Positions 1 through 64,000 of a DNA stretch of 64,000 bases are shown here, in pieces. The position numbers and the translations under genes are program-made. The stretch is taken from positions 186,001 through 250,000 of the forward strand of contig UEGQ01000008.1 of assembly GCA_900466005.1 (NCBI GenBank), read 5' to 3'. Numbering within the stretch: the stretch's first letter is position 1; every line of letters starts with the position of its first letter. A model generated the notes under the pieces. The model saw nothing but the letters and a program-made list of their open reading frames with translations, did no database searches and had not been told where the DNA came from. Source of the stretch: Hyphomicrobiales bacterium. GTDB taxonomy: Bacteria; Pseudomonadota; Alphaproteobacteria; Rhizobiales; Rhizobiaceae.

Positions 1-1328
1 GCTATGCCGGCCTCGTCAGGGAGGCGAAGGATTTCCTCTCCGGCAAGAGCCAGAACGTGAAGGCGGCGATCGCCAAGGCGATGAACGAGGCGGCGGAGAA
101 CCTCGACTTCGAGCGGGCCGCCGTGTTCCGCGACAGGCTGGCCGCCCTTTCCCACGTGCAGAGCCATCAGGGCATCAACCCGGCCGGCATCGAGGAGGCC
201 GACGTCTTCGCGATCCATCACGAGGGCGGGCTCTCCTGCATCCAGGTCTTCTTCTTCCGCACCGGCCAGAACTGGGGCAACCGCGCCTATTTCCCGAAGG
301 CGGACCCGCAGCTTTCCGGCGCCGAAGTACTCGGCGCCTTCCTCGCACAGTTCTACGACGACAAGCCCTGCCCGCGGCAGGTGCTGCTCTCGGAGACGAT
401 CGAGGAACAGGATCTGCTCGCCGCCGCGCTTTCCGAGCGGGCCGGCCACAAGGTGCATGTGCTCGTGCCGCAACGCGGCGAGAAGAAGGACATTCTCGAC
501 CACGTGATCGCCAATGCCCGCGAGGCGCACGGCCGCAAGCTCGCCGAGACGGCCTCGCAATCGCGCCTGCTCGCAGGCTTTGCCGAGACTTTCGGCCTGC
601 CTTACGTTCCGCGCCGCATCGAGATCTACGACAACTCGCACATCATGGGCACCAATGCCGTCGGCGGCATGGTGGTGGCGGGGCCGGAAGGCTTCGTGAA
701 GAACCAGTACCGCAAGTTCAACATCAAATCGACGGACATCACCCCCGGCGACGACTTCGGCATGATGCGGGAGGTGATGACGCGGCGTTTCTCGCGCCTC
801 CTGAAGGAAGAGGGCAAGCCCGACCGCAGCCAACCACCGGCGGAGGAGTCCGACAACCATTTCCCGGCATGGCCGGACGTCATCCTCATCGACGGCGGCC
901 AGGGTCAGATGACCGCCGTGCGCGCCATCCTCGACGACCTCGACATCCGCGACTGCGTGACGGCGATCGGCGTCGCCAAGGGGGTCGACCGCGAGGCGGG
1001 GCGCGAGCGCTTTTTCGTTGCGGGCAAGCCGGACTTCTCGTTGCCGCCGCGGGACCCTGTGCTCTACTTCATCCAGCGGCTGCGGGACGAGGCGCACCGC
1101 TTCGCCATCGGCTCGCACCGGGCGCGACGCAAGAAGGAGATGGTCAAGAACCCGCTCGACGAGATCGGCGGCATCGGCCCTTCCCGCAAGCGGGCGCTTC
1201 TCCAGCATTTCGGGACGGCCAAGGCCGTGTCGCGGGCGGCGATCAGCGACCTCACCTCGGTCGAGGGCATTTCCGAGGCCGTCGCCCGCCAGATCTACAA
1301 TCACTTCCACGAGAGCGGCGCCGACTAG
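1..1328 (+). CDS. uvrC: UvrABC system protein C, C-terminal part (5' truncated by window edge)
   Basis: This is the incision subunit of nucleotide excision repair, which cuts on both sides of a lesion once UvrA and UvrB have marked it. The reading frame is open from base 3, so the N-terminal GIY-YIG nuclease half lies outside the window. Visible in order are a UVR motif that contacts UvrB (bases about 57-160), the RNase H-like nuclease region with its DGGQGQ motif near base 891, and a C-terminal helix-hairpin-helix pair ([13 protein letters not shown], then the [10 protein letters not shown] segment). A GTG at 57 is internal, because family-typical residues precede it. pgsA follows about 180 bases downstream on the same strand. 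Confidence 0.96.
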
Positions 1329-1511
1329 AGCCTGTGACCCGAGGCCGATCCCGGCACCGGTATGCCGGCAATAGCGGGTGTCGCAATCGGAAGCATCTCA
1401 GTTCCGCCGCAGGTCTATGTGACGGAAGACGAAAAAACCCGTGGGTGACCAGTTGACGGTGAAGAGAGAAAACCGTCATCTACACCCGAATTGAGAAATC
1501 ACAGGTCTTTC

Positions 1512-2093
1512 ATGGCTTCCCGCGCATTAAACATCCCCAATCTGCTGACCTATGCCCGCATCGTCGCGGTTCCCGTCATCGTTCTCTGCTTCTTCGTCGA
1601 GGGACGACTCGCGAGCTCCGACTGGGCCCGCTGGACGGCGTTGACGCTTTTCATCATCGCCTCGGTCACCGACTTCTTCGACGGCTACCTCGCGCGCATC
1701 TGGAACCAGACCTCCAACATCGGCCGCATGCTCGACCCCATCGCAGACAAGCTGCTGGTGGCCTCGGTCCTGCTGCTGATGGCCGCCGACGGAACCATTG
1801 CCGGCTGGTCTCTCTGGGCGGCGATCACCATCCTCTGCCGCGAGATCCTGGTCTCGGGTCTGCGGGAATACCTGGCGGCGCTCAAGGTCAGCGTGCCGGT
1901 CACCCGCATCGCCAAGTGGAAGACCACGATCCAGATGGTCGCGATCGCCTTCCTGCTCGCCGGCCCCGCCGGTGACAAAGTCCTGCCCTATACAACGGAG
2001 ACCGGCATCACGCTGCTGTGGGTCGCGGCCCTGCTGACGATCTACACCGGTTACGACTACTTCCGTGCCGGCGTGAAGCACATGGTGGACTGA
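1512..2093 (+). CDS. pgsA: CDP-diacylglycerol--glycerol-3-phosphate 3-phosphatidyltransferase
   Basis: Makes phosphatidylglycerol phosphate from CDP-diacylglycerol and glycerol-3-phosphate, the committed step to phosphatidylglycerol and cardiolipin in the inner membrane. The protein has 193 residues, normal for the family, and several hydrophobic segments. The CDP-alcohol phosphotransferase signature D-G-x2-A-R-x8-G-x3-D-x3-D is intact at about residues 57-79. I chose the ATG at 1512 because the MASRALNIPNLLTYARI start is family-typical; an in-frame TTG at 1491 only adds an unlikely leader. moaD begins five bases after the stop, so co-transcription is likely. A TTGACG hexamer at 1453-1458 could be a -35, but no convincing -10 follows. 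Confidence 0.95.
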   Translation: MASRALNIPNLLTYARIVAVPVIVLCFFVEGRLASSDWARWTALTLFIIASVTDFFDGYLARIWNQTSNIGRMLDPIADKLLVASVLLLMAADGTIAGWSLWAAITILCREILVSGLREYLAALKVSVPVTRIAKWKTTIQMVAIAFLLAGPAGDKVLPYTTETGITLLWVAALLTIYTGYDYFRAGVKHMVD

Positions 2094-2098
2094 CTGTG

Positions 2099-2350
2099 AT
2101 GAAGCTCGTCTATTTCGCATGGGTACGGGAAAGGATCGGCAAGGGCGAGGAAGAGCTCGACCTGCCGGAGAGCGTCGTCACGGCCGGCGACCTCATCCAG
2201 TACCTGAGGGGGCTCGGCGAGGAATACGAGGCCGCCTTCCAGTTCCCGCAGGCGATCCGGGTCGCGGTGAACCAGGAACATGTCGAGCATGACGAGCCGA
2301 TCGCCGGCGCCCGCGAGATCGGCCTGTTTCCGCCGATGACGGGTGGCTGA
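2099..2350 (+). CDS. moaD: Molybdopterin synthase sulfur carrier subunit MoaD
   Basis: Small ubiquitin-fold sulfur carrier whose C-terminal glycine is converted to a thiocarboxylate and donates sulfur to precursor Z in molybdenum cofactor synthesis. It has 83 residues and ends in the diagnostic Gly-Gly (FPPMTGG). Start: the ATG at 2099 follows an in-frame GTG at 2096; ATG begins the family-typical MKLVYFAWVRE. It lies five bases after pgsA and two bases before moaE, so the two synthase subunits are made together. It acts in the cytoplasm as a MoaD2MoaE2 heterotetramer. Confidence 0.95.
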   Translation: MKLVYFAWVRERIGKGEEELDLPESVVTAGDLIQYLRGLGEEYEAAFQFPQAIRVAVNQEHVEHDEPIAGAREIGLFPPMTGG

Positions 2351-2352
2351 AC

Positions 2353-2814
2353 ATGATCGCCGCGCCGAGCATCCGCGTCCAGCGCGAGGATTTCGACGCT
2401 ACCGCCGAGACTGCGGCGCTGACGGCGGGACGCACAGACATCGGCGCCGTCGTCAGCTTCATCGGCCTCTGCCGTGACGAAGCCGGCGCCCTTGCCGCAC
2501 TCGAGCTCGAACACTATCCCGGCATGGCGGAGGCGGAGATGCGCCGTATCGCCGGGATCGCCGTCGAGCGCTTCGGACTCCTCGGCCTCACCGCCATCCA
2601 CCGCTACGGCAAGATCGCGCCCGGCGAGAACATCGTGCTGGTCCTCGCTGCCGCCCCGCACCGTCAGGCCGCCTTCGACGGCGCCGCATTCATGATGGAT
2701 TACCTGAAGACCTCCGCCCCCTTCTGGAAAAAGGAGCACCGGCGCGACGGTTCCGCCGGAGACTGGGTCTCGGCGAAGGACGCCGACACGCAAGCGCTCG
2801 ACAAGTGGCGATAG
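2353..2814 (+). CDS. moaE: Molybdopterin synthase catalytic subunit MoaE
   Basis: Large subunit of molybdopterin synthase; it binds precursor Z and receives sulfur from MoaD to form the dithiolene of molybdopterin. The 153-residue length is typical. The conserved VSFIGLCRDE segment near residue 35, the ELEHYPGMAEAEMRRI stretch and the C-terminal WKKEHRRDG with catalytic-type lysines are all visible. The gene starts two bases after the moaD stop, consistent with translational coupling. Its 3' end faces the convergent permease gene only ten bases away, so the two probably share a terminator zone. Confidence 0.95.
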   Translation: MIAAPSIRVQREDFDATAETAALTAGRTDIGAVVSFIGLCRDEAGALAALELEHYPGMAEAEMRRIAGIAVERFGLLGLTAIHRYGKIAPGENIVLVLAAAPHRQAAFDGAAFMMDYLKTSAPFWKKEHRRDGSAGDWVSAKDADTQALDKWR

Positions 2815-2824
2815 GTACCCATCC

Positions 2825-3721
2825 TCACGGAATCGCCCGCTCCTGCCGGCTGATCACCAGCACGGTCACCAAGCCTCCGACAATGACGAGATCACGCCAC
2901 AGAATGGGGCCGTAACCGCTCCAGAGTGTCTCGGCGAGGGCGACGGCGGCCGCACCGAGCGCCGAGCGCAGCGGCACGGAATAGCCGCCGGCGGCCGCCA
3001 CCAGCACCACTTTCAAGCCGAACATCAGCCCCGCGCCGAAATCCATCGTGCCGTAATAGGAAGTCGCGAGCACGCCGCAGACCGCCGCGATAGCCGCGGA
3101 GGCGACATAGGACCAGACGAAGACGGCGCGCGCATCGGTGCCGCACATCTCCGCGGCCAGCGGATCGTCGGCGACGCCGCGCCAGGCCCGACCGAGGCGG
3201 GTGCGTGTGAGAAGCAGGTGGCCTGCCGCGACGAGCGAGACCATTGCCGCGGCATTCGTGAGCTGGATGACCGTCAGCGTCACCTTGAAGCCGCCGTCGG
3301 CCCAGAAGACGACTTCGCGATTGAGGAAGGGCGAGAGCCACAGGCTGCGGCTCTCCATGGCGATCCGTACCATCTCCTCCAGCACCACCAGCACGCCGAG
3401 CGAGGCGACGATCACCGTATTCGGCGAGGCACGCCGCAGCGGCAGCATCACGTGGCGGCCGATCAGCACCGCGGCGCCGAGCGTATAGAGCAAGGAGGCT
3501 GCGGCGCCGAGCGCGAGCGCCGCCGGCAGCACGAGATAGAGCTGGTTCCAGCCGGCATGGGCGAAGAAGACATAGATCTGTCCGGCAAAGGCGAAGAGCA
3601 CGCCGAAGGTGATGTCAGCACGGCGCGTCATGGCGAAGGCAAGCGAGTAGCCGAAGGCGAGCGCGGCATAGAGCGCGGCGACCGGCACGGCATTGGCGAG
3701 TTGTTGCAGCAGATAGGCCAT
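2825..3721 (-). CDS. Lone LivH-type branched-chain amino acid ABC transporter permease
   Basis: A membrane permease of the LivH/branched-chain amino acid (HAAT) ABC family: 298 residues of mostly hydrophobic helices, opening MAYLLQQLANAVPVAALYAA, with family features such as FGYSLAFAMTRRADITFGV and SLGVLVVLEEMVR. I chose the ATG at 3721 because a GGAAGAAGG ribosome site lies just upstream; the longer frame would need a TTG at 3763 inside the divergent control region. No LivM, ATPase or binding-protein gene is adjacent, which is unusual for this family. It is divergent from the CGNR-domain gene at 3786, so that protein may control it (inference). The substrate cannot be read from sequence. Confidence 0.85.
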   Translation of the reverse strand: MAYLLQQLANAVPVAALYAALAFGYSLAFAMTRRADITFGVLFAFAGQIYVFFAHAGWNQLYLVLPAALALGAAASLLYTLGAAVLIGRHVMLPLRRASPNTVIVASLGVLVVLEEMVRIAMESRSLWLSPFLNREVVFWADGGFKVTLTVIQLTNAAAMVSLVAAGHLLLTRTRLGRAWRGVADDPLAAEMCGTDARAVFVWSYVASAAIAAVCGVLATSYYGTMDFGAGLMFGLKVVLVAAAGGYSVPLRSALGAAAVALAETLWSGYGPILWRDLVIVGGLVTVLVISRQERAIP

Positions 3722-3744
3722 ATACCCTTCTTCCTTCGGTAGAT

Positions 3745-3778
3745 TTATAACTACCATTTTCAATTTTACCAGTTATAA
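3745..3778. promoter_or_regulatory. Inverted repeat in the divergent permease/CGNR control region
   Basis: TTATAACT (3745-3752) and AGTTATAA (3771-3778) form a perfect 8-base inverted repeat 18 bases apart, in an AT-rich patch unlike the surrounding GC-rich DNA. The spacer holds a mirror arrangement (ACCATTTT, CAA, TTTTACCA). A TATAAT hexamer at 3774-3779 lies only six bases before the CGNR start codon, so that gene could be leaderless if this is its -10. It looks like a shared operator for the two divergent genes. Confidence 0.55.
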
Positions 3779-3785
3779 TTCGGCC

Positions 3786-4334
3786 ATGACCTTCGCCTGG
3801 ACCCCTCATCGCTTCTCCGGTGGAACACTGGCATTCGATGTCGCCAACAGCGTCGTCCTGCGCTTCGACCCGGACCGCCGCATCGATCGTTTTGACGATC
3901 CGGTGCAACTCGACCTCTTCGTGCCGGCCGCGCGCACCCATGGCGCGGAACGCGATCTCCTCGCACGGCTCGCGCCGCCGTCGCCCGGCGGGCGGGAGCG
4001 GTTCCTGCGCCTGCGGGAGGAGATCGACGGCTATTTCCGCGCCCGCGCGACCGGCCTCGACACGCGCGAACGGCTCGCCTCCCTTCTGGAGGCGATCGCC
4101 GCGAACCTGCGCGCGGCGGAAAGCGGCGATGCGCTCGATGCCGCAACCGCGCTCTCCGCGCTCCGGCTCGTGTCGGCGCCGGAGCAGGACCGGATCAAGA
4201 TCTGCGCCAATTGCGGCTGGCTGTTCCTCGACCGCAGCAAGAACCGCAGCCGCACATGGTGCGACATGGCGGTGTGCGGCAATCGCACCAAGGCGCATCG
4301 CCACTATCGCAAGAAGAAGGAAGCCTTGTCATGA
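3786..4334 (+). CDS. CGNR zinc-finger (ABATE domain) protein, putative transcriptional regulator
   Basis: A 182-residue protein of the CGNR family: an N-terminal ABATE-type region opening with FSGGTLAFDVANSVV and a C-terminal zinc-finger-like module with cysteines at about 140, 143, 159 and 164, the last in the CGNR motif (MAVCGNRTKAHRHYRKKK). The family is widely annotated as putative DNA-binding regulators; direct targets are mostly unknown. Here it is divergent from a lone LivH-like permease, with an AT-rich inverted repeat between them, so autoregulation and control of the permease is a reasonable inference. Its stop overlaps the start of the next gene (ATGA), which couples it to a lipoprotein. 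Confidence 0.85.
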   Translation: MTFAWTPHRFSGGTLAFDVANSVVLRFDPDRRIDRFDDPVQLDLFVPAARTHGAERDLLARLAPPSPGGRERFLRLREEIDGYFRARATGLDTRERLASLLEAIAANLRAAESGDALDAATALSALRLVSAPEQDRIKICANCGWLFLDRSKNRSRTWCDMAVCGNRTKAHRHYRKKKEALS

Positions 4335-4852
4335 AAACGAGATGGATCGCGGCCGCCCTGCTCGCACTGCTGCCGCTCGCGGGCTGTCAGCGGGAGGACG
4401 CGAACGAGCCGCTCCAGGTCTCGGGCCGCGTCTTCATCTTCAACTACCGCATCGCCACAGCGACCTACGTCATCACGCTCGCGCGCAATGGCCCGCTGCC
4501 GGAGGAGAGCGTCGCCGAGACGACCTACGAGAACCCGGCCGGCGGGCCGCCACTCGTCACACGCTCGAAGATCTTCCCGTTCTGGGAGAAGGTGTCGCTC
4601 GAAAGCCCGCCGGTCCACTGCGTCGTCAAGGACAAGCCCTATGCAGTGACGATCCGCATCCTCGATGACAAGGACGCCGTGATCCAGACGATAGAAACGA
4701 GCGTGACCTCGACGCTCGACCAGAGCATCCTGCCGGCGAAACCGCTGGTGGTGGGGCCGATCTATACGCCCAATCCGGAAGTCTTCAAGGGCGACGGCAG
4801 CCGGGACTTCGATCCGGACAAGGATTGTCCGGCGCCGGCTTCAGGGACGTGA
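4331..4852 (+). CDS. Conserved hypothetical lipoprotein
   Basis: A 173-residue secreted protein with a lipoprotein signal: positive N-terminus (MKTRW), hydrophobic core, and the lipobox LAGC with the lipidated cysteine at residue 19. The mature part is rich in beta-type sequence (SGRVFIFNYRIATATYVITLARNG; YAVTIRILDDKDAVIQTIET). I recognise no catalytic motif and assign no function. The start overlaps the upstream CGNR gene stop by four bases, so they are likely translated together. It is probably anchored in a membrane facing the periplasm. Confidence 0.75.
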   Translation: MKTRWIAAALLALLPLAGCQREDANEPLQVSGRVFIFNYRIATATYVITLARNGPLPEESVAETTYENPAGGPPLVTRSKIFPFWEKVSLESPPVHCVVKDKPYAVTIRILDDKDAVIQTIETSVTSTLDQSILPAKPLVVGPIYTPNPEVFKGDGSRDFDPDKDCPAPASGT

Positions 4853-4874
4853 CCGGCCAGCCCCAAAAGCAAGA

Positions 4875-4900
4875 AAGCCGGAGCGTTTCCGCCCCGGCTT
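4875..4900 (-). terminator. Rho-independent terminator of ndk
   Basis: AAGCCGG (4875-4881) pairs with CCGGCTT (4894-4900), and inside it GCG (4883-4885) pairs with CGC (4890-4892) around a TTTC loop, with one A/C mismatch. Read on the minus strand the stem is followed by a T-rich run (TTTCTTGCTTTT), so it best terminates ndk. It may also stop the convergent lipoprotein transcript, though no T-run follows on the plus strand. Confidence 0.75.
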
Positions 4901-4945
4901 CCCGAATGTCTTCAATAGCTTGAGGCGACAGCCTCAGGACTTGAT

Positions 4946-5368
4946 TCAGCCGACGATCTCGGTGTCGGAGAACCAGTACTTGATTTCCTGGGCGGCGGTT
5001 TCCGGAGCATCCGAGCCGTGAACCGAGTTCTCGCCGATCGACAGCGCGAAGGTCTTGCGGATGGTACCTTCGGCGGCCTGGGCCGGGTTGGTGGCGCCCA
5101 TGATTTCGCGGTTCTTCAGGATGGCGCCTTCGCCTTCGAGGACCTGTACGACGGTCGGGCCCGAGGTCATGCCTTCAACGAGTTCACCGAAGAACGGACG
5201 TTCCTTGTGCACGGCGTAGAAGCCTTCGGCTTCGCGCTTGCTCATCCATACGCGCTTCGACGCGACGACGCGCAGGCCGGCATCTTCGAGCATCTTGGTG
5301 ATCGCGCCCGTCAGGTTGCGCTTCGTTGCGTCCGGCTTGATCATCGAAAACGTGCGTTCAATCGCCAT
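4946..5368 (-). CDS. ndk: Nucleoside diphosphate kinase
   Basis: Transfers the gamma phosphate of ATP to other nucleoside diphosphates through a phosphohistidine, balancing NTP and dNTP pools in the cytoplasm. It has 140 residues, as usual for bacterial Ndk, and the active histidine is H117 in NSVHGSD. I chose the ATG at 5368 ([18 protein letters not shown]), which is the family start; three upstream codons to 5377 add only MRT. It is a single-gene unit with its own terminator, divergent from the AraC regulator at 5540. Confidence 0.97.
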
Positions 5369-5539
5369 GGTTCTCATCCTTTTGTTCTATGGGGAAAGTG
5401 GGCGGTATCTACCCGCCCCAAGGCCCGAAAACAAGGGGGATGGACGAATTTCACGAGACCGTCATATCATTGCCCACCGACATGGCCGGCCGCGGTTCCC
5501 GAGCGGTTCGACCGCGCAGCGATCGACAGGAGCCCTTCC

Positions 5540-6406
5540 ATGAAAAGCCCCGCAGACGGCGCCAGCCGCTTCACCGCGGCCCTGCCCGGACTTGCCGTCC
5601 ACTGCTCCATCCTGCAGGCCTCGACCGGCCGCTTCCGGCAGTTCCGGATCGACGAGCCGGCGGTCATCCTCGTCAGGCAGGGCTGGAAGCGCGTCATCAC
5701 GGATCATGACGAGGTCGTCGCCGGCCCGGGCGAAGCGGTCTACGTACCGCAGGGCCTCGAATGCGTGATCGTCAACGGCGTCGGGGACACGGGCGCCTAC
5801 CACGCCGAGGCGCTCGCGCTCACCCCGTCGCTGGTCGCCGCCTACGCCGACCCCGCGGCAAGACCCACGACCGGGGCCGTCCACATCGCGCCGGACGACG
5901 GCTTCCTCGATGCGCTCGCCCGTGCACGGCAAACCATCGCCGAGGGAGCCTCGACACAGGAGAGCGTTCATCGCCATGTCCTCGGCGAACTGGTGATCCG
6001 CCTGCAGGCGCGGGGGATCGGCCTCCTGCCGGACATGCGAGAGCATCTCGTCTGGCGCATCCGCGCGCTCGTCCGGACTGATCCTGCCGCAGACTGGCCG
6101 GCGGCGACCGTCGCCGGCGCGCTTGCGATGAGCGAGCAGACGCTGCGGCGAAAGCTCGCCCTTCTCGGCACCAGCCTCACGGAGATCATCACCGACGTCC
6201 GCATGACGACCGCCCTCGCCCTCCTCCAGGCGAGCGAACTGCCGATCAACCGCGTCGCGCTCGACGTCGGCTACGGCTCGGCGTCGAAGTTCGCGGCGCG
6301 ATTTCGTGCCCGCTTCGGGCTCTCGCCGCGCGACATCCGCTCCGCCGCAGGCGACAGCGAGCGTTCCGGGACAGAAGTCGAGCGTCCGAGAGCCGCGGCG
6401 GAGTGA
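5540..6406 (+). CDS. AraC-family transcriptional regulator
   Basis: A 288-residue regulator with an N-terminal cupin-like sensing half (VILVRQGWKRVITDHDEVVAGPGEAVYVPQG) and a C-terminal double helix-turn-helix, including LAMSEQTLRRKLALLG and INRVALDVGYGSASKFAARF. The start at 5540 has an AGGAG site eight bases upstream; a much longer frame upstream is only the antisense of ndk. The ligand and targets cannot be told. It lies between ndk (divergent) and the PEBP-family gene 42 bases downstream on the same strand, which it might regulate. Confidence 0.88.
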   Translation: MKSPADGASRFTAALPGLAVHCSILQASTGRFRQFRIDEPAVILVRQGWKRVITDHDEVVAGPGEAVYVPQGLECVIVNGVGDTGAYHAEALALTPSLVAAYADPAARPTTGAVHIAPDDGFLDALARARQTIAEGASTQESVHRHVLGELVIRLQARGIGLLPDMREHLVWRIRALVRTDPAADWPAATVAGALAMSEQTLRRKLALLGTSLTEIITDVRMTTALALLQASELPINRVALDVGYGSASKFAARFRARFGLSPRDIRSAAGDSERSGTEVERPRAAAE

Positions 6407-6423
6407 AGTGCCAGTTACGGTAA

Positions 6424-6443
6424 GGCTCCAAAGCAAAGGAGCC
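6424..6443 (+). promoter_or_regulatory. Hairpin enclosing the ribosome binding site of the PEBP-family gene
   Basis: GGCTCC (6424-6429) and GGAGCC (6438-6443) are a perfect inverted repeat around AAAGCAAA. The right arm contains the GGAG Shine-Dalgarno used for the ATG at 6449, so folding would hide the ribosome site. A second ATG at 6444 opens a three-codon frame (Met-Pro-Cys-stop) overlapping the real start. Confidence 0.5.
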
Positions 6444-6448
6444 ATGCC

Positions 6449-6994
6449 ATGTTGAAATCCCTCGTTCTCGCAACCGCCATCGCGAGCCTCTCCGGCTTTG
6501 CCGCACAGGCTGCGGACTTCACGCTTTCGAGCGCCGACATCCGCGACGGCGGCACGCTTGCCGAAGCCCAGGTTGCCAACGCCTTCGGCTGCGCCGGCGG
6601 CAATCTCTCGCCACAACTCTCATGGTCAGATGCCCCGGAGGGTACGAAGAGCTTCGTCGTCAGCGCCTACGATCCGGACGCGCCGACCGGCTCCGGCTTC
6701 TGGCACTGGGTGATGTTCAACATCCCCGCCTCGGTCACCGGGCTCGAAGGCGGCGTCACGCCGGACAAGGGCGCACCGGACGGCGCCGTGCAGAGCCGCG
6801 CCGACGCCGGCTTCGCAAGCTATCTCGGCGCCTGCCCGCCGGCCGGCGAGACGCATCGCTACATCTTCACGGTGACCGCGCTCTCGGTCGACAAGCTCGA
6901 CCTCGACCAGAATGCGAGCGGCGCCCTGATCGGCTTCATGACCAACGCGAACGCGCTCGCCAAGGCCACGATCACCGTGACCTACGGGCGCTGA
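6449..6994 (+). CDS. Secreted YbhB/YbcL-family (PEBP-like) protein
   Basis: Phosphatidylethanolamine-binding-protein fold, 181 residues, with a cleavable signal peptide (cleavage probably after AQA near residue 21), so periplasmic. The family signature is clear: DPDAPTGSGFWHWVMFNIP around residues 75-95, followed by the GLEGG turn and a C-terminal HRYIFTVTALSVDKLDL segment. Bacterial members have no settled function; kinase-inhibitor labels come from eukaryotic relatives. The start codon is preceded by a hairpin that includes its Shine-Dalgarno. It ends six bases before the convergent glutathione transferase gene. Confidence 0.9.
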   Translation: MLKSLVLATAIASLSGFAAQAADFTLSSADIRDGGTLAEAQVANAFGCAGGNLSPQLSWSDAPEGTKSFVVSAYDPDAPTGSGFWHWVMFNIPASVTGLEGGVTPDKGAPDGAVQSRADAGFASYLGACPPAGETHRYIFTVTALSVDKLDLDQNASGALIGFMTNANALAKATITVTYGR

Positions 6995-7000
6995 CGCGCG

Positions 7001-7684
7001 TCAGGCGACCTTCCGGGCCTCACCGTCGTAGAGGTCGAGGCAACGCTCGTACCAGGCATAGGCCGGATCGTCCTGCGGCAGGTGCACGGAGCCGGTCGTG
7101 ATCCTCAGCCATTGCAGGGCGCCGAAGAGGATATAGTCGGCAAAGAGCGGACCGTCGCCGCCGATGAACGGCTGGAAGTTGAGCATGTGGCGCAGCGGCG
7201 TGAACTTGCCGGGGAAGGCCGCGATCTCCTGGTCACGGGCGGCCGCGACCTCCTCGATCGGCATGCCGAAACGCTGTTCGCGGCTCCGGCGGAAGTAGGT
7301 CTGGTCCGCCTCGTCGAGCATATCGTGGATGTCCATGATGGCGATGCGGGTGATCGCCGGATGGATCACCGTCTGGGAAAAGCCCTCGACAAAACGGGCG
7401 AGCGCCTTGCCGCCCTCGCCGCCGAACAGCGTCGGCTCGTCCGGATAGGCGTCGTCGAGATAGAGCGCGATGGCGAAACTGTCGGAGATCAGGCGGTCGC
7501 CGTCGCGCAGCAACGGCACCGTCCGCGTCGCGCCGTTTTCGATATCGGGAATGGCCGTGAACGGCAGCGGCCGCTCGGAATAGGAAAGCCCCTTGTGCTT
7601 CAGAGCCATCACCACCTTCCAGCAATGGGGGGAGAATGGGCGGGAGAGATCGCTGCCGCAAAGCGAGTAGAGGGTTCTGGACAT
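7001..7684 (-). CDS. Glutathione S-transferase family protein
   Basis: A 227-residue cytosolic glutathione transferase. The N-terminal thioredoxin-like domain begins MSRTLYSLCGSDLSRPFSPH, includes a family-typical KHKGLSYSERPLPF turn and the glutathione-binding DGDRLISDSFAIALYLDD segment; the helical C-terminal domain follows. I took the ATG at 7684 because the family start follows it and an AGGAG-like sequence lies just upstream; the 12-residue extension to 7720 looks spurious. Substrate unknown. It is transcribed alone and converges on the PEBP-family gene. Confidence 0.9.
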   Translation of the reverse strand: MSRTLYSLCGSDLSRPFSPHCWKVVMALKHKGLSYSERPLPFTAIPDIENGATRTVPLLRDGDRLISDSFAIALYLDDAYPDEPTLFGGEGGKALARFVEGFSQTVIHPAITRIAIMDIHDMLDEADQTYFRRSREQRFGMPIEEVAAARDQEIAAFPGKFTPLRHMLNFQPFIGGDGPLFADYILFGALQWLRITTGSVHLPQDDPAYAWYERCLDLYDGEARKVA

Positions 7685-7830
7685 CGCGAGGCTCCTTGTT
7701 CCAAGAATGATCGCCGGCATTCAAGGGCATGGCCGCGGCGCAATCAAATCAGGAAATTTCATCGAACCCATCACCCACACTTCAGTTCCCCTCGCCTAGA
7801 CTGAGGCGTCACTCGTTCCGGAGACCCGAA

Positions 7831-8340
7831 ATGTTGCAGCACTGCCAGATGTTCGCCGCCTATAACCGTTGGGCCAACGAGCGGGTCTACGCCGCCGCCG
7901 AGGAGCTCACCGAGGACGAGCTCTTCCGTGACACCGGCGCCTTCTTCGGCTCGCTCTTCGGCACGCTCAGCCACATCCTCGTCGGCGACCGTGCCTGGAT
8001 GCGGCGATTCACCGGCGAAGGTCCCGTCCCCCGCGCGCTGGACGAACGCCCCTATGAAACGCTCGCCGATCTCGCCGCCGCCCGAAAGGCCGAGGACGAG
8101 CGCATCATCCGCTGGGTCGACGGGCTCGACGAGGCGTCGCTCGACGCACGCATCTCCTACACGACCATCGTCAAGCCGGAGCCGATCAGCCACAAACTCG
8201 GCGCCGCAGTGGCGCATTTCTTCAACCACCAGACCCATCACCGCGGTCAGGCGCATATGGCGCTGACGGCGCTCGGCAAGCCCTCGCTCGTGCTCGACCT
8301 CGTCTACTTCCAGCGGCAGGAAGGAAAGCAGTGGATTTGA
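7831..8340 (+). CDS. DinB family metal-binding protein
   Basis: A four-helix-bundle protein of the DinB/YfiT superfamily, 169 residues. The metal-binding histidines typical of the family are visible: one in SHILVGDRAWMRRF near residue 50 and two in HFFNHQTHHRGQAHMAL near residue 130. Members are associated with stress responses or act as thiol-dependent transferases; the substrate here is unknown. The start at 7831 was chosen because MLQHCQMFAAYNRWANERV is the family N-terminus. It stands alone, with the GGDEF gene about 155 bases downstream. Confidence 0.88.
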   Translation: MLQHCQMFAAYNRWANERVYAAAEELTEDELFRDTGAFFGSLFGTLSHILVGDRAWMRRFTGEGPVPRALDERPYETLADLAAARKAEDERIIRWVDGLDEASLDARISYTTIVKPEPISHKLGAAVAHFFNHQTHHRGQAHMALTALGKPSLVLDLVYFQRQEGKQWI

Positions 8341-8495
8341 TTCGGCTGGAGACGGTCCTTTAACCCTGCCGGCAAACTCCGTTGCGCATCACGCGCCGGC
8401 GTCCCTCGCCGTTTACGGATTGCACAGGCTTTCCGCCTCATCTGGTTTCCGGAAAGAGCCAGGGAAGCAAACGAGCTTTGGACGGGGAAAGCGGG

Positions 8496-9557
8496 ATGGG
8501 CCATCGCAACGAAGGGACAGCATCGGCGGAGAACGAGGCGACGGACCGGCTGCAGCGTGTCACGCAGGCGATGGCGCGGCTCAAGGTCGACGCCCTGCCG
8601 CGCAACTACGAACTCTTCCATGAGGCGTTCTTCGGGCATGATCCGGCGCTCGCCCGCGACGTGGCATCGCTTGTGCCGAATCCGCCACAGCATGCGCTCG
8701 ACCGGATCGGCCTCGCCTACCGTCTCACGGGCCATTGCGGGCTGATCGAGGAGAAATCCTGCGTGGAGGCCGCGCGTATTCTGTCCGGGATCGCGGAAGA
8801 AATGTCCGCCGCCATTCGTCAGAAGCAGGCCTTCGTCAGCGCCATGGAGACGCTCCTGCGCGCGATCCGCGAGGACCGGGACCGCGGGATCGAGGATCTG
8901 CTCACCGACGTCGACTTCCTGCAATCCTCCGCCGCCGAACTTCTCCGGAGCGAGAGCCGGGCCGAGCAGGTGCTGAGGGGCGACCTCGAGCGGCTCGACG
9001 CTGCCGAACGGGCGGCGCGGGCGGCCAAGGGCGCAATCCTGCGCGATCGCCTGACCGGGCTGCCGAACCGCATCGCCTTCGCCAACCGCCTCGAGAGCCT
9101 CTACGAGTCCGGAGAACTGCCGCGCGCTACCGCCCTTCTCATCGCCGATATCGACGGGTTCGCGGCCGTCAACCGCGACTACGGCACGGAGGCCGGCAAC
9201 CGCATCCTCAAGCGGCTCGCCGCGATCTTGCGGAAGTCGATCAAGAAGAACGACTTCGTCGCCCGCATCGGAGCCGACGAATTCGCCTTCCTCTTCGCCG
9301 ACGTCGATGACGCCGCCGCGCGGACGATCGCCGGACGCATCCACGATTCGGTCGAGAACGGGCTGGTCTTCGCGACCGCCGACGGCGAGAGCAACGGCGC
9401 ACTCGGATTGTCGATCGGGATTGCCCTCAGCGACGGCGCCGAGTGCGCGCAGCATCTCATTGCCCAGGCGGAACAGGCACTCGCCGCCGCCAAGGCAGAC
9501 CCGCGCGCTCCGATCGCCTGTTTTGCGCCCGGTGTCACGGGCCGCCGCGCCGCCTGA
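8496..9557 (+). CDS. GGDEF-domain protein with degenerate GADEF signature
   Basis: A 353-residue protein. The N-terminal about 190 residues are helical (MARLKVDALPRNYELFHEAFFG opens a region seen in many rhizobial GGDEF proteins), and the C-terminal domain is a diguanylate cyclase fold from DRLTGLPNR to the end. The signature reads GADEF at residues 259-263, with Ala in place of the second Gly. The metal-binding DIDGFAAVNRDYG segment is present. It may therefore be weakly active or act as a GTP or c-di-GMP sensor. The ATG at 8496 follows a GGGGAAAGCGGG ribosome-site region; the 38-residue upstream extension is not domain-like. Confidence 0.85.
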   Translation: MGHRNEGTASAENEATDRLQRVTQAMARLKVDALPRNYELFHEAFFGHDPALARDVASLVPNPPQHALDRIGLAYRLTGHCGLIEEKSCVEAARILSGIAEEMSAAIRQKQAFVSAMETLLRAIREDRDRGIEDLLTDVDFLQSSAAELLRSESRAEQVLRGDLERLDAAERAARAAKGAILRDRLTGLPNRIAFANRLESLYESGELPRATALLIADIDGFAAVNRDYGTEAGNRILKRLAAILRKSIKKNDFVARIGADEFAFLFADVDDAAARTIAGRIHDSVENGLVFATADGESNGALGLSIGIALSDGAECAQHLIAQAEQALAAAKADPRAPIACFAPGVTGRRAA

Positions 9558-9687
9558 CGCTCCAAGGCGAAGACAGCCGGAAAATGTTGCCCGCCGGACA
9601 CCCCGGCAGAGAGGCCGCATACCGGGACGCCCGGCGGGGCCGCTCCCGTCTTGCCTTTGGCGAGCGCTTCCGCCAAAAGCCAAGGCC

Positions 9688-11574
9688 ATGATTACCATCA
9701 ACGACATCTCGGCCCGCATTGCCGGGCGGCTCCTGATCGACCACGCCACAATCTCGCTGCCGGAGGGCACGAAGGCGGGCCTCGTCGGCCGCAACGGCGC
9801 CGGAAAGTCGACGCTCTTCAAGATCATCACCGGCGAACTCTCCGCAGAAACCGGATCGATCACCATCCCGAAGAACGCCCGCATCGGCCAGGTGGCACAG
9901 GAAGCCCCGGGTACCGAGGAGGCGCTGATCGAGATCGTGATGGCTGCGGACAAGGAGCGCGCCGCACTCCTCAAGGAGGCCGAGACGGCGACCGATCCCC
10001 ACCGCATCGCCGAGATCCAGACGCGGCTCGCCGACATCGGCGCCCATTCGGCGGAGGCGCGCGCCGCGACGATCCTCGCCGGCCTCGGCTTCGACCACGA
10101 GGCGCAGCGTCGCCCGGCCTCGTCGTTCTCCGGCGGCTGGCGGATGCGCGTGGCGCTCGCGGCCGTGCTCTTTTCCGAACCGGACCTCCTGCTCCTCGAC
10201 GAACCGACCAACTATCTCGACCTCGAAGGCACGCTCTGGCTCGAGGACTATGTGCGGCGCTATCCGCACACCGTCATCATCATCAGCCACGACCGCGACC
10301 TCTTGAACACCGCCGTCAACGCGATCATCCATCTCGACCAGAAGAAGCTCACCTTCTATCGCGGCGGCTACGACCAGTTCGAGCGGCAGAAGGCCGAGGC
10401 CGACGAGCTGCAGATGAAGGCGAAGGCGAAGAGCGACGCGGCGCGCAAGCACCTGCAGAGCTATATCGACCGCTTCCGCTACAAGGCGTCGAAGGCGCGG
10501 CAGGCCCAGAGCCGCATCAAGGCGCTGGAGCGCATGGGCACGGTCGCGGCCGTCATCGAGGATCACGTCCAACCGATCACCTTCCCGGAACCGGAGAAAC
10601 AGCCGGCCTCGCCGATCGTCGCGATTTCCGGCGGCGCCGTCGGCTACGAGCCCGGCAAGCCGATCCTGAAGAACATCAATCTGCGGATCGACGCCGACGA
10701 CCGCATTGCGCTCCTCGGCTCGAACGGCAACGGCAAATCGACGTTTGCCAAGCTGATCGCCGGACGCCTCAACCTGCAGGCCGGCGAGATGAAGCTCGCG
10801 CCGAACCTTTCGGTCGGCTTCTTCGCCCAGCACCAGCTCGACGACCTCGTGCCGAACGAGACGCCGGTCGACCACGTTCGCCGGCTGATGCCGCAGGCGG
10901 GCGAGGCGCAGGTCCGCGCCCGCGTCGCGCAGATGGGGCTTGCGACCGAGAAGATGGCGACGGCCGCCAAGGACCTTTCCGGTGGCGAGAAGGCGCGCCT
11001 CTTGATGGGGCTCTCCGCCTTCCACGCGCCGAACCTCCTGATTCTCGACGAGCCGACCAACCATCTCGACATCGACAGCCGCCGTGCGCTGATCGAGGCA
11101 CTGAACGACTACAACGGCGCCGTCATCCTGATCGCCCACGACCGGCACCTGATCGAGGCAACGGTCGACCGGTTGTGGCTCGTCAACAACGGCACCGTCA
11201 GCGTCTTCGACGGCGACCTGGAGGATTATCGCAGCCTTGTGGTCGCTGCGGCGCGCAAGCCGGACGAGAAGGACAAGGCCGATGCCGGCGCCCAGGTGAA
11301 CAAGGCCGACCAGCGCAAGGCCGCGGCCGACAAGCGGGCAAGCCTCGCGCCGCTCAAGAAAAAGATCAATGAAATCGAGTCCCTGACGAAGAAACTGGAG
11401 ACGTTGATTCAGGCGCTTGATGCGGAACTTGCGGACCCGGCGCTCTACGAGAAGAACCCGGCCAAGGCAGCGGAAAAGGCAAAGCAGCGCGGCGAGGCCG
11501 CGGCAAAGCTCTCGGCGGCCGAGGAACAGTGGCTCGAACTGTCCACCGAATACGAAGAGGCGATGGCCGGCTGA
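9688..11574 (+). CDS. ABC-F family ATPase (duplicated ATP-binding cassette)
   Basis: A soluble ABC-F protein, 628 residues, with two ATP-binding cassettes and no membrane segments; such proteins act on the ribosome (translation factors or antibiotic protection). Cassette 1 has Walker A GRNGAGKST near residue 35, signature SFSGGW and LLLLDEPTNYLDLEG. Then comes the charged linker (RQKAEADELQMKAKAKSD). Cassette 2 has GSNGNGKST near 346, LSGGEKAR near 431 and ILDEPTNHLDID. A C-terminal coiled coil follows (KKKINEIESLTKKLETLIQ), as in Uup/YheS-type members. The ATG at 9688 is the family start. The exact subfamily was not determined. Confidence 0.93.
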   Translation: MITINDISARIAGRLLIDHATISLPEGTKAGLVGRNGAGKSTLFKIITGELSAETGSITIPKNARIGQVAQEAPGTEEALIEIVMAADKERAALLKEAETATDPHRIAEIQTRLADIGAHSAEARAATILAGLGFDHEAQRRPASSFSGGWRMRVALAAVLFSEPDLLLLDEPTNYLDLEGTLWLEDYVRRYPHTVIIISHDRDLLNTAVNAIIHLDQKKLTFYRGGYDQFERQKAEADELQMKAKAKSDAARKHLQSYIDRFRYKASKARQAQSRIKALERMGTVAAVIEDHVQPITFPEPEKQPASPIVAISGGAVGYEPGKPILKNINLRIDADDRIALLGSNGNGKSTFAKLIAGRLNLQAGEMKLAPNLSVGFFAQHQLDDLVPNETPVDHVRRLMPQAGEAQVRARVAQMGLATEKMATAAKDLSGGEKARLLMGLSAFHAPNLLILDEPTNHLDIDSRRALIEALNDYNGAVILIAHDRHLIEATVDRLWLVNNGTVSVFDGDLEDYRSLVVAAARKPDEKDKADAGAQVNKADQRKAAADKRASLAPLKKKINEIESLTKKLETLIQALDAELADPALYEKNPAKAAEKAKQRGEAAAKLSAAEEQWLELSTEYEEAMAG

Positions 11575-11590
11575 GGTTTGAACGCCCCTG

Positions 11591-11618
11591 AATATACGGT
11601 ATGGTAGAAACGTATATT
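11591..11618. promoter_or_regulatory. VapBC operator palindrome
   Basis: AATATACG (11591-11598) and CGTATATT (11611-11618) are perfect 8-base inverted repeats with 12 bases between them, ending 14 bases before the vapB start. Type II toxin-antitoxin operons are typically autorepressed through such sites. The AT-rich arms stand out from the surrounding GC-rich sequence. Confidence 0.75.
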
Positions 11619-11632
11619 CCGAGGGAATCACC

Positions 11633-11893
11633 ATGCCTCTCTACGTGCGGGACGAGAGCGTCAACGCCCTGGCCGAACAGGCGCGAGCCATCCTGAAAGC
11701 GCCCACCAAGACCGAGGCGATCCGCCTTGCGCTTCAGCGTGTGATCGAGGAGGAACTGGCAAAGCCGTCGCTCGGCGAACGGGTCGCCCGGCTGCGCGAG
11801 AAGTACGCGCTCGCCGACCATGCGAGCCTCCACCCCTTCGACGACAGATCTTTCCTGGATCAGATGTGGGGAGACGCCGATGTTCGTCGATAG
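11633..11893 (+). CDS. vapB: VapB-type antitoxin
   Basis: An 86-residue antitoxin of the short VapB class often labelled Rv0623-like transcription factor. The N-terminal half (MPLYVRDESVNALAEQARAI, then TKTEAIRLALQRVIEEEL) is the DNA-binding ribbon-helix-helix-like region; the C-terminal acidic and aromatic tail (SLHPFDDRSFLDQMWGD) would wrap the toxin. A GAGGGA ribosome site precedes the ATG, and a perfect palindrome lies directly upstream. Its last 14 bases overlap vapC, giving tight translational coupling. Confidence 0.9.
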   Translation: MPLYVRDESVNALAEQARAILKAPTKTEAIRLALQRVIEEELAKPSLGERVARLREKYALADHASLHPFDDRSFLDQMWGDADVRR

Positions 11894-12278
11894 CTCGGCC
11901 ATCGTCGCCATCCTGATCGACGCGCCGGAAGCCGGCGCGCTCATCGAACGGCTCGACGCCACCGCCACGCCGCGCATGACGACGCCGACCGCCGTCTTCG
12001 AGGCGACGACCGTGCTCGGCAAGAGGCTGGAGCTTGAGCCGCCGACGGCCGACCGGCTGGTGAAGGAATTCCTCGACGTCCTCGACATCCGCGTCACGCC
12101 AGTCACCGAGGAGATGGCGGAGAGCGCGCTCGAGGCCTTCGCCCGTTACGGCAAGGGGCGCCATCCGGCGGCGCTGAACTTCGGCGACTGCTTTTCCTAT
12201 GCCGGCAGCCGGGCGGCCAATGTACCGCTCCTTTACGCTGGCGACGGCTTCTCGCAGACCGATCTCGGCGAGGTCTGA
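11880..12278 (+). CDS. vapC: VapC-type PIN-domain ribonuclease toxin
   Basis: A 132-residue PIN-domain toxin, a Mg2+-dependent ribonuclease normally neutralised by VapB. The acidic active-site quartet is intact: D4 (MFVDSSA), E41 (TAVFEATTVL), D103 (FGDCFSYA) and D122 (YAGDGFSQTDL). It overlaps vapB by 14 bases. The 3' end converges on holC eleven bases away. All catalytic residues are present, so the toxin is probably functional; the RNA target (often initiator tRNA or rRNA in this family) cannot be read from sequence. Confidence 0.92.
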   Translation: MFVDSSAIVAILIDAPEAGALIERLDATATPRMTTPTAVFEATTVLGKRLELEPPTADRLVKEFLDVLDIRVTPVTEEMAESALEAFARYGKGRHPAALNFGDCFSYAGSRAANVPLLYAGDGFSQTDLGEV

Positions 12279-12289
12279 AGGGACGTCCT

Positions 12290-12739
12290 CTAGGCCTTCT
12301 TTTCCCAGCGCCCCTCGGCCGTCTGCTGCCAGTAGGTGAGCGCGTGACCCTCACCTTTCAGCTTCTTCCACTGCGCGCGGGCGGCTTCGAGCTGGGCCTG
12401 ATCGTAACCGTCGAAGACAAAGACAACTCGGTCGTAGTCCAACGTTTCCGGCGGCTCGGCGCCGTCGACGAGGAAGCGCACGCTCGCCGCATTGAGATTT
12501 TCCGGAGAAACCGTGATGAGCACCGGCTGCGCCTCGGCACCCTCCGCCGCATCGGTGCCGTGCGGCAGGAAGCTTTCGTCGCGCCAGGTCCAGAGATGGG
12601 CGTCGAGCGCGTCACGGCGGGCAGGATCGGCGGTCTGCACAGCCACCCGCCAGCCGCGTTCGACGCTCTTTTCGAGAAGCGGCGGCAGGGCATCCTCGAG
12701 CTTCGATTCCGTCAGATGGTAGAAGAGGATCTCGGCCAA
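12290..12739 (-). CDS. holC: DNA polymerase III chi subunit
   Basis: The chi subunit links the clamp loader to single-stranded DNA-binding protein in the replicase. It has 149 residues, usual for the family, with LAEILFYHLTESKLEDALPPLLEKS at the start and YDRVVFVFDGYDQAQLEAARAQWKKLK at the end. The start appears to be a TTG at 12739, with GGGAAGGGCGGG just upstream and 17 bases after the pepA stop; no ATG or GTG fits the family start. pepA-holC order is common in proteobacteria. Confidence 0.9.
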   Translation of the reverse strand: MAEILFYHLTESKLEDALPPLLEKSVERGWRVAVQTADPARRDALDAHLWTWRDESFLPHGTDAAEGAEAQPVLITVSPENLNAASVRFLVDGAEPPETLDYDRVVFVFDGYDQAQLEAARAQWKKLKGEGHALTYWQQTAEGRWEKKA

Positions 12740-12756
12740 GACGCCCGCCCTTCCCG

Positions 12757-14262
12757 TCACGCTTCGTAGTGCGCGCGCACCAGCTCGTCGAGGAGCCGGA
12801 CGCCGAAGCCCGATCCCCAGGAGCGGTTGATCTCGTCGCTCGGCGAGCCCATGGCGGTGCCGGCAATGTCGAGATGCGCCCACGGCGTTTCCTGCACGAA
12901 GCGCTTCAGGAACTGCGCCGCGGTGATCGACCCGGCCTGACGGCCGCCGGTGTTCTTCATGTCGGCGAACTTGGAATCGATGAGCTTGTCGTAGTCCTTG
13001 CCGAGCGGCATCCGCCACAGGCGCTCGTTGGTCGCAAGCCCCGCCGCCAGCAATTGCTCCGAGAGCGTGTCGTCGTTCGAGAACAGACCGGCGTGCAGGT
13101 TGCCGAGTGCCACGGTGATCGCACCGGTGAGCGTCGCGAGATTGATCATGAAGGCGGGCTTGAAGCGGTCGTTGCAGTACCAGAGCGCGTCCGCCAGCAC
13201 GAGGCGGCCTTCGGCATCGGTGTTGATGACCTCGATCGTCTGCCCGGACATCGAGGTGACGATGTCGCCGGGGCGCTGGGCATTGCCGTCCGGCATGTTC
13301 TCGACGAGGCCGATGACACCGACCGCGTTCACTTTCGCCTTGCGAGCGGCGAGGGTATGCATGAGTCCGGTGACGGCTGCGGCACCGCCCATGTCACCCT
13401 TCATCTCCTCCATGCCGGCGGCCGGCTTGATCGAGATGCCGCCGGTGTCGAAGACCACGCCCTTGCCGACGAATGCGATCGGCTTGTCCTTGTGCTTGCC
13501 GCCCTTCCACTGCATGACGGCGAGCCGCGGCGGCCGCACGGAACCCTGGGCGACACCGAGCAGCGCGCCCATACCGAGCTTCTTCATGTCCTTCTCGGTC
13601 AGAATGTCGACCTCGACGCCGAGCGCTTCCAGCGCCTTCGCCTTGTCGGCGAATTCCTCCGGCCCCAGCACGTTGGCGGGCTCGTTGACGAGATCGCGGG
13701 CGAGCACGACGCCCTGGGCGATCGCCTCGTTGTCGGCGAAGGCCTTGCGCGCCGCGGAGGCCTCGGCGGTGACGATCGTCACCTTGACCTCTTTCGGCTC
13801 GGACTTTCCGTTGCCGTTGCCGTTGTCATCGCCCTTGCGGGTCTTGTAGGCGTCGAAGTCATAGCTGCGCAGCAGCATGCCGAGGGCGAAGTCGGCAGCG
13901 GCCTTGCCGCTCGCGTCGAGGCCCGGCGCGTCGAAGAAGACCGTCACTTTCTCAGCAGACTTGAAGGTCCCGGCCGCGGCGCCGCCGGCGCGCAACCAGT
14001 CGTGGGCGGTGATCTCCGCCGTCTTGCCGAGGCCGAGAACGACAATCCGGTCGGCCGGCGAACCATGCGGCGCGAGGATGTCGAGCACGGCGCGGGCCTT
14101 GCCGGTGAACTTGCCGATCTTGGCGGCCCTGGCGATCACGCCTTCGGGGTCCGCAACCTCGGCGCCGGCGGCCGCCTCGGCCCCTTGACTATGAAGAAGC
14201 ACGGCGAGCCCGCCGCTGATCCGGTGGTCCTTGGCAAAGGAAATGTCGAATTTGGAAGACAT
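12757..14262 (-). CDS. pepA: Leucyl aminopeptidase (cytosol aminopeptidase, M17)
   Basis: A two-metal M17 aminopeptidase that removes N-terminal residues from peptides; in some bacteria it also binds DNA in site-specific recombination and regulation. It has 501 residues, the family length. The C-terminal catalytic domain shows [23 protein letters not shown] (metal and active-site lysine region) and the diagnostic NTDAEGRL motif. The N-terminal macro-like domain is variable and includes a charged loop rich in Gly, Asn and Lys near residue 145. holC follows directly. It acts in the cytoplasm, normally as a hexamer. Confidence 0.96.
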
Positions 14263-14449
14263 GGAGACTCCGGGGGAAGGTCGAAACGAAAGCCGGGATC
14301 ATGGCCCTTTCGGTCATGAACGCAAGCGTCAATTGTCCCGACATACCGCTCTTTGCACCGTTGACAAGTCCTGCGGCCTCTCCCTCTTGCCTGCCGGGCG
14401 GGGAAGCGGATAGGGTCGCGCCGCCTCGAAAAGACCGGAAACAGCCGAC

Positions 14450-15223
14450 GTGAAGATCAACCTGCAAGCCGCCGAGAGCGGGCACCTGCAACAGCCCGGA
14501 ACGCGAAAGATGCTGCGCGCCGCCCTCGCCCTCTTCGTGCTCTGGTGGGCGCTGCTGCTCGTCTTCTATCTGTGGCCCGACATCGACCTTGCAGTCGCCG
14601 GCGCATTCTTCGAGCCCGGTCCGTGCTCCGGGGCCCATGTGCAGAGCACCGTCTGCGGTAGCTTTCCGTGGAGCAAGGATCCGCTCGCCAGAGCCGTGAG
14701 GAAGGTCTTCTTCTACGTTCCCGCCGCCGCCGGCGCGCTGCTGCTCGGAATTCTCGTCAACGGCCTCGCCCGGCGGAGCGCGGCCTATGGTGCGGCAAGA
14801 CTACAGCAGCTCGGCCTCGCGCTCGCGGCCCTCCTCCTCGGCCCCTATGTGCTGGTCAACCTGCTGCTCAAGAGCTTCTCCGGGCGGCCCCGCCCCTACC
14901 AGACCGACCTCTTCGGCGGCGACCTGCCCTTCGTCCCGGCGGGCTCGTTCATGGGGCAATGCGACAACAACTGCTCCTTCATCTCGGGCGAGGCAGCAGG
15001 TGCCGGGTGGGTCGCCTGCCTCCTCCTCTTTCTGCCGGCAAAGCTCCGCCCGGTCCTCGCGCCGCCGATCCTCGTCGTCGCACTGGTGACGCCGGCGATG
15101 AGGATCGCCTTCGGCGGCCATTATCTCTCCGACGTCGTGCTCGGCTGGCTTTCCTCGCTGGTGGTCTTTGCAGCCGTCTTCGCCGTGTTCGAAATATCGC
15201 GAAAACGGAAAATTGAGCGGTAG
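14450..15223 (+). CDS. PAP2-family membrane phosphatase (lipid A phosphatase-like)
   Basis: A 257-residue integral membrane phosphatase with several transmembrane helices (first about residues 22-45). The three PAP2 signature blocks are visible: KSFSGRPRP, CSFISGEAA (in place of the common PSGH core) and RIAFGGHYLSDVVLGW with the catalytic His and Asp. The CSFISGEA variant is seen in proteins related to lipid A phosphatases of the LpxE/LpxF kind, so a role in lipid A or undecaprenyl-phosphate dephosphorylation is possible, not proven. The start is a GTG at 14450. It precedes the LPS export genes by 110 bases. Confidence 0.82.
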   Translation: MKINLQAAESGHLQQPGTRKMLRAALALFVLWWALLLVFYLWPDIDLAVAGAFFEPGPCSGAHVQSTVCGSFPWSKDPLARAVRKVFFYVPAAAGALLLGILVNGLARRSAAYGAARLQQLGLALAALLLGPYVLVNLLLKSFSGRPRPYQTDLFGGDLPFVPAGSFMGQCDNNCSFISGEAAGAGWVACLLLFLPAKLRPVLAPPILVVALVTPAMRIAFGGHYLSDVVLGWLSSLVVFAAVFAVFEISRKRKIER

Positions 15224-15333
15224 ACACACGAAAATCCACGTCGGTCCTGTCGCCAAATCGCCGCAACCGTCGTAGAGAACCCGGTGTCCTCAGTCGCCGG
15301 CGCGGCCCGACCGTCACGCCCTCGGGAAATGGA

Positions 15334-16512
15334 ATGAAGCTTCTCGAACACTACATCCTGCGGCGTGTCTTTCAGATGATGCTCACCGCCCTGCTGCCGG
15401 TCCTGGCGATCATCTGGACCACGCAGGTGCTTGGGCGAATCAATCTGGTGACCGACAGCGGCCAGTCGGTGGGTTCGTTCATGAAGCTTGCGACCCTCAT
15501 CCTGCCGACCATCATCCCCGCGGTGCTGCCGTTCGCGCTTGTGATCGGCATTACCCAGACGCTCTCGACGATGAACAACGATTCGGAACTGGCAGTGATC
15601 GACGCGGCGGGCGCCCCGCGCAGCATCATCAATCGCCCGATCATCGTGTTCACGATCCTGCTTTCGATATTCTCCTTCTTCATGGCGAACTTCGTCGAGC
15701 CCAAGCTGCGGGTCGCCGCCCGCGAGATGGTCGCGGCCGCCTATGCCGACCTTCTGTCGACCGTCATCGAGGAGAAGACCTTCCGCCGCATCGAGGACGG
15801 GCTCTACGTGCAGATTTCGGAGCGGTTGTCCGGCCGCGTACTCAAGGGACTGCTGGTCGCCGACTCCCGCGATCCTGCCTACGACCTCATCTACTACGCC
15901 CGCGAAGGCGCGGTCGACGAGACCGGCACCGCCCTGGTGATGCGCGACGGAGAAGTGCACCGCAAGGCGCCGGACGGCAACGTCTCGGTCGTACGGTTCG
16001 ATTCCTACTCCTTCGACCTTTCGGATCTGACGCAGACGCGCGGCCAGGCGCGGCTGCATGCCCTCGACCGCGACCTGCCCTATCTCTTCAATCCCGACAT
16101 GACCGATCCGGACGTCAAGAAGAACTACGGCGAATACCGCAGCGAGCTGCACAAGCGGCTCACGAGCTGGACGTTCCCGTTCGTCTTCTCGCTGATTGCG
16201 CTGGCCCTTTCCGGCAATGCCCGCTCCCATCGCGAGGCGCGTATTCCGCCGATGGCGAGCGCGCTGACGATCGCACTCGTCATCTTCTGGCTCGGCAACT
16301 ACACGGTGAAGCTCACCGAGAAGAACGAGGCCTATGCGCCGCTCATCTATCTTCTGCCGATCATCAGCGGCGGCATTGCCGCGATGAAACTCTGGCGGGG
16401 CAGCTCCTGGCGCCTGCCGCGTCCGTTTTCCGACAGCACGGCGCGTGCCGTGCGGGCGATCAACGTGCGACTCGCCGGCAACGAGGCCGGCGGAGAGGGC
16501 AAGACACCATGA
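15334..16512 (+). CDS. lptF: LPS export ABC transporter permease LptF
   Basis: One of the two transmembrane subunits of the LptB2FG machine that extracts lipopolysaccharide from the inner membrane. It has 392 residues and the family topology: N-terminal helices (YILRRVFQMMLTALLPVLAI), a large periplasmic beta-jellyroll (about residues 130-270) and C-terminal helices. The coupling-type segment ELAVIDAAGAPRSIINRP is recognisable. Its stop overlaps the lptG start by four bases (ATGA). The LptB ATPase gene is not in this window. Confidence 0.95.
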   Translation: MKLLEHYILRRVFQMMLTALLPVLAIIWTTQVLGRINLVTDSGQSVGSFMKLATLILPTIIPAVLPFALVIGITQTLSTMNNDSELAVIDAAGAPRSIINRPIIVFTILLSIFSFFMANFVEPKLRVAAREMVAAAYADLLSTVIEEKTFRRIEDGLYVQISERLSGRVLKGLLVADSRDPAYDLIYYAREGAVDETGTALVMRDGEVHRKAPDGNVSVVRFDSYSFDLSDLTQTRGQARLHALDRDLPYLFNPDMTDPDVKKNYGEYRSELHKRLTSWTFPFVFSLIALALSGNARSHREARIPPMASALTIALVIFWLGNYTVKLTEKNEAYAPLIYLLPIISGGIAAMKLWRGSSWRLPRPFSDSTARAVRAINVRLAGNEAGGEGKTP

Positions 16513-17594
16513 TCTTCACCCTCGGCCGCTACTTCTTCCGGCGCTACATCGTGACGTCCCTGTGGTTCTTCGTCGGGGTGACGTCGATCATCTATCTCAT
16601 CGATTTCAGCGAGACGACGGGCCGGTTCGCCGGGCTCACGGGCTATTCGCTACCGGGCGTCCTCTATCTGACGGCGCTGCGTCTGCCGCTCATCTTGCAG
16701 CAGACCATCCCGTTCGTCGCCCTCTTCGTCGGGATGACGACGCTGATTGCCCTCAACCGCAAGTCGGAACTGGTCGTCGCGCGCGCCGCCGGCATCTCGG
16801 TCTGGCAATTCATGATGCCGTTCGTCGTCGGGGCGCTCTTGATCGGCTTCGTCACCACGCTGGTCATCAATCCGATGGCCGCCTGGGGACAGAGCCAGGC
16901 ACTCAATATCGAATCGACATGGCGCGAGGCGAGCAATCGCCGCCAAGAGACGGCGGCGGTCCCGTGGCTGCGCCAGATCAGCGGCAAGGACGACGTCGTC
17001 ATCGGCGGAAGGACGGTTCTGGACAACGGCACCCTGATCACGGATGCCGTCCTCATCCACTTCGACAGCGACGGGCGGATCATCCTGCGACAGGATGCGC
17101 GGTCGGCAAAATTGAAAGATGGTTACTGGCTTCTTACCGATGTCACCGAGACGCGGCCGGGCGAGGTTCCGGCAAGGCTCGCGACAGCGAAGGTCAGTAC
17201 CAATCTGAAACAGGAGTTCGTACAACAGCGGCTCGCACAGCCGGAGACCGTTGCTTTTTATGATCTTTCTCAGAAAATTGCAGTTGCGCGGTCGTTCGGC
17301 GTCTCAACCAAAGCGCTTGAAACGCAATTTCATTCGCTGCTGTCGCTGCCGTTCCTCCTCGTCGCCATGACGCTGATCGCCGCCACCGTTTCGTTAAAAT
17401 TCAGTAGATTCAACCAGTCCCGGTCGGTGATTCTGGGTGGAATCCTTTCAGGCTTCGTGCTTTATGTTGTAACCACGCTTGTCAAAGCATTCGGAAGCAG
17501 CGGTGTCGTGCCGCCATTCGTCGCGGCATGGGTACCGGTCGTCGTGGCGATGGCACTCGGAGCGACGATCCTGCTTCATCAGGAGGATGGTTAG
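16509..17594 (+). CDS. lptG: LPS export ABC transporter permease LptG
   Basis: Partner transmembrane subunit of LptF in the LPS exporter, 361 residues. Helices flank a periplasmic domain, and the family-typical RKSELVVARAAGISVWQFMMP segment is present near residue 80. The C-terminal helices include VSLKFSRFNQSRSVILGGILSGFVLYVV. It overlaps lptF by four bases upstream, and its TAG stop shares a G with the GTG start of lptD, so the three are made as one transcript. Confidence 0.95.
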   Translation: MIFTLGRYFFRRYIVTSLWFFVGVTSIIYLIDFSETTGRFAGLTGYSLPGVLYLTALRLPLILQQTIPFVALFVGMTTLIALNRKSELVVARAAGISVWQFMMPFVVGALLIGFVTTLVINPMAAWGQSQALNIESTWREASNRRQETAAVPWLRQISGKDDVVIGGRTVLDNGTLITDAVLIHFDSDGRIILRQDARSAKLKDGYWLLTDVTETRPGEVPARLATAKVSTNLKQEFVQQRLAQPETVAFYDLSQKIAVARSFGVSTKALETQFHSLLSLPFLLVAMTLIAATVSLKFSRFNQSRSVILGGILSGFVLYVVTTLVKAFGSSGVVPPFVAAWVPVVVAMALGATILLHQEDG

Positions 17595-19939
17595 TGGCGG
17601 TAACAGACCGCGGAAATATCAGAAGGCTGTTTCTGGCCCTGCTGACGAGTGCTGCTGTGTGCTCCTACCTGTCCTCGACGGTCGCTGTGCGCGCGCAGGA
17701 CAGCGGACAGTTGCGCAATCTCGAACCCAGCATTCCCGAAGACGCGAAGCTTCTGCTTGCCGCCAACGAACTCGTCTATGACCGCGACGCCGAGCGCGTC
17801 GTGGCGCGCGGCGCGGTGCAGATCAATTATGCCGGCTACCAGATGGTCGCACGGCAGGTCGAGTACGACCAGAAGAGCGGCCGCATGACGGCGACCGGTA
17901 ACATCGAACTGGTCGAGCCGGGCGGCAACCGGCTCTATGCCGACACGATGGACGTCACCGACAATTTCGCGGACGGTTTCCTCAAGGCACTCCGAATCGA
18001 GACGACCGACAACACCCGGCTTGCCGCCGAAAGCGGCCAACGCGTCGGCGGGCGGGACATCATTCTCAACAAGGGGGTCTATACGGCCTGCCTTCCCTGC
18101 GCCGATCACCCGGAGCGTCCGCCGCTCTGGCAAGTGAAGGCCGAGCGCGTGGTCCAGAACGGCGAGACCCATACGATCCGTCTTGAAAAGGCCCGCTTCG
18201 AGCTCTTCGGCAAGACGGTCGCGGTGCTCCCCTTCCTCGAGGTGCCTGATCATACGGTGAAGCGCAAATCGGGCTTCCTGTTCCCCGAGATGCAGACCTC
18301 GCAGAACCTCGGTTTCGGCCTGACGGTCCCCTACTACATCGCGCTTTCCAACCAGCGCGACGCCACCATCCGCGCCACGGGCTTCACCAGCCAGGGCCTG
18401 CTGCTGGAGACGGAAGTCCGCCAGCGCTTCGAAAAGGGAACGGCGACGCTCCGCTTTGCCGGCATCCAGCAGCTCAACAGCGGCAGTTTCGACGCTGGCA
18501 CCAGCGATGCGCGCAGCGACCAGCGCGGAATGGTCGCCTCCAAGGGTGAGTTCAAGATCAATCCCCGCTGGACGTTCGGCTGGGACGTGATGCTGCAGAG
18601 CGACAACAACTTCGCCCGCACCTACAATCTCGACGGCCTCGACAGCACCACGCATACCAATGACGTGTACCTGACAGGTCTCGGCGAGCGGAACTATTTC
18701 GACCTGCACGGTTACTATTTCGACGTGCAGGATGCCGACCCGGACAGCAACGCCGAAAAGCGCCAGCCTGTCGTGCTGCCGTCGCTCGACTACAGCTATG
18801 TCGCGCCGGAGCCGGTGGCTGGCGGACAATTGTCCGGCACGCTGAACTTCACTGCGCTTTCGCGCTTCAAGACGGACGAGGTCGACGTCGATGCCGACGG
18901 CATCAGCGACCGCTTCCGCGGCCTCAAAGGCTCGATGAGCCGGATCACCGCCGAAACCGAATGGAAGCGGACCTTCTCCGTCCCCGGCGGTCTTCAACTC
19001 ACCCCGCTGCTTGCCGCGCGCGGCGACGCCTACTGGCTCGATATGAACAGTCCGACGGGCTATACCGGCAACTACTACAGCGAGGCGACGGCGACCCGCG
19101 CCATGGTGACGGCGGGGCTCGAGGCGCGGTATCCGATCCTGATCACCACCGACAACAGCAGCCATATCGTAGAGCCGATCGCGCAGATCTATGCACGCAA
19201 CGACGAACAGCTCGCCGGCCGGCTGCCGAACGAGGATGCACAGAGCTTCGTCTTCGACGCCACCAACCTCTTCGAGCGGGACAAGTTCTCCGGCTTCGAT
19301 CGGGTCGAGGGCGGTACGCGCGCGAATGTCGGCATCCGCTATACCGGCACGCTCGACAACGGTTTCGGCCTGCGCGCCATCTTCGGCCAATCATACCATC
19401 TCGCGGGCCTGAACTCGTTTGCAACCGACGACCTCGTCAATGCCGGCGCTGATTCCGGTCTCGAAACCGACCGTTCCGACTATGTCGGCATGGCGGGCAT
19501 CGACGTCCCGAACGGCCTGACGCTGAGCGCCAATGCGCGTTTCGACGAAAAGACGTTCGACGTGCGCCGCACCGACGCGAGCCTCGGCTTCACCAACGAC
19601 CGGCTGCTGGCGAACCTCACCTACACGCAGATCGCCGCACAGCCCGAGTACGGTTTCCAGGACAAGAACGACGAGTTGCAGGCGGCAAGCTCGGTCAAGA
19701 TCGACGAATACTGGTCCGTTTTCGGTTCACTCACCTGGGACCTGAACAACGCCACGATCAACCGCAAGGGGATCGGCCTCTCCTATGCCGACGAGTGCAC
19801 GATCTTCTCGCTGGTCTATTCCGACAAGCGCGACCCGGAAGACGAGTCCGCGAGCGACTGGACGATCGGCGCCCGGCTGACCTTCCGCACGCTCGGCGAC
19901 GTGCGCATCGGCAAGACCGATCTCGCCGGCTTCGATTGA
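17594..19939 (+). CDS. lptD: LPS-assembly outer membrane protein LptD
   Basis: The outer-membrane beta-barrel that, with LptE, inserts LPS into the outer leaflet. It has 781 residues. Start: GTG at 17594 with AGGAGGA just upstream, giving VAVTDRGNIRRLFLALLTSAA and a cleavable signal peptide ending near AVRAQ. The periplasmic OstA/jellyroll region (AANELVYDRDAERVVARGAVQINYAG onward) is followed by a long barrel domain with alternating aromatic beta strands. It lies in lptF-lptG-lptD-surA order, linking LPS export with the chaperone that helps fold LptD. Confidence 0.94.
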   Translation: MAVTDRGNIRRLFLALLTSAAVCSYLSSTVAVRAQDSGQLRNLEPSIPEDAKLLLAANELVYDRDAERVVARGAVQINYAGYQMVARQVEYDQKSGRMTATGNIELVEPGGNRLYADTMDVTDNFADGFLKALRIETTDNTRLAAESGQRVGGRDIILNKGVYTACLPCADHPERPPLWQVKAERVVQNGETHTIRLEKARFELFGKTVAVLPFLEVPDHTVKRKSGFLFPEMQTSQNLGFGLTVPYYIALSNQRDATIRATGFTSQGLLLETEVRQRFEKGTATLRFAGIQQLNSGSFDAGTSDARSDQRGMVASKGEFKINPRWTFGWDVMLQSDNNFARTYNLDGLDSTTHTNDVYLTGLGERNYFDLHGYYFDVQDADPDSNAEKRQPVVLPSLDYSYVAPEPVAGGQLSGTLNFTALSRFKTDEVDVDADGISDRFRGLKGSMSRITAETEWKRTFSVPGGLQLTPLLAARGDAYWLDMNSPTGYTGNYYSEATATRAMVTAGLEARYPILITTDNSSHIVEPIAQIYARNDEQLAGRLPNEDAQSFVFDATNLFERDKFSGFDRVEGGTRANVGIRYTGTLDNGFGLRAIFGQSYHLAGLNSFATDDLVNAGADSGLETDRSDYVGMAGIDVPNGLTLSANARFDEKTFDVRRTDASLGFTNDRLLANLTYTQIAAQPEYGFQDKNDELQAASSVKIDEYWSVFGSLTWDLNNATINRKGIGLSYADECTIFSLVYSDKRDPEDESASDWTIGARLTFRTLGDVRIGKTDLAGFD

Positions 19940-20040
19940 TCGAGGCTGCGGAACGGGTCAGGCATGAGCGTATCGTGGTCACCCCTTCGAGCACCGAGGA
20001 CGAACGCCAGCTGCGCGCCGGCGCGAATGTCATTGTTTCG

Positions 20041-20066
20041 CCGCACGGATTGTGCAATCCCTGCGG
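20041..20066. promoter_or_regulatory. Palindrome upstream of surA, over the candidate -35
   Basis: CCGCA (20041-20045), C, GGATTG (20047-20052), TG, CAATCC (20055-20060), C, TGCGG (20062-20066) make a 26-base palindrome broken only by a C/C pair. The core GGATTGTGCAATCC is a perfect 14-base inverted repeat. It overlaps the candidate -35 of the surA promoter, so it could be an operator; it could also be an lptD terminator hairpin, but no T-run follows. Confidence 0.55.
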
Positions 20067-20077
20067 CACATTATACT
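20050..20077 (+). promoter_or_regulatory. Candidate sigma-70 promoter for surA-pdxA-rsmA
   Basis: TTGTGC (20050-20055) and TATACT (20072-20077) are 16 bases apart, with the surA ATG about 60 bases downstream. The palindrome at 20041-20066 overlaps the -35 element. The match is moderate. Confidence 0.4.
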
Positions 20078-20139
20078 TCGGTGGCCAACGAAATGCCGGG
20101 ACGCGCCGACAATTGCGCGCCCGATGGAAAGGAATGCCA

Positions 20140-21084
20140 ATGACCTTTGGCAAAAAGCAGACACGTATCCTGCTTCTCTGTGCGGCAGCGCTCGCCTTCA
20201 CAGCAGGCCCCGGCCCCCTGCCCGTCGTCCCCGCCGCCTATGCGGCAAGTGAAGTCGCCGTGGTCGTCAACAAGGCGGCGATCACCACGGGCGACGTCGC
20301 CAAGCGCGTCGCCTTCCTGCGACTTCAACGTCGCAAGGGCGACCTGAAGAAGATGGCCCGCGAGGAGATGGTCGACGAGACGCTGAAGCGGCAGGAGATC
20401 GCCCGCGTCGGCATGTCGGTCAGCACCGATGAGGTCGATGCCGCCTTCGCCCGTTTCGCCAGTTCCAACAAACTCTCCGTCCAGCAGCTGACCGGAATCC
20501 TGAGCCAGGCCGGCGTCACCGCCGACCACTTCAAGGCCTATATCGCTGTCTCGATGAGCTGGCCGCGCCTCGTCAACGCCCGCTACGGCTCTCGTGGCAA
20601 GCTTTCGAGCCAGGAAGTCGCGACGCGCCTGCTGGAACGAAAGGAGAAGCCGGTCACCACGGAATACTTCCTGAAGCAGGTGATCTTCGTCGTCCCCGCC
20701 AACAAGAAGGGCATCGTCGGCAAGCGCAAGTCGGAAGCGGAAGCCTCGCGGTCGAAATTCCCCGGCTGCGACCAGGCGATGGAATTCGCCAAGAACTACC
20801 GTGACGTGTCGATCCGCAACCTCGGCCGCGTGCTCGCGCCCGAACTGCCGGACGACTGGAAGCCGCTGATCGAGAAGGCGAAGGGCAGCACGACCGGAAC
20901 CCGCGTCACCGAACGCGGTGTCGAGTATCTGGCGATCTGCAATCAGCGCCAGGTGTCGGACGACGTCGCGGCGGAAGTCGTCTTCCGCGCCGAAGATCTC
21001 GGCAAGGACAAGCCGGCTGACAATCCGAACGCCAAGAAGTACCTCGACGACCTGCGCTCCAAGGCGCAGATCGTCTATCGCTGA
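20140..21084 (+). CDS. surA: SurA-like periplasmic chaperone / peptidyl-prolyl isomerase-type protein
   Basis: A 314-residue periplasmic chaperone for outer-membrane proteins, including LptD encoded just upstream. It has a signal peptide ending near AYAASE and an N-terminal SurA-type helical domain ([53 protein letters not shown]). A central region ([14 protein letters not shown]) resembles a degenerate parvulin domain, so isomerase activity is uncertain. I chose the ATG at 20140 over 20134 because AAAGGA is then six bases away. pdxA follows 19 bases downstream. Confidence 0.85.
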
Positions 21085-21103
21085 TCTCCGGGACCGACTG
21101 ACG

Positions 21104-22129
21104 ATGACACAGACCGAGAGCCTTCCTCTCGCACTCAGCCAGGGGGATCCGGCTGGCGTCGGCCCCGACATCGCGCTTTCGGCCTGGCTGGAGCGCTCGG
21201 TCCATGGCCTGCCGCCCTTCCTCTTCATCGGCGATCCGGCCGTTCTCGCAGTCCGCGCCAGGCAGCTCGACCTCGACGTTCCGCTGAAGGAGACCGACGC
21301 TGCCGGCGCCATGTCCGTCTTCGCCGACGCACTTCCCGTGTTGCCGATTTCGACCGGTGTCGACGTGGTGGCCGGCAGCCCGCATGTCTCGACCGCCAAG
21401 TCGACGATCGCCGCGATCGAGACGGCCGTCCGGCTGTGCTTCGAAGGCAAGGTGCGCGGCATGGTCACCAACCCGATTGCCAAGGCGGTGCTCTACGAGG
21501 CCGGCTTCGGCTTTCCGGGCCATACCGAGTTTCTGGCTGATCTTGCGAGCCGCGCCACGGGACAGAGCTTCCGTCCGGTGATGATGCTTGCGGGGCCGAA
21601 GCTGAAGGCGGTGCCGGTCACCATCCATATCCCGATCAAGGACGTTCCGGCCGCCCTGACCGAGACGCTGATCCTCGACACCTGCCGTATCACGGCCAAG
21701 GATCTGAGGGAGCGCTTCGGCCTTTCCTCGCCGCGACTTGCCGTCGCCGGGCTCAACCCGCATGCGGGTGAAGGCGGGGCGATCGGGCTCGAGGATGAAG
21801 AGATCATCCATCCGGCGATCACGCAGTTGCGCGCCGAAGGGATCGATGCCTTCGGTCCGCTGCCAGCCGACACGATGTTCCACGACGAGGCCCGCCGGCG
21901 CTACGACGTCGCGGTCTGCATGTACCACGACCAGGCGCTGATCCCGGTCAAGGCGCTCGGCTTCGACGACTCCGTCAACGTGACGCTCGGTCTTCCCTTC
22001 GTGCGCACCTCGCCCGACCACGGCACCGCCTTCGGTATCGCCGGCACCGGCATCGCCCGCCACGACAGCCTCGTCGCTGCGCTGAAGCTCGCCTCGGAGA
22101 TCTCCCGCCCCGCGGGCGCCGCCTCCTGA
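21104..22129 (+). CDS. pdxA: 4-hydroxythreonine-4-phosphate dehydrogenase
   Basis: Oxidises 4-phosphohydroxy-L-threonine in pyridoxal 5'-phosphate synthesis (the DXP-dependent route). It has 341 residues; the start [17 protein letters not shown], the metal-binding histidine in NPHAGEGG and the conserved [15 protein letters not shown] with a catalytic-type histidine are all present. The start at 21104 lies 19 bases after surA. Its TGA overlaps the ATG of rsmA by one base. The surA-pdxA-rsmA order is widely conserved in proteobacteria. Confidence 0.96.
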
Positions 22130-22956
22130 TGGCGGCCCTCGACGGCCTTCCGCCGCTGCGCGACGTCATCCGTCGCCATGAGCTCGACGCCCGCAAGGCG
22201 CTCGGCCAGAACTTCCTGCTCGATCTCAACCTGACGCAGAAGGTCGCCCGCACCGCCGGTTCGCTCGAGGGCGTGACCGTGTTCGAGGTCGGCCCCGGAC
22301 CGGGCGGCCTCACCCGCGCGATCCTCGCGCTCGGTGCCAGGAAGGTCATCGCCGTCGAACGCGACGCCCGCTGCCTGCCGGCGCTCGCCGAGATCGCCGA
22401 ACATTATCCCGGTCGGCTGGAGGTGATCGAAGGCGATGCGCTGAAAACCGATTTCGAGGCACTCGTGCCCGAAGGTCCGGTCAAGATCATCGCCAACCTG
22501 CCCTACAATGTCGGCACGCAACTGCTGGTCAACTGGCTGCTGCCGAAGGCCTGGCCGCCGTTCTGGCAGTCGCTGACGCTGATGTTCCAGAAGGAAGTCG
22601 GCCAGCGCATCGTGGCACACGAGGACGACGACCATTACGGCCGCCTCGGCGTGCTCTGCGGCTGGCGGACCGACGCCCACATGGCCTTCGACGTGCCGCC
22701 GCAGGCCTTCACGCCCCCGCCGAAGGTCACCTCGACGGTGGTCCATCTCGTTCCGAAGCCAGAGCCCCTGCCCTGTTCGGCCGAAAAGCTCGAACGCGTC
22801 ACGCAGGCCGCCTTCGGCCAGCGGCGCAAGATGCTGCGCCAGAGCCTGAAACCGCTCGGCGGCGAGGTCCTCCTCGTCAAGGCCGGCATCGATCCGGCGA
22901 GACGGGCAGAGACGCTGTCGGTGGAAGAGTTCGTCAGGCTGGCAAACTCACTCTGA
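22129..22956 (+). CDS. rsmA: 16S rRNA dimethyladenosine methyltransferase
   Basis: Dimethylates two adjacent adenines near the 3' end of 16S rRNA during late 30S assembly, using S-adenosylmethionine. It has 275 residues. The SAM-binding motif is seen in [15 protein letters not shown], and the catalytic NLPY motif in [19 protein letters not shown] near residue 120. The C-terminal helical domain ends [21 protein letters not shown]. It starts on the last base of pdxA, so it is translationally coupled to it. Confidence 0.96.
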
Positions 22957-23004
22957 GGACGCGTGAACGTCCGCGTGCGGATTCTCGGAAAAAAATCGTC
23001 GGCA

Positions 23005-23031
23005 TGTCACATCGAGCGATGCTCACTCGTC
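23005..23031 (+). promoter_or_regulatory. ECF41-type sigma factor promoter
   Basis: TGTCACA (23005-23011) and CGTC (23028-23031) are separated by 16 bases and match the bipartite promoter signal reported for ECF41 sigma factors. It lies about 33 bases before the ATG at 23064 of a gene pair whose second member is an ECF41 sigma factor, so autoregulation is expected. It also argues against the in-frame ATG at 23004, which would lie upstream of the promoter. Confidence 0.75.
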
Positions 23032-23063
23032 ATGGTCTCGTAACCAACAGAAGGATACGAACC

Positions 23064-23537
23064 ATGAGTGCAAGACTTGATCCCTTCTCCGCCGCTCCTG
23101 CCCTTATGAAGAAGTGGGTGGGCATGTCGATGGATGCCGCCGCGAGCCTCGAACCCAGCCTCATCGAACTCGTGAAGATCCGCGCCTCGCAGATCAACGG
23201 CTGTGCCAACTGCCTCAACATGCATACCGTCGAAGCCCGGGCGAAAGGCGAGAGCGAGCAGCGCATCTATCTCCTCTCCGCCTGGCGCGAGGCACCCTGC
23301 TATTCCGATCGCGAGCGCGCCGCGCTAGGCTGGACCGATGCCCTGACCCGGCTCTCGGAAGGTCATTCGCATGAACGTGCCTATGAAGCCCTGACGGCGC
23401 ATTTCACGGAGGACGAGCAGGTGAAACTCACACTGATGATCAACGTCATCAACGGCTGGAACCGTCTTGCCGTCGGCTTCGGCCTCTGGGTCGACCCCGC
23501 CGCGGCGAAGGCGATTCAGGCGGAGGTTGCCGCCTGA
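23064..23537 (+). CDS. Carboxymuconolactone decarboxylase / AhpD-like protein
   Basis: A 157-residue all-helical protein of the CMD/AhpD family. The redox-type motif CANCLNMH supplies cysteines at about 47 and 50 and a histidine at 54, suggesting peroxidase or disulfide reductase activity; substrate unknown. It starts at 23064 with an AAGGA ribosome site about ten bases upstream, behind an ECF41-type promoter. Its TGA overlaps the sigma-factor ATG by one base. CMD-like genes are the classic partner of ECF41 sigma factors. Confidence 0.9.
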   Translation: MSARLDPFSAAPALMKKWVGMSMDAAASLEPSLIELVKIRASQINGCANCLNMHTVEARAKGESEQRIYLLSAWREAPCYSDRERAALGWTDALTRLSEGHSHERAYEALTAHFTEDEQVKLTLMINVINGWNRLAVGFGLWVDPAAAKAIQAEVAA

Positions 23538-24394
23538 TGGCGGGCCAGCCCCAGGAGGATGCAGCGGCGAGTTTCGATCCGCTGCGTCCGAAACTCGTTC
23601 GTGTCGCTTACCGGATGCTCGGTTCGGTGGCCGACGCCGAGGACATGGTGCAGGAGGCCTTCATCCGCTGGATGGGGACCGATCGCGAGGCGGTGCGCGA
23701 ACCGGAGGCCTTTCTGCGTCGCACGGTGACGCGGCTCTGCCTCGACCAGCTGAAGTCGGCGCGGCGCCAGCGCGAGACCTATGTCGGCCCCTGGCTTCCC
23801 GATCCGGTGGTGGAGGAAGAGGAGGAGGAAGACGTCACGCTGCCGCTGATGCTGGCACTGGAGCGTCTCTCGCCGCTCGAACGTGCGGCCTTCCTGCTGC
23901 ACGACGTGTTCGGCCTCGCCTTCGAGGAGGTCGCCACCACGATCGAGCGGGACCCCGCTGCCTGCCGGCAACTCGCCGCCCGTGCGCGCGGCCATGTCCG
24001 CGAGGCGCGGTCACGCTTCCAGGTCGACAAGAAACGCGGCATCGAACTCGCCGAGGCCTTCTTCGCCGCCTCGCGCAGCGGCGACATGTCGGCGCTCGGG
24101 GCGATGCTCGCGGCCGATGTCAGCGTCCATGCCGACGGTGGCGGCAAGCGTGCGGCGGCCGGTGCACCTGTCTTCGGCTTCGAGGCCGTGATGGCGCTGC
24201 ACGATCATCTCGCCGAGCTGTTCCGGCGGAACGGCTCGCAGTTCGTTCGCGCCGGGTTCATCAACGGCCTGCCGGGGTTCATTTCGCTGGAGGCCGACGG
24301 CGAGCTCCAGACGACCGCGCTCGACATCGTGGACGGGAAGATCGCAGCGATCTACGTCGTCCGCAATCCCGACAAGCTGCGACACCTGAACTAA
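23537..24394 (+). CDS. ECF41-family RNA polymerase sigma factor with SnoaL-like C-terminal domain
   Basis: A 285-residue ECF sigma factor. Sigma-2 region: RVAYRMLGSVADAEDMVQEA; sigma-4 region: LSPLERAAFLLHDVFGLAFEEVA and ACRQLAARARGHVREAR. Instead of a separate anti-sigma factor it carries a C-terminal SnoaL/NTF2-like domain. The ECF41 hallmark motifs are present: WLPDP in the linker (86-90), DGGGK (200-204) and NPDKL (277-281). In this family the extension modulates activity. The region 2-4 linker also contains a run of glutamates (about 93-98). Coupled to the CMD gene; the signal sensed is unknown. Confidence 0.93.
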   Translation: MAGQPQEDAAASFDPLRPKLVRVAYRMLGSVADAEDMVQEAFIRWMGTDREAVREPEAFLRRTVTRLCLDQLKSARRQRETYVGPWLPDPVVEEEEEEDVTLPLMLALERLSPLERAAFLLHDVFGLAFEEVATTIERDPAACRQLAARARGHVREARSRFQVDKKRGIELAEAFFAASRSGDMSALGAMLAADVSVHADGGGKRAAAGAPVFGFEAVMALHDHLAELFRRNGSQFVRAGFINGLPGFISLEADGELQTTALDIVDGKIAAIYVVRNPDKLRHLN

Positions 24395-24441
24395 CGGGAG
24401 TTCGCGGCTACTCTTGCGGCCGGAGGCGGCGCCTCCGGCCG

Positions 24442-25098
<657 letters not shown>

Positions 25099-25101
25099 TT
25101 C

Positions 25102-25992
25102 CTACTCCAAATTCTGGACCTGTTCCCGCAACTGGTCGATGACGACCTTCAGCTCAATGCCGGCCGAGGTCACCGCGACGGCATTCGACTTGGAACAGAT
25201 GGTATTCGATTCGCGGTTAAATTCCTGTGCCAGGAAATCGAGCTTGCGGCCGATCGGGCCACCTTCGGTCAAAAGCTCGCGGGCGGCGGCGACATGCGCC
25301 TTCAATCGGTCGATCTCTTCGCGGAGGTCCGCCTTCGTCGCCAACAGCGCGGCCTCGGCGTGCAGCCGGTCGCGATCGAGCGACGGTGCGCTTTCCAGCA
25401 GGGCCTGAAGCTGCGCCTCGAGCTTGCGGGCGATCTCCTCCGGCGAGCGTGACGGATCGGCCTCGACGCGACGGGCGAGCTCCTCGATCCTGTCGACATG
25501 CCCGGAAAGAAGACGGCCGAGCGCTTCACCCTCCCGCCGGCGCATGTCACCGAGCGCGGCGACGGCTCTGGAAAGGCCTTCGAGGATTGCGGCGTCTCGC
25601 GCCGCGATGATCTCCTCGCTGTCGACCGCCTCGCGGAATTCGACGAGCCCGCGGATGCCGAGAAGCGCATCGAGGCGCAGCGGCGAAGGATCGACCACCG
25701 AGGAGCCGAGCACGTCGCGCAGCTTCAATACGGCGGCGAGAGCCTCCTCGTTGACGACGGCCTCGACACGGTTTTCGCTTATCGTGACGGAGAGCGTCAC
25801 CTGCAGGTTGCCGCGGGAAAGCGCCTCCGAAAGGCGATGGCGCGCCTCGACCTCGAGGGCCTCCATGCCGCTCGGCAGGCGCAGCCTTATGTCGAGCCCC
25901 TTGCCGTTGACCGAGCGAAGCTCCCAGGCCCAGCGATAGCGCCCGCTCGTCCCTTCGCTGCGGGCGAAGCCGGTCATGGATTGCAGTGCCAT
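25102..25992 (-). CDS. YicC-family protein (putative endoribonuclease)
   Basis: A 296-residue YicC protein. The N-terminal MALQSMTGFARSEG and the C-terminal block DFLAQEFNRESNTICSKSNAVAVTSAGIELKVVIDQLREQVQN are diagnostic. The E. coli member has been described as an endoribonuclease affecting sRNA stability; that activity is inferred here only by family. I chose the start at 25992; the extra 12 residues upstream to 26028 do not match the family. It is followed directly by gmk. Confidence 0.92.
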   Translation of the reverse strand: MALQSMTGFARSEGTSGRYRWAWELRSVNGKGLDIRLRLPSGMEALEVEARHRLSEALSRGNLQVTLSVTISENRVEAVVNEEALAAVLKLRDVLGSSVVDPSPLRLDALLGIRGLVEFREAVDSEEIIAARDAAILEGLSRAVAALGDMRRREGEALGRLLSGHVDRIEELARRVEADPSRSPEEIARKLEAQLQALLESAPSLDRDRLHAEAALLATKADLREEIDRLKAHVAAARELLTEGGPIGRKLDFLAQEFNRESNTICSKSNAVAVTSAGIELKVVIDQLREQVQNLE

Positions 25993-26070
25993 CGATCTAC
26001 TCCGTAGGCTCTGGAAACAGGCCTTCATCCGGCATTCGCGCCCGGGAAATTCAAATGCCGGACTCAGGCC

Positions 26071-27255
26071 CTAGTTTTTCGGCGGCGGAGCATCCATCAC
26101 CACGTCGGGCTCGACGCCACGCTCGGCCTCGATCTTGCGCCACTTCTTGACGTTGGCGTTGTGCTCTTCGAGCGTCGCCGCGAAGACGTGGCCGCCGGTG
26201 CCGTCCGCCACGAAGTAGAGGTCCTCGGTGCGCCAGGGATTGGCGACCGCTTCCAGCGCCTCGCGGCCGGGATTGGCGATCGGTCCGGGCGGCAGGCCCT
26301 TGACCACGTAGGTGTTGTACGGCGTTTCCTTCTTCAGGTCCGACTGGAAGATCGGGCGGTCGGCGGGCTTTCCGTCGCCGCCGAAGAGACCGTAGACGAT
26401 CGTCGGGTCCGACTGGAGACGCATACCCTTCTTCAGCCGATTGTAGAAGACGGAAGCGACATGGGCGCGCTCGTCGGGCTTGCCTGTCTCCTTCTCCACG
26501 ATCGAGGCGAGCGTCACGAGTTCGAGCTTGCTCTTCAGCGGCAGGTCGGGGTCGCGCTTTTCCCAGACCTGGTCGACGAGCTTTTCCTGCGCGGCGATCA
26601 TCTGCCTGATGATCTCGTCGCGCTTCGTCCCGCGGGAGAACTTGTAGGTGTCGGGCCGCAGCGCCCCTTCCGCCGGCAGTTCCGCCGGCAGCTCGCCTTC
26701 GAGCACCTCATCGTCGGCGAGCCGCTTGAACATCTGCTTGACCGAGAGCCCCTCCGGGAAGGAGATCGAGTAGAGGATCGACTTGCCCGACTTCAGGAGG
26801 TCCATGATCTCCTTCATCGACGCGTTCGCCTTGATCTCGTATTCGCCGGCCTTCAGCGTCTCGTTGTCGTCGAGATAGCTGGCCGTCACATAGCGGAAGA
26901 TACGGGAATCAGTGACGGCGCCGCTCCGTTCGAGGTTGTTGGCGATCTCGGCGAGACCAGCGCCGTTGCGGACGACGAAATTGACATTCGCCTGCAGCGG
27001 TCCCGGTTCCTGGTAGGCCGACATCACGTAGTAGAAACCGGCGACGGCGATCACGAAGACCGCGACCGTCAGCGTCATCAGGAAATTGAAGAAGATCACC
27101 AGCTGGCTGCGCGCCTTGCGCGAGCGTCTCGGAGGTGCCGGAACCCGTTCCGGCTTCAGCGCTTCGGCCGGCGATTTCGGAATGATCGGTCCCTTGGACG
27201 CGGTTTCCGCGCCACGGCCGACTTCATTCCCGCTGTTCTGATCGATTTCGCTCAC
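26071..27255 (-). CDS. mltG: Endolytic murein transglycosylase MltG
   Basis: An inner-membrane lytic transglycosylase that cleaves nascent glycan strands and sets their length. It has 394 residues from the GTG at 27255, which has GGAGAGGAG six bases upstream; a further ATG at 27300 lacks such a site. It has a basic cytoplasmic tail, one transmembrane helix (about 50-78), a LysM-like region (VNFVVRNGAGLAEIANNLERSG) and the YceG catalytic domain with the conserved glutamate E254 in SIVEKETG. The fabF-mltG order is conserved in proteobacteria. Confidence 0.94.
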   Translation of the reverse strand: MSEIDQNSGNEVGRGAETASKGPIIPKSPAEALKPERVPAPPRRSRKARSQLVIFFNFLMTLTVAVFVIAVAGFYYVMSAYQEPGPLQANVNFVVRNGAGLAEIANNLERSGAVTDSRIFRYVTASYLDDNETLKAGEYEIKANASMKEIMDLLKSGKSILYSISFPEGLSVKQMFKRLADDEVLEGELPAELPAEGALRPDTYKFSRGTKRDEIIRQMIAAQEKLVDQVWEKRDPDLPLKSKLELVTLASIVEKETGKPDERAHVASVFYNRLKKGMRLQSDPTIVYGLFGGDGKPADRPIFQSDLKKETPYNTYVVKGLPPGPIANPGREALEAVANPWRTEDLYFVADGTGGHVFAATLEEHNANVKKWRKIEAERGVEPDVVMDAPPPKN

Positions 27256-27369
27256 CGGCACTCCTCTCCATTTCGGTACAGCCGCTCTTTCGCCGGACAT
27301 TGCGGCGAAAACCGGTACGCGGCATCCATCCCGAAAGCGTCATTGCGGCGCGCCCGGCCTGCCGGCGGG

Positions 27370-28626
27370 TTATCCCTGGTAGCGACGCAGGACCAGCGAG
27401 GCATTGGTGCCTCCGAATCCGAACGAATTGGAAAGCGCGACATTGATCTCACGCGCGCGCGCCGTGTGCGGCACGAGGTCGATCGCCGTCTCCACTTCGG
27501 GATTGTCGAGGTTGAGCGTCGGTGGCGCGATATTGTCACGGATCGCAAGCGCCGAGAAGATCGCCTCGACGGCGCCGGCAGCACCGAGCAGATGGCCGAT
27601 CGCCGACTTCGTCGACGACATCGAGATGGTCGAGGCCGCATCGCCGACGAGCCGCTCGACGGCGCCGAGTTCGATGACGTCGGCCATGGTCGAGGTGCCG
27701 TGGGCGTTGATGTAGTCGATATCGGCCGGGGTCAAACCAGCGCGCTTCAAGGCCATCGCCATGCAGCGCTGTGCGCCTTCGCCGTCTTCGGACGGGGCGG
27801 TGATGTGATAGGCATCGCCGGAAAGGCCATAGCCGACGATTTCGGCGTAGATCTTGGCGCCGCGAGCCTTGGCGTGCTCCAGCTCTTCCAGCACCACGAT
27901 GCCGGCGCCCTCTCCCATGACGAAACCGTCTCGGTCCTTGTCGTAGGGGCGCGAGGCGCGGGTCGGGTCGTCGTTGTGGGCGGTCGACAGCGCACGGCAG
28001 GCGGCAAAGCCTGCAAGCGAGATGCGGCTGATCGGCGATTCGGTGCCGCCCGCGACCATCACGTCGGCATCGCCGAGCGCGATCAGGCGCGCCGCGTCAC
28101 CGATGGCATGGGCGCCGGTCGAGCAGGCAGTGACGACCGAGTGGTTCGGGCCGCGCAGCTTGTGGCGAATGGAAACCTGGCCGGACGCGAGGTTGATGAG
28201 GCGTCCGGGAATGAAGAACGGCGACAGACGGCGCGGGCCCTTGTCGCGCAGGATGAATCCCGCCTCGACGATGCCTTCGATGCCGCCGATGCCGGAGCCG
28301 ATCAGCACGCCGCTCGCGATCTGGTCCTCGTCGCTCTTCGGGTGCCAGCCGGCATCCTCCAGCGCCATGTCGGCGGCGGCGATCGCGTAAATGATGAAAT
28401 TGTCGACCTTGCGCTGTTCCTTGAGCTCCATCCAGTCGTCGGGACTGAACGCACCCTCGCCTTCGGTCGGGATACGGCAGGCGACCTGCGCGGGCAGGTC
28501 ATCGACCTCGAATTCGGTCACGCGGCGTGCGCCGCTCTGGCCGGCGAGAAGTCTCGACCACGTCACCTCGGTTCCACACCCCAGAGGCGATACCATGCCG
28601 GTACCGGTGATAACGACCCGTCTCAT
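27370..28626 (-). CDS. fabF: 3-oxoacyl-ACP synthase II
   Basis: Condensing enzyme of fatty-acid elongation that adds malonyl-ACP units to acyl-ACP, and the usual site of temperature-dependent control. It has 418 residues; the catalytic triad is intact: C168 in VTACSTGAH, H309 in NAHGTST and H345 in SAIGHLLGAAG, with K340 just before. It is transcribed after acpP, about 105 bases downstream, with two hairpins between them. mltG follows. Confidence 0.96.
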   Translation of the reverse strand: MRRVVITGTGMVSPLGCGTEVTWSRLLAGQSGARRVTEFEVDDLPAQVACRIPTEGEGAFSPDDWMELKEQRKVDNFIIYAIAAADMALEDAGWHPKSDEDQIASGVLIGSGIGGIEGIVEAGFILRDKGPRRLSPFFIPGRLINLASGQVSIRHKLRGPNHSVVTACSTGAHAIGDAARLIALGDADVMVAGGTESPISRISLAGFAACRALSTAHNDDPTRASRPYDKDRDGFVMGEGAGIVVLEELEHAKARGAKIYAEIVGYGLSGDAYHITAPSEDGEGAQRCMAMALKRAGLTPADIDYINAHGTSTMADVIELGAVERLVGDAASTISMSSTKSAIGHLLGAAGAVEAIFSALAIRDNIAPPTLNLDNPEVETAIDLVPHTARAREINVALSNSFGFGGTNASLVLRRYQG

Positions 28627-28665
28627 AGTCCGCAGCCCACCTGTTCTTTCGGTCTGAAAACAGCA

Positions 28666-28717
28666 AGGCCCGCCAGGAGCGGGCCTCCGCAGGCCGGATC
28701 GAGAGCGATCCGCCTGC
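28666..28717 (-). terminator. Tandem hairpins between acpP and fabF
   Basis: AGGCCCGC (28666-28673) and GCGGGCCT (28679-28686) form a perfect 8-base stem; on the minus strand it is followed by TGCTGTTTTC, resembling a terminator. Directly upstream (minus strand) is a second hairpin with core GGATCG/CGATCC (28696-28701/28706-28711) and flanking GCAGG/CCTGC. Together they probably attenuate read-through from the abundant acpP message into fabF. Confidence 0.65.
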
Positions 28718-28732
28718 CTAGCATGTCAACGA

Positions 28733-28969
28733 TCAGGCCTGAGCCTTCTCGATGAACTTAACCGCGTCGCCGACGGTCAGGATGGAATCGGCCGCATCGT
28801 CCGGAATTTCAACGCCGAACTCTTCTTCGAAAGCCATGACCAATTCGACCGTGTCGAGCGAGTCGGCGCCCAGGTCGTCGATGAAGCTCGCACCTTCGAC
28901 GACTTTCTCGGCATCAACGCCAAGATGGTCAATTACAATTTTCTTCACGCGTTCTGCGATATCGCTCAT
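28733..28969 (-). CDS. acpP: Acyl carrier protein
   Basis: Carries growing acyl chains on a phosphopantetheine attached to S37 in GADSLDTVE. It has 78 residues, strongly acidic and the usual length. The start at 28969 follows an AGGAAA ribosome site, and [19 protein letters not shown] is the standard N-terminus. It is a central partner of FabF, FabG and FabD encoded around it. A pair of hairpins follows the gene, consistent with a mainly monocistronic abundant transcript. Confidence 0.97.
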
Positions 28970-29218
28970 GTCGGTTTCCTCGACCTTCTTTATATCGGGG
29001 CGCCGCGACGGTCCCCTACCCTGTATCAAACCGGCGATCGATGCATTTGCAACCTCACCGGCAAACTCGTTCAGCCCAATCCACAACGAACAGCAGCCTA
29101 GGCATAACTGCCGCCTGTCATTTCGGGACGACTGTACACAGTCTTGGCCCGCTTAACATGCTTTAAGCCCTTCGCAAAGCCTGAAAATCACCGGCGAGAG
29201 GCTGCTCAACATGCAAAT
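28970..29218. other. acpP-fabG intergenic region with small palindromes
   Basis: This stretch holds no gene. It contains ACTGTACACAGT (29131-29142, arms ACTGT/ACAGT) and GCTTAA-N6-TTAAGC (29151-29168). Either could be an operator or part of the acpP promoter; I could not identify convincing -35/-10 elements. Base composition is lower in GC than the flanking genes. Confidence 0.35.
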
Positions 29219-29239
29219 CCCGCACACACCGTGCGCGGG
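29219..29239 (-). terminator. Hairpin just after fabG
   Basis: On the minus strand, two bases after the fabG stop, a nine-pair stem (CCCGCGCAC with GTGTGCGGG, one G-T pair) closes on a GGT loop and is followed by ATTTGCATGTT. It is a plausible terminator for the fabD-fabG transcript, although the T-run is short. Confidence 0.55.
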
Positions 29240-29241
29240 TG

Positions 29242-29979
29242 TCAGATCATCGCCATACCGCCGTTGACATGGAGCGTCTGGCCGGTGACGTAGCCCGCCT
29301 CCTTGGAGGCCAGGTAGACGACGGCGGCTGCGATGTCGCCGCCGGTGCCCATGCGCTTCATCGGGATCGCGCCCATGATCGCGTCCTTCTGCTTGTCGTT
29401 CAGCTTGCCGGTCATTGCGCTTTCGATGAAGCCGGGCGCGACGCAGTTGACGGTGACGTTACGCGTCGCGATCTCCTGGGCGAGCGACTTCGAAAAACCG
29501 ATCATGCCGGCCTTCGAGGCGCAGTAGTTCGTCTGGCCCGGATTGCCGGTGACGCCGACGATCGAGGTGATGTTGATGATGCGGCCGAAGCGGCGGCGCA
29601 TCATCGGATGCGTGAGCTCGCGGGTGAGCCGGAAGACCGCCGTCAGGTTGACCTCGAGCACGCTGTCCCAGTCCTCGTCGCTCATGCGCACGAAGAGGCC
29701 GTCCTTGGTGATGCCGGCATTGTTGACGAGGATGTCGACGCCTTCGAGTTCGGCTTCCGCCTTCTCGCCCAGCGCCTTCACTTCGTCGCGATCCGACAGG
29801 TTCGCCGGGAAGATCTTGACGCGGTCGCCGAGCTCGGCGGCGAGCGCCTCGAGCTTTTCGACGCGCGTTCCATGCAGGCCGACGATGGCGCCGCGCGCGT
29901 GCAGCTGGCGGGCAATTTCCTCGCCGAGGCCGCCGGTTGCGCCGGTGACGAGAGCCTTGCGGCCGGTCAGATCAAACAT
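29242..29979 (-). CDS. fabG: 3-oxoacyl-ACP reductase
   Basis: NADPH-dependent reduction of 3-oxoacyl-ACP in fatty-acid elongation. A short-chain dehydrogenase of 245 residues with the TGATGGLG cofactor motif at 12-19, the NNAG motif near 86 and the catalytic S139-Y152-K156 set (NITS, NYCASKAG). It ends GQTLHVNGGMAMI, the FabG-type terminus. It lies 31 bases after fabD on the minus strand, in the usual fabD-fabG-acpP-fabF order. Confidence 0.96.
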   Translation of the reverse strand: MFDLTGRKALVTGATGGLGEEIARQLHARGAIVGLHGTRVEKLEALAAELGDRVKIFPANLSDRDEVKALGEKAEAELEGVDILVNNAGITKDGLFVRMSDEDWDSVLEVNLTAVFRLTRELTHPMMRRRFGRIINITSIVGVTGNPGQTNYCASKAGMIGFSKSLAQEIATRNVTVNCVAPGFIESAMTGKLNDKQKDAIMGAIPMKRMGTGGDIAAAVVYLASKEAGYVTGQTLHVNGGMAMI

Positions 29980-30010
29980 GATCGCAATCCTTGTTTTTTG
30001 AAACGGAGTA

Positions 30011-30955
30011 TCAGGCGAGAAGTGCTGCCAGCGCCGCGTCGATATCGGCGGGCGTATTGACGGCGATGCCGTTTACGGACTTGTCGATGCGGCGGGCGAG
30101 ACCGGTCAGAACCTTGCCGGAGCCAAGTTCGTAAAGCGTGCTGACACCGTTCGCCGCGAACCATTCGACCGTCTCGCGCCAGCGGACCTGGCCGGTGACC
30201 TGCTCGACGAGCATGGCGGCGATCTCGTCGGCCGCGGTGACGGGCGCGGCGCGCACATTGGCGATCAGCGGCACGACCGGATCCTTTTTCTCGACCTTCG
30301 CCAGCGCCTCGCGCATCGCCTCGGCGGCCGGGCCCATCAGGGCGGAATGGAAGGGCGCGGAGACCGGCAGCATGATGGCGCGCTTGGCACCCTTGTCGGT
30401 CGCAAGCGCTGCCGCCTTTTCGACCGCAGCCTTCGCGCCGGAAATCACCAGCTGGCCGCCGCCGTTGTCGTTGGCGATCTGGCACGGGCCGATCGCGGAG
30501 GCTTCGACGCAGATCGTCTGCACATCGCCGTGCTCGAGCCCGATGATCGCGGCCATGGCGCCCTCGCCGACCGGAACGGCGGCCTGCATGGCGTTGCCGC
30601 GGATGCGCAGGAGCCGAGCGGTATCGGCGAGCGAGAAGGTGCCGGCGGCACAGAGGGCGGAATATTCGCCGAGCGAATGGCCGGCGACGAAGGCGACCTT
30701 CGACGTGAGGTCGAGACCCTTGGCTTCGAGAACACGAACAACGGCCATCGATACGGCCATCAGCGCCGGCTGGGCGTTTGCGGTCAGCGTCAGGGTCTCT
30801 TCCGGCCCCTCGAACATGACGGAGGAGAGTTTTTCGCCGAGCGCCTCGTCGACTTCCTCGAAGACCGCGCGGGCCTCGGGATAGGTCTCCGCAAGCTCCT
30901 TGCCCATGCCGACGGCCTGGCTGCCCTGGCCGGGGAACGTAAATGCCACACTCAT
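30011..30955 (-). CDS. fabD: Malonyl-CoA:ACP transacylase
   Basis: Moves malonyl groups from CoA to ACP, supplying the extender unit for fatty-acid synthesis. It has 314 residues; the nucleophile elbow GHSLG places the active serine at S94, and the partner histidine is in APFHSALM near 200. It starts at the ATG 30955 (MSVAFTFPGQGSQAVGMGKE); an upstream extension to 31285 is out of family. It is divergent from the aldo/keto reductase gene, with a 247-base spacer. Confidence 0.96.
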   Translation of the reverse strand: MSVAFTFPGQGSQAVGMGKELAETYPEARAVFEEVDEALGEKLSSVMFEGPEETLTLTANAQPALMAVSMAVVRVLEAKGLDLTSKVAFVAGHSLGEYSALCAAGTFSLADTARLLRIRGNAMQAAVPVGEGAMAAIIGLEHGDVQTICVEASAIGPCQIANDNGGGQLVISGAKAAVEKAAALATDKGAKRAIMLPVSAPFHSALMGPAAEAMREALAKVEKKDPVVPLIANVRAAPVTAADEIAAMLVEQVTGQVRWRETVEWFAANGVSTLYELGSGKVLTGLARRIDKSVNGIAVNTPADIDAALAALLA

Positions 30956-31202
30956 GGTCCAATCCTTCTCGGGATATGTTCTTCCCTGACTTTTTTCTCT
31001 CCCTTTGACGGGTTTTCCAAGGGAGTCAAGTGCAGGCGGACCGCTTTGCCCCGCTCGCGGCCCGTTGTCCAGAGGCGGGAGAGGAGGATCGACGCACCGG
31101 CGGAGCTGTGGAAAGAACAAGCTTGCAGTGCAGCGAAATCGACCTAGATTCGGAAGGCAATTCCCGCCCTTTGATATTCTTTCCACCAACGGAACCATTT
31201 CC

Positions 31203-32246
31203 ATGAAGTACAACAAGCTTGGCCGCACCGGCATCACCGTGTCCGAAATCTGCCTGGGAACGATGACCTGGGGCTCGCAGAACACGGAGGCCGACGCCTT
31301 CGCACAGATGGACTACGCGCTCGACCGCGGCATCAACTTCTTCGATACCGCCGAGCTCTATCCGACCACGCCGCTTTCCGCCGAGACCTACGGCGACACC
31401 GAGACGATCATCGGCAACTGGTTCGAAAAGACCGGCAAGCGCAAGGACGTCGTGCTCGCGACCAAGGTCGCCGGCTCCGGCCGGCCCTATATCCGCGGCG
31501 GCGGCCCGATCACCGGGGCGGCGATCCACGAGGCGGTCGACGCGAGCCTCAGGCGGCTGAAGACCGACTATATTGATCTCTACCAGATCCACTGGCCGAA
31601 CCGCGGCCACTATCACTTCCGCCAGGCATGGACCTACAATCCCTTCAAGCAGGATCGCGAGAAGGCTGTCGCCGACATCGAGGAGAAGCTCTCCGCGCTC
31701 GACGACTGCGTAAAGGCGGGCAAGATCCGCGCGATCGGCCTTTCCAACGAAACGGCCTGGGGCACGCTCAAGTATCTTTCGCTCGCCGAAAAGAAGGGGC
31801 TCCCTCGGGTGGCGACGCTCCAGAACGAATACAACCTCCTCTACCGCAGCTTCGATCTCGACCTCGCAGAAGTCTCGCATCACGAGGATGTCGGCCTGCT
31901 CGCCTATTCTCCGCTGGCCGGCGGCATTCTTTCGGGCAAGTATCTCGACGGACAGAAGCCGGCAGGCTCCCGCGGCTCGATCAACGGCGACATCGGCGGA
32001 CGCCTGCAGCCACGCCAGGAGCCGGCGACACGCGCCTATGTCGAGATCGCCCGCAAGCACGGCCTCGATCCGTCCGCGATGGCACTCGCCTTCTGCCTCA
32101 CGCGGCCCTTCATGGCCTCGGTGATCATCGGCGCGACCAGCATGGAACAGCTGAAGACCGACATCTCGGCCGCAGATCTCGCGCTCTCGGACGAGGTCCT
32201 CGCCGAGATCGCCAAGGTCCATCGCTTCTATCCCATGCCGATCTGA
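31203..32246 (+). CDS. Aldo/keto reductase (Tas-like)
   Basis: An NADPH-dependent oxidoreductase of the aldo/keto reductase superfamily, 347 residues with a TIM-barrel pattern. Catalytic residues are visible: D near 48 and Y53 in INFFDTAELYP, K in LATKVAG, and H in YQIHWPNRG. The insertion with PYIRGGGPITG and the C-terminal IIGATSMEQLKTDI resemble the E. coli Tas protein. The start at 31203 gives MKYNKLGRTGITVSEICLGTM. It appears to be a single-gene unit; its substrate is unknown. Confidence 0.92.
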   Translation: MKYNKLGRTGITVSEICLGTMTWGSQNTEADAFAQMDYALDRGINFFDTAELYPTTPLSAETYGDTETIIGNWFEKTGKRKDVVLATKVAGSGRPYIRGGGPITGAAIHEAVDASLRRLKTDYIDLYQIHWPNRGHYHFRQAWTYNPFKQDREKAVADIEEKLSALDDCVKAGKIRAIGLSNETAWGTLKYLSLAEKKGLPRVATLQNEYNLLYRSFDLDLAEVSHHEDVGLLAYSPLAGGILSGKYLDGQKPAGSRGSINGDIGGRLQPRQEPATRAYVEIARKHGLDPSAMALAFCLTRPFMASVIIGATSMEQLKTDISAADLALSDEVLAEIAKVHRFYPMPI

Positions 32247-32348
32247 GGCCCCGCGGCATCGCGACGTAGGCAGAAGCTGCCATTTCATATTGCACACGGC
32301 CGTCCGGACTGCTCCAATGAGGCCGTCTGGACGGCGAAGCGGAGCAAT

Positions 32349-33275
32349 ATGGATTATCTCCTCGTAGCGAGCGGCCTGGTCTGTCTCTATTTCGGCGCGG
32401 AATGGCTGCTGCGCGGCACCGTCTCCCTGTCCCGCCGGCTGGACATCCCGACGCTGCTCGTCTCGCTGGTCGTGATCGGCTTCGGCACCTCGCTGCCGGA
32501 GCTCCTGGTCTCGCTGCGGGCCGCCTTCGCGGCGTCGCCGGGCCTCGTGCTCGGCAACGTCGTCGGCTCCAACATCGCCAATACGCTCCTCATCATCGGC
32601 GTCGGTGCCGCCATTTCGCCGATGAAGGAATGGGACGGTGCCGTCCGGCGTGACGCGCTGGTGATGCTCGCCGCCACCACACTGATGCTCCTGCTCGTGC
32701 AGTTCAGCGCCGTCGGGCGGATCGCCGGCTTGGTGATGGTGGTTCTCCTCGGCGTCTATCTGCGACAGGGCTACCGCAAGGCCCGGCGCGATCCGTCGAC
32801 GCGCATCGTCGAGACGATCGAAGGCGAGGAACTGCCGTGGTCGCGGATCGTCATCCTGATCACCGCGAGCCTCATGGCGCTGTTTGCCGGCGCCGAACTG
32901 CTCGTTCGCGGCGCAACGAAGCTCGCCGTCGACTTCGGCGTCTCCGAGGCGGTGATCGGGCTGACGGTCGTCGCGGTCGGCACCAGCCTGCCGGAACTCG
33001 CGACCGCCGTCGTCGCAGCGTCGCGCCGCCAATCCGACGTCACCGTCGGGAACGTCGTCGGTTCGAACATCTTCAACATCCTCTTCATCCTCGGCATGAC
33101 CGCACTTGTGCTGCCGGTTCCCGTCGCACCGCGCTTCTCCCGTTTCGACGTGCCGGTGATGCTGGCCGCGGCGACGATCTTCACCGCGGCGATCCTGCTC
33201 GACCGGCCGGTCAACCGGCTCTTCGGGGTGCTGCTGCTCGTGCTCTACGGCGGCTATCTGGCTTTCGTGACCTGA
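32349..33275 (+). CDS. Sodium/calcium exchanger-family membrane antiporter (YrbG-like)
   Basis: A cation antiporter of the CaCA superfamily, 308 residues, about ten transmembrane helices in two inverted halves. Each half carries the alpha-repeat motifs: FGTSLPELLVSLRAA with GNVVGSNIANTLLI near residues 44-85, and VGTSLPELATAVVAA with GNVVGSNIFNILFI near residues 210-245. These supply the acidic and asparagine ion ligands. It resembles E. coli YrbG. The ion specificity is inferred. It stands alone before the ribosomal cluster. Confidence 0.93.
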   Translation: MDYLLVASGLVCLYFGAEWLLRGTVSLSRRLDIPTLLVSLVVIGFGTSLPELLVSLRAAFAASPGLVLGNVVGSNIANTLLIIGVGAAISPMKEWDGAVRRDALVMLAATTLMLLLVQFSAVGRIAGLVMVVLLGVYLRQGYRKARRDPSTRIVETIEGEELPWSRIVILITASLMALFAGAELLVRGATKLAVDFGVSEAVIGLTVVAVGTSLPELATAVVAASRRQSDVTVGNVVGSNIFNILFILGMTALVLPVPVAPRFSRFDVPVMLAAATIFTAAILLDRPVNRLFGVLLLVLYGGYLAFVT

Positions 33276-33303
33276 ACGATCGCGCGTTTCCGGCTTTTCA
33301 GCC

Positions 33304-33331
33304 TTGCCTTTCCCCGAAAAATGCGTATAAG
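33304..33331 (+). promoter_or_regulatory. Candidate promoter of the rpsF operon
   Basis: TTGCCT (33304-33309) and TATAAG (33326-33331) are 16 bases apart, downstream of the antiporter gene. If used, transcription would begin near 33338 and leave a leader of about 215 bases before rpsF. That leader includes a perfect hairpin TCCTTG-AAC-CAAGGA at 33384-33398. Confidence 0.5.
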
Positions 33332-33553
33332 CGCGCTGTTCAAAACACCCGGTCCTTCGGCTGGTGGCTGAACGGAGGGCAGGTCCTTGAACCAAGGATC
33401 GCAGGCACCGAAGGGTTGCCGGCCTCCCGTGTCTCCGCTCTCGACCGTCTCGATCAAACGCTTTTCTTGCCTGGGTTCTCCAGTTCCAAGAGCAGTCGTT
33501 GAGGCTTAGCGCCGGATCCGGGTGACGACAACCGCAAGAAAGGCAAGTCTACA

Positions 33554-34009
33554 ATGGCTCTTTACGAACATGTATTCCTTGCCCGGCAGGATATGTCCGC
33601 TCAGCAGGTTGATGCCCTCGTCGAACAGTACAAGGGCGTCATCGAAGCTAACGGCGGCAAGGTCGGGCGCATCGAGAACTGGGGCCTGAAGTCCCTCACC
33701 TACCGCATCAAGAAGAACCGCAAGGCGCATTACGCGCTCATGGACATCGACGCTCCGGCGGCCGCCATCCATGAAATGGAACGCCAGATGCGCATCAACG
33801 AAGACGTTCTTCGTTACATGACCATCGCCGTCGAAGCCCACGAAGAAGGCCCGTCCGCGATGATGCAGAAGCGCGACCGTGACGACCGTCCGCGCCGCGA
33901 AGGCGACGATCGTGGCCCGCGCCGCGACTTCGGCGACCGTGGTCCGCGTCCGGACCGTGGCCCCCGTGAAGGTGGCTTCGAGCGCCGTCCGCGCGAAGAC
34001 CGCGCGTAA
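33554..34009 (+). CDS. rpsF: 30S ribosomal protein S6
   Basis: Binds the central domain of 16S rRNA as a dimer with S18. It has 151 residues. The globular part ([20 protein letters not shown] to about 105) is canonical; the C-terminal about 45 residues are a low-complexity Arg/Asp/Gly/Pro tail with repeats of the DRGPR type, longer than the enterobacterial S6 tail. It is followed 24 bases later by rpsR, its binding partner, in the conserved rpsF-rpsR order. Confidence 0.97.
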
Positions 34010-34033
34010 TTTCGAGCACAAGGAGAAAACACA

Positions 34034-34282
34034 ATGGCTGATGCATCCTCTGCTCCGGCACGCCGCCCGTTCCATCGTCGTCGCAAGACCTGCCCCTTCT
34101 CGGGCGCGAATGCTCCGAAGATCGACTACAAGGACGTTCGTCTCCTGCAGCGCTACATTTCCGAGCGCGGCAAGATCGTTCCGTCCCGCATCACGGCCGT
34201 TTCCCAGAAGAAGCAGCGCGAACTGGCCAAGGCCATCAAGCGCGCCCGCTTCCTCGGCCTGCTGCCCTACGTCGTAGCGTAA
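34034..34282 (+). CDS. rpsR: 30S ribosomal protein S18
   Basis: S18 joins S6 on the platform of the small subunit. It has 82 residues and is strongly basic, with the family motifs [35 protein letters not shown] and [21 protein letters not shown]. An AAGGAG ribosome site precedes the ATG. A very stable hairpin follows the gene at 34291-34316, before the next gene in the operon. Confidence 0.98.
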
Positions 34283-34290
34283 TCCGACAT

Positions 34291-34316
34291 CGTTCCGCCG
34301 GCTTCGGCCGGCGGAA
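34291..34316 (+). terminator. Strong hairpin after rpsR (attenuator-like)
   Basis: GTTCCGCCGGC (34291-34301) and GCCGGCGGAAC (34306-34316) form a perfect 11-base stem closed by a stabilising TTCG tetraloop. No T-run follows, so it may only partly terminate, lowering expression of the membrane protein and rplI relative to S6/S18, or protect the 3' end of the processed rpsF-rpsR message. Confidence 0.65.
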
Positions 34317-34431
34317 CCGCCCTTCCGCGATGGGCGCGGATCGGCACCCTTGAAAACCCATGTTGGGGACCGGACGTTCACAGATCGAATCCGGATCTTC
34401 CCCTAACTGCTTCGAAAAGCAGGACAGCGAC

Positions 34432-35409
34432 GTGAAACAGGTGAATGCGACATTGCTGCTGACCGGCGTTCTCGCCGGCATTACCGCCGCCCTGCTGGTG
34501 CTGGGCGCGAATGCGCAGCCGTCGTTTGCCTCTCTCCTCTACGCGGCGTCCGCCCTTCCCGTGCTCATCGTCGGCCTCGGCTGGGGCAACATTGCCGCGA
34601 TCACCGCGGTCATCACCGCGGCCGCCGTCGGCGCGCTCGCCGTCTCGCCGCTCTTCGCCTTCGCCATGGCGATCTTCACGCTGCTGCCGGCGGGCTGGCT
34701 CAGCCATCTTGCAAACCTCGCACGCCCGGCCTCCGAGCTCGGCGGCCCCGATAATCTGATGGCGTGGTATCCGCTCTCCGACATCCTGCTGCACCTCTGC
34801 TCGCTGGTCGCGCTCGCCGTCGTCGTGCTGGGGATCATGATCGGCTACGGCCCGGATCTGGTCAGCCAGATGGTCGATGCGCTGCTGCAGTCGGTCCAGG
34901 GCGGGGAGAACCCCGCGATGGCGCCGGATGCCGCAAGCGTCGCGCAGCTGAAGCGCATGATGCTCACCATGCTGCCGGTCGTCCAGGGCGGTACCTGGGT
35001 GCTGATGCTCTTTTCCGCCTACTACGTCGCCGTGCGCATCGTCGCCGCTTCCGGCCACGGCCTGCGCCCGCGGGAGGATATCCCGTCGGCCCTCAGGATG
35101 AACCGCAATGCGCTGTTCGTCTTTCTGGCCGGCATTCTGGCGACGTTCTACGGCGGCGTTCCGGCCCTTGTCGGTGCGACCGTCTGCGGCGCCTTCGGCG
35201 CGGGTTTCCTGCTCGCCGGTTTCGCCTCCCTGCACCTGCGCACCCGCGGCAAGGACTGGCGCGTTCCGGCGCTGGTGCTCGCCTATGTCTCGGCGCTGCT
35301 TCTGCTGCCCGCCTTCTTCATTCTCGTCCTCGGCCTGTCGGACACCCGGCGGACCGTGGCGCTGACGCCGGCGCGACCCGCCGACAAACCCGACAACCAC
35401 AACACCTGA
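34432..35409 (+). CDS. DUF2232-type polytopic membrane protein
   Basis: A 325-residue membrane protein with about eight hydrophobic helices (first LLLTGVLAGITAALLVLGA). It resembles the DUF2232/YybS group often found between rpsR and rplI in alphaproteobacteria; function unknown. I chose the GTG at 34432 with AGGAC just upstream; an in-frame ATG at 34360 adds a polar, unlikely leader. The segment WYPLSDILLHLCSLVAL and the C-terminal LLLPAFFILVLGLSDTRR are characteristic. It sits inside the ribosomal operon 24 bases before rplI. Confidence 0.8.
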   Translation: MKQVNATLLLTGVLAGITAALLVLGANAQPSFASLLYAASALPVLIVGLGWGNIAAITAVITAAAVGALAVSPLFAFAMAIFTLLPAGWLSHLANLARPASELGGPDNLMAWYPLSDILLHLCSLVALAVVVLGIMIGYGPDLVSQMVDALLQSVQGGENPAMAPDAASVAQLKRMMLTMLPVVQGGTWVLMLFSAYYVAVRIVAASGHGLRPREDIPSALRMNRNALFVFLAGILATFYGGVPALVGATVCGAFGAGFLLAGFASLHLRTRGKDWRVPALVLAYVSALLLLPAFFILVLGLSDTRRTVALTPARPADKPDNHNT

Positions 35410-35433
35410 ACTTGAGACTGAAAGGAAACGAAA

Positions 35434-36009
35434 ATGGAAGTCATTCTTCTCGAACGCATCGCCAAGCTCGGCCAGATGGGCGAAACCGTAAAGGTTCGCG
35501 ACGGCTTTGCCCGCAACTTCCTGCTGCCGCAGGGCAAGGCGCTGCGCGCCAACGCCGCCAACAAGGCCCGCTTCGAAGCCGAACGCGCCACCCTCGAAGC
35601 CCGCAACCTCGAGCGCAAGTCGGAAGCCCAGAAGGTCGCCGACGCCCTCTCCGGCAAGTCCTTCATCGTCGTCCGTTCGGCCGGCGAAACCGGCCAGCTG
35701 TACGGCTCCGTCGCCGCTCGTGACGTCGCCGAGATCCTGGCGTCCGAAGGCTTCAACGTTTCGCGCAACCAGGTCGAACTCAACCAGCCGATCAAGTCGA
35801 TCGGCCTGCACCAGGTCACCCTGCACCTGCATGCCGAAGTCGAGCTGTCGATCGAGCTCAACGTCGCCCGCTCGACCGAAGAAGCCGAACGCCAGGCCAA
35901 GGGCGAAAGCCTGACCTCCGCCGACGCGATCTACGGCGTCGACGAAGACGCCCTGCGTCCGGAAGACTTCTTCAACCCGGACGCCGAGTTCGAAGGCGAA
36001 CAGGAATAA
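35434..36009 (+). CDS. rplI: 50S ribosomal protein L9
   Basis: L9 binds 23S rRNA with its N-terminal domain, joined by a long helix to a C-terminal domain. It has 191 residues, longer than the E. coli protein (149) because of an acidic C-terminal tail ([20 protein letters not shown]). The N-terminal signature [37 protein letters not shown] is complete. An AAAGGA ribosome site precedes the ATG. A clear rho-independent terminator follows at 36034-36067, ending the operon. Confidence 0.97.
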
Positions 36010-36358
36010 CATCCGTCGCAAGCCGGATTTCGACGCCCGGGTCCATGCGGCCCGGGCGTTTTCTTTTGCGGTAGGGCCCGGCCCCACAGGCCACCGAAGA
36101 ATTCCCTCCGGACGTTTCCGCCACAGTGTAGAATCATCCGTGCCGGGCGATTCGCCGCCGCCCTCGGGCGTGCAAGCGGAATCCCCGTCGGACCGTACGG
36201 AAACCTGCCGGCCTGTGGATAAAAGGGACAACTGCCGGCACGGACCGTCTGCCCGCCGAGCGGGCGTGGAATCGCCCGATTGCTGTTGACTATCCTGTCG
36301 TCGATCGTCAAACCGGTTGGCTGTCGACGAGCATGAACGAGGGAAACGGTAGCCCGCA
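36010..36358. other. rplI-dnaB intergenic region
   Basis: No gene is visible in these 349 bases. The stretch holds the rplI terminator (36034-36067), a short hairpin GCCCGC-CGA-GCGGGC (36251-36265) and a TTGACT hexamer (36286-36291) that could be a dnaB -35, but no good -10 lies at the right distance. A TGTGGATAA sequence near 36216 resembles part of a DnaA box but occurs alone. Confidence 0.4.
36034..36067 (+). terminator. Rho-independent terminator after rplI
   Basis: CGCCCGGG (36034-36041) pairs with CCCGGGCG (36051-36058) around a nine-base loop and is followed at once by TTTTCTTTT (36059-36067). This is a textbook intrinsic terminator 24 bases after the rplI stop. Confidence 0.9.
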
Positions 36359-37855
36359 ATGAACGACGCTGTGCGCAAGATCACGCCCCCCCAGCAGGCC
36401 GAGCCGCTCTATCGCGAAGCGCCGAACAACATCGAGGCCGAACAGGCGCTTCTCGGCGCCATTCTGGTCAACAACGACGCCTATTACCGCGTCTCGGACT
36501 TCCTGAAGCCCGTCCATCTCTACGAGCCGCTGCACCGCAAGATCTTTGAGGTCGCCTCGGAGATCATCCGCATGGGCAAGACGGCGAACCCCGTCACCAT
36601 CAAGACCTTCCTGCCGGCCGAGGAGAAGGTCGGCGACCTGACGGTCGCGCAGTATCTCGCCCGCCTCGCCTCCGAGGCGGTGACGATCATCAATGCGGAG
36701 GACTACGGCCGCGCGATCTACGATCTGGCGCTGCGCCGCGCGCTGATCCAGATCGGCGAGGATGTCGTCAACATCGCCTACGACGCGCCGCTCGACATGC
36801 CGCCGCAGGCGCAGATCGAGGACACCGAACGCCGCCTTTTCGAACTCGCCGAGAACGGCCGTTACGACGGCGGCTTCCAGGCCTTCAGCGACGCGGTGGC
36901 GCTGGCGGTCGACATGGCGGGCGCCGCCTTCGAACGCGACGGCAATCTTTCCGGCATTTCGACCGGCATCCATTCGCTCGACTCGAAGATGGGTGGCTTG
37001 CAGCGCTCCGACTTGATCATCCTCGCCGGCCGTCCTGGCATGGGCAAGACGTCGCTTGCGACGAACATCGCCTGGAACATTGCGGCGTCCTACGAGCCCG
37101 AGGTCATGCCTGACGGTTCCTTCAAGGCCAGGAACGGCGGCGTCGTCGGCTTCTATTCGCTCGAAATGTCGTCCGAACAGCTCGCCACCCGTATCATGTC
37201 GGAGCAGACGGAGGTCTCGTCCTCGAAGATCCGCCGCGGCGACATCACCGAGCAGGACTTCGAGAAGCTCGTCGGTTTCTCCCAGACCATGCAGAAGGTG
37301 CCGCTCTACATCGACCAGACCGGCGGCATCTCGATCGCACAGCTCGCCGCACGCGCCCGCCGCCTGAAGCGCCAGCGTGGCCTCGACTGCCTCGTGGTCG
37401 ACTACGTGCAGCTGATGACCGGCTCCAAGAAGGCCGGCGAGAACCGTGTGCAGGAAATCACCGAGATCACCACGGGGCTCAAGGCACTCGGCAAGGAACT
37501 CAACGTGCCGATCATCGCGCTCTCGCAGCTCTCCCGTCAGGTCGAAAGCCGCGACGACAAGCGCCCGCAGCTCTCCGACCTGCGTGAATCGGGCTCGATC
37601 GAACAGGATGCGGACGTCGTGCTCTTCGTGTTCCGCGAGGAGTACTATGTGAAGAACATGGAGCCGCGCGACCCCGCCGACCCGAAATACGCCGAATGGG
37701 AAGCGCAGATGGACAAGGTCAAGGGCACCGCCGACGTCATCATCGCCAAGCAGCGTCACGGGCCGACCGGCACCGTCAAGCTCGCCTTCCAGGCCGAATA
37801 CACCCGCTTCGCGGACCTCGCGGACCCGAGCTTCACGCAATACGAGGAGCACTGA
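36359..37855 (+). CDS. dnaB: Replicative DNA helicase DnaB
   Basis: Hexameric 5'-3' helicase at the replication fork. It has 498 residues: an N-terminal helical domain (PNNIEAEQALLGAILVNNDAYY), a linker, and a RecA-like core with Walker A GRPGMGKTS near 224-232, Walker B CLVVDYVQLM, and the conserved LSQLSRQVESRDDKRPQLSDLRESGSIEQDAD region. No intein is present. In related genomes alr usually follows dnaB; here almost 7 kb of other genes intervene. Confidence 0.97.
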   Translation: MNDAVRKITPPQQAEPLYREAPNNIEAEQALLGAILVNNDAYYRVSDFLKPVHLYEPLHRKIFEVASEIIRMGKTANPVTIKTFLPAEEKVGDLTVAQYLARLASEAVTIINAEDYGRAIYDLALRRALIQIGEDVVNIAYDAPLDMPPQAQIEDTERRLFELAENGRYDGGFQAFSDAVALAVDMAGAAFERDGNLSGISTGIHSLDSKMGGLQRSDLIILAGRPGMGKTSLATNIAWNIAASYEPEVMPDGSFKARNGGVVGFYSLEMSSEQLATRIMSEQTEVSSSKIRRGDITEQDFEKLVGFSQTMQKVPLYIDQTGGISIAQLAARARRLKRQRGLDCLVVDYVQLMTGSKKAGENRVQEITEITTGLKALGKELNVPIIALSQLSRQVESRDDKRPQLSDLRESGSIEQDADVVLFVFREEYYVKNMEPRDPADPKYAEWEAQMDKVKGTADVIIAKQRHGPTGTVKLAFQAEYTRFADLADPSFTQYEEH

Positions 37856-38013
37856 GCGGGAGCCGCATGCCCATCTTTTGACCATCGAAGGCCTGCATCT
37901 GCTTCTGCCGATAGCAGGCTTTCGGAGACTCTGGACATTGCAGGCGCGCGCTCGCAGGAAGCACCGGGGTTTGCCTTGTGTGACGGCGACTTGGGTGTCG
38001 CAAGAGGAATTCG

Positions 38014-38415
38014 ATGCGCTTCGTCAATCCTATCCCTTTCGTCCGCGACATCGGCCTTTCCAAGGCCTTCTACCAAGATATACTCGGCCTGAGCGTACTG
38101 GAGGATTTTGGGAGTTTCGTGCTCTTCGAAACGGGCTTTGCGATACACGAGGGGCAGTCGCTCGAGCAGACGGTCTGGCGCGAAGCAACGACTTCGCAAG
38201 AACCTTATGGCCGGAGAAATCTACTATTGTATTTTGAGCATGAAGACGTTGAGGCGGCTTTCGCAAAAATCGGGCCTCGTGTGAAACTAATACATCCCGT
38301 TGAGCGGCAGGCATGGGGACAACGCGTGTTCCGGTTCTATGATCCCGATGGGCATGCAATAGAAATCGGGGAACCACAGAACCCCGGTTGTCCGGAGAAT
38401 TTCGACAACTCGTAA
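38014..38415 (+). CDS. VOC-family (glyoxalase/bleomycin-resistance fold) protein, lower GC
   Basis: A 133-residue vicinal-oxygen-chelate protein with two beta-alpha-beta-beta-beta modules: FVNPIPFVRDIGLSKAFYQDILGLSV and, at the end, RVFRFYDPDGHAIEIGEP, which carries the typical metal-ligand glutamate. Substrate unknown; relatives bind small hydrophobic compounds or antibiotics, or act as lyases. An AAGAGGAA ribosome site precedes the ATG. Hand counts of two 60-base lines give 47% and 53% GC, well below neighbouring genes, suggesting recent acquisition. It is the first gene of the dnaB-alr accessory stretch. Confidence 0.85.
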   Translation: MRFVNPIPFVRDIGLSKAFYQDILGLSVLEDFGSFVLFETGFAIHEGQSLEQTVWREATTSQEPYGRRNLLLYFEHEDVEAAFAKIGPRVKLIHPVERQAWGQRVFRFYDPDGHAIEIGEPQNPGCPENFDNS

Positions 38416-38452
38416 GCGTTCGGGCCGCTGTCCCTTGCAGTTTCTTTGGAAC

Positions 38453-38468
38453 TGGCACGCGGATTGCT
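38453..38468 (+). promoter_or_regulatory. Sigma-54 (RpoN) promoter of the amino-acid ABC transporter
   Basis: TGGCACG (38453-38459), four bases, TTGCT (38464-38468) matches the -24/-12 consensus TGGCACG-N4-TTGCW exactly, with the invariant GG and GC dinucleotides 12 bases apart. Transcription would start near 38478, 23 bases before the binding-protein ATG at 38501. Control by an enhancer-binding activator such as NtrC is expected; I found no clear activator site. Confidence 0.85.
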
Positions 38469-38472
38469 CCTG

Positions 38473-38490
38473 CTGTTCCAGATAGAACAG
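38473..38490. promoter_or_regulatory. Inverted repeat at the transporter transcription start
   Basis: CTGTTC (38473-38478) and GAACAG (38485-38490) are perfect inverted repeats separated by CAGATA. They overlap the predicted start of the sigma-54 transcript and lie ten bases before the ATG. It could be a repressor site or a leader hairpin near the GGGAG ribosome site at 38490-38494. Confidence 0.45.
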
Positions 38491-38500
38491 GGAGCATTAC

Positions 38501-39298
38501 ATGCAACGCAGAACCTTCATGACACGTGCCTTCGCCGCCGCAGCCGTCGTGGCGGCCACTCTCGCCGGACCGCTTCCGGCCTTGGCCGACGCGCTGGAAA
38601 GCATCAAATCCAGCGGCAAGCTGCGTGTCGCCGTACCGCAGGATTTCCCACCCTTCGGCAGCGTCGGCGCAGACATGGCACCAAAGGGCTACGATATCGA
38701 CATGGCGACGCTGATCGCGGGCAAGCTCGGCGTTGAGGTCGAAATCGTTCCAGTGACCAGCGCCAACCGCATCCCCTATCTGCAAACCAACAAGGTCGAT
38801 CTGGTCATATCGAGCCTTGGCAAGAATGCCGAGCGCGAGGCGGTGATCGATTTTTCCGCGGCTTACGCCCCCTTCTACAACGGCGTCTTCGCCCCTGCGG
38901 GCCTGGAGATCACATCGGCCGCCGATCTCGCCGGCAAAACCATCGGCGTGACCCGCGGCGCCATCGAGGATCTCGAACTGACGAAGGTCGCGCCGCAAGA
39001 CGCCACCATCAAGCGCTACGAGGACAATAACGGCACGATCTCCGCCTTCCTTTCCGGGCAGGTCGAGGCGGTAGCGACCGGCAACGTGGTCGCCGCCGCA
39101 ATTCTCGAGAAGAACCCGCCGAAGCGGCCGGAACCCAAGTTCCTCATCAAGAACTCGCCCTGCTATGTGGGCCTCAACAAGAACGAACCCGCCCTGCTCA
39201 AGGAAGTCAACGGCATCATCGCCGCTGCCAAGGCGGACGGCTCGCTGAACACGATTGCCGAGAAGTGGCTCGGCACGTCTCTGCCGGCAGATCTCTGA
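38501..39298 (+). CDS. Amino-acid ABC transporter substrate-binding protein
   Basis: A periplasmic solute receptor of the polar amino-acid family (SBP family 3), 265 residues. The signal peptide has a twin-arginine-like RRTFM start (MQRRTFMTRAF) and a likely cleavage after ALA near residue 30. The mature protein begins DALESIKSSGKLRVAVPQDFPPFG, with PKGYDIDMATLIAGKLGVEVEIVPV, the family motif. The exact ligand is not readable. It is driven by a sigma-54 promoter and followed 26 bases later by two permease genes. Confidence 0.92.
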   Translation: MQRRTFMTRAFAAAAVVAATLAGPLPALADALESIKSSGKLRVAVPQDFPPFGSVGADMAPKGYDIDMATLIAGKLGVEVEIVPVTSANRIPYLQTNKVDLVISSLGKNAEREAVIDFSAAYAPFYNGVFAPAGLEITSAADLAGKTIGVTRGAIEDLELTKVAPQDATIKRYEDNNGTISAFLSGQVEAVATGNVVAAAILEKNPPKRPEPKFLIKNSPCYVGLNKNEPALLKEVNGIIAAAKADGSLNTIAEKWLGTSLPADL

Positions 39299-39324
39299 TC
39301 GGCTGACCGGACACCGCCGCCCGC

Positions 39325-40038
39325 ATGGACGGGTGGCGGCCCATTCTGCAGACACAGGCGGGCGCCGTGCACTACGTTTTCGATTTCGGCTGGGTCTGGG
39401 AATACGGCCCCATCATCTTCAACGGCCTTCTCATCACCGTCGAACTGACACTGGTTGGCGCCGTGGCCGGCGTCCTTCTCGGAGTTCTGTGCGCCTGGGC
39501 AAGGACACTCGGGCCGCGAATTCTGCGCCCGCCGGTCGCCGCCTATGTCGAGCTGATCCGCAATACGCCGTTCATGATCCAGCTCTTCTTCATTTTCTTC
39601 GGCTTGCCCTCTTTGGGGGTTCGGTTTTCCGAACTGCAGGCCGCAAATCTTGCAATGATCATCAATCTCGGTGCCTACAGCTGCGAGATCATCCGCGCCG
39701 GTATCGAAGCAACGCCCAAGGGCCAGTTCGAGGCCGGGGCGGCGCTTGCTCTCAAGCCCCTGCAGACCTTCCGCCTCGTCGTACTGGTGCCGGCGTTGCA
39801 GCGCATCTGGCCGGCACTCTCCTCCCAGATCGTCATCGTCATGCTCGGATCGGCGGTTGTCTCGCAGATCGCCGCCGAAGACGTTACCTTCGCGGCCAAC
39901 TTCATCCAGTCGCGCACGTTCAGGGCTTTCGAGGCCTACATGCTCTCGACAGCAATCTATCTGGCATTGGCGATCATCCTGCGCCAGCTGCTCGCCCTGG
40001 TCGGCCGCCGGATATTCCCGAAAGTGCCGGCACGATGA
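39325..40038 (+). CDS. Amino-acid ABC transporter permease (HisM/ArtQ type), subunit 1
   Basis: A polar amino-acid ABC permease, 237 residues from the ATG at 39325. A GTG at 39367 (VHYVFDFGWVWEYG) with AGGCGGG upstream may be the true start. It has the family pattern of five helices with the YVELIRNTPFMIQLFFIFFGLP signature and the EAA-like loop (GIEATPKGQFEAGAALALKPLQTFRLVVLVPALQRIWP) that docks on the ATPase. It overlaps the next permease by four bases (ATGA). No ATPase gene is nearby. Confidence 0.9.
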   Translation: MDGWRPILQTQAGAVHYVFDFGWVWEYGPIIFNGLLITVELTLVGAVAGVLLGVLCAWARTLGPRILRPPVAAYVELIRNTPFMIQLFFIFFGLPSLGVRFSELQAANLAMIINLGAYSCEIIRAGIEATPKGQFEAGAALALKPLQTFRLVVLVPALQRIWPALSSQIVIVMLGSAVVSQIAAEDVTFAANFIQSRTFRAFEAYMLSTAIYLALAIILRQLLALVGRRIFPKVPAR

Positions 40039-40694
40039 GCGATTTTTCGACCTGGGATATCCTGCGCAATCTGTTGCTGGCAACCCGCTGGACACTGGTA
40101 CTGTCCACGGTGTCGTTCCTCGGCGGCGGCATTGTCGCGCTGGCGATCCTGTTCCTGCGGATCGGCAAGTCGAAATTCGTCCGGAATCTGGCGCGCGGCT
40201 ATATCGAGCTCTTTCAGGGCACGCCGCTGCTGATGCAATTGTTCCTCGCCTTCTTCGGCCTCGGGCTCTTCGGGATCGACGTACCGGCATGGCTTGCGGC
40301 AGCGGCGGCTCTGATCTGCTGGACCGCCGCATTCCTGGCCGAGATCTGGCGAGGCTGCGTCGAATCGATCCCGAAGGGCCAATGGGAGGCCGGACAAAGC
40401 CTCGCCCTCAACCATGTCCAGCAGATGCGCCTCGTCATCCTGCCCCAGGCGCTTCGCATCGCCATCCCGCCAACGGCCGGTTTTTCCGTCCAGGTCGTCA
40501 AGGGCACGGCCCTGACCTCCATCATCGGCTTCGTCGAACTGTCAAAGGCGGGAACGATCGTCACGAACGCGACCTTCCAGCCGTTCATCGTCTATGGCTT
40601 CGTGGCGCTGATCTATTTCGTCATCTGCTTCCCGCTGTCGAAGTTCAGCAAATACCTGGAGCGCCGTGCCGCGGTCGCCTACTCGCCTCGCTGA
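40035..40694 (+). CDS. Amino-acid ABC transporter permease, subunit 2
   Basis: The second permease of the heterodimer, 219 residues, with the same family motifs: GYIELFQGTPLLMQLFLAFFGLG and the EAA loop CVESIPKGQWEAGQSLALNHVQQMRLVILPQALRIAIPP. Its ATG overlaps the first permease stop. The transporter operon ends here without an ATP-binding subunit; the next gene, on the other strand, is an acetyltransferase. An ATPase elsewhere in the genome must be shared if the system works. Confidence 0.9.
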   Translation: MSDFSTWDILRNLLLATRWTLVLSTVSFLGGGIVALAILFLRIGKSKFVRNLARGYIELFQGTPLLMQLFLAFFGLGLFGIDVPAWLAAAAALICWTAAFLAEIWRGCVESIPKGQWEAGQSLALNHVQQMRLVILPQALRIAIPPTAGFSVQVVKGTALTSIIGFVELSKAGTIVTNATFQPFIVYGFVALIYFVICFPLSKFSKYLERRAAVAYSPR

Positions 40695-40778
40695 CGATTG
40701 TAGCGTCGCGGGCCGACTTCAGAGCCCCATTGCCCGCGCCCAATTCGTCGCCATGCCGGCCGGCCTCGGCTTCGGCCG

Positions 40779-41219
40779 TCAGGAGAGCGCGAGACTGAAG
40801 CGGGCCTTGGCTTGCCAGACGCCGCCTTCGCGTTCGTAGAACCGGATCGCGTCCCGGTTCCAGTCCGGTGTCTGCCATTCGAGACGATCCGCACCGGATG
40901 CGCGTGCCTCATCGACGACATGCGCGAAAAGCCTGGCACCCGTTCCCTTGCCGCGATCGGATGCGCGGACGAACAGGCAGTCGAGATGAGCAAAGCGACG
41001 GGCCCGCCACAGCGAGTGATCGAAGGTCAGGGCAGCATATCCCTGCAAGCGATCGCCTTGCGCGACGAAGAGGCGTACCGGAATATGCCCCTCGGTCAAC
41101 AGCCGCAGAAGCTCCTCTCTCGTGATTCCGGCCGTTGCCTGCTCATAGGTGGCATGTTCCCGGATCAGGTCGAGGAGGCCGTCGACGTGCTGCTCCGCCG
41201 CCTCACCCACAACGAGCAT
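40779..41219 (-). CDS. GNAT-family N-acetyltransferase
   Basis: A 146-residue GCN5-related acetyltransferase. The acetyl-CoA-binding segment is seen in LDCLFVRASDRGKGTGARLFAHVVDEA, with the Q/R-x-x-G-x-G/A motif as RGKGTG; WQTPDWNRDAIRFYEREGG is the usual C-terminal motif. Substrate unknown. Its ATG shares a base with the rhodanese stop (TGATG), so the pair is translationally coupled, behind the divergent ftrA control region. Confidence 0.88.
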   Translation of the reverse strand: MLVVGEAAEQHVDGLLDLIREHATYEQATAGITREELLRLLTEGHIPVRLFVAQGDRLQGYAALTFDHSLWRARRFAHLDCLFVRASDRGKGTGARLFAHVVDEARASGADRLEWQTPDWNRDAIRFYEREGGVWQAKARFSLALS

Positions 41220-41620
41220 CACGGCGCCTCTGTGGCCGCGAGTTCAAAGCCCTCGTCCAGCCAGCCGGTTATGCCGCCGGCCATGATCTTCACCGGGCGG
41301 CCGAGACCGGCAAGCCGCAGTGCGCCGCGGGCGGCACCGTTGCAGTGGGGACCAGCGCAGTAGGTGACGAAGATCGTGTCTTCCGGCCACTCCGACATGC
41401 GGTTGGCAGTGATTTTCCCATGCGGCAGCCCGACGGCCCCGGGAATGTGCCCCTTCGCATAGAGGGCGGGGCTGCGGACATCGAGCAATACGAAGTCCGC
41501 GCCTCTCGACAGGGCATCGTGAACGTCCCAGCAATCGGTTTCAAAGGAAAATTCGGCGGAAAAGTGCTCGTGCGCGATGTTGCTCGGAGCGGGTTTCACG
41601 GCAGTCACGGCAGTGATCAT
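41219..41620 (-). CDS. Single-domain rhodanese-like protein
   Basis: A 133-residue rhodanese-fold protein with the N-terminal FVLLDVRSPALYAKGHIPGA motif and an active loop beginning at C88 in TYCAGPHCNGA, with a second cysteine at 93. Such proteins move sulfane sulfur or act as thiosulfate sulfurtransferases. The ATG at 41620 has an AAAGGAG ribosome site. Immediately divergent is ftrA; this rhodanese/FtrA pairing is common in rhizobia and suggests FtrA control. Confidence 0.88.
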   Translation of the reverse strand: MITAVTAVKPAPSNIAHEHFSAEFSFETDCWDVHDALSRGADFVLLDVRSPALYAKGHIPGAVGLPHGKITANRMSEWPEDTIFVTYCAGPHCNGAARGALRLAGLGRPVKIMAGGITGWLDEGFELAATEAP

Positions 41621-41673
41621 CACTTGGTCTCCTTTCGACGCGGCAAACATCGAACGAAAAGCCAGCGTTGCAA

Positions 41674-41691
41674 ATTGGCATGAATGACAAT
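41674..41691. promoter_or_regulatory. Palindromic candidate operator between rhodanese and ftrA
   Basis: ATTGGCATGAATGACAAT reads as ATTGNCATNNATGNCAAT, an 18-base imperfect palindrome, 13 bases before the ftrA start and 53 bases from the rhodanese start. Its position between divergent genes makes it the best candidate for an FtrA binding site. Confidence 0.55.
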
Positions 41692-41704
41692 AAGCGTATA
41701 AATC

Positions 41705-42697
41705 ATGACAAACCCCGCCCCGACAACCGGCCCTCTCGTCGTCGCTCTCGTCTATGACGGCTTGTGCACATTCGAATTCGGCATCGTAACCGAGATCTTC
41801 GGTCTCAGCCGCCCGGAGATGGGACCGGGCTGGTACCGGTTCGCCACCTGTGCGGTCGACGAGGGGCCGATGCGTGCCCATGGTGGCCTGATCGTGATGG
41901 CGGACGGCGACATCGATCGCCTCGACGAAGCCGACATCATCGTCGTGCCCGGCTGGCGCGGCGTCGACATACCGGTGCCGGACGGGCTGCTTCAGCGGCT
42001 GCGGGCGGCCCATGCCCGCGGCGCACGGCTGGTTTCACTCTGTTCCGGCGCCTTCGTGCTCGCGGCGACCGGTCTTCTCGACAAGGGGGTCGCCACAACG
42101 CACTGGCGCTATGCGGAGGCACTGCGCCGGCTGCACCCGGGTCTCGTCGTCGACGAGACCTCCCTTTACAGGTCGCATGACCGGATATTGACGGCCGCCG
42201 GCAGCGCCGCCGGAATCGACCTCCTGATCGAGATTATCCGGCACGACTTCGGTCCCGCGGCCGCCAATTCGGTCGCCCGGCGGCTGGTGATGCCCGCCCA
42301 TCGTTCCGGCGGACAGGCACAATTCCTCGAGCGGCCGGTCGCACTCCGCGAAGGCGCAGAGATCGCGCCGCTGCTCGACGCCATCCGCGGCGATCTCGCC
42401 CGCGACTGGACCATCGCCGAGATGGCCCGCCTGTGCCGCATGAGCGACCGCACCTTCCAGCGTCGCTTTTCCGATGCCACAGGCATGACACCGGGCGAAT
42501 GGCTGGTGGCCGAACGGGTGACGCTGGCAAAGCAGTTGCTCTGCCGTGGCGTGGCCCGGATGGAGGAGATTGCCGTCGCCGCCGGCTTCGGTTCCGCTCA
42601 CACGCTCCGACACCACTTCCGCCGGAAGCTCGGGATCAGCCCCACGGAGTTCCGCGCCCGGTTCATCGCCGAGGGGCTGGAGCGCGAAGTGGCCTGA
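41705..42697 (+). CDS. ftrA: FtrA-type transcriptional regulator (DJ-1/PfpI domain + AraC HTH)
   Basis: A GlxA/FtrA-class regulator, 330 residues. The N-terminal DJ-1/PfpI-like domain contains the nucleophile-elbow-type cysteine C113 in VSLCSGAFVLAATG; the C-terminal AraC-type DNA-binding domain covers about 220-325 (WTIAEMARLCRMSDRTFQRRF and MEEIAVAAGFGSAHTLRHHFRRKLG). It is divergent from the rhodanese-acetyltransferase pair, with a palindrome between. The ligand is unknown. Confidence 0.9.
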   Translation: MTNPAPTTGPLVVALVYDGLCTFEFGIVTEIFGLSRPEMGPGWYRFATCAVDEGPMRAHGGLIVMADGDIDRLDEADIIVVPGWRGVDIPVPDGLLQRLRAAHARGARLVSLCSGAFVLAATGLLDKGVATTHWRYAEALRRLHPGLVVDETSLYRSHDRILTAAGSAAGIDLLIEIIRHDFGPAAANSVARRLVMPAHRSGGQAQFLERPVALREGAEIAPLLDAIRGDLARDWTIAEMARLCRMSDRTFQRRFSDATGMTPGEWLVAERVTLAKQLLCRGVARMEEIAVAAGFGSAHTLRHHFRRKLGISPTEFRARFIAEGLEREVA

Positions 42698-42702
42698 CGG
42701 CC

Positions 42703-43005
42703 TCAGAGCCCCATCGCCCGCAACGCCGCCACGGCCGCGACGCCGAGGGTCGTTGCGGCGAGCAACGGCAGGCGGAGCGCCGCAAGGGCGGTGACGGCCG
42801 CGGCGATCGTTTCCGCCGGCCCGGTGGCGAGCGCCGTGGGTGCGACGACCGCCATCAGCACCGCCGGCGGGATCGCCTCCATCGCTCGTTTCTGCCGCCG
42901 GTCGAGCGTCAGGAAGCCGAAGAGCACGAGCCCGCCGATGCGGGTTGCGGCGGTTGCGAGCGCCATCGCGAAGATCGCGAGAAGAGTCTCGGGATCGAGC
43001 GTCAT
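42703..43005 (-). CDS. azlD: AzlD-family membrane protein
   Basis: Small partner of AzlC in branched-chain amino-acid export, 100 residues with three to four hydrophobic helices. The family motif ATRIGGLVLFGFLTL and the IPPAVLMAVVAPTAL segment are present. Its ATG overlaps the azlC stop by four bases. In the characterised AzlCD systems both subunits are needed; the substrate here is inferred from family. Confidence 0.9.
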   Translation of the reverse strand: MTLDPETLLAIFAMALATAATRIGGLVLFGFLTLDRRQKRAMEAIPPAVLMAVVAPTALATGPAETIAAAVTALAALRLPLLAATTLGVAAVAALRAMGL

Positions 43006-43709
43006 GCCGTGACCTCCTCGCGCTCGGGCATGAGAACGGCCGCGGCGACACCGGCGAGCGCGCCGGCGAGGATGTACCAGACGCCCGGCACGGCCGCATG
43101 CACCAGCACGGCAGACAGCCCGCTTGCGACGAGCACCAGTCCGGTACGCACACCCTTCCAGAAATTCATGACCAGCACGATGAAGACGGCGCAGAAGACG
43201 AAATCGAGCCCGGTGACGGCCGGATCGCCGAGGAAGGCGCCGGCAAGCGACCCGGCAAGGCCGGACGCCACCCAGGCGAGGTAGAAGGGAATGACGGCAC
43301 CGGCATACCAGAGCGGTGTGAGCGTGGCGGTCGCCGCATGGGTTTCGGCGACCGCCCAGCCTTCGTCGGTCAGGAAGAGCACCGAGAGATATTTCCGCCA
43401 GCCGGGAAAATGCCCGAGTTTCGGCGCCAGCGAGGCGCTCATCAGCACATGGCGAATGTTGACGAGGAGGGCGGAGACGCCGAGCGCCGCCCAGCTTGCC
43501 GGATGCGTCCAGATGTCCATGGCGACGAATTGCGAGCCGCCGGCGAAGACCAGCGCGCTCATCAGCGTCGCCTCGAGCGGCGAAAGACCGCTGCCCGCCG
43601 CCGCGGCTCCGAAGACGAGACCGATCGGGATTACGGCTGCAATCAACGGCGCCATGCGGCGCATGGCGGAGAGGAATTCGGCGGCGCGGCCGCCACGATG
43701 GTCCGGCAT
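43002..43709 (-). CDS. azlC: AzlC-family branched-chain amino acid exporter subunit
   Basis: Large membrane subunit of an AzlCD-type exporter, 235 residues, with multiple helices and family motifs: MAPLIAAVIPIGLVFGAAA, VFAGGSQFVAMDIW, LLVNIRHVLMSASLAP and FLTDEGWAVAET. I chose the ATG at 43709; a longer frame to 43865 adds non-hydrophobic sequence that runs into the neighbouring AraC gene. The AraC regulator lies just upstream on the same strand, 71 bases away, and probably controls it. Confidence 0.9.
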   Translation of the reverse strand: MPDHRGGRAAEFLSAMRRMAPLIAAVIPIGLVFGAAAAGSGLSPLEATLMSALVFAGGSQFVAMDIWTHPASWAALGVSALLVNIRHVLMSASLAPKLGHFPGWRKYLSVLFLTDEGWAVAETHAATATLTPLWYAGAVIPFYLAWVASGLAGSLAGAFLGDPAVTGLDFVFCAVFIVLVMNFWKGVRTGLVLVASGLSAVLVHAAVPGVWYILAGALAGVAAAVLMPEREEVTA

Positions 43710-43780
43710 GTCAGACGTCCTGTTATCGACGAGAACTTGCTCATAGGCAGGCGAGCCGAACGGGTCTTGAAGGAAAGTGA

Positions 43781-44638
43781 TCAGCCCTTGCGGAACTGGC
43801 CCGGCGTGACGCCGGTACGCGCCTTGAAATGGCGGCTGAAATGCGCCTGATCGGCGAAGCCGCAATCGAGCGCGACATCGGCGCTCGGGCGGCCGAGCCG
43901 CAACAGGATGCGCGCCTGCCGCACGCGGATGTCGGTGAGGAAGGCGTGCGGGGTGATGTGGAATTCCTTGCGGAAAGCACGGATCAGGTGCGCCCGCGAC
44001 AGGCCGGCCGTCGTCGCGAGTTCGTCGAGGCCGACGTCTTTCGCAAAATTCTCCGTGAGATGGTCGCGCACCCGCCAGACGGCGCTGCGTTCCCGGGTAT
44101 CGATGGGCGAGATGCGCCGGCTGCCGTGGCGAACGAAGATCGCCGCGAGCACCGAGAACATGCTCTCCTCGGCCTCGAGCGCGCCGACATTGTCTTCCAG
44201 CGCCCGATGCGCCCGGTGGAAGGCCTGCGCCAGCTCCGGGTCGAGCGGCGTGCCGCGGGCGAAAGCGGGCGTCCCGTGGCAGGCCTTGCCGGTGACGTCT
44301 TCCAGGACATCGCGGTAGAGCGTCTCGCCCGGGTAGATCATGCGGTAGCGATAGCCTTCGGCGCCGGGCGCGCCGTCATGCACGACTTCCGGATTGATGA
44401 GGTAGAGATGGCCGGGGCCGGTCTCCTCGCGGCTGCCGCGGATACGGGCGATCTGGCTGCCGCTCTCAATCGCTCCGATCGAGAAGGTGTCGTGGGCGTG
44501 CGGCGCGTATTCGTGGGTGCGGAAGGTGGCGCTCAGGCACTCCATGCCCGCGAAGCGACCGTCGCGCCAGAAATTGGTGCGTTCGGCCGTCGTCAGCGGC
44601 ATGCCGCTCGCCGCCTCTGTCTGCGAAACGTTGTGCAT
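43781..44638 (-). CDS. AraC-family regulator, probably of azlCD
   Basis: A 285-residue AraC regulator with an N-terminal cupin-like sensing domain (APHAHDTFSIGAIESG; GPGHLYLINPEVVHDG) and a C-terminal AraC DNA-binding domain (VGLDELATTAGLSRAHLIRAFRKEFH; SADVALDCGFADQAHFSRHFKARTG). AraC genes of this type often sit next to azlCD and respond to amino acids; that link is inferred from neighbours. It is divergent from alr, with a 117-base spacer. Confidence 0.9.
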   Translation of the reverse strand: MHNVSQTEAASGMPLTTAERTNFWRDGRFAGMECLSATFRTHEYAPHAHDTFSIGAIESGSQIARIRGSREETGPGHLYLINPEVVHDGAPGAEGYRYRMIYPGETLYRDVLEDVTGKACHGTPAFARGTPLDPELAQAFHRAHRALEDNVGALEAEESMFSVLAAIFVRHGSRRISPIDTRERSAVWRVRDHLTENFAKDVGLDELATTAGLSRAHLIRAFRKEFHITPHAFLTDIRVRQARILLRLGRPSADVALDCGFADQAHFSRHFKARTGVTPGQFRKG

Positions 44639-44755
44639 CGCAAAATATTACCGCACTCGACCATTCCAGTCTTGAACAAAAGTGATAGGGTCGGGCCGTC
44701 GCCGGGTCGCCTCTCCGACCCTTTTCGCTTCTCCCCATACGATGCATAGTGCCAG

Positions 44756-45922
44756 ATGACCGCTCTCACCGAAATCCCGGAGCTTCCCGAAGACTTCCTC
44801 AATGCGCCGCTGAGGCTCACCGTCGATCTCGGCGCGCTCGCCGACAACTGGCGCGACATGGCGCGGCGCTCCGGCAGCGCGCGCACCGCGGCGGTGGTGA
44901 AGGCGGACGCCTACGGCATGGGGATCGAGGACGCCGGCACCACGCTCTACGAGGCGGGCGCGCGCGACTTCTTCGTCGCCGTCCCTTCCGAAGGGGCGAC
45001 GCTGCGGGCCTATGCGCCGGATGCGCGGATCTTCGTGCTCTCCGGCCTCTGGCCCGGCGCAGAACAGACCTTCTTCGAGAACGACCTCGTGCCGGTGATC
45101 GCTTCTGAGGAACAGCTCGCGCTGTGGATGGCGGCAGTTTCCGAACGCGGCGACCACCCCTGCGCGCTGCATGTCGATACCGGCTTCAACCGGCTCGGCC
45201 TCAGCATGAAGGAAGCCTTCGAACTGGCCGGCGACGTATCGCGCCCGGCGAGCTTCTCGCCGGTGCTCGTGCTCAGCCACCTCGCCTGCGCGGACGATCC
45301 GTCGTCGCCGATGAACCGCCGGCAACTGGAGTCTTTCCGCGAGGTTAGCGCCGCTTTCGAAGGCATCGAATCAAGTCTTTCAGCTTCTGCTGGAATTTTC
45401 CTAGGGTCCGATTACCACTTCGACCTCACCCGTCCGGGCATCGCGCTCTACGGCGGCGAGGCCGTCAACGGTGTCAAAAACCCGATGCGCCCGGTCGCCA
45501 TGGCCGAAGCCCGCATTCTCCAGGTCCGCGAGGCCGCGGCGGGCGAAACGGTGAGCTATGGCGGCACCCTGACACTTCAGCGCGACAGCCGGCTCGCGAT
45601 CGCCTCGGCCGGCTATGCCGACGGCTATCTGCGCAGCCTCTCCGGCAGCGGCGTGCCGCTCCGCGAGACCGGCATTCCCGGCGCCTGCGGCTTCATTGCC
45701 GGCAAACGCGTTCCGGTCGCCGGCCGCGTCACCATGGATCTCACGATCTTCGACGTCACCGACCTGCCGGACGGTGCGGTCAGGGCGGGCGACTATATCG
45801 AGCTTTTCGGCCCCAACATGCCGCTCGACGAGGTGGCCCGCGCCGGCGGCACGATCGGCTACGAAATGCTCGTCGGCCTCGGCCTTCGCTACGAGCGGCA
45901 CTATCTCGAAGACGAGAATTGA
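44756..45922 (+). CDS. alr: Alanine racemase
   Basis: PLP-dependent interconversion of L- and D-alanine, supplying D-Ala for peptidoglycan. It has 388 residues. The cofactor lysine is K49 in AAVVKADAYGMG, and the catalytic tyrosine region SAGYADGYLRSLSGSG follows in the C-terminal beta domain; VAGRVTMDLTIFDVTDLP is also family-typical. In rhizobia alr usually lies directly between dnaB and radA; here it is separated from dnaB by inserted genes and from radA by a toxin-antitoxin pair. Confidence 0.95.
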   Translation: MTALTEIPELPEDFLNAPLRLTVDLGALADNWRDMARRSGSARTAAVVKADAYGMGIEDAGTTLYEAGARDFFVAVPSEGATLRAYAPDARIFVLSGLWPGAEQTFFENDLVPVIASEEQLALWMAAVSERGDHPCALHVDTGFNRLGLSMKEAFELAGDVSRPASFSPVLVLSHLACADDPSSPMNRRQLESFREVSAAFEGIESSLSASAGIFLGSDYHFDLTRPGIALYGGEAVNGVKNPMRPVAMAEARILQVREAAAGETVSYGGTLTLQRDSRLAIASAGYADGYLRSLSGSGVPLRETGIPGACGFIAGKRVPVAGRVTMDLTIFDVTDLPDGAVRAGDYIELFGPNMPLDEVARAGGTIGYEMLVGLGLRYERHYLEDEN

Positions 45923-45940
45923 CCTCTGGCAAGCTAAGAT

Positions 45941-45968
45941 TTGTTCTGCTATTGTTCTCAAGAACGAA
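45941..45968. promoter_or_regulatory. Repeated sites upstream of parD (candidate operator)
   Basis: TTGTTCT occurs twice, at 45941-45947 and 45952-45958, 11 bases apart (about one helical turn). The second copy forms an inverted repeat with AGAACGAA (45961-45968; core GTTCT-CA-AGAAC). This arrangement 30-60 bases before the parD start is typical of a self-repressing toxin-antitoxin operon. Confidence 0.6.
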
Positions 45969-45998
45969 CCCTGCACCATCTGCTGACCGGAGCCAACC

Positions 45999-46253
45999 GT
46001 GCCAAACATCCAGTTGAATAAGCGCGACGAGAAATTCGTCGAGAAGCAGATCAACTCTGGCCTCTATGGGAGCGCCGACGAGGTCGTGACTGCAGGTCTC
46101 CGGCTCTTGCGCGAACGGGACGAAGCAGACCTTCGCATGCTCATCCAGGAAGGGATCGACGACGTGGAAGCCGGCCGCGTCTACACCTACGAAAGTGCCG
46201 AGGAGTTCCTGGCGGATTTGCAGCGCGCCGAGAACGATGCCCAAAAGCCGTGA
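45999..46253 (+). CDS. parD: ParD-family antitoxin
   Basis: An 84-residue ribbon-helix-helix antitoxin of the ParD/CC2985 type: MPNIQLNKRDEKFVEKQINSG followed by YGSADEVVTAGLRLLRERDE, and a C-terminal acidic tail that would bind the toxin. The start is a GTG at 45999. It overlaps parE by 17 bases. The candidate operator just upstream supports autoregulation. The module sits between alr and radA, which are normally adjacent. Confidence 0.9.
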   Translation: MPNIQLNKRDEKFVEKQINSGLYGSADEVVTAGLRLLRERDEADLRMLIQEGIDDVEAGRVYTYESAEEFLADLQRAENDAQKP

Positions 46254-46551
46254 GGTTGTCTGGTCGAAAAAGGCACGGCAGGATCTCCGGTCGATCTATC
46301 GCCATATTGCAAGGTTCAGCCCTGTCGCGGCCAACCGGTTTGCGCTCGACCTCTATAACAAGATTGAAAACCTGGCGCGGCTCGGCCTCACCGGCACGAG
46401 CATGAAAGATATGAGCGACGACATCCGTGTCTTCGTCTATCGAGACCGGCGCTTTTTTGTCCGTGTCACCGACGAAGCCGTCACTGTCCTCCGCGTGATG
46501 CACGGGCGCCAGGACACCACCACTGAAGACTTCCCCGAAAGCGAAACCTGA
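46237..46551 (+). CDS. parE: ParE-family toxin (RelE/ParE superfamily)
   Basis: A 104-residue ParE-like toxin: SKKARQDLRSIYRHIARFSPVAANRFALDLYNKIENLA, then the DIRVFVYRDRRFFVRVTDEAVTVLRVMHGRQD strand-rich end that is standard for the family. ParE members typically poison DNA gyrase; that target is inferred from family. The ATG at 46237 lies inside parD, 17 bases before its stop. radA starts three bases after the parE stop, so the module may share a transcript with it. Confidence 0.9.
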   Translation: MPKSREVVWSKKARQDLRSIYRHIARFSPVAANRFALDLYNKIENLARLGLTGTSMKDMSDDIRVFVYRDRRFFVRVTDEAVTVLRVMHGRQDTTTEDFPESET

Positions 46552-46554
46552 ACC

Positions 46555-47958
46555 ATGGCCAAGGCCCGAACCCAATTCGTCTGCCAGAACTGCGGCACCG
46601 TCCATACGAGATGGGCGGGCAAGTGCGACGGCTGCGGCGAGTGGAACACCATCGTCGAGGAAGACCCGATGGGCGGCATCGGTGCCGGCCCCGGCAAGGT
46701 GCCGAAGAAGGGCCGGCCGGTGACGCTCACCTCGCTCTCCGGCGAGATCGAGGAGGCGCCGCGCATCCCGACCGGCATGGACGAGCTCGACAGGGCGACC
46801 GGCGGCGGCTTCGTGCGCGGATCGGCGGTGCTCATCGGCGGCGATCCGGGGATCGGCAAGTCGACGCTTCTGATGCAGGCGGCGGCGGCGCTGTCGCGCA
46901 AGGGCCGGCGCGTCATCTACGTATCGGGCGAAGAGGCGGTCGCGCAGGTCCGGCTGCGGGCGCAGCGCCTGCAGGCGGCGGAAACCGACGTGCTGCTCGC
47001 CGCCGAGACCAATGTCGAGGACATCCTGGCGACCCTCGCCGAGGGCAAGCGGCCGGACCTCGTCATCATCGATTCCATCCAGACGCTGTGGAGCGACACC
47101 GCCGAATCGGCGCCCGGCACCGTCACCCAGGTCCGCACCGGCGTGCAGGCGATGATTCGCTTCGCCAAGCAGACCGGCGCCACCATGGTGCTCGTCGGCC
47201 ATGTCACCAAGGACGGCCAGATCGCCGGCCCGCGCGTCGTCGAGCACATGGTCGACGCGGTCCTCTACTTCGAGGGCGATCGCGGCCATCACTACCGCAT
47301 CCTGCGCACCGTCAAGAACCGCTTCGGCCCGACGGACGAGATCGGCGTTTTTGAAATGTCGGACAGCGGCCTGCGCGAAGTCGCCAATCCGTCCGAACTC
47401 TTCCTCGGTGAACGCAACGAAAAAGCCCCGGGAGCCGCCGTATTTGCCGGCATGGAAGGCACGCGGCCGGTTCTCGTCGAGGTGCAGGCACTGGTCGCCC
47501 AGACCTCGCTCGGCACGCCGCGACGGGCCGTCGTCGGCTGGGATTCCTCCCGCCTTTCGATGATCCTCGCGGTGCTGGAGGCCCATTGCGGCGTGCGGCT
47601 CGGCAGCCACGACGTCTATCTCAACGTCGCCGGCGGATACCGCATCTCGGAACCGGCCGCGGACATGGCTGTGGCCTCGGCCCTGGTTTCCTCGCTGGCC
47701 GGACTTGCCCTTCCCGCCGATTGCGTCTATTTCGGCGAGGTCAGCCTGTCCGGCGCCGTCCGGCCGGTTGCGCACACGGCCCAACGGCTGAAGGAAGCGG
47801 AAAAGCTCGGTTTCGCGCGTGCGGTGCTCCCTTCGGCCTCGCCCGACCTGCCGAAAGGCACGGCGGGGCGGTGGAGCGAGATCGAAAGCCTTCCCGACCT
47901 GGTCGCGCGCATCGCCGGGTCCAGAGTGAAGGCCGGAGAGGACATGGACGGCAACTGA
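46555..47958 (+). CDS. radA: DNA repair protein RadA
   Basis: A RecA-related helicase-like protein that processes recombination intermediates. It has 467 residues: an N-terminal four-cysteine zinc finger (C10, C13, C24, C27), a RecA-like core with Walker A GGDPGIGKS ending at K102, the RadA-specific KNRFG motif near 253, and a C-terminal Lon-protease-like domain without protease activity. It follows parE by three bases. Confidence 0.96.
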   Translation: MAKARTQFVCQNCGTVHTRWAGKCDGCGEWNTIVEEDPMGGIGAGPGKVPKKGRPVTLTSLSGEIEEAPRIPTGMDELDRATGGGFVRGSAVLIGGDPGIGKSTLLMQAAAALSRKGRRVIYVSGEEAVAQVRLRAQRLQAAETDVLLAAETNVEDILATLAEGKRPDLVIIDSIQTLWSDTAESAPGTVTQVRTGVQAMIRFAKQTGATMVLVGHVTKDGQIAGPRVVEHMVDAVLYFEGDRGHHYRILRTVKNRFGPTDEIGVFEMSDSGLREVANPSELFLGERNEKAPGAAVFAGMEGTRPVLVEVQALVAQTSLGTPRRAVVGWDSSRLSMILAVLEAHCGVRLGSHDVYLNVAGGYRISEPAADMAVASALVSSLAGLALPADCVYFGEVSLSGAVRPVAHTAQRLKEAEKLGFARAVLPSASPDLPKGTAGRWSEIESLPDLVARIAGSRVKAGEDMDGN

Positions 47959-48047
47959 TCCTTTTTCGGCCGCAATGCGGTGTATGGGATCACCGAACGC
48001 GATGACGATCACGCAGGCCGGGGCCGGCCGTCTTGGAGTTGATTTAG

Positions 48048-48683
48048 ATGCCCATCACTATTTTTGACGGTATTGTCATCGGCGTTGTCCTGTTTTCCGC
48101 CGTTCTTGCCATGGTTCGCGGTTTCTCCCGCGAGGTGCTCTCGATCGCAAGCTGGGTCGGCGCCGTCGCCGCCGCCTACTATCTGCATCCGCTTGTGCTT
48201 CCCTACATCAAGAACTACACGAGCGATGAGCGCATCGCGCTCGCCGGTGCCGCCGGCATCGTCTTCCTGATCGCGCTGATCGTCATCTCCTTCATCACGA
48301 CGCGCATCGCCGACTTCATCATCGACAGCCGCATCGGCGCGCTGGACCGGACACTCGGCTTCCTCTTTGGCGCGGCCCGCGGCATCCTGCTGCTGGTGGT
48401 CGCGGTCGCCTTCTGGAACTGGCTGATCGACGTCAAGCATCGCCCCGACTGGGTGAACAACGCCAAATCGAAGCCCTTCCTCGACGCGCTGGTCCTGAAG
48501 CTCGAAGCGGTGCTGCCGGAAGACATCGAGCCGCAGCTGCGCGCCCGCATCCTCGGCAAGGAGGAGACGGAAGGCGAAGCGCCGGCCGAGCAGGCACCCG
48601 CCGACCAGGCGCCGGCCGGACAGGCGGCACCGTCGCAGACACTCGCTCCGCCGGCAGAAACGACGCCGCCGGCCGAAAACTGA
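48048..48683 (+). CDS. cvpA: CvpA-family inner membrane protein
   Basis: A 211-residue membrane protein with four hydrophobic helices (first ITIFDGIVIGVVLFSAVLAMVRG). The RGFSREVLSIASWVGAVAAAYYL and IDSRIGALDRTLGFLFGAARG segments are diagnostic of CvpA, required for colicin V production in E. coli and linked to envelope stress. A Pro/Ala/Glu-rich tail (from about 180) is low complexity. The cvpA-purF order is conserved widely. Confidence 0.92.
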   Translation: MPITIFDGIVIGVVLFSAVLAMVRGFSREVLSIASWVGAVAAAYYLHPLVLPYIKNYTSDERIALAGAAGIVFLIALIVISFITTRIADFIIDSRIGALDRTLGFLFGAARGILLLVVAVAFWNWLIDVKHRPDWVNNAKSKPFLDALVLKLEAVLPEDIEPQLRARILGKEETEGEAPAEQAPADQAPAGQAAPSQTLAPPAETTPPAEN

Positions 48684-48818
48684 CGGGCAGCGGCGGCTGC
48701 CGCTTCCTATATAGAACATGAAAGCCATCGGGCGCCGCCGGAGCGGGATCATCCGGCGAAAGCGCCCCGAGAACCGTGTATAGTGTACCTGTCCCGCACC
48801 GAGCAAAGGCCTGCTTCC

Positions 48819-50309
48819 ATGAACCAGTCTGAATTCACCTCCCTCGAAGACGGTCTCGACGGCGACACCCTGCATGAGGAATGCGGGGTGTTCGGCATTT
48901 TGGGACATCCGGATGCGGCGACGCTGACGGCGCTCGGCCTGCATGCGCTTCAGCACCGCGGCCAGGAAGCGGCCGGCATCGTCTCTTTCGACGGCCAGCA
49001 GTTCCACACCGAAAAGCACATGGGCCTCGTCGGCGACCATTATACCGATCCGGCGACGCTGGCGAAGCTGCCGGGCACGGTCGCGATCGGCCACACCCGC
49101 TATTCGACCACCGGCGAAGTGGCGCTCCGCAACGTGCAGCCGCTCTTCGCCGAACTCGAGGAAGGCGGCATCGCGATTGCCCACAACGGCAATTTCACCA
49201 ATGGGCTGACGCTTCGCCGGCAGATCATCGCCACTGGCGCCATCTGCCAGTCGACCTCCGACACCGAAGTCGTGCTGCATCTGATCGCCCGCTCGCGCCA
49301 TGCCTCGACTTCCGACCGCTTCATCGATGCGATCCGCCAGATGGAAGGCGGCTATTCGATGCTGGCGATGACCCGCACCAAGCTCATTGCCGCCCGCGAT
49401 CCGATCGGCATCCGGCCGCTCGTCATGGGTGAGCTCGACGGCAAGCCGATCTTCTGTTCGGAAACCTGCGCCCTCGACATCATCGGCGCGAAATTCATCC
49501 GCGACGTCGAGAACGGCGAAGTCATCATCTGCGAAATCCAGCCGGACGGCTCGATCAGCATCGACGCCCGCAAGCCGAACAAGCCCCAGCCGGAGCGGCT
49601 CTGCCTGTTCGAATACGTCTATTTCGCCCGGCCGGATTCGGTCGTCGGCGGTCGCAACGTCTATACGACCCGCAAGAACATGGGCATGAACCTCGCCAAG
49701 GAAGCGCCGGTCGAAGGCGACGTCGTGGTGCCGGTTCCGGACGGCGGCACGCCCGCCGCCCTCGGCTATGCGCAGCAGAGCGGCATCCCGTTCGAGTACG
49801 GCATCATCCGCAACCACTATGTCGGCCGCACCTTCATCGAACCGACCCAGCAGATCCGCGCCTTCGGCGTGAAGCTCAAGCATTCCGCCAACCGTGCGAT
49901 GATCGAGGGCAAGCGCGTCGTGCTGGTCGACGATTCGATCGTGCGTGGCACCACCTCGCTCAAGATCGTGCAGATGATCCGCGACGCCGGGGCCAAGGAA
50001 GTGCACATCCGCGTCGCCTCGCCGATGATCTTCCATCCCGACTTCTATGGCATCGATACGCCGGACGCCGACAAGCTGCTCGCCAACCAGTATGCCGACG
50101 TCGATGCGATGGCGAAGTATATCGGCGCGGACTCGCTCGCCTTCCTGTCGATCGACGGGCTCTACAAGGCCGTCGGCGGAGCGCCGCGTGATCCCGAACG
50201 CCCGCAGTTCACCGACCACTACTTCACCGGCGACTATCCGACCCGCCTCCTCGACCGGGAAGGCGAAAAGGTCGGCCGCAAGGTTTCCATGCTGGCCAGC
50301 AACGGGTGA
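48819..50309 (+). CDS. purF: Amidophosphoribosyltransferase
   Basis: The first committed step of purine synthesis: glutamine plus PRPP gives phosphoribosylamine. It has 496 residues from the ATG at 48819. The N-terminal glutamine amidotransferase nucleophile is C22 (HEECGVFGIL), exposed after removal of a propeptide. The PRPP-binding motif VLVDDSIVRGTTS is intact. The propeptide start was preferred over a GTG at 48783. A palindromic repeat element follows immediately. Confidence 0.96.
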   Translation: MNQSEFTSLEDGLDGDTLHEECGVFGILGHPDAATLTALGLHALQHRGQEAAGIVSFDGQQFHTEKHMGLVGDHYTDPATLAKLPGTVAIGHTRYSTTGEVALRNVQPLFAELEEGGIAIAHNGNFTNGLTLRRQIIATGAICQSTSDTEVVLHLIARSRHASTSDRFIDAIRQMEGGYSMLAMTRTKLIAARDPIGIRPLVMGELDGKPIFCSETCALDIIGAKFIRDVENGEVIICEIQPDGSISIDARKPNKPQPERLCLFEYVYFARPDSVVGGRNVYTTRKNMGMNLAKEAPVEGDVVVPVPDGGTPAALGYAQQSGIPFEYGIIRNHYVGRTFIEPTQQIRAFGVKLKHSANRAMIEGKRVVLVDDSIVRGTTSLKIVQMIRDAGAKEVHIRVASPMIFHPDFYGIDTPDADKLLANQYADVDAMAKYIGADSLAFLSIDGLYKAVGGAPRDPERPQFTDHYFTGDYPTRLLDREGEKVGRKVSMLASNG

Positions 50310-50318
50310 TGAATACAG

Positions 50319-50449
50319 CCACCCTCCCCTCGAGGGGAGGGTCGGACCGAAGGTCCGGGGTGGGGTAGGCTCTTCTGCTGTCGCCGCTCACCCCTACCCG
50401 CAGCGTCGCTGCGACCTCCCCCCTTCAAGGGGGAGGTAAGGTGCGGGCC
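50319..50449. repeat. Palindromic intergenic repeat element, copy 1
   Basis: A dense set of palindromes with no coding potential between purF and the SDR gene: CCCTCCCC-TCGA-GGGGAGGG (50322-50341), CGGACC-GAA-GGTCCG (50343-50357) followed by GGGTGGGGT, then GCAGCG-T-CGCTGC (50400-50412) and ACCTCCCCC-N6-GGGGGAGGT (50414-50437). The first two modules recur at 57133-57178. It resembles the REP-like intergenic palindromes common in rhizobial genomes. Confidence 0.8.
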
Positions 50450-50510
50450 GCACCGCCTGAATTCCTATTGTCGGTGTGGCATTGCACCGCTTCTCCGGGA
50501 GAATTCATAG

Positions 50511-51251
50511 ATGACAATCGACCTTAAGGACCGTATCGCGCTCGTGACCGGCGCATCGCGCGGCATCGGCTATTACACCGCGCTCGAACTCGCCAAGGCC
50601 GGCGCGCATGTCATTGCCTGCGCACGCACCGTCGGCGGGCTCGAGGAACTCGATGACGCGATCAAGGCCGTCGGCGGTTCTGCAACGCTGGTGCCCTTCG
50701 ACCTCGCCGACATGCAGGCGATCGACACGCTCGGCGCCTCGATCTTCGAGCGCTGGGGCAAGCTCGACATTCTCGTCGCCAATGCCGGCATCCTCGGCGT
50801 CATCTCGCCGATCGGCCATGTCGAGGCGAAGGTCTTCGAAAAGGTGATGACGATCAACGTCACGGCCACCTGGCGGCTGATCCGCTCGGTCGAGCCGCTG
50901 CTCGTCAAGTCCGACCAGGGCCGGGCCGTCATCATGTCGTCGGCGGCCGCCCACAAGTGCCGGCCGTTCTGGGGCCCCTACTCCGCCTCCAAGGCTGCCG
51001 TCGAGGCGCTCGCCCGCACCTGGGCCGGGGAAACGCAGCGCCTGCCGCTGCGCGTCGTCTCGGTCGATCCCGGAGCCACCCGCACCGCCATGCGCGCCCA
51101 GGCCATGCCCGGCGAGGACCCGTCGACGCTGCCGCATCCGTCCGAAGTCGCCGCCCGGATCCTGCCGCTCTGCGGACCGGAACTCACCGAGACCGGCAAG
51201 CTCTTCGTCGTCCGCGACGGCAAGCTCAAGGACTATCACCTGCCGGAGTGA
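50511..51251 (+). CDS. Short-chain dehydrogenase/reductase
   Basis: A 246-residue classical SDR oxidoreductase: cofactor motif TGASRGIGYY at about 14-23, NAG in LVANAGILG, catalytic serines in MSSAAAH and the YSASKAA tyrosine/lysine pair near 160. The substrate is unknown; it resembles FabG-like reductases without being the fabG of this window. It lies 200 bases after purF, behind the repeat element, and is followed by a small gene 64 bases downstream. Confidence 0.9.
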   Translation: MTIDLKDRIALVTGASRGIGYYTALELAKAGAHVIACARTVGGLEELDDAIKAVGGSATLVPFDLADMQAIDTLGASIFERWGKLDILVANAGILGVISPIGHVEAKVFEKVMTINVTATWRLIRSVEPLLVKSDQGRAVIMSSAAAHKCRPFWGPYSASKAAVEALARTWAGETQRLPLRVVSVDPGATRTAMRAQAMPGEDPSTLPHPSEVAARILPLCGPELTETGKLFVVRDGKLKDYHLPE

Positions 51252-51315
51252 AGCGAGCCAGCAAGCAAACAGGGCGGGCTTCCCCCGCGCTGAACTCCCT
51301 GAATGGCGGTCGTTG

Positions 51316-51537
51316 ATGCGAGAGAGCCTGAGACAGAAGATCATCGAGGTTTGTGATCGGAAGGTCGCGGAAAAAGGTCCGGGCGTCGGCCTGTCCTTCT
51401 ACGCCTTCTTCGCCAACAAGAACGATGACCCGGAACTTCTTATGGAAGCGGCGGAATGGTGGATACGCACCCATCGGCTCGACCACTTCGAGAAAGCAGT
51501 GAAGATCAAGCGGATGGTCGAAACGCAAGGATCTTGA
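51316..51537 (+). CDS. Small conserved hypothetical protein (DUF6500-like)
   Basis: A 73-residue soluble protein, MRESLRQKIIEVCDRKVAEKG, then GLSFYAFFANKNDDPELLMEAAEWWIRTHRLDHFEKAVKIKRM. It appears helical and charged, with a short aromatic core. I recall similar small proteins in rhizobia (DUF6500-like) but assign no function. The ATG at 51316 is preferred over a TTG at 51313. It lies between the SDR and EamA genes on the same strand. Confidence 0.7.
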   Translation: MRESLRQKIIEVCDRKVAEKGPGVGLSFYAFFANKNDDPELLMEAAEWWIRTHRLDHFEKAVKIKRMVETQGS

Positions 51538-51579
51538 CCTGCCCGCCCTCAGACATCCACTCTGACCAGAGCCACACCC

Positions 51580-52467
51580 ATGCAGCCCCGCGACATCGCA
51601 GCCTATTCCTTCCTTTCGCTCGCCTGGGGGCTCTCCTTCCTGCTGCTGCTGAGGGTCGTCGAGGCCTTCGGCTGGATCGGCGCCGTCACCTTCCGCTGCT
51701 TCCTCGCCGGTCTGATCCTGCTCGTTGCGGCGAAGGCGACCGGGCGCCGGCTCGATTTCTCCGCCGGGCGGCTTCCCTTCGTGGTGGTCGGCGCCACGAC
51801 GGTCGCCGGCCAGCTCATCGGCCTTTCCTATTCCACGCCGTTGATCGGCACCGCCATGGCCGCGATCTTCGTCGCGGCGATCCCGCTCTTTTCGATGATC
51901 ATCGGCCAGCTCTGGGGGATCGAGCGGATCACGCCGGCGCGCATCGTGGGGCTCGTGCTCGGCTCGCTCGGCATCGTGATGCTGGTCGGCTTTCCGGCGG
52001 CGGCGATCGACGGCACCTTCGTGCTCGGCTGCGCGGGCATGCTGTTTTCGACCTTCTCGGCGGCCTTCGGCAGCAATTATGCGAGCCGGCACCTGAAGAC
52101 CACCGGCGCATGGGAAGTGACGATCGGTTCCTTCCTCTCGGGAGGTTTCCTCACCCTGCCGCTCGTCTATCTGGTTCCGGTGCCCGGCACACCGGCCCCG
52201 ATCGACTACCTCTATCTCGTTGTGCTCGCGGGCGTGATGAGTTCGCTCACCTATGTCGTCTATTTCGGCCTCGTCTCCCGGATCGGTGCGACGCGCGCGA
52301 TCAGCGTCGAATTCGCCGTGACCGTCGTCGCCGTCCTCGTCGGCGCGGTGGTCCTCGGCGAACGACTGACGACCATCCAGTTCGCCGGAGCGGCGGTCAT
52401 CATCGCCGGCTGCGCCATGGTGCTCGGTCTCCTGCCCCTCAGGCTCAAGGCGCCGGCCGCGCCCTGA
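51580..52467 (+). CDS. EamA/DMT-family transporter
   Basis: A 295-residue drug/metabolite transporter with about ten transmembrane helices in two EamA repeats: the first begins DIAAYSFLSLAWGLSFLLLLRVVEAFGW; the second covers about 150-290 and includes MSSLTYVVYFGLVSRIGATRA. The substrate cannot be predicted. It stands as a separate unit about 210 bases before cysS. Confidence 0.88.
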   Translation: MQPRDIAAYSFLSLAWGLSFLLLLRVVEAFGWIGAVTFRCFLAGLILLVAAKATGRRLDFSAGRLPFVVVGATTVAGQLIGLSYSTPLIGTAMAAIFVAAIPLFSMIIGQLWGIERITPARIVGLVLGSLGIVMLVGFPAAAIDGTFVLGCAGMLFSTFSAAFGSNYASRHLKTTGAWEVTIGSFLSGGFLTLPLVYLVPVPGTPAPIDYLYLVVLAGVMSSLTYVVYFGLVSRIGATRAISVEFAVTVVAVLVGAVVLGERLTTIQFAGAAVIIAGCAMVLGLLPLRLKAPAAP

Positions 52468-52676
52468 TCGTGACGCCGGCGGGAACCCGAGGCATGGGCC
52501 CTTGACCAATCACAGCCGGCGCGCCATAACGCTGGCCATGAAAACGACGATCTGCATTCGCGGGATTATTATTCGCTAGCGCATCCGCTGGCCCGGCCGT
52601 TTTCGTCTCCAGACCCAAGTCCCAGATGACAACGCCCCGGCCCAGCCGGACGGGTGGAATTCATCGGGAGACAGGA

Positions 52677-54449
52677 ATGGCGGGCAGCCTCAAGCTTTAC
52701 AACACACTGACGCGCGAGAAGGTCGATTTCGAGCCGATCGACCCGACGAACGTGCGCATGTATGTCTGCGGCCCCACCGTCTACGACTTCGCCCATATCG
52801 GCAATGCGCGGCCGGTGATCGTCTTCGACGTGCTCTACCGGCTGCTCCGCCATATCTACGGCGAAGACCACGTGACATACGTGCGCAACATCACCGACGT
52901 CGACGACAAGATCAATGCGCGTGCGCTTCGCGATTTCGGCGCCCGGATCGCCGACGGCTCAATGAGCCTCAACGAGGCGATCCGTGCGGTCACGGAAAAG
53001 ACCGAGAGCCAGTTCCACAAGGATGTGGCGGCGCTCGGCACGCTGCCGCCCAATGTCGAGCCGCGGGCGACCGACAACATCCCGCAGATGATCGAGATCA
53101 TCCAGAGGCTGCTCGACGCCGGCCACGCCTATGTGGCGACGGGTGCCGAGGGCCAGGAGGTGCTGTTCTCCACCGCCTCGATGCCGGATTACGGCAAGCT
53201 TTCCAAGCGCAAGCTGGAGGACCAGCAGGCGGGCGCGCGCATCGCCGTCGAGGCGCACAAGCGCAACCCGGCCGATTTCGTGCTCTGGAAGGAATCGGCC
53301 GCAACCGAGCCCGGCTGGGCCGCCACCTTCACCGTTACCGGCAGCGCCGTCTCGATCTACGGCCGTCCCGGCTGGCACATCGAATGCTCGGCAATGTCCG
53401 ACCGCTATCTCTGGCAGGAGGCCCGCAACCGGCTGTCGCCGAAGGGCAAGGCGAAACCGCATCAGTTCGACATCCACGGCGGCGGGCTCGACCTCATCTT
53501 CCCCCACCACGAGAACGAGATCGCCCAGTCCTGCTGCGCCTACAACACGCATGTGATGGCGAATGTCTGGATGCACAACGGCTTCCTGCAGGTCGAAGGC
53601 CGCAAGATGTCGAAGTCGGAGGGCAACTTCGTCACCATCCACGAGTTGCTGGCTGGCACGTCCAGGAGGCCAATTTCGGGTGAAGTGATTCGCCTAACCA
53701 TGTTGGCGACACACTATCGCCAGCCCATTGATTTTAGCGAGGCCAAGCTAAACTATTGGAGGGACAAGCTTTCTGGATGGGTTAAGACATTTGCCAACCA
53801 CGCCGATGCCAGCTTTCAAAACGGTCTTTACGTCGGGCAATCCCCTGTCGCTCCATCTCCGGAAGTGGTGGCAGCGCTGTCCGACGACCTCAACTTTCAG
53901 GAAGCCATTGTCCATATCGACCATTTGGCGCAACAAGCCGCCGGGAATCCTAACGTCGCGAATGAGTTGGGTAGCAATCTTATCTGGCTTGGGCTTTTCC
54001 GAAGCTACCTCAAAGAAGCATATTTCGATGCGCGCATGCATAGCGCTCGTCCCCAACTGCTGAGCAAGTATGGGGAGACACTCGAGGACGCGCGCGCTTT
54101 AGTGCTTAATTACTATAATTGGGCTGGTGAGATTGACGCACGCAATCGCTCGCGAACTGAACTCAATGAGCTTTTCCAAACTCGTTTTCCTGAACTTGGG
54201 AGCGATCACGTCAAAGTCGTATTGCATGAGCACGGTGCCGTTACGCTGGAGGCGATCAGCGAAGAAAGCAAACTAGACGGAGGCGAGATCGACAGTATCG
54301 TTTCACGAAGGTTGGCGCTTATCAATGCCAAGAACTTCGCCGAGGCCGACAAGATCCGCGACGAACTCTTGGCCAAGGGCATCCAGCTCAAGGACGGCAA
54401 GGACCCCGTCACCGGCGAGCGGGTCACGACATGGGAGGTCAAGCGGTAA
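52677..54449 (+). CDS. cysS: Cysteinyl-tRNA synthetase with an enlarged, atypical C-terminal half
   Basis: Charges tRNA-Cys. The catalytic half is normal: C31 (zinc ligand region [10 protein letters not shown]), HIGN at 40-43, the WHIECSAMS and FPHHENE zinc ligands, and KMSKS at 310-314. From about residue 325 to 552 (bases about 53650-54330) GC falls to about 50%, codons such as TTA, AAT and TAT appear, and the protein gains roughly 120 residues in the region normally occupied by the short DALR/anticodon-side bundle. Native-looking sequence ([18 protein letters not shown] to the end) then resumes. Total 590 residues against about 460 usually. The frame is intact throughout. The start at 52677 has GGGAGACAGGA upstream. 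Confidence 0.9.
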
Positions 54450-54506
54450 TCATGTCGGCACTGACGGCGCTTGATACCCCGGCGCCAGACTCACGGGAGG
54501 AATGTC

Positions 54507-54986
54507 ATGACTGACACGATCCATACCGGCGGATGCCAGTGCGGCGCGGTGCGCTTTCGCGTCCGCGGTGCGCTGAAGGACGCTTCGATCTGTCACTGCC
54601 GCATGTGCCAGAAGGCATTCGGCAGCTATTTCGCGCCGCTCGTCTCCGTGCGAGGCACGGATTTCGAATGGACCCGCGGGGCGCCGAAAAAATTCCGCTC
54701 GTCGAACTTCGTGCTGCGCGGCTTCTGCGGGGACTGCGGCACGCCGCTGACCTACGAGGCGCCGGACGGCATGGCGATCGCGGCCGGCGCCTTCGACGAT
54801 CCGGCCGCCGTGCCGCCTGCGGTCCAGTACGGCGTCGAGGCGAAGCTCGGCTTCTTCGACCATCTGCATGAGCTGCCGGAGCTTTCCACGCTGGACGATC
54901 TCGACAACGCGCCGTTCCTCGAAGAGATCGTCTCCTTTCAACACCCCGATCACGACACCGAAACATGGCCGGAGGTAAAGCCATGA
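54507..54986 (+). CDS. GFA-family zinc protein (glutathione-dependent formaldehyde-activating enzyme-like), copy 1
   Basis: A 159-residue protein of the GFA/centromere protein V family: cysteine motifs CQCGAV near residue 10, CHCRMCQ near 30 and CGDCGTP near 78 would bind zinc. Family members are named for Gfa, reported to act with glutathione on formaldehyde, but most are uncharacterised. The ATG at 54507 has GGGAGGA upstream. It begins 57 bases after cysS; its stop overlaps the next small gene by four bases (ATGA). Confidence 0.88.
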   Translation: MTDTIHTGGCQCGAVRFRVRGALKDASICHCRMCQKAFGSYFAPLVSVRGTDFEWTRGAPKKFRSSNFVLRGFCGDCGTPLTYEAPDGMAIAAGAFDDPAAVPPAVQYGVEAKLGFFDHLHELPELSTLDDLDNAPFLEEIVSFQHPDHDTETWPEVKP

Positions 54987-55102
54987 GCGAAAAGAAACCG
55001 GGCACGGAAATGCCGAAATGGCTGCTCTACGGGCTGATCGGCAAGGGCGTTCTCGTCCTCGTCGTCACCGTGGCAGTCGTCGCCTACGTCATGTTGAAAT
55101 AG
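54983..55102 (+). CDS. 39-residue single-helix membrane peptide
   Basis: A small gene starting ATG at 54983, overlapping the GFA stop by four bases, and ending TAG at 55102. The product has 39 residues: a polar start (MSEKKPGTEMPKWLLYG) and one strong hydrophobic helix (IGKGVLVLVVTVAVVAYVM) ending in LK. The overlap with GFA copy 1 and the 17-base gap to GFA copy 2 show it is part of the operon. Function unknown; it could anchor or regulate a partner. Confidence 0.75.
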   Translation: MSEKKPGTEMPKWLLYGLIGKGVLVLVVTVAVVAYVMLK

Positions 55103-55119
55103 AACCCTTGGAGGCGTTC

Positions 55120-57040
<1,921 letters not shown>

Positions 57041-57058
57041 AATGACGATGGACCTTGC

Positions 57059-57180
57059 CACCCCCCTCTGCCCTGCCGGGCATCTCCCCCACACGGGGGG
57101 AGAGTGGTCCTGGGAGATGCCGCGCGGCCTCACCCTCCCCTTGAGGGGGAGGGTCGGAGCGAAGCTCCGGGGTGGGGTGA
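57059..57180. repeat. Palindromic intergenic repeat element, copy 2
   Basis: Non-coding sequence between pip and cimA with the same palindromic modules as copy 1: CCCTCCCC-TTGAG-GGGGAGGG (57133-57153) and CGGAGC-GAA-GCTCCG (57155-57169) followed by GGGTGGGGT. Upstream of these, CTCCCCC...GGGGGGAG (about 57083-57102) and GGGCATCTC...GAGATGCC (57078-57120) form further palindromes. The second hairpin differs from copy 1 by a compensated C/G to G/C swap. Confidence 0.8.
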
Positions 57181-57216
57181 TCCCCTCAAGACGAAAAACT
57201 GCCTGAGGACAACAGC

Positions 57217-58833
57217 ATGACACGCGAAAAGATCTACCTCTTCGACACGACGCTCCGCGACGGACAGCAGACGCCGGGCATCGACTTTTCCGTCGAGGAC
57301 AAGATCGCCATCGCCTCGATGCTCGACGAATTCGGCTTCGACTATGTCGAGGGCGGCTATCCCGGCGCCAACCCGACGGACACCGCCTTCTTCACGCAGA
57401 AGCGTACGAACCGCGCCGCCTTCGTCGCCTTCGGCATGACCAAGCGGGCGGGCATTTCCGCCTCCAACGATCCGGGCCTCGCCCAGCTCCTGCAGGCGAA
57501 GAGCGATGCGGTCTGTTTCGTCGCCAAGAGCTGGGACTACCACGTCAAGGTCGCGCTCGGCTGTACCAACGAGGAAAACCTCGCAAGCATCCGCGAGAGC
57601 GTCGAGGCGGCGATCGCCGCCGGCAAGACCGCCATGGTCGATTGCGAGCACTTCTTCGACGGCTACAAGGCCAATCCGGACTATGCCGTCGCCTGCGCGA
57701 AGACCGCCTACGAGGCGGGTGCCCGCTGGGTCGTGCTCTGCGACACCAATGGCGGCACGCAGCCGCCGGAGGTCGGCGCGATCGTCGCCGCCGTCATCGC
57801 CGCCGGCGTGCCGGGCAGCGCGCTCGGCATCCACGCCCACAACGACACCGGCCAGGCGGTCGCCAATTCGCTCGCGGCGATCGAGGCCGGGGCGCGGCAG
57901 ATCCAGGGAACGCTGAACGGCATCGGCGAACGTTGCGGCAACGCCAATCTCGTGACGCTCATCCCGACGCTCTGCCTCAAGGAGACCTATGCCGAACGTT
58001 TCGAGACAGCGATCGACCGCGAGAAGCTTGCCGGCCTCACCCGGCTCTCGCACGCCTTCGACGAGCTGTTGAACCGCTCGCCCGAGCACCAGGCGCCCTA
58101 TGTCGGCGCGTCCGCCTTCGCGACGAAAGCCGGCATTCACGCCTCCGCGTTGCTCAAGGACCCGCGCACCTACGAGCACGTCGATCCGGCGAGCGTCGGC
58201 AATTTCCGCAAGGTCATGGTCTCAGACCAGGGCGGCAAGGCGAACTTCATCAACGAGCTGAAGCGCCGCGGCATCGCGGTCGAGAAGGACGACCCGCGCC
58301 TCGACCGGCTGATCTCGATCGTCAAGGAGCGCGAGGCGACCGGATATGCCTACGAGGGCGCGGATGCGAGCTTCGAGCTGCTCGCCCATCGCACGCTCGG
58401 CACCGTTCCGGACTTCTTCTCGATCGACGGCTTCCGGGTGATGGTCGAGCGGCGCTTCGACGCCAACGGCCACCTAAAGACGGTGTCGGAAGCCGTCGTG
58501 AAGCTCGTCATCGACGGCGAGAGCGTCATGTCGGTCGCCGAGGGCGACGGCCCGGTCAACGCGCTCGACATCGCGCTGCGCAAGGACCTCGGCAAGTACC
58601 AGGCCGAGATCGGCGACCTGGAACTCACCGACTACAAGGTGCGTATCCTCAACGGCGGCACCGAGGCGATCACCCGCGTGCTCATCGAATCCGGCGATGC
58701 GACGGGCGTGCGCTGGTGGACGGTCGGGGTATCGGAGAACATCATCGACGCCTCCTTCCAGGCGCTGATGGATTCGATCGTCTACAAGCTGATGAAGAAC
58801 CGCCAGCTCGCAGGCAAGATCGCGGCGGAGTAA
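57217..58833 (+). CDS. cimA: (R)-citramalate synthase
   Basis: Condenses acetyl-CoA with pyruvate to citramalate, the threonine-independent entry to isoleucine synthesis. It belongs to the 2-isopropylmalate synthase family; 538 residues. The N-terminal HMGL TIM barrel has DTTLRDGQQTPGIDFS and the metal-binding GIHAHNDTGQAVANS with ERCGNANL; the C-terminal regulatory LeuA-dimer domain occupies about 410-538. LeuA itself cannot be excluded by sequence alone, but this subgroup is usually CimA. Confidence 0.85.
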   Translation: MTREKIYLFDTTLRDGQQTPGIDFSVEDKIAIASMLDEFGFDYVEGGYPGANPTDTAFFTQKRTNRAAFVAFGMTKRAGISASNDPGLAQLLQAKSDAVCFVAKSWDYHVKVALGCTNEENLASIRESVEAAIAAGKTAMVDCEHFFDGYKANPDYAVACAKTAYEAGARWVVLCDTNGGTQPPEVGAIVAAVIAAGVPGSALGIHAHNDTGQAVANSLAAIEAGARQIQGTLNGIGERCGNANLVTLIPTLCLKETYAERFETAIDREKLAGLTRLSHAFDELLNRSPEHQAPYVGASAFATKAGIHASALLKDPRTYEHVDPASVGNFRKVMVSDQGGKANFINELKRRGIAVEKDDPRLDRLISIVKEREATGYAYEGADASFELLAHRTLGTVPDFFSIDGFRVMVERRFDANGHLKTVSEAVVKLVIDGESVMSVAEGDGPVNALDIALRKDLGKYQAEIGDLELTDYKVRILNGGTEAITRVLIESGDATGVRWWTVGVSENIIDASFQALMDSIVYKLMKNRQLAGKIAAE

Positions 58834-58862
58834 GTCCGCGGCTGACATTCTGCAGGCGACGA

Positions 58863-58888
58863 CGCGCCGCGAAAGGCCTCGCGGCGCG
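58863..58888 (+). terminator. Strong hairpin after cimA
   Basis: CGCGCCGCGA (58863-58872) and TCGCGGCGCG (58879-58888) form a perfect 10-base stem with an AAGGCC loop, 30 bases after the cimA stop. No T-run follows, so it may stop transcription only with help or protect the mRNA end. Confidence 0.55.
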
Positions 58889-58995
58889 CGACCCGCCGTT
58901 CAATTCCGGTCACCGACCCTTCACCGGAATGAATTTGTCCATTCGTGACGCATGGAGTATCGCAAGCGCCTAAAACAACAGAGGATGGAAACGCC

Positions 58996-59904
58996 ATGGC
59001 GACCGACACCGCAGTCGAAGTCAAGAACGAAGACAGCGCGCGCGGCTTCGCCTTTGCGCTCGCCGCCTATATGCTCTGGGGATTCCTGCCGTTCTACATG
59101 AAGGCGGTCGCGCACATCCCGCCGACCGAGGTCATCGCCCATCGTATCCTCTGGTCGATTCCGATCGCCGGCGGTGTGCTCCTCATCCTCCGACGGACGG
59201 GTGACCTGAAGGTGGCCATCCGCAATCCGCGCATGCTCGGCATGGCCGCGGTCACCGCCCTGCTCATCAGCATCAACTGGGGCATCTATGTCTGGGCGAT
59301 CGGCGCGGGCCGTGCGCTCGACACCGCGCTCGGCTATTTCATCAATCCGCTGTTCTCGATCTTCCTCGGCGCCGTGCTGCTCAAGGAAAAGCTCGCACCG
59401 GCGCAGAAGGTGGCGATCACGCTCGCCGCCATCGCCGTCGCGGTGCTGACCTACGACGCCGGTGGACTGCCCTGGGTGGCGCTCGGCCTCACCTTCTCCT
59501 GGGGCTTCTATGCCTTCTTCCGCAAGACCCTGCCGATCGGACCGAACCAGGGCTTTCTCCTCGAAGTGCTGCTGCTCAGCGTACCCGCCCTCGGCTATGT
59601 CGCCTATCTCGGCGCGACCGGTCACGGCCACTTCTTCTCGACAGGCGCGAACGACGCGCTGCTGCTGCTCGGAACCGGCGTGGTGACGGCCGTGCCGCTG
59701 CTCTTCTACGCCAACGGCGCCAAGCTCCTGCGCCTCTCGACCATCGGCATCATGCAGTACCTGCCACCGACGATGATCTTCCTGATTGCGGTCTTCGTCT
59801 TCAAAGAGCCCTTCGGCACCGCCAAGATGATCGCCTTCCCGCTGATCTGGCTCGCGCTCACCATCTTCGTCTGGCCGATGCTGAGGCAATACCGCAAGCA
59901 GTAG
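58996..59904 (+). CDS. rarD: RarD-type EamA transporter
   Basis: A 302-residue drug/metabolite permease of the RarD/chloramphenicol-sensitive subfamily with about ten helices. Characteristic sequences are AAYMLWGFLPFYMKAVAHIPPTEVIAHRILWSIP, NWGIYVWAIGAGRALDTALGYFINPL and IGIMQYLPPTMIFLIAVFVFKEPF. The ATG at 58996 has GAGGA upstream; an in-frame start at 58945 is less likely. The substrate is unknown. It stands as a single gene, convergent with the LOG-family gene. Confidence 0.9.
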   Translation: MATDTAVEVKNEDSARGFAFALAAYMLWGFLPFYMKAVAHIPPTEVIAHRILWSIPIAGGVLLILRRTGDLKVAIRNPRMLGMAAVTALLISINWGIYVWAIGAGRALDTALGYFINPLFSIFLGAVLLKEKLAPAQKVAITLAAIAVAVLTYDAGGLPWVALGLTFSWGFYAFFRKTLPIGPNQGFLLEVLLLSVPALGYVAYLGATGHGHFFSTGANDALLLLGTGVVTAVPLLFYANGAKLLRLSTIGIMQYLPPTMIFLIAVFVFKEPFGTAKMIAFPLIWLALTIFVWPMLRQYRKQ

Positions 59905-59914
59905 CGGCGGGGGA

Positions 59915-60535
59915 TCAGAGCTTGGCGATGACCTCGTCGGCGCCGTCGAGGTCGCGCACGCCCTCAACCTTCTCGAGGATCGCCGGGATGATGTCCTCGA
60001 CATTGTCGATGACGAGCGGCTGCACCCGCTCGGCGGTGTGGATGAAACCCTGCTCGCGCATGTGGCGGAGCAGTTCCAGCATCGGGTTCCAGAAACCGTT
60101 GATATTGGCGAAGACCATCGGCTTCTCATGACGGCCGAGCTGCGCCCAGGTCATGATCTCGACGATCTCCTCCAGCGTGCCGATGCCGCCCGGCAGCGTG
60201 ATGAAGGCGTCGGCGCGCTCGAACATCTTGTGCTTGCGGGCGTGCATGTCCTCCGTGACGATCAGCTCGTTGAGCTGACCGAGGGAATGGCGCGTCGCCT
60301 CCATGTCCACCAGGAATTCGGGGATGATGCCGGTGACCTGTCCGCCGTTCGACAGCACGCCGCCCGCAACCGCTCCCATGATGCCGCGGGTGCCACCGCC
60401 GTAGACGAGCCGCAGCCCATGCGCGGCGATCGACCGGCCGAGCGCGCGGCCGGCGGCGATATGATCGGGATCGCGCCCCGGCTGGGAGCCGCAATAGACG
60501 CAGACGGATCGAATCGTATTCATGTTTTTGCTCAT
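59915..60535 (-). CDS. LOG-family (TIGR00730) nucleotide-sugar hydrolase-like protein
   Basis: A 206-residue Rossmann-fold protein with the LOG signature PGGIGTLEE near residue 110 and YGGGTRGIMGAVA near residue 44. Members of this group cleave cytokinin riboside monophosphates or other nucleoside monophosphates, as shown for plant LOG and several bacterial homologues. The ATG at 60535 or 60523 could be the start; no clear ribosome site separates them. It is convergent with rarD. Confidence 0.9.
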   Translation of the reverse strand: MSKNMNTIRSVCVYCGSQPGRDPDHIAAGRALGRSIAAHGLRLVYGGGTRGIMGAVAGGVLSNGGQVTGIIPEFLVDMEATRHSLGQLNELIVTEDMHARKHKMFERADAFITLPGGIGTLEEIVEIMTWAQLGRHEKPMVFANINGFWNPMLELLRHMREQGFIHTAERVQPLVIDNVEDIIPAILEKVEGVRDLDGADEVIAKL

Positions 60536-60691
60536 GAAGGAAGAAAGACAATCATGCGCCGGCAAGGTCAACCGAATTGACGAAAAAGCTGTCGGCGCAA
60601 GATCACCATTCGTTGAGAAAGCTTGTGAAAGCGGCGAGATAAGGCTAGCAATTCCAAGGGATATGGCGGCCTATCCGCCCGGAGAGTGACT

Positions 60692-62821
60692 ATGATGAAA
60701 AATCGTGCCGGCTTGCTGGCCTTGCTGGTGCTCGCGATTGCGACGATCCTGATGGTGTTCTTCGTCATGCCGAGGATTTCGGACGACGGGAAGGACAAGG
60801 CCCAAACGACGACAGCAAGCGGCGATGCCGCCAAGACGCCTGCGCCCGAGCCCGCCAAACCCGCGGAAGACCTCGCGGCGGCGGCGAGCGAGAAGATGGG
60901 GCGCCTGAAGGCCGATGCCGAAAAGGCCGCCCAGGCACTCGTCTCGCTCTTTGCCGACGGCAAGGTGCCCGCGGCAGAAGCCTATGCCGGTGCGAAGGCG
61001 GAAGTCGAAAAGGCGTTCTCCGCGCTCGCCACGCTTGACATCCCCGACGCGCTCGAAGCCGGCGTCAAGGAGACGATGACGACCGCACGCGGCAATGCCG
61101 AGAAGGTGCTCGCCCTCCTCAAGGCCCTGCCCTCCGACCCGGCTGCTGCGGGTGCTGCGATCGGAAAAGTCATCGACGCGCTGACGGGCAAGCCTGACAT
61201 GGCGCCGGAAGCCCCGGCACCTGAGGCCGAGGCCCCGGCCGCGACGGAGCAGCCGGCTGCCGCCAATGCACCGGCGACCGGCCCGATCATCCCGCGCTTC
61301 GACGTGCTGCGCGTCGAACCGGACGGCTCGGCCGTCATCGCCGGCAATGCCGAACCCGGCTCGAAACTCGCGATCATCGACGGCGACACGGTCATCTTCG
61401 AGACCGAGGTAGGCATCAGCGGCGACTTCGCCGTCATTCTCGACAAGCCGCTCTCGCCCGGCGATCACTCGCTCGAGCTGCGCGTCACCGGCAAGGACGG
61501 AAAGGTCGTCACGTCGGAAGAGGTCGCGACGATTTCCATTCCCGAGAACGGCAACGGCAACCTGCTTGCCATGGTCACCAAGCCCGGCGAGGCGAGCCGC
61601 GTGATCGCGGCACCGGAAACCGTCAACCAGGCCGACAAGAAGGCCCGTGTTCCGTCGGAAGAGGCTCCTGCCGCGCAGACGGCCGAAGCACCGCCGGCCC
61701 CGGCGGCACCGCAGGACGCTGCAGCGACACAGCAGCCCGCCGAGGCCGCCAAGCCCGCACCCGCCCCCGAAGTCCAGGTCAGCGCCGTCGAGATCGAGGG
61801 CGATCGCATCTTCGTCGCCGGTACTGCCGCGCCGGGCAGCGCGGTTCGCGCCTCGGCCGACGACACGCTGATCGGAGCCGCGACGGCGGACAATACCGGT
61901 CACTTCGTCATCGAAGGCACAATCGCGCTTGCCGTCGGCGATCACACGATCCGCGCCGAACTGCTCGACGCAGACGGCAAGGTGCTGGTGCGCGCCTCCG
62001 TGCCGTTCAACCGCCCCGAAGGGCACCAGGTCGCCGTGGTCGCGCAGTCGAAGGCTCCGGAAGCCGGCCAGCCGGCTGCCATGGTGCCGCTCGACCGTGC
62101 GACCTTCGAAACCATGCGTGGCTCGGTCGGCAAGGCCTTCGGCATCCTCCAGGGGCTCTTTGCCGACGGCAAGAAGCCGGCAGTCGAGGAGCTCGCCGCC
62201 GCCCGTTCGGCGACCGAGATCGCCCTTCAGTCGCTCATCGACTATCGCCTCGGCGCGGGTGTCGATTCCGACTACGCCCAGTTCGTGGCGCAGACGGCGG
62301 CGCGAGCCCGCAACGCGCTCGAAGCGCTGAAGGCACTTTCGGCCGATGCCGACGCGGTCCGCGACGGGCTGCCGAAGATCGCCGAACTGATCAACGCCGT
62401 TCTCGAGCCGCTGCCGGCCGCAGCGGTCGCCGAAGCCCAGCCGCCCGCGGAGAAGGCCAAAGCGCAGGCGGAACCCGCCGGCACCGCACCGGCCGCCGAG
62501 CCGCAAGCGGCGGCCCCGGCAGCGCAACCGGCCCAGGCTCCGACAGAAACGGCCGCCGACGCCCCGAAGACGATCGAGCAGGCACCACTCACCGAGAGCA
62601 AGAACACGGTCATCATCCGCCGGGGCGATACGCTCTGGCAGATCTCGCGCCGCGTCTACGGTCTCGGGGTTCGCTACACGACGATCTATCTCGCCAACGC
62701 CAACAAGATCAGCAATCCGGACCTGATCGAGCCGGGCCAGATTTTCCAGGTGCCGTACGATGCGCTGCCGAATGCGGAAGAGCTGCATCGCAAGCGCCTG
62801 CGCGGCGAGACGATCGACTGA
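60692..62821 (+). CDS. Membrane-anchored LysM protein with duplicated helical and Ig-like modules
   Basis: A 709-residue protein starting at the ATG 60692 (GGAGA six bases upstream). One N-terminal transmembrane helix (about 5-27) anchors it to the inner membrane, with the rest periplasmic. Then come a helical module (about 66-165), an Ig-like module (203-285), a second Ig-like module (361-440), a second helical module (470-575) that repeats the first (both have LFADGK-PA-E and ALKALS/P), an Ala/Pro linker and a C-terminal LysM domain (639-688, VIIRRGDTLWQISRRVYGLG) that binds peptidoglycan. No enzyme motif is seen; a structural or regulatory cell-wall role is likely. Confidence 0.87.
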   Translation: MMKNRAGLLALLVLAIATILMVFFVMPRISDDGKDKAQTTTASGDAAKTPAPEPAKPAEDLAAAASEKMGRLKADAEKAAQALVSLFADGKVPAAEAYAGAKAEVEKAFSALATLDIPDALEAGVKETMTTARGNAEKVLALLKALPSDPAAAGAAIGKVIDALTGKPDMAPEAPAPEAEAPAATEQPAAANAPATGPIIPRFDVLRVEPDGSAVIAGNAEPGSKLAIIDGDTVIFETEVGISGDFAVILDKPLSPGDHSLELRVTGKDGKVVTSEEVATISIPENGNGNLLAMVTKPGEASRVIAAPETVNQADKKARVPSEEAPAAQTAEAPPAPAAPQDAAATQQPAEAAKPAPAPEVQVSAVEIEGDRIFVAGTAAPGSAVRASADDTLIGAATADNTGHFVIEGTIALAVGDHTIRAELLDADGKVLVRASVPFNRPEGHQVAVVAQSKAPEAGQPAAMVPLDRATFETMRGSVGKAFGILQGLFADGKKPAVEELAAARSATEIALQSLIDYRLGAGVDSDYAQFVAQTAARARNALEALKALSADADAVRDGLPKIAELINAVLEPLPAAAVAEAQPPAEKAKAQAEPAGTAPAAEPQAAAPAAQPAQAPTETAADAPKTIEQAPLTESKNTVIIRRGDTLWQISRRVYGLGVRYTTIYLANANKISNPDLIEPGQIFQVPYDALPNAEELHRKRLRGETID

Positions 62822-62837
62822 CGGCGGTGCGGCGGCG

Positions 62838-62861
62838 GGACCCGTCAAAAGTTTCGGGTCC
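62838..62861 (+). terminator. Hairpin after the LysM gene
   Basis: GGACCCG (62838-62844) and CGGGTCC (62855-62861) form a seven-base stem with a ten-base loop, 17 bases after the stop. No T-run follows. It may act with the second hairpin downstream. Confidence 0.45.
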
Positions 62862-62901
62862 TCCATTGCACACGCATATTCGAAACCCTATGTGGCGAAA
62901 G

Positions 62902-62929
62902 TCGGCGGCCTCCGAGAGGCCGCCGATTT
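62902..62929 (+). terminator. Second hairpin before the Atm1-like gene
   Basis: TCGGCGGCCTC (62902-62912) and GAGGCCGCCGA (62916-62926) form a perfect 11-base stem with a CGA loop, followed by TTTC. It likely ends the LysM transcript and lies 38 bases before the next gene. Confidence 0.6.
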
Positions 62930-62963
62930 CATCTGACGACGGTTGATGCGAGGGGCAGGCAAC

Positions 62964-64000
62964 ATGACGAAGAAGAAGACCGTATCGGCGGATTCCTCCA
63001 ATCCGCTCGAAACGCTGGTCAATCTCTGGCCGTACATGTGGCCGTCCGGCCGGCCGGACCTCAAGGCGCGCGTCGTCTGGGCGACCGTCTTCCTCGTCGT
63101 CTCGAAGTTCATCCTGCTTCTCGTACCCTATTTCTTCAAATGGGCGACCGATGCACTGAACGGCCGGCTCGACATGGTCGGGCTGCTGCCAGCATTCCTG
63201 CTCGGCGCCGTCGCGCTCGTCATCCTCTACAATCTCACCCGCATCGCCCAGGTCGGGCTCAACCAGCTCCGCGACGCGCTTTTCGCGAGCGTCGGCCAAT
63301 ATGCGGTGCGCCAGCTCGCCTACCGGACCTTCGTCCATATCCACCAGCTCTCGCTCCGCTTCCATCTGGAGCGCAAGACCGGCGGCCTCTCGCGCATCAT
63401 CGAGCGCGGCACGAAGGGCATCGAGACGATCGTCCGCTTCACGATCCTCAACTCCGTGCCGACCTTGCTCGAATTCCTGCTGACGGCCGTGATCTTCTGG
63501 TGGGGCTACGGCTTCTCCTATCTCGCCGTCACCGCGATCACCGTCTGGGCCTATATCTGGTTCACCATCAAGGCGAGCGACTGGCGCATCGGCATCCGCC
63601 GGTCGATGAACGACAGCGACACGGAGGCCAATACAAAGGCGATCGACTCGCTCCTGAACTTCGAGACCGTCAAGTACTTCGGCAACGAGGAGATGGAAGC
63701 CAAGCGCTACGACAAGTCGATGGAGCGCTACGAGAAGGCGGCAACCGAGGTGTGGACCTCGCTCGGCTGGCTGAACTTCGGCCAGACGGCGATCTTCGGC
63801 CTCGGCACGGCCGTCATGATGGTGATGTCGGCGCTCGCCGTGCAGCGCGGCGAGCAGACGATCGGCGACTTCGTCTTCGTCAATGCCATGCTCCTGCAGC
63901 TCGCCATGCCGCTCAACTTCATCGGCTTCGTCTATCGCGAAATCCGCCAGGGCCTCACCGATATCGAACAGATGTTCGACCTCCTCGAAGTCGATCCGGA
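62964..64000 (+). CDS. Atm1/HMT1-like ABC exporter, N-terminal part (3' truncated by window edge)
   Basis: The start of an ABC half-transporter of the Atm1/ABCB7 type; 345 residues are in the window and the frame runs off the end, so the ATP-binding domain is missing. Six transmembrane helices are visible from about residue 38, and the Atm1-typical loop DSLLNFETVKYFGNEEMEAKRYDKSMERYEKAA is present, together with RIIERGTKGIE. Relatives export glutathione-linked or iron-sulfur-related compounds. The ATG at 62964 has a GAGGGGC ribosome-site-like sequence upstream. Confidence 0.9.
   Translation, partial: MTKKKTVSADSSNPLETLVNLWPYMWPSGRPDLKARVVWATVFLVVSKFILLLVPYFFKWATDALNGRLDMVGLLPAFLLGAVALVILYNLTRIAQVGLNQLRDALFASVGQYAVRQLAYRTFVHIHQLSLRFHLERKTGGLSRIIERGTKGIETIVRFTILNSVPTLLEFLLTAVIFWWGYGFSYLAVTAITVWAYIWFTIKASDWRIGIRRSMNDSDTEANTKAIDSLLNFETVKYFGNEEMEAKRYDKSMERYEKAATEVWTSLGWLNFGQTAIFGLGTAVMMVMSALAVQRGEQTIGDFVFVNAMLLQLAMPLNFIGFVYREIRQGLTDIEQMFDLLEVDP

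What the first reader, a model, noticed from the sequence alone, without database searches (positions are those of the whole stretch)
53650..54330. cysS is a mosaic: a low-GC, foreign-codon segment replaces and enlarges its tRNA-binding half
Hand counts of 60-base lines inside the segment give about 47-53% GC, against 60-65% for the lines on either side. Rare codons (for example TTA) occur only here. The protein grows to 590 residues where CysRS is normally about 460; the excess is roughly 120 residues between the helical bundle and the conserved C-terminal [14 protein letters not shown] block, where native-like high-GC sequence resumes. The frame is open and the catalytic motifs are intact. 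This suggests gene conversion with a distant cysS or insertion of a new domain in an essential synthetase, altering tRNA-Cys recognition or conferring resistance.
Basis: partly seen in the sequence, partly recalled or inferred. Interest (0 to 1): 0.75.

Follow-up and report, generated by a model that had tools for sequence, protein, structure and literature searches.

The report
Cysteine tRNA-ligase with swapped tRNA-arm domain
The only cysteinyl-tRNA synthetase gene found in this bacterium carries a foreign, AT-rich middle piece where its tRNA-arm domain should be, and about a quarter of the sampled species in its genus show similar, mostly independent swaps at nearly the same place.

Summary
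In cysS (52677-54449, 590 aa) codons 326-550 (53652-54326) have GC 0.523 against 0.640 in the rest, and GC3 0.56 against about 0.9; both edges are sharp against a close relative's native gene. It is the only cysS found in the genome.

It is not a one-off. Of 63 genus genomes, 16 carry a low-GC replacement here and 47 the native 461-494 aa form. The 16 fall into 13 sequence types and need 14 changes on a tree of the native 5' half. In 12 the right edge lies near the start of, or inside, the native C-terminal domain. In four, one with the window's own type, the foreign 3' half ends in its own tail and a displaced native tail follows. The window looks like the resolved form of that state. Low-GC segments also occur in 22 other genera.

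tRNA-Cys is unchanged, so altered tRNA identity is unlikely. Donor, carrier and cause are unknown. The extra residues form a predicted helix-helix-strand-strand module like the C-terminal domain; homology is unproven for the window.

The parts
52677..53651 (+). cysS 5' part, codons 1-325: native catalytic half with KMSKS (residues 310-314)
   Evidence: 93.4% nt identity to native G014 and 95.1% to G067 over the 5' half; PF01406 and TIGR00435 matches; GC3 0.892 for codons 1-324
53652..54326 (+). foreign low-GC segment, codons 326-550
   Evidence: GC 0.523 against 0.640 in the rest of the gene; GC3 0.562; among the 16 variant mids of the genus its only nucleotide matches at E 1e-3 are G030 (80.5% over 519) and G031 (67% over 152, 80% over 44); edges
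53739..54071 (+). foreign helical bundle (residues about 355-465), replacing the native one
   Evidence: helices 355-375, 378-385, 395-402, 407-420, 425-437, 442-465 in the AlphaFold model; aligned up to residue 449 with 1li5, Z 43.9; DALR_2 match below cut-off, E 0.069
54081..54254 (+). extra helix-helix-strand-strand module, residues 469-526, possibly a degenerate first copy of the C-terminal anticodon-binding domain
   Evidence: H469-485 H493-503 E512-516 E522-526, block pLDDT 63-79; helices then two strands again when folded alone, with one more short helix, pLDDT 72; no Pfam match; sequence homology not significant for the window's type
54327..54446 (+). native 3' end, codons 551-590 ([15 protein letters not shown]...)
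   Evidence: identity to G014 resumes at about 54327; last 45 codons nearest to G014 88% and G067 86%; GC3 0.929 for codons 549-590
54447..54449 (+). stop codon TAA; the sequence right after it resembles that of the relatives G014 and G067

Best explanation
cysS in this genus is repeatedly overwritten, between its catalytic half and its C-terminal anticodon-binding domain, by foreign CysRS 3' halves taken from an AT-rich pool of old, divergent alleles that circulates among Rhizobiaceae. Proposed path: (1) incoming DNA with a foreign cysS 3' half pairs with the host gene in the conserved stretch between KMSKS and KRLEEA; (2) its far end joins, by microhomology or illegitimate recombination, at the start of the native C-terminal domain, so the host expresses native catalytic half + foreign bundle + foreign tail, with the native tail displaced behind the foreign stop (state seen in G002, G030, G033, G035); (3) recombination or deletion between the two tail copies removes the foreign tail and stop, giving one reading frame with the native 3' end (window, G031, G067, G081, and fusions near the domain start in eight others). 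The product stays the sole CysRS and charges the same tRNA-Cys. Shown: mosaic structure, recurrence, edges, displaced tails, unchanged tRNA. Inferred: order of events, recombination type, pool, continued activity. Not known: what selects for it.
For: 16 of 63 genus genomes have a low-GC mid and 47 do not, without overlap in (mid GC minus 5'-half GC): -0.178 to -0.059 against -0.009 to +0.086. 14 changes on the 5'-half tree, at least 10 forced by starred branches; window type rejected as a clade. 13 mid types; between types no nucleotide match longer than 38 bases and only weak or short protein matches in the bundle. Left edge, read by eye, exactly at the end of KRLEEA in 7 of 16. Displaced native tail directly after the foreign stop in 4 of 16: aligned from the same codon in G002, G033 and G035; in G030, which carries the window's own type, by eye only, as frameshifts blur its first 17 codons. 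Mid under purifying selection, G000/G030 dN/dS 0.09. Same tRNA-Cys in native and variant forms. Window-type mids also in two other genera, G117 and G280, at about 42% aa. argS control shows no such split: 61 of 63 genomes over cut-off at 354-381 bits.
Against: No donor found: of 385 class genomes 3 match the window mid, the window itself and two at 34-36%; of 397 order genomes 30 match, the best besides the window 53% over 58 residues. Within the window's type the mids differ more than the 5' halves (G000/G031 0.70 against 0.81 nt), so this is not a fresh transfer between the sampled species. Repeated use of nearly the same right edge is hard to explain by chance joining. No displaced tail was seen behind 39 cysS genes from other genera (pattern search of up to 450 bases). 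G030 has frameshifts in both tails and is a fragmented draft.
Confidence: 0.55

Rival explanations
1. A site-specific integrative element (phage or island) uses cysS as its attachment site and carries a replacement 3' half that restores the gene; after the rest of the element is lost, only the new 3' half and sometimes the displaced native tail remain.
For: Same left edge (end of KRLEEA) in 7 of 16 and a similar right edge in most, with unrelated inserts; displaced native tails.
Against: Tail matches at E 1e-3 in 63 genus genomes lie only in or right beside cysS. Among 38 family genomes, separate tail pieces were seen in G229 and G245 (an assembly gap and an assembly overlap), at a contig edge in G163 (not looked at) and a weak match in G206 (not followed). 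No relative in viral contigs and no close one in phage records. Left edges upstream of KRLEEA in 9 of 16 do not fit a single crossover point. The foreign stop touches the native tail with no trace of an element. Downstream stretches were not scanned for integrases.
Confidence: 0.2
2. Diversifying selection: an antagonist (phage protein, toxin or competitor) acts on the helical bundle of CysRS or on tRNA-Cys bound to it, and foreign bundles are taken up because they escape; the swaps are transient.
For: Variants lie scattered on the tree as if the label were shuffled (14 changes, shuffled mean 14.5); divergent allele classes shared between genera; the exchanged part is mainly one structural domain; tRNA unchanged.
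Against: No antagonist known or found. A VapBC pair lies beside cysS in part of the genus but not more often with swapped forms (7 of 15 against 17 of 47, Fisher p 0.55).
Confidence: 0.2
3. No transfer: the helical bundle simply evolves fast in place and drifts to low GC.
For: Bundles are weakly conserved between CysRS types; low-GC mids are also seen in a number of Rhodobacteraceae.
Against: Genomes with 95-97% identical 5' halves have unrelated mids of different length and GC; edges are sharp; native mids stay high in GC in 47 of 63 genomes.
Confidence: 0.04
4. Assembly or binning artefact.
For: Two separate tail fragments in other genomes were assembly effects.
Against: The gene lies inside a 408-kb contig with native sequence on both sides; frame open; the same type is found in four other genomes.
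Confidence: 0.01

Closest known systems
Displacement of 3' ends in T6SS effector-immunity, Rhs and contact-dependent toxin loci (Kirchberger et al. 2017, PMC5361080; passages seen)
   Same: Constant 5' part, new 3' part of other origin placed at a conserved junction, old 3' pieces left as orphans downstream; homologous and homology-facilitated illegitimate recombination proposed there.
   Different: Those are toxin systems shaped by competition; here the gene is a sole housekeeping synthetase and the orphan, where present, is a tail of the enzyme, not an immunity gene.
Phage or island integration in protein genes with a replacement 3' end (icd with phage 21 and e14; recalled, no call)
   Same: The element carries a 3' end that restores the gene, giving a mosaic.
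   Different: No element found here; the exchanged piece is mainly an internal domain and a native 3' end is kept.
Bacterial CysRS, E. coli structures 1u0b and 1li5
   Same: Catalytic half and bundle align, Z 43.9; the E. coli C-terminal end aligns at 528-580 of the window protein, weakly on its own (i-E 0.13).
   Different: Extra module between bundle and C-terminal domain; E. coli CysRS has 461 residues.
Mosaic drug-target genes such as penicillin-binding proteins (recalled; one listing, PMC5404556)
   Same: Segments from other species inside an essential gene.
   Different: There, as recalled, the segments align with the native gene throughout; here they are unrelated at DNA level.

Membership tests
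Cysteinyl-tRNA synthetase (TIGR00435) | Match over the curated cut-off | tested here: met
   407.1 bits, cut-off 340; best stretch 5-422
Cysteinyl-tRNA synthetase (TIGR00435) | Class I catalytic domain with KMSKS and the family's invariant residues | tested here: met
   PF01406 E 9.7e-101; invariant columns including C31, H40, C237, H277, H278, K310, M311, K313, S314 in 42 aligned sequences
Cysteinyl-tRNA synthetase (TIGR00435) | Charges tRNA-Cys in the cell | not testable with these tools
   only cysS in the genome and one tRNA-Cys match; activity not measured
CysS_C anticodon-binding domain (PF23493) at the C terminus | Match over the gathering score | tested here: not met
   17.1 bits at 537-576, cut-off 23; a profile from the 47 native tails of the genus gives 92.5 bits at 538-590
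Tandem C-terminal domains (first copy at 469-526) | Homology of the extra module to the C-terminal domain | tested here: inconclusive
   hhalign E: window type 0.17-0.97; G063/G055/G035 set 1.9e-5 to 0.013; all six 0.0013-0.3; pairwise scores not above shuffles (window 475 of 1000 as high; best case G035 57 of 1000); module alone best Z 5.0, to an entry not a CysRS
Integrative element in cysS | Integrase or element genes at the junction, or a distant displaced 3' half | tested here: inconclusive
   no distant tail match in 63 genus genomes; downstream stretches compared with three query proteins only, not scanned for integrases
Displaced 3' end array (T6SS/Rhs-like) | Old 3' end directly downstream of the new one | tested here: not met
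   not in the window itself; present in 4 of 16 variants of the genus, including G030 of the window's type

The most novel reading that the evidence does not exclude
The CysRS helical bundle is a hypervariable, exchangeable cassette in Rhizobiaceae, kept in motion either by an unseen antagonist of CysRS/tRNA-Cys or by a selfish agent that overwrites the cysS 3' half with a recoded, self-restoring copy (a natural home-and-rescue system) and is then lost.
Probability: 0.2. Interest if true: 0.9.

Novelty: new variant of a known kind. Interest (0 to 1): 0.62.

Why it matters
Aminoacyl-tRNA synthetases are usually treated as slowly changing housekeeping enzymes, with tRNA-arm domains tuned to their tRNA. 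Here the same domain of one synthetase was replaced by unrelated sequence about 14 times among 63 species of one genus while the tRNA stayed the same. If true, the bundle tolerates wide exchange, and something makes exchange at this place frequent. The locus offers a natural set of chimeras, with near-identical native sisters as controls, to test what the bundle does and what selects for the swap. It also warns against using cysS as a phylogenetic marker in this family.

Tried and rejected
Prophage or plasmid source: tblastn against 50,697 phage records gave 7 weak hits for the window 3' half, 2 at about 30% for G002, none for G035; viral contigs gave none by two protein queries and two DNA patterns. 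Plasmids gave 53 records for the window 3' half, of which 20 were listed: Rhizobiaceae replicons at 50-57% and more distant ones in Klebsiella and Paracoccus; 5 Rhizobiaceae replicons for G035, tail only. Donor in the class or order: nothing close to the window mid.

Separate tail pieces in G245 and G229 looked like element ends; they are an assembly overlap and an assembly gap. Association with the neighbouring vapBC rejected. The idea that the extra module comes from Rhodobacteraceae CysRS was weakened: a profile of their tails finds only the native tail in the window. Searching the PDB with the extra module alone listed no CysRS, which excludes nothing.

Control limits: one control gene only (argS; profile scores in 63 genomes, DNA of 30). 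Its GC dips (-0.035 to -0.078) overlap part of the cysS variant range (-0.046 to -0.149), so the dip alone is not diagnostic; unrelated sequence and edges are. The family sample is not random: of 39 genes, 24 were chosen for split matches (23 of these low-GC at a cut of -0.04) and 15 otherwise (2 low-GC). GC-dip counts (19 of 78 usable loci at -0.05 or lower, of 80 fetched) do not show foreignness, and L050 among them is the same sequence as G018. Junctions and edge classes were read by eye. Literature: nothing on mosaic cysS in the listings; the library lacks most subscription papers. A likely relevant paper (Mageeney 2020) is not held; a later integrase paper (PMC12884075, term search only) does not mention cysS.

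Full report
What is there. cysS runs from 52677 to 54449 on the + strand and encodes 590 residues. It is the only cysS found in the genome. GC falls to 0.50-0.55 between 53600 and 54319; this is the lowest 600-bp stretch of the 64-kb window, 0.518 against a mean of 0.649 and sd of 0.030. GC3 is 0.892 for codons 1-324, 0.562 for 325-548 and 0.929 for 549-590. Aligned with the native gene of the nearest native-form relative, G014, identity breaks off at about 53652 and resumes at about 54327.

What the segment encodes. The AlphaFold model (mean pLDDT 87.9) aligns with E. coli CysRS 1li5 over residues 4-449 at Z 43.9. The replaced part holds the helical bundle (about 355-465) and then an extra helix-helix-strand-strand module at 469-526 with block pLDDT 63-79. 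The C-terminal domain at 535-588 has the same order of elements; its blocks from 541 on have pLDDT 87-97. The extra module may therefore be a degenerate first copy of the C-terminal domain. Sequence comparison supports this only for other variants (G063, G055, G035: hhalign E 1.9e-5 against Rhodobacteraceae tails, 0.013 against native tails), not for the window's type (E 0.17-0.97), and single pairwise scores do not exceed shuffles. The module folded alone found no strong structural match.

Recurrence in the genus. All 63 genomes held for the genus have cysS. In 47 the protein is 461-494 aa and the mid is about as GC-rich as the 5' half or richer; in 16 the mid is clearly poorer in GC, without overlap between the groups. 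The 16 mids fall into 13 types: the window's type is shared with G030 and G031, one type is shared by G070 and G077, the rest are single. Between types there is no nucleotide match longer than 38 bases at E 1e-3; weak protein matches in the bundle (mostly 26-48% over 24-122 residues, higher only over some 20) show that all are CysRS-like. The 5' halves are native. The window's is 95.1% identical to G067, which has a different foreign mid, and 93.4% to G014, which has the native one. On the maximum-likelihood tree of the 5' half (quick search) the variant label needs 14 changes, as many as shuffled labels (14.5), and at least 10 by starred branches; the window's type as one clade is rejected, p 1.9e-6. 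That tree is of part of one gene, not of the species.

Edges and displaced tails. Read by eye, the left edge lies exactly at the end of the KRLEEA codons in 7 of 16 variants and further upstream, back to just after KMSKS, in the other 9. The right edge lies within some ten codons of the start of the native C-terminal domain (SDDLSAAV) in 8, and deeper in that domain in 4, the window included. In the remaining 4 (G002, G030, G033, G035) the foreign 3' half keeps its own tail and stop, and the native tail follows directly. In G002, G033 and G035 it starts again at the same codon, so that the foreign stop overlaps a possible start codon, ATGA or GTGA, and the displaced tail is an intact frame of 61 codons with dN/dS of 0.03, 0.21 and 0.12 against its nearest native tail (native tails: median 0.10, 199 pairs). 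This cannot tell recent displacement from continued use. In G030 both the foreign tail and the start of the displaced tail are frameshifted; G030 is an 88% complete draft in 460 contigs. G030 carries the window's type in the displaced-tail state; the window and G031 carry it with a single native end. This suggests an order of events but does not prove it.

Beyond the genus. Of 39 cysS genes read from other genera of the family, 25 have a mid at least 0.04 poorer in GC than the 5' half, in 22 genera; the sample is biased, since 24 were chosen for split matches. The window's type recurs in G117 and G280 from two other genera at about 42% aa identity, with mids less alike (0.65 and 0.71 nt) than the 5' halves (0.82 and 0.75). 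The mids thus look like old allele classes rather than fresh copies. Low-GC mids also appear in a number of Rhodobacteraceae loci, where foreign origin was not tested.

tRNA. A pattern for tRNA-Cys matched in 62 of 63 genus genomes (G078, 86% complete, gave none); by sequence one match in each is a tRNA-Cys. In 43 genomes, all 16 variants among them, the gene was read in full with two bases before it. The window's string is identical in four other variants and nine native-form genomes; 15 of 16 variants share theirs with at least one native-form genome, and that of the sixteenth, G035, differs from a shared one only in the two bases before the tRNA (the tRNA start is set by the acceptor stem, my reading). 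A change of tRNA identity therefore does not explain the swap.

Control. argS, read by profile in the same 63 genomes, gives 354-381 bits in the 61 that pass its cut-off; of the other two, both fragmented drafts, G016 has it split over contigs and G004 shows no argS beyond a weak match elsewhere. This is one control gene. GC dips in argS overlap the weaker cysS variants, so the case rests on unrelated sequence and edges rather than on GC alone.

How it probably works. Incoming DNA with a foreign cysS 3' half recombines with the host gene in the conserved stretch between KMSKS and KRLEEA; the other end joins at the native C-terminal domain. Perhaps only cells that keep that domain, in frame or as a following small gene, persist. 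Later the two tails recombine and one is lost. The enzyme goes on charging the same tRNA. The mosaic nature, recurrence, edges and unchanged tRNA are shown; order, recombination type and continued activity are inferred; donor and cause are unknown. The closest described dynamic I found is the displacement of 3' ends in T6SS effector, Rhs and contact-dependent toxin loci, where orphan old pieces follow the new one (PMC5361080, passages seen). There the setting is competition between bacteria; whether something similar drives cysS is open.

Rivals. A cysS-specific integrative element would explain shared edges but no element or distant tail was found in the genus, and no close carrier in the phage and viral collections searched. 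Diversifying selection by an antagonist would explain the scatter over the tree and the domain-wise exchange but has no agent. In-place fast evolution and artefact are nearly excluded.

Noticed in passing
L031 (G002), L033 (G031) and others, downstream of cysS: A VapB-like (PF04014) and VapC PIN-domain (PF01850) pair follows cysS in 7 of 15 variant and 17 of 47 native-form genomes of the genus (some native stretches were short); not found within 3 kb downstream in the window. A pair whose relatives often cleave tRNA (recalled), beside a tRNA ligase, may be more than chance.
   Followed up: partly
window 54507-54986, 55120-55590, 55587-56084: Three consecutive genes with a repeated [17 protein letters not shown] motif (GFA-like; name recalled) follow cysS; relatives follow cysS in 61 of 63 genus genomes, the other two having under 650 bases downstream.
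   Followed up: no
L073-L114 (Rhodobacteraceae loci): Many CysRS of this family end in sequences like [28 protein letters not shown] instead of the usual tail, and several have mids 0.06-0.14 poorer in GC than the 5' half.
   Followed up: partly
L119 (gammaproteobacterial MAG): A 547-residue CysRS that may carry two C-terminal domains in tandem (weak first match at 433-451, i-E 0.06; second at 498-545).
   Followed up: no
plasmid records: Fifteen Klebsiella plasmid records match the window 3' half; those listed do so at about 27%, and some are annotated as cysS: plasmid-borne CysRS.
   Followed up: no
window 37801-38600: Second lowest GC region of the window (0.545 over 600 bp at 37921), spanning the end of a DnaB-like helicase ORF (36359-37855, name recalled) and a 133-aa ORF at 38014-38415.
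   Followed up: no
G206:C1:3331968-3332495 (within L193): A second weak match to the CysRS 3' half (37%) inside an open frame of 1164 aa.
   Followed up: no
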